From Burkholderiaceae bacterium (GTDB lineage Bacteria > Pseudomonadota > Gammaproteobacteria > Burkholderiales > Burkholderiaceae_E), in NCBI GenBank assembly GCA_019635275.1, contig JAHBZV010000031.1, positions 1 through 34,963 on the forward strand: DNA of 34,963 nt, written 5' to 3'. Shown piece after piece: positions 1-34,963 of the stretch. The notes beneath the pieces are model-generated. The model did no database searches, had not been told where the DNA came from, and saw only the letters and a program-made list of their open reading frames with translations. The translations under genes and the position numbers were made by a program. The stretch's first letter is position 1. Each line of letters opens with the position of its first letter.

Positions 1-16
1 CCTAGATCCCATCGAC

Positions 17-37
17 GCCGCGGCCGGCGGCCGCGGC
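17..37 (-). terminator. Hairpin downstream of the SH3-domain gene
   Basis: Perfect 9-bp inverted repeat (GCCGCGGCC / GGCCGCGGC) with a 3-nt loop, starting 6 nt beyond the stop codon of the SH3-domain gene on the minus strand. There is no T-tract, so termination is inferred from position and stem strength only. Confidence 0.5.
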
Positions 38-43
38 CCGGCC

Positions 44-496
44 CTACCAGCCCCAGGTCAGCCGCCGCGCGACCCAGCCAACCACGCCGCCCTCGCTGCG
101 CACACGGATCCAGTCGCCACGGCGCGCCAGCGTGCGCAGCACCTCGCCATAGCCGGCCTTGCCGACGACGCGGCTGCGTGTGCCCGGGGCGCTGCGGAGG
201 TTCGCCACCTTCGCCCTGACGACCACGTGCGGCTGCCTGCCGGCCAGCGACCGATGGACCCAGCCCTCGTCGCCCTCGAAGTCGCGCACCTGCAGCCACT
301 GGCCTTTTCGCGCGAGCACCTCGAGCGGGTAGCCGCGCCCGAGGATCCAGACGACTTCGTGACGGGTGCCGGGGCCGGAGCGCAGATTGACGTCGGGGCG
401 CGCGATGCTGACCATTTCGCGCGCCTGCACGGCCTGCATGACGAGAAGCATCAGGAGCGCTAGAACGAAGGCTGGCAATCGTCGTGTCCCGGTCAT
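44..496 (-). CDS. Exported protein with two bacterial SH3 domains
   Basis: The product is 150 aa. Residues 1-25 form a Sec signal peptide: a basic N-terminus (TGTRR), a hydrophobic core rich in Leu/Met/Val, and an AxA-like end (AVQA). Two SH3b repeats follow, at about 28-85 and 91-147. Each carries the typical NLRSGPGT or NLRSAPGT motif and closes with a conserved Gly-Trp (EGWVHRSL, VGWVARRL). Such domains usually bind peptidoglycan or other envelope ligands, so a periplasmic location and an envelope role are inferred; no catalytic domain is present. The ATG at 496 is preceded by a weak AGGGAT ribosome-binding site and by a good TAGAAT -10 element at 550-555. It lies downstream of srkA on the same strand but appears to have its own promoter. 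Confidence 0.85.
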   Translation of the reverse strand: MTGTRRLPAFVLALLMLLVMQAVQAREMVSIARPDVNLRSGPGTRHEVVWILGRGYPLEVLARKGQWLQVRDFEGDEGWVHRSLAGRQPHVVVRAKVANLRSAPGTRSRVVGKAGYGEVLRTLARRGDWIRVRSEGGVVGWVARRLTWGW

Positions 497-549
497 CGAT
501 ATCCCTGTAGAGCGTTGAAGTGGAACGACCCGCAGGCCGGGTCGGGTCG

Positions 550-579
550 ATTCTAGTGCGCATCGGCGGCGGAGGTCGG
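550..579 (-). promoter_or_regulatory. Putative sigma70 promoter of the SH3-domain gene
   Basis: On the minus strand a TAGAAT -10 element (550-555) lies 18 bp from a weak CCGACC -35 (574-579). The -10 is one base from consensus, and the spot is the intergenic region between srkA and the SH3 gene. Confidence 0.45.
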
Positions 580-616
580 CGCCCCCGCCTGCCGCATGGG
601 CATGCGCGGCGAGCGC

Positions 617-1609
617 TCAGCCTGTCTCGAGCGCCGGCTCCTGCATCGCGGCGACCTGCTCGCGCAGTTCGAGCACGCGGTCCTGCCAGTAGCGCTGCGT
701 GCCGAACCAGGGAAACGCCGCCGGGAAGGCCGGATCGTCCCAGCGCCGCGCGATCCAGGCCGAGTAGTGAATCAGCCGCAGCGTGCGCAGCGGCTCGATC
801 AATTGCAGCTCGCGCCGGTCGAGGTCGGCGAAGTCCTCGTAGCCGGCCAGCACGTCCGAGAGTTGTCGCGTCATCGACGCGCGATCGCCCGACAACAGCA
901 TCCACAGGTCCTGCACGGCCGGCCCGTTGCGCGCATCGTCGAAGTCGACGAAGTGCGGGCCGTCGTCGGTCCACAGCACGTTGCCTGCGTGGCAGTCGCC
1001 GTGCAGCTTCTGGATCCGGACGTCGCCCGCGCGGTCGAACGCGCGGCGCGCCGCGTCGATCGCCTGTTCGACGATGCTGCGCCACGCCGGCAGCAGGTCC
1101 GGGGGAATGAGTCCGTGCGCGAGCAGCCAGTCGCGCGGCTCGACCGCGAAGCTGTCGACGTCGAGCGCGGGCCGCTCGGCGAAGCGCGCGACCGCGCCGA
1201 CCGCGTGGATGCGGCCGATGAAGCGGCCGATGCGCTCGAGCGTGTCGGGATCGTCGAGCTCGGGCGCGCGGCCGCCGCGCCGCGGATAGACCGCGAAGCG
1301 ATAGCCGTCGAACCCGGCGAGCGTCGCGCCGGAATCGTCGAGCGCCAGCGGCGCGACGACCGGGATCTCTCGCGCGGCGAGGTCGGCGACGAAGTCGTGC
1401 TCCTCGCGGATCTGCGCGTCGCTCCAGCGGCCCGGCCGGTAGAACTTGGCGACCAGCGTGCGGCCGTCTTCGAGGCTCACCTGGTAGACGCGGTTCTCGT
1501 AGCTGTTCAGCGCGATGAAGCGGCCGTCGCCGCGCAGCCCGACGGACTCGAGCGCGTCGAGCATGCGGTCGGGAGTAAGGCGCGCATAGGGCGCTTCGGG
1601 CGGGGCCAT
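617..1609 (-). CDS. srkA: Stress-response serine/threonine protein kinase SrkA (YihE)
   Basis: The product is 330 aa, the usual length for the SrkA/YihE family of APH-fold protein kinases, which phosphorylate Ser/Thr and protect cells from stress-induced death in E. coli. Visible features are the N-terminal block NSYENRVYQV, Lys55 in VAKFYRPGRW (ATP-binding lysine), the catalytic loop LHGDCHAGNVL (Asp205, Asn210) and the metal-binding segment VDFDDARNGP (Asp222). The protein is cytoplasmic, with no signal or membrane segment. No Shine-Dalgarno sequence precedes the ATG at 1609. Instead a TAGAAT -10 element sits 6 nt upstream, so the mRNA may be leaderless. It is divergent from the molybdopterin oxidoreductase. 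Confidence 0.92.
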   Translation of the reverse strand: MAPPEAPYARLTPDRMLDALESVGLRGDGRFIALNSYENRVYQVSLEDGRTLVAKFYRPGRWSDAQIREEHDFVADLAAREIPVVAPLALDDSGATLAGFDGYRFAVYPRRGGRAPELDDPDTLERIGRFIGRIHAVGAVARFAERPALDVDSFAVEPRDWLLAHGLIPPDLLPAWRSIVEQAIDAARRAFDRAGDVRIQKLHGDCHAGNVLWTDDGPHFVDFDDARNGPAVQDLWMLLSGDRASMTRQLSDVLAGYEDFADLDRRELQLIEPLRTLRLIHYSAWIARRWDDPAFPAAFPWFGTQRYWQDRVLELREQVAAMQEPALETG

Positions 1610-1615
1610 CGGCCG

Positions 1616-1621
1616 ATTCTA
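1616..1621 (-). promoter_or_regulatory. -10 element TAGAAT immediately before srkA
   Basis: TAGAAT lies six bases upstream of the srkA ATG on the minus strand. Transcription would start at or within 1-2 nt of the A of ATG, which implies a leaderless mRNA. No -35 is recognisable. Confidence 0.4.
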
Positions 1622-1701
1622 CGTGGCGCGGGCGCGCACCGAGGCCCGGCGCGACCGCTGGTCGTCCGGGGGCCGCCGGGCGCGCCCCCGCGCCCGGCCG
1701 C

Positions 1702-1715
1702 TTGATGTCTGTCAA
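1702..1715 (+). promoter_or_regulatory. FNR/ANR/DNR-type binding site
   Basis: TTGATGTCTGTCAA matches TTGAT-N4-ATCAA at 9 of 10 specified positions. The GTCAA half-site is common in Anr/Dnr/Nnr-type targets. It is the only such site in the 130-bp gap between srkA and the oxidoreductase. Its centre is 31 bp before the ATG at 1740. A class II position (-41.5) would put the transcript start near 1750, inside the annotated start region. Confidence 0.65.
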
Positions 1716-1739
1716 GTACATCGAGCGCGTTTCGTCTCG

Positions 1740-4301
1740 ATGATGCCTCAACGCGACACCGGACCCCCTTCCGGTGCGGCAGAGCAGCGAGAAGCAGTAG
1801 TGGCAGCACGCAGGCAGGACCCGGCACCGGATCGAACCGATCCATTCACCCGCGACGAACTCGAAAGACTCAGGCAGCACCCCTCCGCCTGCCATCTCGG
1901 CCGCCGCGGCTTCGTCAAGTGGAGCGCACTGCTCGGGTCCCAGGCCGTGCTCGGCGGCGGCATCCTCGACCTCGTCACCGGTCGCCCGGCGCTGGCCGAC
2001 GACAAGTTCGACGACGTCGCGCAGTGGGTGCACTCGGTGTGCGGCTTCTGCGCGGTCGGATGCGGCCTGGAGATCGGCGTGAACGCGGTGGGGCGGGCGA
2101 TCGCCGTCAAGGGTAATGCGAGCCACCCCACGAACGCCGGGCACGTCTGCGTCAAGGGCCTTTACGAATACAAGGCGCTGAACGACGCCGACCTTCGCGT
2201 CGGCAAGCGCGCCGTGAACCCGTTGCGGCGCAACGCGGCCGGCGGCTGGGACCGCATCACCTGGGACGAAGCCACCACGCTGCTCGCGCAGAAGATCGCC
2301 GAAGCGGTGGCGGCGCGCGGCGCCGACTCGGTCGGCATCTACAACACCGGCCAGTGGACGCTCGAGGAGTACTACTCCATGGGCAAGCTGGGCAAGGCCG
2401 CGATCGGCACCCGCAGCATGGACTCGAACACGCGGCTGTGCATGGCCGCCGCCGTCTACGGCTACATGAGCACGTTCGGCAGCGACGGCCCGCCCGGCTG
2501 CTACGAGGACATCGAGAACGCCGACTGCCTGTTCCTGATCGGCACCAACCCCGCCGACATGCACCCGAACGTCTGGTGCCGGATCATCGACGCGCGACGC
2601 ACGTCGCGCGCGCCCAGGGTGATCGTCGTCGACCCGCGCCGCACGCACACCGCGCGCAATGCCGACCTGCACCTGCAGCTGCGCCCCGGCACCAACGTCG
2701 CGCTGATGAACGGGCTGCTGCAGCAACTGATCGCCAACGACTGGATCGACCGCGCCTACGTCTCGGCCCACACGCGCAACTTCGACGCGCTGGCGGCGAA
2801 GGTCGCGGGCTACACGCCCGACCACGTCTCGGCGATCACCGGCGTGCCCGCGGCCGACATCGCGAAGGCCGCGGAGTGGATCGGCACCTCGCCCGAGGTC
2901 TGGTCGATGTTCATCCAGGGCGTCTACCAGTCGATGGGGGCCACCGACACGGTGCGGCTGATCTGCGCGATGCACCTGGTGACCGGCAAGATCGGGCGTC
3001 CCGGCTCGGCGCCGTTCAGCATCACCGGCCAGACCACCGCAATGAGCAACCGCGAGGCCGGCGGCTCGTCGGCGCTGGCGGGGTATCGCAACTACTACAA
3101 CCCCGACCACATCGCGGACCTCGAGCGGCTGTGGCGCGTGCCGGGCGGCCGCATTCCGCACAAGTCGACGGTGCCGATCACGTCGAACCGCGACCTGCAG
3201 CCCGACATCGACAGCATGGTCGAGATGATGCGCACGGGTCGGCTGGGCGTGCTCTGGATCTCGTGCACCAACCCGGCCGTCACCCTTCCCGACCTGAACC
3301 GGTTCCACGCCCATGCCGGGTTCGACAACCCTGGTCGGCCGTTCACGGTGGTGCAGGACATCTACGAGCCGGTCGAGTCGATGGCCTTCGCCGACCTGTT
3401 CCTGCCCGCGGCCCAGTGGGGCGAGAAGACCGGCACCTACACCTGCGCCGAGCGCCGCGTGAACCTCGGGGTGCAGGCCGTCAAGCCGCCCGGGTTTGAG
3501 TTGCGGCCGAGCTACGGCGCCTACGCCGACTTCGACATCATCAGGATGGTCGCCGACAAGCTCGCGACGCTCGACGCGCGCTACCGGACTGTCGACGGCG
3601 GCTCCGTGATCGGCTACTCGACGCCCGAAGCCTGCTTCGAGGAGTGGAAGTCGGTGTCCGCCGGCCGCATCTGCGACATGAGCGGAATGACCTACGCATC
3701 GCTGCGGGCGAGCAACGGGCTGCCCTGGCCGTCGACGCCGGCGAGCCCGACCGGCGGCACGCGCCTGTACGCCGACGGGAAGTTCAACACCAACTGGGAC
3801 CGCGCGCAGTACGGCACGTCGCCGGATGCACCGTGGATCGACCCCGAAGGCCGTTCGCGAGCGTACCTGTGGGCGGTGGACTACGTGGCGCCGCCGGAAG
3901 TGCCGGATGCGAGCTACCCGTTCTGGCTCAACACCGGCCGCGCGATCGACCACTTCCACTCGCGGACGAAGACCAAGCGCATCGCCCAACTGCACGAGAT
4001 GATGCCCGAGAGCTACGTCGAGGTGCATCCGGACGACGCCGCCCGGCTCGGGCTGGTCGACGGCGCGCTGGTGCGGGTCGCGTCGCGTCGCGGCGAGGTG
4101 GTGGTCAAGTGCGCGGTGACCGACGTGGTCGCGCCGGGCGCGGTGTTCATGCCGATGCACTTCGGCGACACCGACCCCGACGACGTCGCGATCAACGGCG
4201 GGCGGCTGGTGAACTGCAACCGGCTCACGCTGAACTACGTCGACCCGGTCAGCTACCAGCCGATCTACAAGCACTGCGCGGTGCAGCTCTCGAAGGCGTG
4301 A
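1740..4301 (+). CDS. Tat-exported molybdopterin oxidoreductase, nitrate reductase (Nap/Nas)-like catalytic subunit
   Basis: The product is 853 aa from the ATG at 1740, close to NapA length. It carries a twin-arginine signal (RRGFVK at 55-60, then a hydrophobic stretch ending ALA at about 86), so the folded enzyme is exported to the periplasm. An N-terminal [4Fe-4S] site follows (Cys101, 104, 108, 137; C-X2-C-X3-C-X28-C). The block NTRLCMAAAV places Cys234 as the likely Mo ligand, as in NapA, and the following TFGSDGPPGCYEDIE is also Nap/Nas-like. The C-terminal MopB dinucleotide-binding domain is complete. Nitrate is the best guess as substrate but is not proven. napB, C, D, G and H are absent; the partner is the cytochrome 13 bp downstream. 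An FNR-type box lies upstream. The start is uncertain: 1740/1743 lack a ribosome-binding site, while GTG at 1800 has GAGAAG five bases before it and fits an FNR-driven transcript better. Confidence 0.88.
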   Translation: MMPQRDTGPPSGAAEQREAVVAARRQDPAPDRTDPFTRDELERLRQHPSACHLGRRGFVKWSALLGSQAVLGGGILDLVTGRPALADDKFDDVAQWVHSVCGFCAVGCGLEIGVNAVGRAIAVKGNASHPTNAGHVCVKGLYEYKALNDADLRVGKRAVNPLRRNAAGGWDRITWDEATTLLAQKIAEAVAARGADSVGIYNTGQWTLEEYYSMGKLGKAAIGTRSMDSNTRLCMAAAVYGYMSTFGSDGPPGCYEDIENADCLFLIGTNPADMHPNVWCRIIDARRTSRAPRVIVVDPRRTHTARNADLHLQLRPGTNVALMNGLLQQLIANDWIDRAYVSAHTRNFDALAAKVAGYTPDHVSAITGVPAADIAKAAEWIGTSPEVWSMFIQGVYQSMGATDTVRLICAMHLVTGKIGRPGSAPFSITGQTTAMSNREAGGSSALAGYRNYYNPDHIADLERLWRVPGGRIPHKSTVPITSNRDLQPDIDSMVEMMRTGRLGVLWISCTNPAVTLPDLNRFHAHAGFDNPGRPFTVVQDIYEPVESMAFADLFLPAAQWGEKTGTYTCAERRVNLGVQAVKPPGFELRPSYGAYADFDIIRMVADKLATLDARYRTVDGGSVIGYSTPEACFEEWKSVSAGRICDMSGMTYASLRASNGLPWPSTPASPTGGTRLYADGKFNTNWDRAQYGTSPDAPWIDPEGRSRAYLWAVDYVAPPEVPDASYPFWLNTGRAIDHFHSRTKTKRIAQLHEMMPESYVEVHPDDAARLGLVDGALVRVASRRGEVVVKCAVTDVVAPGAVFMPMHFGDTDPDDVAINGGRLVNCNRLTLNYVDPVSYQPIYKHCAVQLSKA

Positions 4302-4314
4302 CGGGAGCCGAACG

Positions 4315-4848
4315 ATGACATCGATTTTCGACCGGATCCGATCGGCGGCGTTCGCCGCACTGTTCGCGGGGCTGGTCGCCGCCCTGTCGGGATGTGGCGG
4401 CGGGGGTAGCGACACCGCGGCGACTGCCTCGGCCGACCCGACGGCGACCGGCGTCTTCACCGCTTCGACGGCCCCGGCCACGACCACGAGCAAGGCGGCG
4501 CCGTTCGACACGTCGGCCGTCGTCGCCGCCAGTCGCGCCTGCCTGGGCGGCGGCTGCCACGAGAAGAACGCGGCGCTGCTCGACGGATATCGCCAGTCGA
4601 AGATGACGCAGGCCAACGTGAAGTGCAACGCCTGCCACGGCACGCACACGGCGGCGGAAGTCGGCCAGGCCAAGCCGAACCTCACCGGCTACCACGCGGG
4701 GATGGGCGCGACCGGCTATTCGGTGCCGAAGGACCGCTGCGTCGCCTGCCATGAGAGGACGCTGCAGCGCGACGGCCACCCCCACGAGCCGGCCACCTGC
4801 ACGGGGTGCCACGCCCCGCACGCGTTCGCCGCCGGCACGCGGCGCTAG
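4315..4848 (+). CDS. Tetraheme cytochrome c lipoprotein
   Basis: The product is 177 aa. A lipoprotein signal ends in LSGC (lipidated Cys27), and a Gly/Ala/Thr-rich linker runs to about residue 65. Heme attachment sites are one CX4CH (Cys76-His82) and three CXXCH (104-108, 142-146, 162-166). With additional His residues nearby it could hold four c-type hemes. The CX4CH spacing is rare outside tetraheme cytochromes c3 and relatives. The gene starts 13 bp after the molybdoenzyme stop and is surely cotranscribed, so it is inferred to be the electron donor or acceptor of that enzyme, anchored to a membrane. It is not NapB (diheme, soluble) or NapC (tetraheme with a membrane helix). The membrane side of anchoring and the immediate redox partner are unknown. 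Confidence 0.85.
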   Translation: MTSIFDRIRSAAFAALFAGLVAALSGCGGGGSDTAATASADPTATGVFTASTAPATTTSKAAPFDTSAVVAASRACLGGGCHEKNAALLDGYRQSKMTQANVKCNACHGTHTAAEVGQAKPNLTGYHAGMGATGYSVPKDRCVACHERTLQRDGHPHEPATCTGCHAPHAFAAGTRR

Positions 4849-4935
4849 CACCCCGCGATCGCCCCCGCGCCGGGGCCTGCCGCGCGGCCCACGGCGCGAC
4901 GCCCCCGCGCACGTTCGCGCGCGGCCGCGACCGCT

Positions 4936-4963
4936 TTGCGCGGCCGTCCCGGTAGCCTAGGAT
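4936..4963 (+). promoter_or_regulatory. Possible promoter of ald
   Basis: TTGCGC (4936-4941) and TAGGAT (4958-4963), separated by 16 bp, lie in the 172-bp gap between the cytochrome and ald genes. The match is moderate. ald could also be read from the upstream operon. Confidence 0.35.
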
Positions 4964-5020
4964 TCCTGTCGGACGAGGCGGCCCGCCGGGGGGCGCCGGC
5001 GGATCGCGCGGGAGTGCACG

Positions 5021-6145
5021 ATGAAGGTTGGCGTTCCGAGGGAAATCAAGACCCACGAGTACCGCGTCGGCCTGACGCCCGAATCGGTGCGCGAATACTT
5101 GCATCGCGGCCACGACGTGTTCGTCGAGGCGCAGGCCGGCGCGGGCATCGGCGCCGGCGACGACGCGTACCGGCACGCCGGCGCGACGGTCCTGCCCGAC
5201 GCGCGCGCGGTGTTCGACGCCGCCGAGCTGATCGTCAAGGTCAAGGAACCGCAGCCGGTGGAGCTCGCGATGCTGCGGCCCCGGCACCTGCTCTTCACCT
5301 ACCTGCACCTTGCGCCCGACCCGGAGCAGGCGCGTGGCCTGCTCGACTCCGGCTGCGCCGCGATCGCCTACGAGACAGTGATCGAAGCCGACGGCTCGCT
5401 GCCGCTGCTCGCGCCGATGAGCGAGGTCGCTGGCCGGCTGTCGATCACCGTCGCCGGGCAGCTGCTGATGCGCAACGCCGGCGGGCCGGGGCTGCTGCTG
5501 GGCGGCGTGACCGGCGTCGCGCCGGCGCGCGTGCTGGTGCTGGGCGCCGGCGTCGCCGGTGCGCAGGCGATGCGGATGGCTGCCGGCGCAGGCGCCGAGG
5601 TCACCGTGGTCAATCGGTCGCTGCCGAGGCTGCGCGCGCTCGAGGCACAGCTTCCCGGCCGGATCCGCACCCGGCCGTCGACGCACAGCGCGATCGAGGA
5701 GGAGATCGCCGCTGCCGACGTCGTCGTCGGCGCCGTGCTGGTCGCCGGCGCGAGCACGCCGCGCCTGGTCACGCGCGCGATGCTGCGCACGATGAAGCCG
5801 CGATCGGTCATCGTCGACATCTCGATCGACCAGGGCGGCTGCTGCGAGACCTCGCGCCCCACGACCCACGCCGAGCCGACCTACGAGGTCGACGGCATCG
5901 TCCACTACTGCGTCGCGAACATGCCGGGCGCCGTGCCGCGCACGTCGAGCCAGGCACTGAACCTCGCGACGCTGCCGTACGGCCTCGCGCTGGCCGACCA
6001 CGGGCTCGACGCGTTGCGATCGAGCGCCGCGCTGCGCGCCGGCCTGAACGTGCTGGCCGGCCGGATCACGCACCCGATGGTGGCGCAGGCACTCGGACGC
6101 GAATTCGTCGACCCGGCGCAGATGCTCGCGGCTCGACGCCGCTGA
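5021..6145 (+). CDS. ald: Alanine dehydrogenase
   Basis: The product is 374 aa, full length for NAD-linked alanine dehydrogenase, which interconverts L-alanine with pyruvate plus ammonia and is cytoplasmic. The family residues sit at canonical numbers: Arg15 (THEYRVG) and Lys75 (VKVKEPQ) for pyruvate binding, and His96 (YLHLAPD) and Asp270 (VDISIDQGG) for catalysis. The Rossmann motif GAGVAG is at 175-180. Residue 198, usually an Asp that holds the adenosine ribose of NAD, is Asn here, followed by Arg-Ser (VVNRSLPRL), which may loosen or change cofactor preference. GGAG lies six bases before the ATG. Lying between two units with FNR-type sites, it may serve reductive pyruvate amination at low oxygen; this is inference. 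A strong hairpin follows its stop. Confidence 0.93.
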
Positions 6146-6146
6146 C

Positions 6147-6170
6147 CGTCCCGGCGATTGCGCCGGGACG
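6147..6170. terminator. Bidirectional terminator between ald and fixX
   Basis: Perfect 10-bp inverted repeat (CGTCCCGGCG / CGCCGGGACG) around the loop ATTG fills the whole 26-bp gap between the converging ald and fixX stop codons. A shared terminator is the natural reading. Confidence 0.75.
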
Positions 6171-6171
6171 T

Positions 6172-6465
6172 TCAGCCGAACTTGTAGAGCACGCCGTACC
6201 CGCCGCGCGGGTACGACCACTCGACGTTGTGGTGCTCGCTGCAAAGCAGTCGGCAGGTGCCGCACTCGAGGCAGCCGTCGGTCGACAGGATCACGCTGCC
6301 GTCCTCCGCCTTCGTGTAGCAGCCAGCCGGGCAGCACCAGGTGCACGACGGTGTCTCGCACCGGTCGCGGCAGATCTCCGGCGTCCTGATCGCGATATGG
6401 GCACGCCCCTCGTCGACGCGGTAGCGGTTCTCGAACAGCTTCTCTTCGACCTTGATCGTCGTCAT
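6172..6465 (-). CDS. fixX: Ferredoxin-like protein FixX
   Basis: The product is 97 aa, normal for FixX, the iron-sulfur subunit that passes electrons from the FixABC bifurcating complex towards the quinone branch. Ten cysteines are present. They include C65-X2-C68-X2-C71-X3-C75 and an N-terminal group at 32, 36, 41, 44, 45 and 49, enough for two [4Fe-4S] clusters. The C-terminal motif VEWSYPRGGYGVLYKFG is a family hallmark. The start codon overlaps the fixC stop by four bases (ATGA), so translation is coupled. It is the last gene of fixABCX and ends at the shared terminator. The start and length are secure. Confidence 0.95.
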   Translation of the reverse strand: MTTIKVEEKLFENRYRVDEGRAHIAIRTPEICRDRCETPSCTWCCPAGCYTKAEDGSVILSTDGCLECGTCRLLCSEHHNVEWSYPRGGYGVLYKFG

Positions 6466-7760
6466 CGCATGGCCCTCATCAGCTTGATCGCGTCGCCGAC
6501 GAGGCCGAAGCGCGAGCGCTTGGCCACGAAGTCGCGCTTGATCTCCCGTTCCTTGGTCAGCTTGTCGACGCCGTCGACTTTCAGCATCGTGTGCGCCGCA
6601 CGGGTGAGCAGCTCGGGGTAGGTGGTCAGGAACTGCCGGTTGCCGTGCAGGATCTCCGGCACGTCACGGTACTTCTTCAGGTCCTTCATCACGAAGCTCT
6701 GCTCGAGCGCGTTGCGGTAGCGCTTGAGGTTCGCCGCGGTGTAGTCACGACCCTCGTCGCGCAGCTGGACGATCGTCTCGGCGGCCAGCTTTCCGGTGGT
6801 CATCGCCAGGTTCGAGCCTTCGCGGTGCACCGAGTTGACGAAGCCGCCCGAATCGCCGCAGATCACCCAGCCGTCGCCGTGCACCGTCGGGATTGCGTTG
6901 TAGCCGCCCTCGGGGATCAGGTGCGCCGAATATTCCTTGACCTCCGAACCGGCGATCAGCTGCCTCACCGACGGGTGGCTCTTGAGTTCCTCGAGCAGCT
7001 GGTACGGGCTCACGCCTGCCGACTTGAAATCCTCGACCATGCAGCCGATGCCGATCGAGACCGATTCCTTGTTCGTGTAGAGGAACCCGGTACCGACCAT
7101 CCCCTTGGTGATCTTCCCGAACATCTCGATCACGACGCCGTCGTTGCCCGAGACGTTGAAGCGCTCCTCGATCGTCTGCTTCGGCAGGAAGTGCATCTCC
7201 TTGACCGCCAGGGCGACGTCCTGCGCCTTCACCGGCGGCCTCAGGCCGGCCCTGGTCGCGACCAGCGAGTTGACGCCGTCGGCCAGCACGACGACGTCGG
7301 CGAGGATGTCGCCGTTGGCGCGGTCGGTGCGCACGCCGACGACGCGCTCGCCGCGCTTGAGCAGGTCGACGACGGTGGTCTCGCAGATCAGCAGCGCGCC
7401 GGCGTCCTGCGCCTTGCCCGACAGCCACTTGTCCATGTTGGCGCGGATCACCGTGTAGCGCGTCGGCTGCTCGTCGGCGTCGACGGTGCCGCGGAAGTGC
7501 GAGCCGACGTGCGAGCGCTCGTCCATCAGCCACATCCGTTGCTCGAGCACCGCGCGCTCGAACGGCGCCTGGCGGCGGCAGTTGGGGATCACCGCCTCGA
7601 GCGCGTCCGCGTACATGATCGCACCCTGCACGTTCTTCGAGCCCGGGTACTCGCCGCGCTCGAGCTGCAGCACCTTCATGCCGGCTTTCGCCATCAGGTA
7701 CGCGGCGGTGTTGCCCGAAGGCCCCGCGCCGACGACGATCGCATCGAATTTCTCGGCCAT
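6462..7760 (-). CDS. fixC: FixC, electron-transfer flavoprotein:quinone oxidoreductase
   Basis: The product is 432 aa, typical of FixC, an FAD enzyme that works with FixX and reduces ubiquinone with electrons from FixAB. The N-terminal dinucleotide-binding motif GAGPSGNTAA is at residues 11-20, and a second FAD motif (VICGDSGGFVN) lies near residue 290. There is no separate ferredoxin domain, consistent with FixX being encoded as its own gene. AGGAG is well placed before the ATG (7767-7771). It is the third gene of the operon, 22 bp after fixB, and overlaps fixX by 4 bp. Electron-transferring-flavoprotein dehydrogenases of fatty-acid oxidation are homologous, but context makes FixC the clear call. 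Confidence 0.95.
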   Translation of the reverse strand: MAEKFDAIVVGAGPSGNTAAYLMAKAGMKVLQLERGEYPGSKNVQGAIMYADALEAVIPNCRRQAPFERAVLEQRMWLMDERSHVGSHFRGTVDADEQPTRYTVIRANMDKWLSGKAQDAGALLICETTVVDLLKRGERVVGVRTDRANGDILADVVVLADGVNSLVATRAGLRPPVKAQDVALAVKEMHFLPKQTIEERFNVSGNDGVVIEMFGKITKGMVGTGFLYTNKESVSIGIGCMVEDFKSAGVSPYQLLEELKSHPSVRQLIAGSEVKEYSAHLIPEGGYNAIPTVHGDGWVICGDSGGFVNSVHREGSNLAMTTGKLAAETIVQLRDEGRDYTAANLKRYRNALEQSFVMKDLKKYRDVPEILHGNRQFLTTYPELLTRAAHTMLKVDGVDKLTKEREIKRDFVAKRSRFGLVGDAIKLMRAMR

Positions 7761-7782
7761 CGTTTGCTCCTGGTCGATGTCG

Positions 7783-8874
7783 TCAGGCCGCCACGCGCCG
7801 GCCGATCCGCTCGCGCAGCGCCTCGGTGAGCGCCGGCAGGATCTGCAGCGCGTCGCCGACCACCGCGTAGGTCGCGAAATCCATGATCGGCGCCTTCGGA
7901 TCGCTGTTGATCGCGATGATCACGTCCGAGCCTTCGACGCCGACACGGTGCTGGATCGCGCCCGAGATGCCGGCCGCGATGTACAGCTTCGGCCGGATCG
8001 TCTTGCCGGTCTGGCCGATCTGCCGATCCGCGCTCACCCAGCCGGCCTGCGCCACCGGCCGCGATCCGCCGTACTCGCCGCCGAGCAGCTCGGCCAGCTC
8101 GCGCACGAGCCGGAAGTTCTCGGGCTTGCCGAGCCCGCGGCCGCCCGCGACCACGACGTCGGCGTAGGCCAACTGCGCCTTGTCGGCGTCGGCATCCGGG
8201 ATGTAGGAGAGGATCTTGGTGACCACGTCGTCCTCGGCGAGCGCGACGCGCTCCTCGACGAGGGTGCCGGTGCGCTGCGCGTCGCGCCTGGGCATCGCCA
8301 TCACGCGCGGGCGGACGGTAGCCATCTGCGGCCGGTATTCGAGCGTGTGGATCGTGCACAGCAGCGTGCCGCCGAAGGTCGGCCGGGTGGCGGCGAGGCT
8401 GCGCGTCTCGTCGTCGATGCGCAGTTCGGTGCAGTCGGCGGTCAGGCCGGTGCCGAGCGTCGTGGCGACGGCGCCCGCGAGGTCGCGCCCCAGCGTGGTC
8501 GCCCCCAGCAGCAGGATCTCGGGCTTGTTTCGCTCGACCAGCTCGGTGAGCGCCCGCGTGTAGGGGTCGGTGCGATAGTGAGCGAGCACCGGGTCGCGCA
8601 CGACGTGGACACGGTCGGCGCCGTGGCGGAACGCCTCGGCGCAGGCCTGCGAGGTCGCCGCGTCGTCGGGGCCCAGCACCACGCCCGACAGCGGCACGCC
8701 GAGGTGGTCGGCGAGCTTGCGTCCCTCGCCGAGCAGCTCCCACGACACCGGGTGCACCCGGCCACGCTCCAGCTCGACGTTGACCCAGACGCCGCGCCAG
8801 GCGCCGAGGTCGGCGCCGTCGCTGCGGCGCGGCGCAGCGGCCGACGGCGCCGCGGTGTGCTCGTCGCTGCTCAT
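7783..8874 (-). CDS. fixB: FixB, electron-transfer flavoprotein alpha subunit
   Basis: The product is 363 aa. FixB binds FAD and forms a heterodimer with FixA; the FixABCX complex oxidises NADH and splits the electrons between quinone and a low-potential ferredoxin or flavodoxin. The C-terminal ETF-alpha FAD signature is intact ([11 protein letters not shown], then [13 protein letters not shown]-like and [13 protein letters not shown] segments). The N-terminal 30 residues before WVNVELERG are a variable extension. I chose the ATG at 8874 because it overlaps the fixA stop (ATGA) and has AGGAG eight bases upstream. A longer open frame exists further upstream, but it only runs antisense-frame through fixA. 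Confidence 0.95.
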
Positions 8875-9713
8875 CGGCCGATCTCCTCTTGCAGTTCCGG
8901 ATGCTGCGCGAACAGCTTCGCGAGCAGCGCGTCGACCGCCTCGCGCGCCGGCTTGCCGGCGGCATCGACGACCTCGGCCTTGTTCGCGCGTGGCGGCGGA
9001 GCGAAGACCTTCTTCACCACGGTGGGCGACCCCTTCAGGCCGCAACGGGCCACCTCGCCGATTCCGGCGGCCTTGTGGTCCCACTCGATCACCTCGTAGC
9101 GGGCAGCGCGGAACATCGCGTCCATGTCGGCGAAGCGGATCGTGTTCGCGCCCTCCATCATCGTCACGAGGCAGGGCAGCTTCGTCTTCAGCACCTGCAC
9201 GCCCCCCTCGGCGCGACGGTGCACGACGATCTCGCGCGCCTCCGGGTCGACCTGCTCGATCCGGGACACGTAGGTCAGTTGCTGCAGGCCGAGGCGGCGC
9301 GCCACGCCCGGGCCCACCTGCGCGGTGTCGCCGTCGATCGTCTGCTTGCCGCAGAACACCATGTCGACCGGACGGTCGCCGCCGATCGTGCGGATCGCCG
9401 ACGCGAGCGCGTAGGACGTGGCCAGCGTGTCCGACCCGGCGAACACGCGGTCGGTGATCAGGATCGCGTCGTCGGCGCCGAACGAGATGCACTTCTTCAG
9501 CGCCTCGACGGCCATCTTCGGGCCCATGCTGAGCACGGTGACTCGCGCGCCGAAGCGGTCCTTGATGCGAAGCGCCTCTTCGAGCGAGACCAGGTCGTAC
9601 GGGTTGACCACCGCCGGAACGCCCTGGCGCATGATCGTGTTCGTGACCGGGTGGACCCGTATCTGGCTCGAATCGGGCACCTGCTTGACGCAGACGACGA
9701 TGTGCATGCCCAT
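8871..9713 (-). CDS. fixA: FixA, electron-transfer flavoprotein beta subunit
   Basis: The product is 280 aa, the usual ETF-beta/FixA size. The protein opens with [11 protein letters not shown], the standard FixA/EtfB start, and contains the AMP/FAD-binding region with [15 protein letters not shown] near residue 125, typical of Fix-type proteins. The frame is open upstream to 9824, but GGAGG six bases before the ATG at 9713 fixes the start. It is the first gene of fixABCX. Upstream are a perfect FNR-type palindrome (9811-9824) and a possible promoter. Fix complexes usually feed nitrogenase; no nif gene is in the window. The carnitine-pathway type is less likely because no cai genes adjoin. Confidence 0.95.
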
Positions 9714-9738
9714 GCTGCGCCTCCGGTATTTCGGTACC

Positions 9739-9767
9739 GTTTTACCAGTATTCGGCGGCAGACCGCA
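9739..9767 (-). promoter_or_regulatory. Possible fixABCX promoter
   Basis: On the minus strand TTGCGG and TAAAAC are separated by 18 bp within the only A/T-rich patch of the fixA-ettA gap. A start near 9732 would put the FNR-type palindrome at about -85, a plausible class I position. No acceptable -10 exists at the class II distance. Confidence 0.35.
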
Positions 9768-9810
9768 AGGGGCGCGCGACCCCCCTCCGGGGTACCCCTT
9801 CGAGGCGGTC

Positions 9811-9824
9811 TTGATCTGGATCAA
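9811..9824. promoter_or_regulatory. Perfect FNR/ANR-type palindrome
   Basis: TTGATCTGGATCAA is an exact TTGAT-N4-ATCAA site. It lies 98 bp upstream of the fixA ATG and 117 bp upstream of the divergent ettA ATG. Anaerobic control of fixABCX is the likelier function; ettA is normally constitutive. Confidence 0.75.
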
Positions 9825-9892
9825 GTGGATCGCGGCGCGGGGGCACCTGCCGCGCCGTCCCCGCCGCCCGGCGGCGGAGGCCCGACTGCGGG

Positions 9893-9898
9893 CATAAT
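9893..9898 (+). promoter_or_regulatory. -10 element of the ettA promoter
   Basis: CATAAT, one base from consensus and followed by CGGG, lies 42 bp before the ettA ATG. No -35 is recognisable at 16-18 bp. Confidence 0.4.
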
Positions 9899-9940
9899 CG
9901 GGCCCGGCTCCCCCCTCCGGTCCAACCCGAATCGCACTCC

Positions 9941-11614
<1,674 letters not shown>

Positions 11615-11619
11615 GGCCT

Positions 11620-11636
11620 GCGGGGCACCGCCCCGC
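11620..11636 (+). terminator. Hairpin after ettA
   Basis: GCGGGGC-ACC-GCCCCGC forms a perfect 7-bp stem with a 3-nt loop 6 bp after the ettA stop. It has no T-tract, as is usual for the hairpins of this GC-rich window. Confidence 0.5.
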
Positions 11637-11873
11637 CCGTCGCGCTCGCACCGCGGGCCAGGTCGGCAGCGGCCGACGCGTCGCGCGCTGCGCATGTCCG
11701 CGAACGGCCACACTGCGCGCCGTCCGTCGCATTGCGCCCGGCGTTCGTCGTTTTCGCATGCAGCCGGCGCTGCCACAGGCGTGAAGTGGACTCGTGCCCC
11801 GCGCCGCCGGTCGCGCAGCCGCACCGCGGCACGATTCGACGGACGAGGGGCCTTGCTCGAGCGTTCATGAGCC

Positions 11874-11890
11874 AGCCGGCGCAGCCGGCT
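11874..11890 (+). promoter_or_regulatory. Hairpin in the prkA leader
   Basis: AGCCGGC-GCA-GCCGGCT forms a perfect 7-bp stem ending 14 bp before the GAGGAGGT ribosome-binding site of prkA. It would lie in the 5' UTR and might stabilise the message or act in regulation; position is the only evidence. Confidence 0.35.
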
Positions 11891-11916
11891 GACCCAGCCA
11901 GTGCGAGGAGGTCGCC

Positions 11917-13839
11917 ATGAACCTGTTCGACGCGTACCGCGAGTTGTACGCACGATCGCGCGACGAGGAGATGTCCCTCGTCGAATACCTCGAACTGTGC
12001 CGCGGCGACCCGCTCGCCTACGCGAGCGCCGCCGAACGGATGCTCGCGGCGATCGGCGAGCCCGAGGTCGTCGACACCCGCAACGACCCGCGCCTGTCGC
12101 GGCTGTTCGCCAACCGCGTCATCCGCCGCTATCCGGCGTTCCGCGAGTTCTACGGGATGGAGGACGCGATCTCGCAGATCGTCGCGTACTTCCGCCACGC
12201 CGCGCAGGGGCTCGAGGAGCGCAAGCAGGTGCTCTACCTGCTCGGGCCGGTGGGCGGCGGCAAGTCGTCGATCGCCGAGCGGCTGAAGGCGCTGATGGAG
12301 GTGCACCCGATCTACGCGCTCAAAGGCTCGCCGGTCAACGAGTCGCCGCTCGGGCTGTTCCACCCCGAGCGCGACGGGCCGCGGCTCGAGGCCGAGTACG
12401 GGATCCCCGCACGCTACCTGAACGGCATCATGAGCCCGTGGGCGATCAAGCGGCTGCGCGAGTTCGACGGAGACATCACGCAGTTCCGGGTCGTGCGCGT
12501 GCAGCCGTCGGTGCTTCGGCAGACGGCGATCGCCAAGACCGAACCCGGCGACGAGAACAACCAGGACATCTCGTCGCTGGTGGGCAAGGTCGACATCCGC
12601 AAGCTCGAGTCGCTGTCGCAGGACGACCCCGACGCCTACAGCTATTCGGGCGGGCTGTGCCTGGCCAACCAGGGGCTGCTCGAGTTCGTCGAGATGTTCA
12701 AGGCGCCGATCAAGATGCTGCACCCGCTGCTGACGGCGACGCAGGAGGGGAACTACAAGGGCACCGAGGGTTTCTCGGCGATCCCGTTCCAGGGCCTGAT
12801 CCTCGCGCACTCCAACGAGAGCGAGTGGCAGGCGTTCCGCAACAACCGCAACAACGAGGCGTTCCTCGACCGCATCTACATCGTCAAGGTGCCGTATTGC
12901 CTGCAGGTGTCCGAGGAGGTGCGCATCTACCGCAAGCTGCTCGCCGGCAGCTCGCTCGCGTTGTCGCCGTGCGCCCCCGGCACGCTGGAGATGATGGCGC
13001 AGTTCGCCGTGCTCACGCGGCTGAAGGAGCCCGAGAACTCGAGCATCTACGCCAAGCTGCGCGTCTACGACGGAGAGAACCTGAAGGACGTCGAGCCGAA
13101 CGCGAAGTCGATGCAGGAGTACCGCGACTACGCCGGGATCGACGAGGGCATGAGCGGGCTGTCGACTCGCTTCGCGTTCAAGGTGCTGTCGGCGGTGTTC
13201 AACTACGACCAGGTCGAGGTGGCCGCCAACCCGGTGCACCTGATGTACGTACTCGAGCAGCGGCTGATGCGCGAGGGGCTTCCCGAGGAGACCCAGCGCC
13301 GCTGGCTCGACTTCATCAAGAGCTGGCTCGCGCCGCGCTACGCCGAGTTCATCGGCAAGGAGATCCAGACCGCGTACCTCGAGTCGTACTCCGAGTACGG
13401 CCAGAACATCTTCGACCGCTACGTGACCTTCGCCGACTACTGGATCCAGGACGAGGACTACCGCGACCCCGAGACCGGCGAGAGCTTCGACCGCGCGCAA
13501 CTGAACGCCGAGCTGGAGAAGATCGAGAAGCCGGCCGGCATCGCCAACCCGAAGGACTTCCGCAACGAGATCGTGAACTTCGTGCTTCGCGCGCGCGCGG
13601 CGCACGGCGGGAAGAACCCGTCGTGGACCAGCTACGAGAAGCTGCGCGAGGTGATCGAGAAGAAGATGTTCTCGAACACCGAGGAGTTGCTGCCGGTCGT
13701 CTCGTTCAACGCCAAGGCCTCGGCCGAGGATCGGCGCAAGCACGACAGCTTCGTCGAGCGGATGGTCGCGAAGGGCTACACCGAGAAGCAGGTTCGCCTG
13801 CTCTGCGAGTGGTACCTGCGCGTGCGCAAGTCGCAGTAG
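11917..13839 (+). CDS. prkA: PrkA (YeaG) family serine protein kinase
   Basis: The product is 640 aa, the usual PrkA/YeaG length. The N-terminal AAA-like PrkA domain has Walker A GPVGGGKSS (110-118). Signature stretches LKGSPVNESPLGLF and SYSGGLCLANQGLLEFVEMFK follow, and the C-terminal PrkA kinase domain ends in LLCEWYLRVRKSQ. In enterobacteria YeaG acts in nitrogen-starvation and stationary-phase stress together with YeaH; some homologues behave as AAA+ proteases rather than kinases, so the biochemical role is open. It is cytoplasmic. GAGGAGGT precedes the ATG by 4-5 nt, one of the strongest ribosome-binding sites in the window. It is the first gene of prkA-yeaH-spoVR, with gaps of about 30 bp. 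Confidence 0.96.
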   Translation: MNLFDAYRELYARSRDEEMSLVEYLELCRGDPLAYASAAERMLAAIGEPEVVDTRNDPRLSRLFANRVIRRYPAFREFYGMEDAISQIVAYFRHAAQGLEERKQVLYLLGPVGGGKSSIAERLKALMEVHPIYALKGSPVNESPLGLFHPERDGPRLEAEYGIPARYLNGIMSPWAIKRLREFDGDITQFRVVRVQPSVLRQTAIAKTEPGDENNQDISSLVGKVDIRKLESLSQDDPDAYSYSGGLCLANQGLLEFVEMFKAPIKMLHPLLTATQEGNYKGTEGFSAIPFQGLILAHSNESEWQAFRNNRNNEAFLDRIYIVKVPYCLQVSEEVRIYRKLLAGSSLALSPCAPGTLEMMAQFAVLTRLKEPENSSIYAKLRVYDGENLKDVEPNAKSMQEYRDYAGIDEGMSGLSTRFAFKVLSAVFNYDQVEVAANPVHLMYVLEQRLMREGLPEETQRRWLDFIKSWLAPRYAEFIGKEIQTAYLESYSEYGQNIFDRYVTFADYWIQDEDYRDPETGESFDRAQLNAELEKIEKPAGIANPKDFRNEIVNFVLRARAAHGGKNPSWTSYEKLREVIEKKMFSNTEELLPVVSFNAKASAEDRRKHDSFVERMVAKGYTEKQVRLLCEWYLRVRKSQ

Positions 13840-13870
13840 GTGCCGGGCGACGGAAGACGGGGCGCGCGAG

Positions 13871-15160
13871 ATGTCCACGATCATCGACCGCAGGCCGAAC
13901 GACCGCAGCGGCAGCGCGGTCAACCGCGAGCGCTTCATGCGCCGCTACCGGGCGCAGATCCGCCAGGCGGTGGCCGACATGGTCGCCGACCGGTCGATCC
14001 GCGACATGGAGCGCGGCGGCAAGGTCGGGATCCCGGCCCGCGACCTGTCCGAGCCGGGCTTCCGGCACGGGCGCGGCGGCGACCGGGAGTACGTCCACAC
14101 CGGGAACCGCGAGTTCCAGCCTGGCGACCGGCTACCCCGCCCGTCGGGCGGCGACGGTGACGGCGGCGCCGGCAACGAGGGCGGCAACGCAGACGGCACT
14201 GACGACTTCTCGTTCACGCTGTCGCGCGAAGAGTTCATGCAGATCTTCTTCGACGACCTCGAGCTGCCGCGGCTGGCCCGAACCGTGCTCGGGGAGATCC
14301 GCGAGCAGCGGCCGCAGCGCGCCGGCTACGCCACGCACGGGACGCCGGCCAACCTGGCGGTCGCCCGCTCGCTGCGCAATGCGCTCGGGCGCCGGCTCGC
14401 GCTCACCGCTGCGGCGCGCCGCGAGCTCGCGCAGGTCACTGCGCTCGCGCAGGCCGACCCGCCCGCCGCCGACGACGGGGCCGGCGCGGCCGCGCGCGGC
14501 GCCGACGCGCTGGTCGCGCGGCTCGAACGCCGGATCGCGCGCGTGCCGTTCCTGGAGGAGATCGACCTTCGCTATCGCCACCGCACGATGGTGGCGCAGC
14601 CGGTCGCGCGCGCCGTCATGTTCTGCCTGATGGACGTGTCGGCGTCGATGGACCAGGACAAGAAGGACCTCGCCAAGCGCTTCTTCACGCTGCTGCACCT
14701 GTTCCTCGCGCGAAAGTACGAGCACGTCGACGTGGTGTTCATCCGTCACACCGACGATGCCGAGGAGGTCGACGAGGAGCGCTTCTTCCACGACCGCAAG
14801 ACCGGCGGCACGGTGGTGCTGTCGGCACTGGCGCTGATGAACCGGATCGTCGAGGAGCGCTACGCGCAGGCCGGCTGGAACGTCTACGGCGCGCAGGCCT
14901 CGGACGGCGACGCGTTCGGCGCCGACCCCGAGAAGAGCCGCGGGTTCCTCGAGTCGACGCTGCTGCCGCGCGTGCGCCACTTCGCCTACGTCGAGGTGTC
15001 GGACGACGACACCGCGACGACGACGCTGTCGGCCGCCTACCGGCGCATCGAGGCCCGGCAATTCGCGATGCGCGAGGTCCGCGAACCCCGCGACATCTGG
15101 CCCGTGTTCCGCGGCCTGTTCCAGCGCGCGCCCGGGGGCGCTGGCGCGGCCGGCGCGTGA
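13871..15160 (+). CDS. yeaH: YeaH family protein (DUF444, vWA-like)
   Basis: The product is 429 aa, typical for the YeaH/UPF0229 family. The N-terminal half is charged and Gly-rich (GGDGDGGAGNEGG near residues 95-107 is a flexible linker). The C-terminal half is vWA-like with a metal-binding MIDAS motif DVSASMD (Asp255) and a second metal-site segment KTGGTVVLSALALM. It is thought to work with PrkA/YeaG; the molecular role is not established. It starts 31 bp after prkA with only a modest ribosome-binding site (GGAAG, rather far away), which suggests shared transcription. No signal peptide is seen, so it is cytoplasmic. Confidence 0.93.
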   Translation: MSTIIDRRPNDRSGSAVNRERFMRRYRAQIRQAVADMVADRSIRDMERGGKVGIPARDLSEPGFRHGRGGDREYVHTGNREFQPGDRLPRPSGGDGDGGAGNEGGNADGTDDFSFTLSREEFMQIFFDDLELPRLARTVLGEIREQRPQRAGYATHGTPANLAVARSLRNALGRRLALTAAARRELAQVTALAQADPPAADDGAGAAARGADALVARLERRIARVPFLEEIDLRYRHRTMVAQPVARAVMFCLMDVSASMDQDKKDLAKRFFTLLHLFLARKYEHVDVVFIRHTDDAEEVDEERFFHDRKTGGTVVLSALALMNRIVEERYAQAGWNVYGAQASDGDAFGADPEKSRGFLESTLLPRVRHFAYVEVSDDDTATTTLSAAYRRIEARQFAMREVREPRDIWPVFRGLFQRAPGGAGAAGA

Positions 15161-15188
15161 CGGGGAACCTGGGCAGGAGCGCCGGGCG

Positions 15189-16679
15189 ATGCCGACCCCG
15201 ATCTCCACCGGCTCGGAGTGGACCTTCGACCTGCTCGCCCGCTACGACGAGGCGATCGGACGGATCGCGCGCGACGAGTACGGCCTGGACTGCTATGCCA
15301 ACCAGATCGAGGTGATCGACAGCCGGCAGATGCTCGACGCCTACGCGACGACCGGCCTGCCCGTCGGCTATCCGCACTGGAGCTTCGGCAAGTCGTTCAT
15401 CGCCCACGAGCACGCGTACCGCAAGGGCGCGCGCGGGCTCGCATACGAGATCGTCATCAACTCGGACCCCTGCATCGCCTACCTGATGGAGGAGAACCCG
15501 ATGCCGCTGCAGGCGCTGGTGATCGCCCACGCCTGCTACGGCCACAACTCGTTCTTCAAGGGCAACTACCTGTTCCGGCAATGGACGGCGGCCGACGCGA
15601 TCGTCGACTACATGGTGTTCGCGCGTCACTACGTGACGCAATGCGAGGAACGCCACGGCGCCGCTGCCGTCGAGGAGGTGCTCGACGCCTGCCACGCGCT
15701 GATGGACCAGGGCGTGGACCGCTACCGTCACCCGAAGCCGCTGTCGGCCGACGCCGAGCGCGCCAGGCTTCGCGAACGCGAGGCCTGGGCGCGCGAGCGC
15801 CACGACGAGTTGTGGCGAACCGTCCCGGCCCGCGCCGCGCCGGCGCGGTCCCCCGACGAAGCGCCCGGCGGCGAGCCGCAGGAGAACCTGCTCTACTTCA
15901 TCGAGAAGCACTCGCCGAAGCTCGCGCCGTGGGAGCGCGAGCTGGTGCGCATCGTGCGCAAGGTGGCCCAGTACTTCTATCCGCAGGGCCTGACGAAGGT
16001 GATGAACGAGGGCTGGGCGACGTTCTGGCACTACACGCTGCTCAACCGGCTCTACGACCACGGGCTCGTCGACGACGGCTTCATGATCGAGTGCCTGGAG
16101 TCGCACACCAACGTGACCGTGCAGCGCGGCTTCGACGAGCCGGGCTACGCCGGCTGCAATCCGTACGCGCTCGGGTTCGCGATGTTCTCGGACATCCGCC
16201 GCATCTGCGAGCGGCCCACCGACGAAGACCGGCAGTGGTTTCCCGAGATCGCGGGCGCCGACTGGCGCAAGGTGCTCGACTTCGCGATGCGCAACTTCAA
16301 GGACGAGTCGTTCGTCGCGCAGTTCCTGTCGCCGCGGCTGATCCGCGAGTTGCGCCTGTTCGCGATCGCCGACCACGAAGGCGAGCCGACGCTGCAGGTC
16401 GACGCCATTCACAACGACGCCGGCTACCGGAGGGTGCGCCGACTGCTCTCCGCGCACTTCGACCGCGACGCCCGGCTGCCCGACATCCAGGCGGTGCGGT
16501 ACGAGCGCGACGGCGACCGTAGCCTCACGCTGCGGCACGTCCGCCACCGGGGTCGCCCGCTCGACGAAGACGCCGGGCGCGTGATGGCGCACCTGCACCG
16601 CCTGTGGGGGTTTCCCGTGCGGCTGGAGACGGTCGACGCCGACGGCGAGCCCTGCGCCGAGGCGATCGTGACCGGCTGA
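15189..16679 (+). CDS. SpoVR family protein (YcgB-like)
   Basis: The product is 496 aa, matching the SpoVR/YcgB family of soluble proteins. Signature segments visible include HACYGHNSFFKGNYLF, NEGWATFWHYTLLNRLYD and GYAGCNPYALGFAMFSDI. The His/Cys-rich patch resembles a metal site, but no catalytic function has been settled for the family. SpoVR affects cortex formation in Bacillus; in proteobacteria the gene regularly accompanies prkA and yeaH, and YcgB is a general-stress protein. The ATG at 15189 has AGGAG nine bases upstream and follows yeaH by 28 bp. It is the last gene of the operon, and a 7-bp hairpin stands 20 bp after the stop. Confidence 0.94.
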   Translation: MPTPISTGSEWTFDLLARYDEAIGRIARDEYGLDCYANQIEVIDSRQMLDAYATTGLPVGYPHWSFGKSFIAHEHAYRKGARGLAYEIVINSDPCIAYLMEENPMPLQALVIAHACYGHNSFFKGNYLFRQWTAADAIVDYMVFARHYVTQCEERHGAAAVEEVLDACHALMDQGVDRYRHPKPLSADAERARLREREAWARERHDELWRTVPARAAPARSPDEAPGGEPQENLLYFIEKHSPKLAPWERELVRIVRKVAQYFYPQGLTKVMNEGWATFWHYTLLNRLYDHGLVDDGFMIECLESHTNVTVQRGFDEPGYAGCNPYALGFAMFSDIRRICERPTDEDRQWFPEIAGADWRKVLDFAMRNFKDESFVAQFLSPRLIRELRLFAIADHEGEPTLQVDAIHNDAGYRRVRRLLSAHFDRDARLPDIQAVRYERDGDRSLTLRHVRHRGRPLDEDAGRVMAHLHRLWGFPVRLETVDADGEPCAEAIVTG

Positions 16680-16699
16680 GGCCCGCTCGGCCCGCGGTC

Positions 16700-16716
16700 G
16701 GCCCCGTGCCGGGGCC
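16700..16716 (+). terminator. Hairpin after the prkA-yeaH-spoVR operon
   Basis: GGCCCCG-TGC-CGGGGCC is a perfect 7-bp stem with a 3-nt loop, 20 bp past the spoVR stop. It has no T-tract. Confidence 0.55.
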
Positions 16717-16756
16717 CACCCGGGTCCTCTCCGCGGGGTATGGCGCCCGCCCGCGG

Positions 16757-16762
16757 TATCCT
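16757..16762 (+). promoter_or_regulatory. Possible -10 element of the response regulator-kinase operon
   Basis: TATCCT followed by CG lies 28 bp before the ATG at 16791, in the gap after the spoVR hairpin. No -35 is recognisable. Confidence 0.3.
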
Positions 16763-16790
16763 CGCGATCGGATCGCAAGCCGCGGATTTC

Positions 16791-17468
16791 ATGAGAGTGC
16801 TTCTCGTCGAGGACGACCGGATGATCGGGCAGGCGGTGCAGACCGCGCTGCGGCAGGACGGTTACGCGGTCGATTGGGTCCGCGACGCGGAATCCGCCGA
16901 CACGGCACTGACCACTGCCGGTTTCGACCTGGTGCTGCTCGACCTCGGGCTGCCCGGCCGCGACGGCGTCGACCTGCTGCGCACCCTGCGCACGCGCCAC
17001 GACGCGACGCCGGTCCTGATCGTCACCGCGCGCGACGACGTGCAGGACCGCGTCGGGGGCCTCGACGCCGGCGCCGACGACTACCTGGTCAAGCCCTTCG
17101 ACCTCGACGAGCTCGGCGCGCGGATGCGCGCGCTGCTCCGGCGCAGCGCCGGGCGAGGCGAGGCGGTGTTCGAGCACCGCGGCGTGCGCATCGACCCGGC
17201 CACGCGCGAAGTCACCCGCGACGGCGAGCCGGTGACGCTGTCGCCGCGCGAATTCGCGGTGCTGGAGGCGCTGATGCTGCGTCCCGGCGCGGTGCTGTCG
17301 CGCGCGCAACTCGAGGATCGGCTCTACGGCTGGGGCGAATCGGTGGAGAGCAACGCGGTCGAGGTGTACATCCACGGCTTGCGTCGCAAGCTCGGGCACG
17401 ACTTCGTCCAGAACGTGCGCGGCGTCGGCTACTTCGTTCCGAAGGCAGATTCGCAAGGACCGGGATGA
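16791..17468 (+). CDS. Response regulator, OmpR/PhoB class, QseB/PmrA-like
   Basis: The product is 225 aa. The receiver domain has the acidic pocket (Glu8-Asp9-Asp10), phospho-acceptor Asp51 (LLDLGLPG), the Thr of VTARDD and the Lys of LVKPFD. The winged-helix DNA-binding domain follows from about 125, ending VRGVGYFVPK. Compact size and the LPGRDGVDLLR block resemble the QseB/PmrA/TctD group, whose members bind tandem TTAAG-type half-sites; such a tandem box lies downstream before htrA. The frame is open from 16740, but the ATG at 16791 starts directly on RVLLVEDD and is preferred. Its stop overlaps the kinase start (ATGA). The signal sensed is not known. Confidence 0.93.
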   Translation: MRVLLVEDDRMIGQAVQTALRQDGYAVDWVRDAESADTALTTAGFDLVLLDLGLPGRDGVDLLRTLRTRHDATPVLIVTARDDVQDRVGGLDAGADDYLVKPFDLDELGARMRALLRRSAGRGEAVFEHRGVRIDPATREVTRDGEPVTLSPREFAVLEALMLRPGAVLSRAQLEDRLYGWGESVESNAVEVYIHGLRRKLGHDFVQNVRGVGYFVPKADSQGPG

Positions 17469-18805
17469 GCGCACCGTCGATCCGCGCCCGACTCCTGCTG
17501 TCGCTGCTGCCGCTGTTCATCCTCGCCGAGGCCGTCATCGGGACGGTCAGCTATCGCTACGTGTTGCGCGAGAGCCACGAGCTGTTCGACTATCACCTGC
17601 GCCAGATGGCGCTTTCCTTGCGCGACCAGGGGGCGGTGCTGCCTCCGCCCGGGCCGCCCGAAGACCGCGAGCAGTTCGACTTCGTCGTGCAGATCTGGAG
17701 CGCCGACGGTTCCAAGATCTACCTGTCGCACACCCGCTCGCGCGCGCGACTGCCCGAGCGCGCGACGCTGGGCTTCGCCGACGTGGTGACCGAGGGCGAA
17801 CGCTGGCGGGTCTACAGCACGCTGGCAGGCGGACGCGTGATCCAGGTCGGCCAGCCGTTCGAGGTGCGCGAGCGCATCGCTGCGGCGGCCGCGCTGCGCA
17901 GCCTCACGCCGCTGCTCATCTTCGCGCCGCTGGTCGCGCTCGCGATCTGGTGGCTGGTCGGGCAGTCGTTGCGGCCGGTCGAACGCATCGCGTCGGAGCT
18001 CAAGCGCCGCGATGCGCAGCGGCTCGACCCGGTGCCCGAGGAGGAGCTGCCGACCGAAGTCGAGCCGATGGTGCGTTCGCTCAACGGCCTGCTCGAGCGC
18101 CTGCGACGCGCCTTCGCGACCCAGCGCGCGTTCGTCGCCGACGCCGCGCACGAGCTGCGCACGCCGATCGCGGCGCTCAAGCTGCAGGCGGGGCTGGTCG
18201 GGCGCGCCCGGGACGACGCGTCGCGCAGCGAGGCGCTGCGCGAACTCAACGCCGGCATCGACCGATCGGCGCACCTGATCGACCAGCTGCTGACGCTGGC
18301 GCGCAGCGAGCCCGAGGCGCGCGCGTCCAGCGGTGCAACGGACGGTGCGACGATCGACGTCGCGCGCGTCGCCGGCGAGGCGGTCGCCGAGATGCTTCCG
18401 CTGGCCGAAGCACGCGGCTCGAGGCTCGGCTTCGCCGCGGCGCAAGCGGTCGAGATGCGCGGCGACGCGAACGCGCTGCACAGCCTCGTGCGCAACCTGA
18501 TCGACAACGCGCTCAGGCACACGCCGAACGGCAGCCGCATCGAGGTCGAAGTGGCCGCGACGGGGCAGGAAGCCTGCCTGAGCGTCGACGACGACGGCCC
18601 GGGCATCCCGATCGAGGAGCGCGAGCGCGTGTTCGATCGCTTCTACGGGCGCAGCGCCGGTGACGACGCGGGCAGCGGCCTGGGGCTGGCGATCGTCAAG
18701 GCGGTCGTCGACCGCCACGCGGGCCGCATCGAGCTCGCCCAGTCCGCGCTCGGCGGCCTGCGCGTGGCGGTTCATCTCCCGCTCGCCGGCACCGACGCGA
18801 CTTAA
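17465..18805 (+). CDS. Sensor histidine kinase, QseC/PmrB-like
   Basis: The product is 446 aa. Two membrane segments (about 10-31 and 146-166) enclose a periplasmic domain of about 115 residues, the size of the short 2CSK-N type sensor domain found in QseC/TctE kinases. A HAMP-like linker follows, then the dimerisation domain with HELRTP (phospho-acceptor His229), the N-box LIDNALRHT, the G1 box DDDGPGI and the G2 box GSGLGLAIVK. It is cotranscribed and translationally coupled with the regulator through a 4-bp overlap. Its TAA stop lies inside the first half of a tandem TTAAG-type box. The stimulus is unknown; the htrA neighbour suggests an envelope signal. Confidence 0.93.
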   Translation: MSAPSIRARLLLSLLPLFILAEAVIGTVSYRYVLRESHELFDYHLRQMALSLRDQGAVLPPPGPPEDREQFDFVVQIWSADGSKIYLSHTRSRARLPERATLGFADVVTEGERWRVYSTLAGGRVIQVGQPFEVRERIAAAAALRSLTPLLIFAPLVALAIWWLVGQSLRPVERIASELKRRDAQRLDPVPEEELPTEVEPMVRSLNGLLERLRRAFATQRAFVADAAHELRTPIAALKLQAGLVGRARDDASRSEALRELNAGIDRSAHLIDQLLTLARSEPEARASSGATDGATIDVARVAGEAVAEMLPLAEARGSRLGFAAAQAVEMRGDANALHSLVRNLIDNALRHTPNGSRIEVEVAATGQEACLSVDDDGPGIPIEERERVFDRFYGRSAGDDAGSGLGLAIVKAVVDRHAGRIELAQSALGGLRVAVHLPLAGTDAT

Positions 18806-18817
18806 GTCAGGGCTAAG
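18801..18817 (+). promoter_or_regulatory. Tandem PmrA/QseB-type box upstream of htrA
   Basis: CTTAAG-N5-GCTAAG is a direct repeat with 11-bp periodicity. The first half is perfect against the CTTAAG consensus and the second matches at 4 of 6 positions. It sits at the -35 position of a weak TATCGT -10 (18828-18833) and overlaps the stop codon of the kinase gene. Control of htrA by the adjacent regulator is inferred. Confidence 0.5.
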
Positions 18818-18827
18818 GCGGCGCACC

Positions 18828-18833
18828 TATCGT
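18828..18833 (+). promoter_or_regulatory. Possible -10 element of htrA
   Basis: TATCGT lies 44 bp before the htrA ATG, with no good -35 but with the tandem TTAAG-type box in its place. This layout is typical of activator-dependent promoters. Confidence 0.35.
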
Positions 18834-18877
18834 GTGGCAACCGGGCCTTGCCCGCCCTGCATGCCGGAAGTTCACGG

Positions 18878-20350
18878 ATGACACGTAGATCGCTGTTCGC
18901 AGCGTTGGCCGCCGCAGGCCTCGTCAGCGTCGGTACGGCGTACGGCTGGAGCCTGAATCCGGCCGACTGGTTCGCCAGGACGAACGCGACCGCGTCGAGC
19001 GCCGCCCAGGCGGCGCCGGACGCCCCCGCGGCAGCTCCGGTCGCGCCCACCAGCGCCCCGGATTACCGGACGATCTTCCAACGTTTCGGCCCGGCCGTCG
19101 TCGGCGTCACCGTCGAGGGCTCGGTGCCGGTGGCGCGCCAGCGCGCGCCGGAGCTCGACAACGACCCGTTCTTCCGTTTCTACCGGGGGCTGCCGGTCCC
19201 GCCGATGCCGCGCGGCGACGCGCCGCTGCACGGGCAGGGTTCGGGCTTCATCGTCAGCGAGGACGGCCTGATCCTCACCAACGCGCACGTCGTGCGCGAC
19301 GCGACCAGCGTCACGGTCAAGCTCGCCGACCGGCGCGAGTTCGAGGCCAGCGTGCTCGGCGTCGACCCGGCGACCGACGTCGCGGTGCTGCGCATCAAGG
19401 CGGGCGGCCTGCCGACGGTGCAGCTCGGCGACCCGTCGCAACTCGCGGTAGGCGACTACGTGCTCGCGATCGGCTCGCCGTTCGGCTTCGAGCAGAGCGC
19501 CACCTCGGGGATCGTCAGCGCGAAGGGGCGCTCGCTGCCGGGCGACACCTACGTGCCGTTCATCCAGACCGACGTCGCGGTCAATCCCGGGAATTCGGGC
19601 GGCCCGCTGTTCGACGCGCGCGGGCGCGTGGTCGGCATCAACTCGCAGATCTATTCGCGCACCGGCGGCTACCAGGGACTGTCGTTCGCGATCCCGATCG
19701 ACGTCGCAGTGCGCGTGAAGGACCAGATCCTCGCCACCGGCAGCGTCAGGCACGCGCGGCTCGGCGTCACGGTGCAGGAGCTGAACCAGGGGCTCGCGGA
19801 GTCGTTCAAGCTCGACAGCCCGAACGGCGCGCTCGTCTCCGCCGTCGCGCCGGGCAGCGCCGCCGAGAAGGCCGGGCTGCGGCCCGGCGACGTCGTGCTG
19901 TCGCTGAACGGCGAACGCATCGAGCGCTCGGGCGACCTCGCCGCGATGGTCGGCAAGTCGAAGCCCGGCGATCGCGTCACGCTCGAAGTCGTGCGCCAGG
20001 GCAAGCGCGAGCAGTTGACGGCGGTGCTCGCCGAACTGCCGACCAGCACCGACACGGCCGCCCAGCAGCCTCCGGAGCGCAGCGAGCGCCGCCTCGGCGT
20101 CGCGGTACGTCCGCTGGCGCCGGAGGAGCGGCAGGCGACGCGGCTCAATGCGGGGCTCGTCGTCGAGGACGTGTCGGGGCCGGCGCAGCGCGCCGGGATC
20201 GAGCCGGGCGACGTGATCCTGTCGGTCAACGGCAAGCCGGTGGCCAGCGTCGAGCAGCTGCGCGCGCTGGTCAACGGCGACGCGCGCCAGCTCGCGTTGC
20301 TGGTCCAGCGCGGCGAGCTGCGCATTTTCGTGCCCGTGCGGCTGGGATGA
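18878..20350 (+). CDS. HtrA/Deg family periplasmic serine protease with two PDZ domains
   Basis: The product is 490 aa, DegP/DegQ/MucD-like. The N-terminus MTRRSLFAALAAAGLVSVG is a signal peptide or signal anchor. The trypsin-like domain carries the complete triad: His137 (LTNAHVV), Asp167 (PATDVAVL) and Ser240 (NPGNSGGPL). Two PDZ domains follow (about 300-385 and 405-490), and the LA loop is short, closer to DegQ/MucD than DegP. It degrades or refolds damaged envelope proteins. The ATG at 18878 has GGAAG seven bases upstream; an earlier ATG at 18848 has none and would only add ten residues before the signal. It follows a two-component pair and a putative regulator box, so envelope-stress control is likely. 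It overlaps a small downstream frame by 4 bp if that starts at 20347. Confidence 0.95.
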   Translation: MTRRSLFAALAAAGLVSVGTAYGWSLNPADWFARTNATASSAAQAAPDAPAAAPVAPTSAPDYRTIFQRFGPAVVGVTVEGSVPVARQRAPELDNDPFFRFYRGLPVPPMPRGDAPLHGQGSGFIVSEDGLILTNAHVVRDATSVTVKLADRREFEASVLGVDPATDVAVLRIKAGGLPTVQLGDPSQLAVGDYVLAIGSPFGFEQSATSGIVSAKGRSLPGDTYVPFIQTDVAVNPGNSGGPLFDARGRVVGINSQIYSRTGGYQGLSFAIPIDVAVRVKDQILATGSVRHARLGVTVQELNQGLAESFKLDSPNGALVSAVAPGSAAEKAGLRPGDVVLSLNGERIERSGDLAAMVGKSKPGDRVTLEVVRQGKREQLTAVLAELPTSTDTAAQQPPERSERRLGVAVRPLAPEERQATRLNAGLVVEDVSGPAQRAGIEPGDVILSVNGKPVASVEQLRALVNGDARQLALLVQRGELRIFVPVRLG

Positions 20351-20364
20351 AGGGGGAACGAACG

Positions 20365-20595
20365 ATGCGAAACCATCGACCCGTGGTCCGCGCGCTGCTG
20401 ATGACGACTGCCGTCGCGTGGTCGATCGGCGTGCGACTTCCCGAGACCGACGCCGATCCGCAGACGCCGGTGGAGTGGTCCAGCACGGCCGACGATGCGC
20501 GTCGCCAGTCCGGCCCGGTGGTGCTGCCGTTTCGCAGGAACGCGCCGGCGCTGCCCGGCGACGCGGGGCGCGAGCCCGAGCGCGGCGCCGCCTGA
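20365..20595 (+). CDS. Small hypothetical protein, probably exported
   Basis: The product is 76 aa and matches no family I recognise. The N-terminus RNHRPVVRALLMTTAVAWSIGV reads as a short signal peptide or membrane anchor. The rest is Pro/Arg/Asp-rich and probably disordered. AGGGGG eight bases before the ATG at 20365 supports translation; an ATG at 20347 overlapping the htrA stop would give 82 aa. It lies directly behind htrA in the same direction and ends 7 bp from the converging GGDEF-EAL gene. It could be an HtrA accessory protein, but nothing in the sequence proves this. A spurious frame cannot be excluded. Confidence 0.5.
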   Translation: MRNHRPVVRALLMTTAVAWSIGVRLPETDADPQTPVEWSSTADDARRQSGPVVLPFRRNAPALPGDAGREPERGAA

Positions 20596-20602
20596 CCGGG
20601 CG

Positions 20603-22558
20603 TCAGCGCGCGCGCGGCGTGCGCGTCGCGCCGCAGTGGGCGAAGCGCCGCTCCAGTTCGTCGGCCGGCATCGGCGGCGCGAACAGGAAGCCCTGCCCCT
20701 CGTCGCATCCGATGCCCTGCAGGAAGCGCACCTGCGCCTCGTTCTCGACGCCTTCGGCGACGACCCGCAGCCCGAGGCTGCCGGCCAGGCCGGTGATCGC
20801 GCGCACGATCGTCGCGTCATCGGTGTTGGCGGGAATGTCGCGCACGAACGATCGGTCGATCTTCAGCAGGTGAACCGGGAAGCGCTTCAGGTACGCGAGG
20901 CTCGAGTAGCCGGTGCCGAAATCGTCGATCGAGATCCTGATCCCGAGCGAGGCGAGCGCCTGCAGCGTCGCGAGCGTCTGGCCGCTGTCGTGCATCAGCG
21001 TCGACTCGGTGATCTCGAGCTCGATCGCCTCCGGCTCGATGCCCGCGTCGCCGAGGATCGACCCGACCGACCCGGCCAGGTCGGCGCTGCGGAACTGCTG
21101 GGCCGACAGGTTGACCGCGATCGAGCCGGGGCAGAAGCCGCGCTCGCGCCACGCCCGTTGCTGGCGGCAGGCCTCCTCGAGCACCCACCGGCCGATCGGA
21201 TGGATGAGGCCGGTTTCCTCGGCCAGCGGAATGAACTCGGCGGGGCTGATCATCCCGCGCGTCGGATGTTGCCACCGGATCAGCGCCTCGGCGGCGACGA
21301 AGGTGCGGTGGATCAGGTCGAAGCGCGGCTGATAGTGGAGCAGCAGTTCGCCGCGCGCGACGGCGCCGTGCAGCTCGTTCTCCAGTTGCAGCCGCTGCGT
21401 CGATGCGCGATGGACCTGCTCGGTGAAGAAGCGGAAGCAGTGGCGGCCTTCGGCCTTGGCGTGGTACATCGCGGCGTCGGCGCGGCTGAGCAGCGTCTCG
21501 GCGTCCTCGCCGTCGCGAGGGAACACGCTGATCCCGATCGACGGCGTCACGCGCAGCGAGTAGCCGGTGATCTCGTACGGCCGCGACAGGCATTCGAGCA
21601 GCCGGTCCGACACAGCGGTGGCGTCGTCGGGGCCCGCGGCGCTGCCGAGCACCAGCACGAACTCGTCGCCACCCATGCGCGAGACGGTGTCGCCGGGGCG
21701 CAGGACCTCGGTCAGGCGCACGGCGACCGCCTTGAGCAGCGCGTCGCCGACCGCGTGGCCCAGCGAGTCGTTGATCGTCTTGAAGCGGTCGAGATCGATG
21801 AAGATCACCGCCGCGTGGCCGCCGCTGTCGCGCGCGTCGCCAAGCGCCTGCTCGAGCCGCTTGTGCAGCAGGCGCCGGTTCGGCAGCCCGGTGAGCACGT
21901 CGTGGTGGGCGAGGTGGCGGATGCGTCGCTCGGCGGTCTCGCGCTCGGCGATTTCGTCGCGCAGTCGCGCGTTCGCTTCGGCGAGCGCCTCGGTGCGCTC
22001 GCGCACGCGGATCTCGAGTTCGTCGTGGGCGCGGCGCAACGCCTCCACCGAGCGACGGTGCTCGGTGATGTCCTCGACGATCCAGATCGTCCCGCCCTTG
22101 GTCGGGTGCGTCGGATCGACCGACTTCGCGCGGATTCGCGCCAGGAAGCTGCCCCCGTCGCGGCGCAGGATCTCGTGCTCGAAGTCGACGCACTGCCCGC
22201 GTGCCAGCAGCGGGCCGACGTAGGCTCCGATCTCGGCGTACTCCTGGCGCGAGCGCCAGACGACGTAGCCAGGCTGGCCGGCCAGCGTCCCGCGCGGCCA
22301 TCCGAGCATCTCCTCGAAGCGCGGATTGACGTGCTCGAAGCGCTGGTCGCGGGTGAACCCGATGCCGATCGACGCGTTCTCGAGGATCGCCTCGTACTTG
22401 AGCAGCATGTTGCGCAGCGAACGCTCCTCGCGCAAGCGCGCTTCCGGAGCGGTCTTTGCCAGGAGTTCGGCCGGTGCGTAAGCCACGTCTGGAGCGGGTC
22501 GTCGAGGGTTCGGGGGCGGGCCCACTTGCCAGTACACGGCGGGCGGACCCGTTCGCAT
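20603..22558 (-). CDS. PAS-GGDEF-EAL cyclic-di-GMP signalling protein
   Basis: The product is 651 aa. A PAS sensor domain lies at about 55-170 (NASIGIGFTRD to WIVEDITEH), followed by a coiled-coil segment (175-215). The diguanylate cyclase domain has an intact GGDEF active site (296-300) with the upstream DIDLDRFK-like metal motif (FIDLDRFKTIND). The phosphodiesterase domain has intact EAL (424-426), the DDFGTGYSS loop and a late LKIDRSFV motif. Both activities could therefore be real. No membrane segment is seen, so it is cytoplasmic. It begins 41 bp after pdsS on the same strand and is probably in the pdsRS transcript. The start is uncertain: 22558 lacks a ribosome-binding site, and the first 45 residues are low-complexity. 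Confidence 0.93.
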   Translation of the reverse strand: MRTGPPAVYWQVGPPPNPRRPAPDVAYAPAELLAKTAPEARLREERSLRNMLLKYEAILENASIGIGFTRDQRFEHVNPRFEEMLGWPRGTLAGQPGYVVWRSRQEYAEIGAYVGPLLARGQCVDFEHEILRRDGGSFLARIRAKSVDPTHPTKGGTIWIVEDITEHRRSVEALRRAHDELEIRVRERTEALAEANARLRDEIAERETAERRIRHLAHHDVLTGLPNRRLLHKRLEQALGDARDSGGHAAVIFIDLDRFKTINDSLGHAVGDALLKAVAVRLTEVLRPGDTVSRMGGDEFVLVLGSAAGPDDATAVSDRLLECLSRPYEITGYSLRVTPSIGISVFPRDGEDAETLLSRADAAMYHAKAEGRHCFRFFTEQVHRASTQRLQLENELHGAVARGELLLHYQPRFDLIHRTFVAAEALIRWQHPTRGMISPAEFIPLAEETGLIHPIGRWVLEEACRQQRAWRERGFCPGSIAVNLSAQQFRSADLAGSVGSILGDAGIEPEAIELEITESTLMHDSGQTLATLQALASLGIRISIDDFGTGYSSLAYLKRFPVHLLKIDRSFVRDIPANTDDATIVRAITGLAGSLGLRVVAEGVENEAQVRFLQGIGCDEGQGFLFAPPMPADELERRFAHCGATRTPRAR

Positions 22559-22599
22559 ACACGCGGCCCGACGGATGGCCGGCCGCCCGCGCCTGCCGG

Positions 22600-24681
22600 T
22601 CAGTCGGGTCGTGACGGGGACGCGACGGTGAAGCCGACCTCGACGCCGTCGGCGACGTCGCGCGCGAACGCGTGGCCGCCGTGGAACTCCGCGACCAGCC
22701 GCACAAGGTACAGGCCCAGGCCGAGGTGCGCCTCGCCGCCGCCACGGTGGTCGCGGATCGACACCATCGAGTCGAAGAGGTTGTCACGCATCGCGTTCGG
22801 CAGCGGCGGGCCCTGGTTGCGCACCGAGAAGACCCAGTGCTCGCCGGCCGAGCCGTCGGCCTCGTCGGCACGCCGCAGCGACAGCACGACCGGCGAACCG
22901 GCGCTGGCGAAATCGACGGCGTTCGAGACGAGCTTGTCGAGCGCCTGCACGATCGCTTCCGGAACGACCGGGCACGGCGCGGCGCCGGCCGCGCAGTCGA
23001 CCGCGAATTCGCGCGCAGGAAACGCGCTGCGATAGCCGGCGGCGCAGGCGTTCAGCAGCGCCGCCAGGTCGACCGATTCGAGGCGGCTCTGCGCGAGCAT
23101 CGCCTCGAGGCTCGACGCCTCGCCCATGCTCGCGACGATCCGCTCGAGGCGCTGTGCGCCGTCGCGGGCACGCGCGAGGTAGGCTTCGCGACCCTGTGGA
23201 TCGGCCTCGGCGGCCAGGTTGTCCAGCGACGAGCGCACGACCATGATCGGCGTGCGCAGTTCGTGGACCAGCCTGGCGCGCAGGTTGCCGACGTACTGCT
23301 GGTGCTGGCGCAGCCGCTCGAGCACGTTGGCGTGGCTCTCGGCGAGCGCGCCGATCTCGTCGCGAATGCGCGGCGCACGGATGCCGCCCACCACGCGGCC
23401 TCGCGAATCGATCGCCTGCTCGGCCTGCCTGCGCAACCGCACGACCCGCGCGACAGTCACCGACCCGACCGCGAGCAGCGCGAGCGCGCTGGCGGCCATC
23501 GCCGCCGCGGTGAGCAGCGCGAGCCGCTCGATCGCTTCGCGCGCCACGCCGAGTCGCGAGCCGGTGTTCTCCTCGAGCACCAGCGCGCCGACCACGCGGT
23601 CGCCGACCCACAGCGGCTGCGCGCTCGTCAGCATCCACACCGGCAGGCCGGCCTGGATCGCGATCCGTTCGGACTGCTGCGCCGCCACGCCGGACAGCGC
23701 GCGCGTGAGCGGCGGGATCGCCGGCGTGCTGCCCGGCGTCGACTCGTCCAGGAAGCGCTCGGGTCGCAGGCTCAGCGTCGCCGACAGCAAGCGACGCGCC
23801 AGGCGCGACTGCCAGTCGTCGGCCGGCGGCGGCCCTGCGGACACGCGGCCCGACTGGGCGAGCAGCGCGCCGCTCGCGTCGAACACCGAGACGCGCCCGC
23901 TGGCTCGCGAGAGCCCGCGCACTGCGTCGGCCCACAGCGCCGGACGACGATCCCTGCGGGTCGGCGCGGCGAACGGACGCACCGGCGCGAGCAGCCCCGA
24001 GTCGGCCTGGCCCTCGATGCGACGCGACCCGAGGTAGTCGACGTCGGTGATGCGCACGCGCAGCAGCGCCGGTTCGGCGTCGAACCCGATCTCGGCCATC
24101 CAGCCTCCCGGCCGCTCGACCGGTTGCACGCTCAGCGTCTGCATCGCGCCGGCATCGGAGCCGTACTCGACGACCAGTTCGTCGCCGGCCAGCCGGACGC
24201 CGTCGCGAACCTCGGGCACGACCAGCCGCTCGTCGTCGGCGTCGACGAGCAGGAAGAACTTGCCCGGTCGTTCCTGGGAGCGGGCGGCCGCGAGCCGCAC
24301 GCGCAGCACCGACGCGATCGTGCCGTCGGGCGCGCGCATCGGCAGCGCGCGGCCGGGCACCTCGAGCCACTCGCTCGCGTTCTGGTCGACGACGACGTCT
24401 GCCAGCAACTCGACCGGCAATGGCTCGGTGCCGGCGCGGCGATCGACGGTCGCAGCGCCCGTCTCGAACAGTTCGCGACGCTCGTGCAGCGAAGCCGCGA
24501 GGTTGCGCGCCGCCTGGGCCTGGTTCTCCAGTCGCTCGTTGCGCGCGAGCTCGGTCATCACCTCGGCGAAGCGCAGGCCGACCAGCGGCAACGCGAGCAG
24601 CGGCACCATCGCCAGCGCGAGCGTGAACCGCAGACCGAGCGGCAGGCGCCAGCGTCGCGTGCTACGCGGTGGCTGCCCCAT
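22600..24681 (-). CDS. pdsS: Dedicated sortase system histidine kinase PdsS
   Basis: The product is 693 aa, unusually long for a kinase and matching the proteobacterial dedicated-sortase-system kinase. A first membrane segment (about 17-40) precedes a large periplasmic sensor region of some 340 residues without a domain I can name, then a second membrane segment (about 385-411). A HAMP-like linker leads to the dimerisation domain with HELRTP (His473). The ATPase domain carries LDKLVSNAVDFA (N-box) and HLGLGLYLVRLVAEFHGG (G2). The kinase start overlaps the end of pdsR by 20 bp. With pdsR it is divergent from the sortase and its target. The large sensor may monitor the sorted protein or the envelope; this is inference. 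Confidence 0.88.
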   Translation of the reverse strand: MGQPPRSTRRWRLPLGLRFTLALAMVPLLALPLVGLRFAEVMTELARNERLENQAQAARNLAASLHERRELFETGAATVDRRAGTEPLPVELLADVVVDQNASEWLEVPGRALPMRAPDGTIASVLRVRLAAARSQERPGKFFLLVDADDERLVVPEVRDGVRLAGDELVVEYGSDAGAMQTLSVQPVERPGGWMAEIGFDAEPALLRVRITDVDYLGSRRIEGQADSGLLAPVRPFAAPTRRDRRPALWADAVRGLSRASGRVSVFDASGALLAQSGRVSAGPPPADDWQSRLARRLLSATLSLRPERFLDESTPGSTPAIPPLTRALSGVAAQQSERIAIQAGLPVWMLTSAQPLWVGDRVVGALVLEENTGSRLGVAREAIERLALLTAAAMAASALALLAVGSVTVARVVRLRRQAEQAIDSRGRVVGGIRAPRIRDEIGALAESHANVLERLRQHQQYVGNLRARLVHELRTPIMVVRSSLDNLAAEADPQGREAYLARARDGAQRLERIVASMGEASSLEAMLAQSRLESVDLAALLNACAAGYRSAFPAREFAVDCAAGAAPCPVVPEAIVQALDKLVSNAVDFASAGSPVVLSLRRADEADGSAGEHWVFSVRNQGPPLPNAMRDNLFDSMVSIRDHRGGGEAHLGLGLYLVRLVAEFHGGHAFARDVADGVEVGFTVASPSRPD

Positions 24682-25372
24682 CTCGCTCGACGAAGCGATA
24701 GCCCAGGCCGTAGACCGTCTCGATCGCGTCGAATGCCGGGTCGATCGCCTCGAACTTGCGCCGGATGCGCTTGACGTAGGACGTGACGGTCTGGTCGTCG
24801 ACCACCAGGTTGGCTTCGCGCATCAGCGCGTCGCGATCCTTCACGTGGCCGGGGTGCCGCGCCAGCGCGTGCAGCATCCAGAACTCGGTCACCGTCAGTT
24901 CGATCGGGTGGTCGCGCCAGCTGGCCTCGAACCGCGGCACGTCCAGGCGCAGCGCGCCACGCACCAGCTGCTCGGCCGGGCCCTGCGGCTGCGCCAGCAC
25001 GTCCACCCGGCGAAACAGCGCGGTGACGCGCGCGAGCAGGTGCGGCAGGCTGACGTTCTTGGTGAGGTAGTCGTCGGCGCCCAGGCGCAGCCCCGAGACG
25101 ATGTCGATCTCGGAATCGCGCGCCGACAGCATCAGGATCGGCAGCGCCGGCGCGCGCTCGCGCAGCCAGCGGCACAGCTCGAAGCCGCCATCGGGCTCGT
25201 CGCCCAACCCCACGTCGATGATCGCCATGTCGGGCAGGCGGGACGTGAGCGCCGCCTGCGCCTCGCGCCGGTCGGCGAAACCCTGGACCTCGAAGCCCTG
25301 GCGCACCAGCGCGTCGCGAAGGTTGTCGCGAATGGCGGGTTCGTCCTCGACGATGGCGATGCGGCGGCTCAT
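24662..25372 (-). CDS. pdsR: Dedicated sortase system response regulator PdsR
   Basis: The product is 236 aa. The receiver domain has Asp53 (IIDVGLG) as phospho-acceptor, LSARDSE and the Lys of YLTKN. The winged-helix output domain ends VYGLGYRFVERD. The block GDEPDGGFELCRWLRE after the acceptor is longer than in OmpR-type regulators and fits the dedicated-sortase regulator family. A longer open frame runs upstream to 25711, through the opposing sortase-target gene; the ATG at 25372 starts exactly on SRRIAIVEDEPAIR. There is no Shine-Dalgarno sequence, but a TACATT -10-like element stands six bases before the ATG, so the mRNA may be leaderless. It probably controls the divergent target-sortase pair through the 171-bp region between them. 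Confidence 0.88.
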   Translation of the reverse strand: MSRRIAIVEDEPAIRDNLRDALVRQGFEVQGFADRREAQAALTSRLPDMAIIDVGLGDEPDGGFELCRWLRERAPALPILMLSARDSEIDIVSGLRLGADDYLTKNVSLPHLLARVTALFRRVDVLAQPQGPAEQLVRGALRLDVPRFEASWRDHPIELTVTEFWMLHALARHPGHVKDRDALMREANLVVDDQTVTSYVKRIRRKFEAIDPAFDAIETVYGLGYRFVERDGAATA

Positions 25373-25543
25373 GCGCGCAATGTATCCCAAAGCCCTGCGC
25401 GCCCGTGCAGCGCGCCGCCGATGTCGGCGAAATGCCCGATTTGCGCCGGCTTCGGTCCGATTCACGCCCCGAGGGAGCCGCCGCGCAGGCGCGCAATCGA
25501 TCCTGCCGCGGCACTTCGCCGCGCCGACCAGGAGATCCCGGAC
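25373..25543. promoter_or_regulatory. Divergent promoter region between pdsR and the sortase target
   Basis: 171 bp separate the two start codons. TACATT at 25379-25384 (minus strand) is a possible pdsR -10, six bases from the ATG. No convincing plus-strand promoter is seen for the target gene, which may need an activator such as PdsR. AGGAG at 25530-25534 is the target ribosome-binding site. Confidence 0.45.
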
Positions 25544-27841
25544 ATGTCGCGTCACGCCGCCGCCGAACCGCTGCCCGTCGCGGACACCCCGCCACGCTTC
25601 GACTGGCGCGAATGGCTCGCCTTCGCCGGCTGCGTGGTCGGCACCGCGCTGTTCGTGTCGGTCGTGCTCGGCGCATTGGTGCTGATCATCAGCACTCATG
25701 CGATCGCCCAACCCGCGGCGGCGCCCGCCGCGGCCGCCTCCGCCGCTGCCTCCGCCTCCGCCGCGCCCGCCGACGCCGCGATCGAGCGGCTGCCCGACGT
25801 CGCGTCGCCGGGCAGCGCCGATCGCGCGACGCTGCTGTTCAGGACCACGCAGGGCCTGAAGGCCGCGCCGCTCGTCACGACCGACGTGCGGGTCGAGGTC
25901 ACCGGGCCGGTGGTGCGCACGACGGTCACGCAGGCCTTCGACAATCCGGGCCGCGGCTGGCTCGAGGGCATCTATGCGTTCCCGCTGCCCGACGACAGCG
26001 CGGTCGACCGGCTGCAGATGCGCATCGGCGAGCGGCTCGTCGAGGGCCGCATCCGCGAGCGCGCCGCTGCCCGCGCCGAGTACCGCGATGCGGCGGCGGC
26101 CGGCAAGCGCGCGTCGATCGTCGAGCAGCAGCGGCCGAACCTGTTCACCGCGCGAGTCGCGAACATCGCACCCGGCGCGCGCATCGCGATCCGCATCGAG
26201 TACCAGCAGGCGCTCGCGATGAAGGACGGCGCCTGGCGCCTGAGGCTGCCGACGGTGGTCGCGCCGCGCTACGACCCGGGCCGCGAGATCGTCGGCCCCG
26301 GGCCGCTACCCGTGCTGCTGCCCGCCACGGCCGGCGCCGTCTCGCCCGTCGTGGCGACGGGCGGCGACCAGGACGCCCATCGCGTCCCCAACGCGCTGTC
26401 GGTGAGCGTGCGCCTGGACGCCGGCGTGCCGGTGACGACGCCGCGCTCGTCGACGCACGCGATCCGCGTCGAGCAAGCCGCACCGAACCTGTACCGGATC
26501 GCGCTCGATGCCGCGGCGATCGCCGATCGGGACTTCGAGCTGCAGTGGTCGCCGTTGCCCGGCGAGCATCCGGCCGGCGCGTTCAGGGTCGAGCGGCACG
26601 AAGACCTGCACTACGGCCAGCTGATCCTCGCGCCGCCGGGCGGCGCCGGCGCCGACGTGCCCCGCATCGCGCGCGAGACCACGTTCGTGATCGACACCTC
26701 GGGGTCGATGGCCGGCACGTCGTTCGCGCAGGCGCTGCGCGCGCTGCGATACGGTATCGCGCAACTCAGGCCCGGCGACGCCTTCAACATCATCCGCTTC
26801 AGTAGCGGCCACGACAGCCTGTACGCGGCGCCGCGGCCGTTCGACGAAGCGAGGCGCCGCGAGGCGCTCGCGTGGATCGACCGGCTGCGCGCGGAAGGCG
26901 GCACCGAGATGCGCGGCGCGATCGAGCAGGCGCTCTCGGCACCCGCGACGCCCGGACGGGTCGGGCAGGTCGTGTTCATGACCGACGGGGCCGTCGGCTA
27001 CGAAGCCGAGATGCTCGCGCTGATCGAGCGCCGCCTCGGCTCGCGGCGCTTCTTCACGATCGGCATCGGCTCGGCCCCGAATGGCTGGTTCATGCGCAAG
27101 GCCGCGGCCGCCGGACGCGGCAGCTACACCTACGTCAACCGCGTCGAGGACGTCGAAGCCAGGATGGCCGAACTCTACGCCAGGCTGGCCAGGCCGATGC
27201 TCACCGGCCTGCAGCTGCGCTTCGACGGTGCGCAGCCGATCGACCCGGTGTCGCTGCCCGGGGAACTCTACGCCGGCGAGCCGATCGTCGTGCGTGCGCG
27301 CTTCGCCGGCATGCCGGGCGCCGCGGTGGTCTCGGGCAACGTCGGGGCGATTCGCTGGGAGAGCCGCGTCGAGGCCGCGCGCGCCGAAGGCAGCGGCCTG
27401 CACGCCGCGTGGGCGCGCCAGCGCATCGAGGAACTGGGCGACGAGATCGCGCGCGCCGGCGGCGACCGGACCGAGCTCGACGCGCTGCGCGCGCGCGTGC
27501 GCGACCTCGGGCTCGCCCACCACCTCGTCACCGCGTACACCAGCCTCGTCGCCGTCGACGTGACGCCGGTGCGCCCGGCCGACGCGCCGGTGCAGCCTGC
27601 GGCGGTGCCGACCCGGCTTCCCGCGGGATGGGAGCTCGACGCGGTCTTCGGCCAGGGCGAGCTCGCGCAGGGCGCGACGCCGGCCGCGCTTCACGTCGCC
27701 GCCGGCCTGCTGCTGCTCGCGCTGGCTTCGCTGCCGTGGTTGAGGTCGCGGCTGGCCGCCTCGCCGGCCCGCGCGGCGGCCCGCGGGCGGGCGCACGCGC
27801 GTGCGTCGGCGGCCTTCGCGCGCAACGGGGCCCGGCCATGA
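25544..27841 (+). CDS. VIT/vWA-domain surface protein, sortase substrate of a Gram-negative system
   Basis: The product is 765 aa. A membrane-spanning signal lies at about 24-54 and an Ala-rich linker follows. Next is a VIT (vault/inter-alpha-trypsin) domain from about 85 to 215 (TTDVRVEVTGPVVRTTVTQAF, FPLPDDSAVDRLQM). A vWA domain follows with MIDAS Asp384-x-Ser386-x-Ser388 and the later MTDGAVG motif. The C-terminus has the tripartite sorting layout: LAQGATP (707-713), a hydrophobic helix (about 717-733) and an Arg-rich tail of about 32 residues. Members of this proteobacterial family are normally the only substrate of the neighbouring sortase. AGGAG lies nine bases before the ATG; the open frame running upstream to 24047 is antisense to pdsS/pdsR. 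The stop overlaps the sortase start (ATGA). Adhesion or surface display is likely but unproven. Confidence 0.9.
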   Translation: MSRHAAAEPLPVADTPPRFDWREWLAFAGCVVGTALFVSVVLGALVLIISTHAIAQPAAAPAAAASAAASASAAPADAAIERLPDVASPGSADRATLLFRTTQGLKAAPLVTTDVRVEVTGPVVRTTVTQAFDNPGRGWLEGIYAFPLPDDSAVDRLQMRIGERLVEGRIRERAAARAEYRDAAAAGKRASIVEQQRPNLFTARVANIAPGARIAIRIEYQQALAMKDGAWRLRLPTVVAPRYDPGREIVGPGPLPVLLPATAGAVSPVVATGGDQDAHRVPNALSVSVRLDAGVPVTTPRSSTHAIRVEQAAPNLYRIALDAAAIADRDFELQWSPLPGEHPAGAFRVERHEDLHYGQLILAPPGGAGADVPRIARETTFVIDTSGSMAGTSFAQALRALRYGIAQLRPGDAFNIIRFSSGHDSLYAAPRPFDEARRREALAWIDRLRAEGGTEMRGAIEQALSAPATPGRVGQVVFMTDGAVGYEAEMLALIERRLGSRRFFTIGIGSAPNGWFMRKAAAAGRGSYTYVNRVEDVEARMAELYARLARPMLTGLQLRFDGAQPIDPVSLPGELYAGEPIVVRARFAGMPGAAVVSGNVGAIRWESRVEAARAEGSGLHAAWARQRIEELGDEIARAGGDRTELDALRARVRDLGLAHHLVTAYTSLVAVDVTPVRPADAPVQPAAVPTRLPAGWELDAVFGQGELAQGATPAALHVAAGLLLLALASLPWLRSRLAASPARAAARGRAHARASAAFARNGARP

Positions 27842-28491
27842 TCCAGTCGACGCGCCTGTGGCTGCTCGACCGCAGCATCGACCTGCGGCACGCGTGGCTG
27901 GCGGTCCGCCGACGGCTCGGCGCGCCCCGGCTCCTGGTGGCCGCGCTGGTCGCTGCCGGCCTGTGGCAGGTCGGCACCGGGCTGACCCTGTACGCGAAGG
28001 CCTGGCTTGCGCAGGTGCTGATCGAGCAGGCCTGGCAGCACAACCGCGAACAGGGGCGCGCATCCGCGCGCCCCTGGGCGTGGGCCGACACGACCGCCGT
28101 CGCGCGGATCACGTTCGTCGAGCAGGCGCGTTCGATGGTCGTGCTCGAGGGCGACGCCGGACGGGTGCTGGCCTTCGGACCGGGGCATCGCAACGGCACC
28201 GCGCTGCCCGGCGGCGCAGGCAACAGCGTAGTCAGCGGCCATCGCGATACCCACTTCCGCATCCTCGAGCGGGTGTCCGCGGGGCAACGCATCGTGGTCG
28301 AACTTCTCGACGGGCGAAGCCGCACCTATCGGGTGAGCGGAGCGCGCGTCGTCGATGCCCGCGACCTCGGCATCGTCGCCGACCGCGGCCGCGACGAGCT
28401 CACGCTGGTGACCTGCTGGCCGTTCGACGCCGTCGCGCCCGGCGGCCCGCTGCGCTACGTCGTGTCGGCGCTCGCCGAGGACCGTCCCTGA
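27838..28491 (+). CDS. Class GN sortase (Gram-negative dedicated sortase)
   Basis: The product is 217 aa. An N-terminal membrane helix (about 30-55, [20 protein letters not shown]) places the catalytic domain in the periplasm. The sortase catalytic residues are all present: His135 in SGHRDTHF, Cys193 in TLVTCWPFD and Arg206 in PLRYVV, in the correct order and spacing. Size and sequence style match the proteobacterial 'class GN' sortases that process a single VIT/vWA protein. The start overlaps the target's stop by 4 bp, so the two are translationally coupled. How the enzyme finds an acceptor in a Gram-negative envelope is unknown. The last 37 bp overlap the converging SEC-C gene. Confidence 0.92.
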
Positions 28492-29216
28492 GGCGACGCG
28501 CCGCAGCAAGCCTTGAACTTGCGGCCACTGCCGCACGGGCAAGGCTCGTTGCGACCGACCTTGGGCTGCTCGCGGCGCACCGTCTCGACCCGCATCGCCC
28601 GAGGCGTCGTGCCCGCCTGTCGATACGGCCGGAAGAACTCGTGGATGTCGCCGACGTCGGCGATCATCCGGTCGATCAGCGCCTCGCGTTCGCGCCGCGA
28701 CGGTGCACGAGCGCCCGACTCGTCGTCGAGCGTCGCGGCCAGCGCTTCGGCCGCGTCGAGCGCGTCGCCGAACTCCTTCTCTTCGAGCATCGCGTCCCAG
28801 CTGTCCGGCGCGCTCTCGACCGCGCGCAGGAACCCCACCGCCCATGCGCTGCCGTCGGGCGCGCCCCGGTCGTCGTAGGCCAGCACCGGCGCGAACGACC
28901 CCGCGTCGAGGGAGGCCGCAACCGCCTGCGCGTGCCGCCGCACCAGGGTGGCCAGCTCGGCCGACGGCTCGGCCCGTGCCGCCTTGCCGCGCCGCGCCCC
29001 GCCATCGCCGTCCTCGAGGCCGAAGACCACGGGCAGGAAATCGTCCGCGGTCACCGGCTCGGGCGCGCACGCGAGCGCCGCGAGGAAGCCGTCGAGTTCC
29101 TCGACGATCATCGCGTCGTCGTTGCCGAGCTCGGCCAGCAGCTGGTCGAGACGGTCGAAGTCGGCGTCGGCCAGCGCGGCGCGCCCGGCCTCGGAAGCGG
29201 GGGGGTCGGTGATCAT
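28455..29216 (-). CDS. YecA/YgfB (UPF0149) family protein with C-terminal SEC-C motif
   Basis: The product is 253 aa. The YecA/YgfB-like all-helical domain occupies most of the protein, with the family phrase [13 protein letters not shown] at about 36-48. It ends in a zinc-binding SEC-C motif [14 protein letters not shown] (226-239; Cys226, 228, 237, 238), as in the SecA tail. YecA proteins of E. coli bind SecA and ribosomes through this motif, so a role around protein targeting is possible. No ribosome-binding site precedes the ATG; TAACAT stands six bases before it. The 3' end overlaps the sortase gene by 37 bp on the opposite strand. It follows yaeQ by 26 bp, so the two may be cotranscribed. 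Confidence 0.88.
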
Positions 29217-29242
29217 GGCGCGATGTTACGCGCTCGCCGCGC

Positions 29243-29788
29243 TCAGGCGCGCGCCCGCAACGCCACCGGCTCGAAGGCGACCTGGCCTTCGTCGGAGCCG
29301 AACAGCACCTGGCCGTCCTGGATCGAGCAGTGCACGCGCATCGCGCGCCGCGCCAGCGCGCCGAGCGCGGCGCCCGCCTCGGCCGGCACTTCGATCACGT
29401 CGAGGTTGTCGCACCGCGCGAGCACCGGCGCGACCTGGCGCCACCAGGCCTCGGCCTTCGCACCGCCGTAGGTCACCACGAGCACCTCGCGCGCACGCCC
29501 GCAGGCGCGACGCACTCGCCGCTCGTCGGGCCAGCCGACGTCGATCCAGGTGTCGATCGCGCCGGTCAGGTCGCTTCGCAGAAGGTCGGGGTCGTCCTCG
29601 GTGGACAGTCCGCGGCCGAACGCGAGCGACGCGTCGGCGCGAAGCGCGAAGGCGAGGATGCGGATCATCATCCGCTCCTCGGTTTCGGACGGGTGCTTCG
29701 CGATCGTCAGCGAGTGGTCGGCGTAGTAGCCGCGGTCCATGTCGGCGACCGACAGCTCGGCCTTGTAGATCGTTGCCCTGAGTGCCAT
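29243..29788 (-). CDS. yaeQ: YaeQ family protein
   Basis: The product is 181 aa, the full YaeQ length. Hallmarks are MALRATIYKAELSVADMDRGYY at the N-terminus, the ERMMIRILAFAL block and GWPDERRVRRACGRA. YaeQ has a fold related to PD-(D/E)XK nucleases and was linked to suppression of RfaH loss in E. coli; its function is not settled. It is cytoplasmic. I chose the ATG at 29788 because homology begins there; the frame stays open to 29911 through intergenic sequence. TACAGT stands five bases upstream and no ribosome-binding site is visible, so a leaderless message is possible. Confidence 0.92.
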   Translation of the reverse strand: MALRATIYKAELSVADMDRGYYADHSLTIAKHPSETEERMMIRILAFALRADASLAFGRGLSTEDDPDLLRSDLTGAIDTWIDVGWPDERRVRRACGRAREVLVVTYGGAKAEAWWRQVAPVLARCDNLDVIEVPAEAGAALGALARRAMRVHCSIQDGQVLFGSDEGQVAFEPVALRARA

Positions 29789-29810
29789 GCGGCACTGTAC
29801 CGGAACGCGG

Positions 29811-29832
29811 GCGGGGCCCCTCGGGGCCCCGC
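29811..29832 (-). terminator. Hairpin after the CpxP/Spy-like gene
   Basis: GCGGGGCCC-CTCG-GGGCCCCGC is a perfect 9-bp stem with a 4-nt loop, between the chaperone-gene stop (29853) and yaeQ. A weaker hairpin (29833-29854) overlaps the stop. There is no T-tract. Confidence 0.6.
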
Positions 29833-29852
29833 GACCGCCGGCGGCCGCGCGG

Positions 29853-30428
29853 TCAGCTGCGCCCGGCGCCCGGGCCGCCGTCGATCCCCGGGCCGCCGCG
29901 GCGACCTTCACCGCCCGGTCCGAAGTGGCGCCATCCGCCCGGGCCGCGCTGCTCCCAGCGAGCCTGGCGCTCGATCACTTTCGCCTGCTGCTCGGGCGTC
30001 AGCGTCCGGAAGATCTCGTTCATTCCGCGCGCCCGCAGTTGCGCGATCGTGCTCATCGCCTGCGCGCTTCGATCGGTCAGTGCCTTCACCTTCGCCTCGT
30101 CGTAGTCGTTCGACAGCGCGAGCTTCGCCAGCTCGCCGCGCGTCGCGCGAAGGATCTTCCCCTGCTCGCGCATCGCCGGAGCGTTCGCGTGCATGACCGC
30201 GAACACCTTGTCGCGCTGCGCTTCGGTGAGGTCGAGGCCGCGCAGGAACGCGCCGCCCATCATCGCCTGCTCGCCGGGGCCGCCGTGGCGCGCGTGAACG
30301 TGATGGAACCCGCCTGCGCGCATGCCCGGGCCGTCGCCGGCCGGCGCGCCCTGCGCCGAAACGAGGAACGGAACGGCGAGCGCGACCCCCGCCGCGGCGG
30401 CGATGGCTGCGATACGTGCTTTCTTCAT
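29853..30428 (-). CDS. CpxP/Spy-like periplasmic chaperone (LTxxQ family)
   Basis: The product is 191 aa. A signal peptide ends at VSA (residues 23-25). The mature chain is helical with two LTxxQ motifs (LTEAQ 67-71, LTPEQ 143-147) 76 residues apart, as in Spy and CpxP. A His/Gly-rich N-terminal tail (HHVHARHGG) could bind metal, and the C-terminus is Gly/Arg-rich. Spy is an ATP-independent chaperone and CpxP an inhibitor of the CpxA sensor; sequence alone does not decide between them. It is divergent from cpxRA, the arrangement of E. coli cpxP, and a perfect CpxR box lies in the gap. AAGGAG six bases before the ATG at 30428 fixes the start. Confidence 0.9.
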   Translation of the reverse strand: MKKARIAAIAAAAGVALAVPFLVSAQGAPAGDGPGMRAGGFHHVHARHGGPGEQAMMGGAFLRGLDLTEAQRDKVFAVMHANAPAMREQGKILRATRGELAKLALSNDYDEAKVKALTDRSAQAMSTIAQLRARGMNEIFRTLTPEQQAKVIERQARWEQRGPGGWRHFGPGGEGRRGGPGIDGGPGAGRS

Positions 30429-30561
30429 CGTGAACTCCTTCGTTGGGCCCAGGGCCCGCGTGATCGTCGAATCGACCGGGCGGCTGCCCGGCTGGCCGAG
30501 GACTGGACTTCGGCACGCCTGCAGGATGCGCGCGCCGCGCGTTAACCGTCGTTGGGCACGT

Positions 30562-30576
30562 GTAAACATTGGTAAA
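30562..30576 (+). promoter_or_regulatory. CpxR binding box
   Basis: GTAAACATTGGTAAA is an exact GTAAA-N5-GTAAA direct repeat. It lies between the divergent CpxP/Spy-like gene and cpxR, 134 bp before the former and 86 bp before the latter, so it can serve both, including cpxRA autoregulation. Confidence 0.75.
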
Positions 30577-30626
30577 GAAGCGCGCGTTCCTTCGCGTCGG
30601 CGCTGTCGGCACCCGCCCGCCGCCGA

Positions 30627-30632
30627 TATGAT
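30627..30632 (+). promoter_or_regulatory. -10 element of cpxRA
   Basis: TATGAT, one base from consensus and followed by CGG, predicts a start near 30639, 23 nt before the cpxR ATG. The CpxR box would then be centred near -70. The -35 is poor. Confidence 0.5.
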
Positions 30633-30661
30633 CGGTTCGGTGCGCTCCGACCCCACCTGCG

Positions 30662-31348
30662 ATGCCGAAAGTCCTGCTCGTCGATGACGACGTCGAACTG
30701 GCCGACCTGCTGCGCGAGTACCTGCAGCGGGAAGGCTTCGACACCGACGCCGTGCACGACGGCGCCTCCGGCGTGGCGCGCGCGCTCGACGGCGGCTACG
30801 ACATCGTGGTACTCGACGTGATGATGCCGGGGCTCGACGGCGTCGAGGCGCTGCGCCGGATCCGTCTGGCCAGCCGCGTGCCGGTGCTGATGCTCACCGC
30901 CCGGGGCGACGACGTCGATCGCATCGTCGGGCTCGAGCTGGGCGCCGACGATTATGTCCCCAAGCCGTGCACGCCGCGCGAGCTCGCCGCCCGCCTGCGC
31001 GCGATCCTTCGTCGCGCGCGTCCCGCCGACACCGGCGCCGCCGACGAGCCACTGGCCGCGGGGCCGCTATCGCTGTGGCCGGGCAAGCGGCTCGCGCGCT
31101 GGCGCGGCGAGACGCTGTCGCTGACCAGCACCGAGTTCAGCCTGCTCGAAGTGCTCGCGCGCCAGGCGGGGCGGGTCGTCGGCAAGGCCGAACTGTCGGA
31201 GCAGGCCCTCGGCCGGCCGCTGGCGCGCTTCGACCGCAGCATCGACGTGCACGTGAGCAGCCTGCGCCAGAAGCTCGGCCAGCGCGGCGACGGCCGCTCG
31301 TGGATCGAGACCGTGCGCGGGCGCGGCTACCAGTTCCTGCTCGACTGA
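30662..31348 (+). CDS. cpxR: Response regulator CpxR
   Basis: The product is 228 aa. The receiver domain has the acidic cluster Asp8-Asp9-Asp10, phospho-acceptor Asp52 (VLDVMMPG), LTARGDD and a Lys in YVPKPC. The GADDYVPKPCTPRELAARLRAILRR stretch is close to CpxR of enterobacteria. The winged-helix domain ends VRGRGYQFLLD. CpxR activates envelope-stress genes by binding GTAAA repeats, and such a box lies upstream. The ATG has no strong ribosome-binding site (CCACCTGCG). It is followed 14 bp later by the kinase. Identification as CpxR rests on sequence style, the divergent chaperone gene and the box together. Confidence 0.9.
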   Translation: MPKVLLVDDDVELADLLREYLQREGFDTDAVHDGASGVARALDGGYDIVVLDVMMPGLDGVEALRRIRLASRVPVLMLTARGDDVDRIVGLELGADDYVPKPCTPRELAARLRAILRRARPADTGAADEPLAAGPLSLWPGKRLARWRGETLSLTSTEFSLLEVLARQAGRVVGKAELSEQALGRPLARFDRSIDVHVSSLRQKLGQRGDGRSWIETVRGRGYQFLLD

Positions 31349-31362
31349 CCGGAACGGCGACG

Positions 31363-32739
31363 ATGGGCCGGTTGTTCTGGAAGTTCTTCCTCGCGTTCTG
31401 GCTCGCGCTGCTGCTGGCAGGCGCGGCGGTGGGCTCGCTCGTCTGGCTGCACCAGCAGCGCGTGGCCCGCGACGAGCCGGCGCTGGCGGCCGGTCCGCGG
31501 GCGGCGCTCGCCCTGCAGGCGGCCGCCGCCACGCTGCGCCACGGCGGCGTGCCCGCGCTGCGCGCGCTGCTCGGCGACGCGGCCCCGCCGTGGAGCGCGG
31601 CGGTCGTCTATGCGGTCGACCGCGACGGAAAGGACCTCCTCGGCCGCGACGTGCCGGCCGACGCGCTCGAGCGCGCGCGCGGGCTCGCCGCGCGGCCCGT
31701 TGCGCCGCGCGCGGCACGCGCCGTGCGCTACGACGACGCGAGCGGGCTGCTGCTGTTCGTGCCGTTCGCCGCCGACGGAACGATCCGCCCGGCGCCGCGC
31801 CCCGCGCGATTCGGCCGGCCGGCCGAGCCGCTGCCGCCGGTGCTGCTGGGTGCGATCGGCCTGCTCGCCAGCGTCGCGTTCAGCGCGCTGCTCGCCTGGT
31901 CGCTGACGCGCCCGATCCGCCACCTGCGCCGCGCGGTCGCTTCGGTCGCCGAGGGCCGGCTCGACACCCGCGTCGCGCCGCTGATGGGGCGTCGCGCCGA
32001 CGAGATCGCCGACCTGGGCCGGGACTTCGACCAGATGGCGCACCGACTGCAGCAGCTGGTGGCTTCGCAGAGGCGCCTGCTGCACGACGTGTCGCACGAG
32101 TTGCGCTCGCCGTTGGCGCGACTGCAGGCCGCGGTCGGACTGGCGCGCCAGGACCCCGAACGCACCGCGTCGATGCTCGAGCGCATCGAGCGCGAGGCGA
32201 ACCGGCTCGACGGCCTGGTGGGCGAACTGCTCGCGCTCGCCCGGCTCGAGGCCGGCAACGCGCTGCCCCCGCTCGAGCGCGTCGACCTGGTCGAGCTGGT
32301 CGAGGCGATCGTCGACGACGCGCGCTTCGAGGCGCGTGCGAGCGGGCGCGACGTCTCGTTCGCGGGCGCCGACCCGGTGATGGCGACGGCGCGCGCTGAG
32401 CTGCTGCACCGGGCGTTCGAGAACGTGATCCGCAACGCGGTGAAATACACGCGCGAGGGCACCGCGGTCGAGGTGCGCGTCGGCCTGCCGGGCGCGCCGG
32501 TCCGTGACGGCGCTCCCTTCGTGCTGAGCGTGGCCGACCGCGGGCCCGGCGTTCCCGAGCCCGAACTCGAGGCCATCTTCGAGCCCTTCCATCGCGCGCG
32601 CAACGGCGCCGGCGAGCACGGCTTCGGCCTGGGCCTGGCGATCGCGCGCCGCGCGATCGAGGCGCACGGCGGGCGCATCGTCGCGCGCAATCGGGACGGC
32701 GGCGGGCTGGCCGTCGAGATCGAAGTGCCGCGGGGCTGA
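31363..32739 (+). CDS. cpxA: Sensor histidine kinase CpxA
   Basis: The product is 458 aa, the CpxA size. Membrane segments at about 7-28 and 158-183 flank a periplasmic domain of some 130 residues. HAMP is at about 184-237 (TRPIRHLRRAVASVAEGRL), and the dimerisation domain has SHELRSPL (phospho-acceptor His245). The ATPase domain has the N-box VIRNAVKYT, ADRGPGVP and GFGLGLAIARRAIEAHGG. HELRSP, rather than HELRTP, is typical of CpxA. CpxA senses misfolded envelope proteins and is usually inhibited by CpxP. The open frame extends far upstream on paper, but the ATG at 31363, 14 bp after cpxR, begins on the first membrane helix. Confidence 0.9.
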   Translation: MGRLFWKFFLAFWLALLLAGAAVGSLVWLHQQRVARDEPALAAGPRAALALQAAAATLRHGGVPALRALLGDAAPPWSAAVVYAVDRDGKDLLGRDVPADALERARGLAARPVAPRAARAVRYDDASGLLLFVPFAADGTIRPAPRPARFGRPAEPLPPVLLGAIGLLASVAFSALLAWSLTRPIRHLRRAVASVAEGRLDTRVAPLMGRRADEIADLGRDFDQMAHRLQQLVASQRRLLHDVSHELRSPLARLQAAVGLARQDPERTASMLERIEREANRLDGLVGELLALARLEAGNALPPLERVDLVELVEAIVDDARFEARASGRDVSFAGADPVMATARAELLHRAFENVIRNAVKYTREGTAVEVRVGLPGAPVRDGAPFVLSVADRGPGVPEPELEAIFEPFHRARNGAGEHGFGLGLAIARRAIEAHGGRIVARNRDGGGLAVEIEVPRG

Positions 32740-32747
32740 TCGCGCAC

Positions 32748-32753
32748 TATCAT
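32748..32753 (+). promoter_or_regulatory. -10 element before the quinone oxidoreductase gene
   Basis: TATCAT, one base from consensus and followed by CGG, lies 38 bp before the ATG at 32792. No -35 is visible. Confidence 0.4.
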
Positions 32754-32791
32754 CGGCGCATCGATCACCCACGCATCGAGGCGCGCTCGAC

Positions 32792-33781
32792 ATGAAAGCT
32801 GCATTCTACGAACGCAAGGGGGCCGCCCGCGAGGTGCTTCGCGTCGGCGAGCGGCCGCTCCCCACGCCCGGCGCCGGCGAGGTGCGCGTGCGCATCCACG
32901 TCTCGGCGGTCAATCCGTCGGACACCAAGAGCCGCAGCGGACTGCGCGTCAAGGAGATGCCGTTTCCCATCGTGATCCCGCACCAGGACGGCGCGGGAGT
33001 CGTCGACGCCGTGGGCGACGGCGTCGATCCGTCGCGCGTCGGCGAGCGCGTCTGGGTCTACGAGGCCAACCTGGGCCGCCCGTTCGGCACCGCCGCGCAG
33101 TACACGACGGTTCCGGCGCACAAGGCCGTGCCGCTGCCCGATCCGGTCGGCTTCGACGCGGGTGCGTGCCTGGGCATTCCGGCGATGACTGCGCATCGCT
33201 GCGTGTTCGCCGACGGCCCGGTGGCGGACCGGACGGTGCTGGTGCAGGGCGGCGCGGGCGCCGTCGGCTACTACGCAGTGCAGATGGCGAAGCTGGGCGG
33301 CGCCCGCGTGATTGCCACCGTGAGCCGCGACGCGCAGGCCGAGCGCGCGCGCGAGGCGGGCGCCGACGAGGTCGTCAACTATCGCACCGAGGACGTGGTC
33401 GCGCGTGTGCGCGCGCTGTGCGGCGCCCAGGCGCCCCTGGACCGCGTCGTCGAGGTCGCGTTCGGGGCCAACCTGCGCGCCGACATCGACCTGCTGCGCC
33501 CCGGTGCCGTCATCGCCACCTACGCGTCGGACGCCGCCCCCGAGCCGGCCGTGCCGTTCTGGCCCCTGCTGTCGAAGGACCTCACCGTGCGCTTCGTGCT
33601 GGTCTACGCGATGCCGGACGACGCGCACGTGCAGGCGGCGCGCTGGATCGGCGAGGCATTGGCTCGCGGCCAGTTGCGCCACCAGGTCTTCCGGCACTTC
33701 GCGCTCGACGACATCGCAGCGGCGCACGAGGCAACCGAGTCGATGTCGAACGTCGGCAAGGTGCTCGTCGACGTCGACTGA
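32792..33781 (+). CDS. NADPH:quinone oxidoreductase (zeta-crystallin-type MDR)
   Basis: The product is 329 aa, typical of the Qor branch of the medium-chain dehydrogenase/reductase family. The N-terminal GroES-like domain has VNPSDTKSRSG and HQDGAGVVDAVG; the nucleotide-binding domain has the dinucleotide motif GGAGAVG (153-159). The zinc-site cysteine lobe is missing, so a zinc-free quinone or enone reductase is expected: NADPH-dependent reduction of quinones or alpha,beta-unsaturated carbonyls in the cytoplasm. The ribosome-binding site is weak (GAGG, ten bases upstream). The gene follows cpxA by 52 bp but seems to have its own -10. It ends 9 bp from the converging MFS gene. Confidence 0.88.
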   Translation: MKAAFYERKGAAREVLRVGERPLPTPGAGEVRVRIHVSAVNPSDTKSRSGLRVKEMPFPIVIPHQDGAGVVDAVGDGVDPSRVGERVWVYEANLGRPFGTAAQYTTVPAHKAVPLPDPVGFDAGACLGIPAMTAHRCVFADGPVADRTVLVQGGAGAVGYYAVQMAKLGGARVIATVSRDAQAERAREAGADEVVNYRTEDVVARVRALCGAQAPLDRVVEVAFGANLRADIDLLRPGAVIATYASDAAPEPAVPFWPLLSKDLTVRFVLVYAMPDDAHVQAARWIGEALARGQLRHQVFRHFALDDIAAAHEATESMSNVGKVLVDVD

Positions 33782-33790
33782 GGCGCGCGA

Positions 33791-34963
33791 TCAGGCGAGC
33801 GCCGTCGGGCGCAGCGCCGGCCGACGGCGCAGCCGGCCGAGCAGCCACAGCACGATCGCGACGTTCAGCAGGTTCCACGCGATGCCGTTGACGAAAGCGG
33901 CGTCGTACGAGCCGGTGAGGTCGAAGATCGCGCCCGACAACCAGCCGCCGAGCGCCATGCCGAACAGCGTCGCCGTCAGCACGGTGCCGACGCGCATCGC
34001 GGCGTCCTGCGGCGAGAAGTACTCGCGGACGATGATCGCGTACGACGGCACGATGCCGCCCTGGAACAGGCCGAACAGCGCCGAGATCACGTACAGCGAC
34101 GCGAGCGAATCGAAGGGCAGGAACAACAGCAGCGCGACGCCCTGCAGCGCCGAGCCGAGCAGCAGCGTGCGCAGCCCGCCGATGCGGTCGCAGATGATCC
34201 CCGAGACCAGCCGGCTGACGATTCCGAAGCCGAACATCAGCGACAGCATCTGCGCCCCGCGCGCAGGCCCGTAGCCGAGGTCGCCGCAGTAGGCCACGAT
34301 GTGCACCTGCGGCATCGACATCGCCACGCAGCACGCGACGCCGGCGATGCACAGCAGCGTCTGCAGCGCGGCGGGCGACAGGCCGAGCGCGGTGCGGGCG
34401 CTCGCGGGCCCCAGGCCCGCCGCGGGTGTCGGCGCGATGGCCGCCGGGCCGGCGGAGACGGCGTCCGGCGTCGTCCCGGGCGCCCGTGCACCCGCGGCGC
34501 GCGCCGGCGACGGCGCGCCGCGCAGCGTGGCCGGCGTGCGCTGCCGCAGCAACAGCGCCAGCGGCAGCATCGTCGCCAGGCAGAACACGCCGATGCCCAG
34601 GTAGGTCTGGCGCCAGCCCACGGTGCCGACGAAGTGCTCGACGACCGGCGGCCAGATCGTTCCCGCCAGGTAGTTGCCGCTGGCGCAGATCGCCACCGCG
34701 ATGCCGCGCCGGCGCACGAACCAGAACGAAATGTCGGCGACCAGCGGGCTGAACGTCGCGGAACTGCCGAGCATGCCGATCAGGACGCCGTGCGCGATCG
34801 CGAACGCAGTCAGGCTCTGCGCGGACGCCACGGCGAAGCAGCCGAGCGCCAGCGACACGGCCCCGATCGTCACCGGCACCGCGACGCCGAAGCGATCGGT
34901 GAGCCGCCCCATCAGGATGCCGCCCAGGCCGAAGCCGATCAGCGTCGCCATGTACGGCAGCGA
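33791..34963 (-). CDS. MFS transporter, truncated by the window edge (N-terminus missing)
   Basis: The visible part is 390 codons, open to the right border; at least the first membrane helix and start codon lie outside. About ten or eleven hydrophobic segments are present. The motif-A loop GRLTDRFG follows the first visible helix, and a similar CDRIGG loop marks the second half. The central cytoplasmic loop (about 145-195) is long and Ala/Pro-rich. The pattern resembles oxalate/formate- and monocarboxylate-type MFS carriers, but the substrate cannot be read from the sequence. It converges on the quinone oxidoreductase with a 9-bp gap. Confidence 0.85.
   Translation of the reverse strand, partial: SLPYMATLIGFGLGGILMGRLTDRFGVAVPVTIGAVSLALGCFAVASAQSLTAFAIAHGVLIGMLGSSATFSPLVADISFWFVRRRGIAVAICASGNYLAGTIWPPVVEHFVGTVGWRQTYLGIGVFCLATMLPLALLLRQRTPATLRGAPSPARAAGARAPGTTPDAVSAGPAAIAPTPAAGLGPASARTALGLSPAALQTLLCIAGVACCVAMSMPQVHIVAYCGDLGYGPARGAQMLSLMFGFGIVSRLVSGIICDRIGGLRTLLLGSALQGVALLLFLPFDSLASLYVISALFGLFQGGIVPSYAIIVREYFSPQDAAMRVGTVLTATLFGMALGGWLSGAIFDLTGSYDAAFVNGIAWNLLNVAIVLWLLGRLRRRPALRPTALA

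Follow-up and report, generated by a model that had tools for sequence, protein, structure and literature searches.

Sortases, enzymes that anchor proteins, are known chiefly from Gram-positive bacteria. In the proteobacterial dedicated sortase (Pds, class GN) systems described to date, a sortase is accompanied by a single VIT/vWA target, a response regulator, and a sensor kinase; PdsO (TIGR03789), which we take to be an OmpA family protein, is presumably a further component as NCBI's model set defines the system. What class GN sortases do in Gram-negative organisms is described as unknown (PMC10581121). A review connects the Shewanella algae genes pdsS and pdsO with membrane integrity and with resistance to beta-lactams (PMC12114352). 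In two further papers, expression of an Ensifer adhaerens sortase target protein is altered (PMC6637203) and a pdsO is named in passing under tRNA synthesis (PMC9927453); neither passage gives a function. The closest Gram-positive parallel is the basI-srtC-sctR-sctS cluster of Bacillus anthracis. There, the target and sortase C genes share an operon with the two-component pair, the sorting motif being LPNTA and meso-diaminopimelate (m-Dpm) serving as acceptor (PMC3297441).

The window, by which we mean the whole 34,963-nucleotide stretch analyzed here, carries a locus that, judged from its protein sequences, is a member of this already described Pds family. The gene for a PdsS-like sensor histidine kinase (22600 to 24681, minus strand; 693 aa, with HisKA and HATPase_c domains) shares 20 bp with the gene for the PdsR response regulator (24662 to 25372, minus strand, with its ATG at 25372; 236 aa, with receiver and Trans_reg_C domains and receiver Asp53). 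As originally predicted, both are divergent from the target gene (25544 to 27841, plus strand; 765 aa) and the class GN sortase gene (27838 to 28491, plus strand; 217 aa, N-terminal span at about residues 33 to 51), which overlap by 4 bp (27838 to 27841). The predicted sortase residues His135, Cys193, and Arg206 are all present in the translation. In an alignment of 80 sortases, one from the window and the others from 79 of 80 related loci, every row has His135 and Cys193, and 79 rows have Arg206, the remaining row having a gap.

Searches against NCBIfam upheld the predicted Pds membership for three of the four proteins, which score above the curated cutoffs: the sortase (TIGR03784, 198.7 bits; cutoff, 158.25), the target (TIGR03788, 616.9 bits; cutoff, 551.65), and the regulator (TIGR03787, 345.5 bits; cutoff, 335.7). 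The kinase falls short, with 367.3 bits against a cutoff of 612.2, although TIGR03785 is its best family; the kinases of relatives behave similarly, none of nine reaching 612.2 and eight having this as their best family. We therefore call it PdsS-like, on the basis of position and best match, and do not class it as an equivalog. It has two hydrophobic spans (about residues 21 to 39 and 387 to 405), the large part between them presumably being periplasmic, and His473 in the H box.

Describing the locus as complete was too strong, because PdsO was not found: the best match in the genome itself (86.8% complete) reaches 68.3 bits against a cutoff of 152.2, and none of the 49 searched genomes of related loci has a match over the cutoff. 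The attribution of such loci mostly to marine gamma-proteobacteria was likewise too narrow, as the five nearest loci are from Burkholderiales/Burkholderiaceae assemblies, and others, by title, are from Thauera, Azoarcus, Arenimonas, Kiloniella, Myxococcota, and Acidobacteria. Compared with the described Pds systems, then, this locus shares the sortase next to a single VIT/vWA target, the regulator, and the kinase, but differs in having no PdsO, a kinase under its cutoff, a Burkholderiales host, and a signal, LAQGAT, that is not of the LPxT type.

The target begins with an N-terminal module (25544 to 25705, plus strand; codons 1 to 54) containing FDWREW and a hydrophobic span, followed by a VIT domain (25874 to 26203, plus strand; PF08487) and a vWA domain (26681 to 27130, plus strand; PF13768) with DTSGS, presumably the MIDAS, at residue 384. 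The C-terminal sorting signal that had been predicted is indeed there, not as LPxTG but as LAQGAT (27662 to 27679, plus strand; residues 707 to 712), with a membrane span and basic tail behind it. In 73 of 80 related loci, a target match precedes the sortase on its own strand. In three of the other seven (L053, L054, and L087), the sortase is near a contig end; in the remaining four (L080, L083, L085, and L086), no such match was found.

Across 170 family targets (L084 excluded, L076 set by hand, and hexamer selection biased toward motif-like letters), Pro and Ala predominate at P3, Thr or Gly occupies P1, and 150 targets have Thr at P2'. LAQGAT thus keeps the Leu (P4), Ala (P1'), and Thr (P2') of the common LPxTAT form and departs from it at P3 and P1. 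A cut behind the conserved second Thr (P2') was considered but not adopted: in the commonest forms, the Leu-Pro is correctly placed for cleavage after the first Thr or Gly, and class D enzymes cleave T|A. Literature searches for LAQGA-, LPQGA-, and LPxTAT-like motifs returned no Gram-negative sortase by title among the matches listed.

The sortase appears to serve one substrate. The PF04203 profile matches at a single place in the genome (86.8% complete). With a profile built from 18 tails, the same 86.8% complete genome yielded no convincing second sorting tail, the next match having an E value of 0.455; the E value of 2.6e-15 for the target's own tail follows by construction, as that tail is among the 18. 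A second VIT/vWA protein (C1:277310) was rejected as a substrate because its translation has no C-terminal span or sorting tail and no obvious signal peptide.

A pairing of one sortase with one substrate would also suit an enzyme acting mainly as a protease, which would cut its target and let the acyl-enzyme be hydrolyzed, freeing the vWA domain into the periplasm. The P1 Gly found in 55 of the 170 targets is in keeping with this, as it differs from the Thr of the classes treated in PMC5148588. We nevertheless consider a mainly proteolytic role improbable, since the residues that transpeptidating sortases use for catalysis are kept and no feature seen here favors hydrolysis.

We compared sortase columns with P3 of the sorting signal in 168 sortase-target pairs. 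Three columns stand out between the 47 pairs with a non-Pro P3 and the 121 with Pro: residue 118 is A, N, R, or T in 45 versus 12, residue 106 is D in 42 versus 10, and residue 133 is S in 45 versus 30. The window sortase carries D106, R118, and S133. On the tree, 8 of 14 P3 changes share a branch with a change at 118, against 0.38 expected, and 5 of 14 with a change at 106, making these the top two of 123 columns; the residue sets were picked after enrichment was seen, in the same way for every column. S133 ranks third by mutual information and lies outside the best ten of the branch test for P3. A sign test restricted to starred branches had no power, with just three independent pairs.

These columns appear to map near the S3 pocket of the class E sortase SrtE1 of Streptomyces coelicolor, whose LAxTG motif also has Ala at P3. 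In the SrtE1 study, the P3 residue contacts Tyr229, Ile215/Leu221, and Ala249 (PMC5148588). Residue 118 of the window sortase occupies the Tyr229 position, both directly following GH, and residue 133 occupies that of Ala249, each two before a His (His251 in SrtE1). The S3 pocket positions of SrtE1 are among the columns that vary with P3 here, although class E has Tyr at the equivalent of 118, where this group has A, N, R, or T (Arg118 in the window), and SrtE1 takes Thr at P1. For P1 Gly versus Thr, mutual information gave nothing clear. In the branch test, L111 (I/M) accompanied 7 and S133 (F/G) 5 of 19 changes for P1 Gly, with I/M at 111 in 28% of Gly-P1 rows and 4% of Thr-P1 rows; few rows carry these letters, and the columns do not account for P1 recognition.

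Between the regulator and target genes, a motif search of intergenic regions and a matrix scan identified a candidate PdsR operator (25423 to 25457, no strand), a GCC-led tandem repeat with an 11-bp unit. It consists of two overlapping 24-mers, 25423 to 25446 and 25434 to 25457, set 11 bp apart. The motif scores 22.0 bits over 21 intergenic regions, against a mean of 10.97 and a maximum of 11.46 for dinucleotide shuffles run with as many starts, and the two 24-mers rank first and second in the window with a matrix built without the sites of the nearest relatives. The tandem site is thus a likely candidate for PdsR control.

Taken together, we think it probable that this locus anchors the vWA protein to periplasmic peptidoglycan under the control of PdsRS. 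PdsS would sense an envelope signal, and PdsR would act through the 11-bp tandem repeat of the divergent promoter. Export of the VIT/vWA protein would proceed via its N-terminal membrane segment, and its C-terminal span would retain it in the inner membrane. Cys193 of the sortase would then cut LAQG|AT after Gly, with the P3 Ala recognized in an S3 pocket where position 118, Asp106, and Ser133 may have changed along with the signal. The acyl-enzyme would be resolved by an amine, most likely the m-Dpm side-chain amine of periplasmic lipid II or peptidoglycan, and the vWA protein would therefore become periplasmic and covalently wall anchored.

The original prediction rightly held the acceptor to be unknown, and the literature now suggests m-Dpm as a candidate, which we infer by analogy with B. 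anthracis SrtC. The two systems share the clustering of target, sortase, regulator, and kinase and the P1' Ala. The window sortase matches solved sortases at the sequence level, the closest by profile being the class D enzyme 2ln7 (E value, 8e-27), which we take to be from B. anthracis; in a single-sequence search, the class C sortase 8t28 came first (E value, 8.4e-13) and 2ln7 second. The two systems differ in that B. anthracis is a Gram-positive spore-former with Pro and Thr in its motif, and in that the window sortase scores under the class D cutoffs (NF058671 and NF033746, 89.0 and 84.4 bits versus 140 and 165), as it does under that of class E (NF033747, 57.4 bits versus 160). MurE of this genome has DNPR, which we take to mark m-Dpm ligases.

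Alternatively, another amine could be the acceptor, on a lipoprotein, an outer membrane protein, or an LPS or lipid molecule, so that the vWA protein would end up at the cell surface or on the outer membrane. Adhesion is a frequent function of vWA domains, and such a location would agree with the surface display envisaged earlier. Also in its favor, the review associates pdsS of S. algae with pdsO, whose product is outer membrane-like (PMC12114352). We regard this as rather unlikely, given that PdsO is under its cutoff here and in all 49 genomes and that the closest enzyme by profile is of class D, the class whose B. anthracis member uses m-Dpm.

In the genus, sortase is found in only 5 of 18 genomes versus 16 of 18 for PdsR. 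This imbalance might point to a locus in decay, surviving here as a remnant while sister genomes lack the sortase; however, all four genes are open, the catalytic residues are in place, and the sortase of the nearest relative is still 89% identical, making decay very improbable. Thirteen genomes of the family have PdsR without sortase; in these, PdsRS and a single-span piece resembling the target N terminus remain, found by tblastn in nine and by motif only in four. Its counterpart in the target is codons 1 to 54, ending just before the AQ of AIAQ. The stand-alone piece is roughly 45 to 55 aa long, adjoins the two-component genes, and shares their candidate site. The sign of purifying selection on it is weak in four such genomes (pooled pN of 0.142 versus pS of 0.212; 17, 11, and 17 variable columns by codon position).

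Tentatively, it is possible that the stable Pds core is PdsS-PdsR, the operator, and a microprotein of about 50 aa, corresponding to the target N terminus, that partners PdsS. The VIT/vWA region, sorting signal, and sortase would be an add-on lost several times in the family, with the microprotein left behind each time. MgrB, with 47 aa (PMC8404706), is likewise a small single-span membrane protein tied to a two-component system, PhoQ; this likeness is an analogy only and does not come from sequence.

What our analysis adds to the known family is thus the cleavage signal, a probable site of control, and what becomes of the switch where relatives lack the sortase. From the survey come a consensus for the signal, residues predicted to set specificity, a candidate operator, and a concrete candidate for the acceptor, and the sortase-less PdsRS loci offer a natural experiment on the switch acting alone.

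The translations placed four genes of the proteobacterial dedicated sortase (Pds) system where the original prediction had put them: a kinase (22600-24681) and a regulator (24662-25372) on the minus strand, and a VIT/vWA target (25544-27841) and a sortase (27838-28491) on the plus strand. The 4-bp overlap of the target and sortase genes was evident from the coordinates, and the sortase catalytic residues His135, Cys193, and Arg206 were all present. The sortase gene also shares a 37-base 3'-end overlap (28455-28491) with a convergent UPF0149/SEC-C gene. Another response regulator frame and a kinase-like frame were seen in translations of the window (30662-32739), with no apparent tie to the Pds locus. 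The host genome (3.69 Mb, 162 contigs, 86.8% complete; the window occupies positions 1-34963 on contig 88) has a second VIT/vWA protein, an 878-aa frame without a sorting tail (G000:C1:277310; L221 and L222). The closest sortase relatives came from Burkholderiaceae or Burkholderiales assemblies, with identities of 89% (L008), 74% (L009), 73% (L010), and 65% (L011); the L012 sortase was 82% identical over residues 43-215 only.

For all four proteins, the best NCBIfam family was the Pds model. The sortase, target, and regulator exceeded the curated cut-offs, and in this respect the predicted assignment held; the kinase did not, scoring 367.3 versus 612.2. Related loci yielded 17 kinase sequences, some with guessed start codons, and nine of these were scored against the kinase model TIGR03785. 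Because none of the nine reached its cut-off (185 to 527 bits), yet it was the best family for eight of them, the cut-off seems, on these sequence scores, to fit only part of the kinase family. The locus had also been called complete, a word that should go: PdsO (TIGR03789) was below the cut-off in profile searches of the host genome (86.8% complete) and of 49/49 genomes of related loci (50 of 80 loci sampled, L030 omitted). The description of such systems as mostly marine gammaproteobacterial fits poorly with the presence of Thauera and Arenimonas among the titles of related loci, given the habitats that we assume for these genera.

At E ≤ 0.001, and with the host genome included in each sample, the sortase model TIGR03784 matched in 37 of 398 genomes sampled from the phylum (33 over the cut-off), 56 of 369 from the class (48 over), 23 of 399 from the order (19 over), and 7 of 74 genomes of the family (all 7 over). 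At L010, a sortase and target are present but neither PdsR nor PdsS was matched; genome G060, which has the matching sortase, had no PdsR at E ≤ 1e-80 in a genome search. The sortases of L035, L070, and L071 (titled Rhizobium, Mycobacterium, and Mesoflavibacter) group among Arenimonas or alphaproteobacterial rows, and these assemblies are possibly misnamed or mixed. Five loci of one genus (L157-L161; genomes G838, G680, G610, G762, and G735) show a second weak sortase match at profile positions 109-174, ~160 bases from the first, which could be a tandem second sortase.

Sorting signals were drawn from targets of the 80 named related loci, L104, loci from the phylum, order, and class samples, and additional fetched stretches. 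All 197 stretches, including the window, had a sortase match, and 177 had a target match. With L157-L161 (repeats of other loci) and L084 and L193 (poor ends) left out and the L076 signal set by hand, 170 signals were compared, which still contain near-identical pairs from two genome collections. Positions were named on the assumption that the class D cleavage point (between T and A) applies. P4 was L in 96, F in 25, M in 22, Y in 14, and another residue in 13; P3 was P (122), A (47), or G (1); P1 was T (115) or G (55); P1' was A (137), S (19), G (8), or D (6); and P2' was T in 150, although these shares are somewhat inflated because hexamer selection favors such letters. The window signal is LAQGAT, and its close kin have LAQGAT, LARGAT, or LGKGAT. 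In a few genomes of the order (L140, L141, L144, L145, and L147), the target signal is LPQTDT, IPQTDT, or LPQTDI, so that P1' is Asp.

Among 168 distinct sortases (P3 non-Pro in 47 and Pro in 121), mutual information with P3 was highest at columns 118, 106, and 133, numbered by the window sortase, with Fisher P values, which ignore kinship, of 3.6e-27, 2.1e-24, and 2.8e-18, respectively. Column 118 was L, V, M, or I in 91/121 Pro-type versus 1/47 non-Pro-type sortases. Kinship was allowed for by mapping changes on the sortase tree, with all 123 columns treated alike and with residue sets picked after the enrichment was seen. Column 118 ranked first, changing on the same branch in 8 of 14 P3 changes (0.38 expected), and column 106 second (5 of 14; 0.34 expected); column 133 was outside the top ten. 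Coincidence counts of such size are not unique to S3 columns, because the corresponding test for P1 Gly yielded 7/19 for L111 and 5/19 for S133, letters carried by few rows. The stricter Treekit test on starred branches gave three pairs, too few to decide on P3 covariation.

In a profile alignment, Phe occupies the 118 position of 4d70, which we take to be Clostridium perfringens SrtD. According to one SrtE1 study (PMC5148588), Tyr229 comes after GH, as judged from primer sequences and strand limits, its hydroxyl is positioned for a bond to the P3 Ala amide, and F92 of C. perfringens SrtD is its counterpart; the side chain of P3 is in contact with Ile215, Leu221, and Ala249, and His251 is catalytic. 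On that account, GH precedes Tyr229 in SrtE1 as it precedes residue 118 here, and Ala249 stands two residues before His251 as 133 stands two before His135. Window residue 106 lies 12 before 118 and would equal SrtE1 217 if the alignment is gap-free. Judged by this correspondence, the columns tracking P3 have a structural meaning that emerged independently from the SrtE1 work. We infer that the P3 amide has Asp106 as its acceptor.

Among solved structures, 2ln7 came first in the profile comparison and second when a single sequence was used; we take this entry to be the NMR structure of the Bacillus anthracis class D enzyme. MurE of the host genome has DNPR, presumably a sign of m-Dpm addition. 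Published accounts describe 2LN7 as a class D sortase (PMC5148588), mention that the class D enzyme of B. anthracis has a structure solved by NMR (PMC4498605), and report a B. anthracis basI-srtC-sctR-sctS operon whose enzyme cuts LPNTA between T and A, with m-Dpm as the acceptor (PMC3297441). Given the MurE motif, the periplasm should offer an equivalent m-Dpm-type acceptor, an argument from analogy and availability.

Across 18 genomes of the genus, PdsR was found in 16 (E ≤ 1e-80) and the sortase in 5. PdsR occurs without the sortase in 11 of these genomes and in two elsewhere in the family (G050 and G059, both slightly below the PdsR cut-off), a set of 13 that includes incomplete genomes (G122, 65%; G108, 68%). 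The kinase adjoins PdsR in all 13, although in G116 and G122 the contig end truncates it. An open reading frame that starts like the target N terminus, here called the stub, is divergent from PdsR. It spans 50-55 aa in G109, G112, G116, G121, G115, and G118, 93-94 aa in G113 and G122, and ~45 aa in G050 and G059; in G106-G108 it reaches 205-215 aa and has a tail rich in Ala and Pro. It was detected by tblastn in 9/13 (six at E ≤ 1e-10 and three at ~41 bits) and recognized by eye or motif only in G106, G107, G108, and G059. Four short stubs terminate in AI or TI/AV plus G or S, which we read as the likely place of the signal peptidase site in the full target.

Repeated loss of the sortase is favored by these sequences because the PdsR+PdsS tree, which omits G050 and G059 and takes outgroups as full, needs three changes between the full and sortase-less states, and because G107 retains a 33-aa frame resembling the sortase N terminus (72% over 25 residues, 40 bits). 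A function for the stub is supported by its membrane span and W[RG][ED]W core, which remain recognizable across lineages whose kinases share 54-65% identity with the window kinase. Counted against it, pN/pS was weakly below one in four stub genomes, and the stub may be retained beside a live promoter by chance.

Regions next to PdsR (31 extracted, one per close group) shared a 24-base motif of 22.0 bits in 21; shuffled controls averaged 10.97 with a maximum of 11.46 (20 dinucleotide shuffles, equal starts), a comparison that is too kind because the sequences are kin. With a 17-site matrix built without the sites of the nearest relatives, window position 25434 scored highest and 25423 next highest when every position was considered on either strand. 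These sites overlap at a step of 11 bp, the spacing expected where an OmpR-type regulator has a tandem-repeat site, and we infer that PdsR binds this candidate operator. Scanning 450 bases upstream of the target plus 60 within it, we found a site scoring ≥10 in 26 of the 40 loci where the regulator is divergent, many of which had served for training, and in 9/31 loci lacking a divergent regulator. At the sortase-less loci, the candidate operator was the best-scoring site in 11/13 and second in 2/13, within 3.1 to 11.9 kb of fetched DNA.

The accessible portion of the literature searched yielded no description of a P1-Gly sorting signal, of sortase-less PdsRS loci, or of the candidate operator. 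Taken together, the window locus genuinely belongs to a known system that has been little studied; its sorting signal is a variant, and the regulatory core of that system is more widespread in the family than the sortase.
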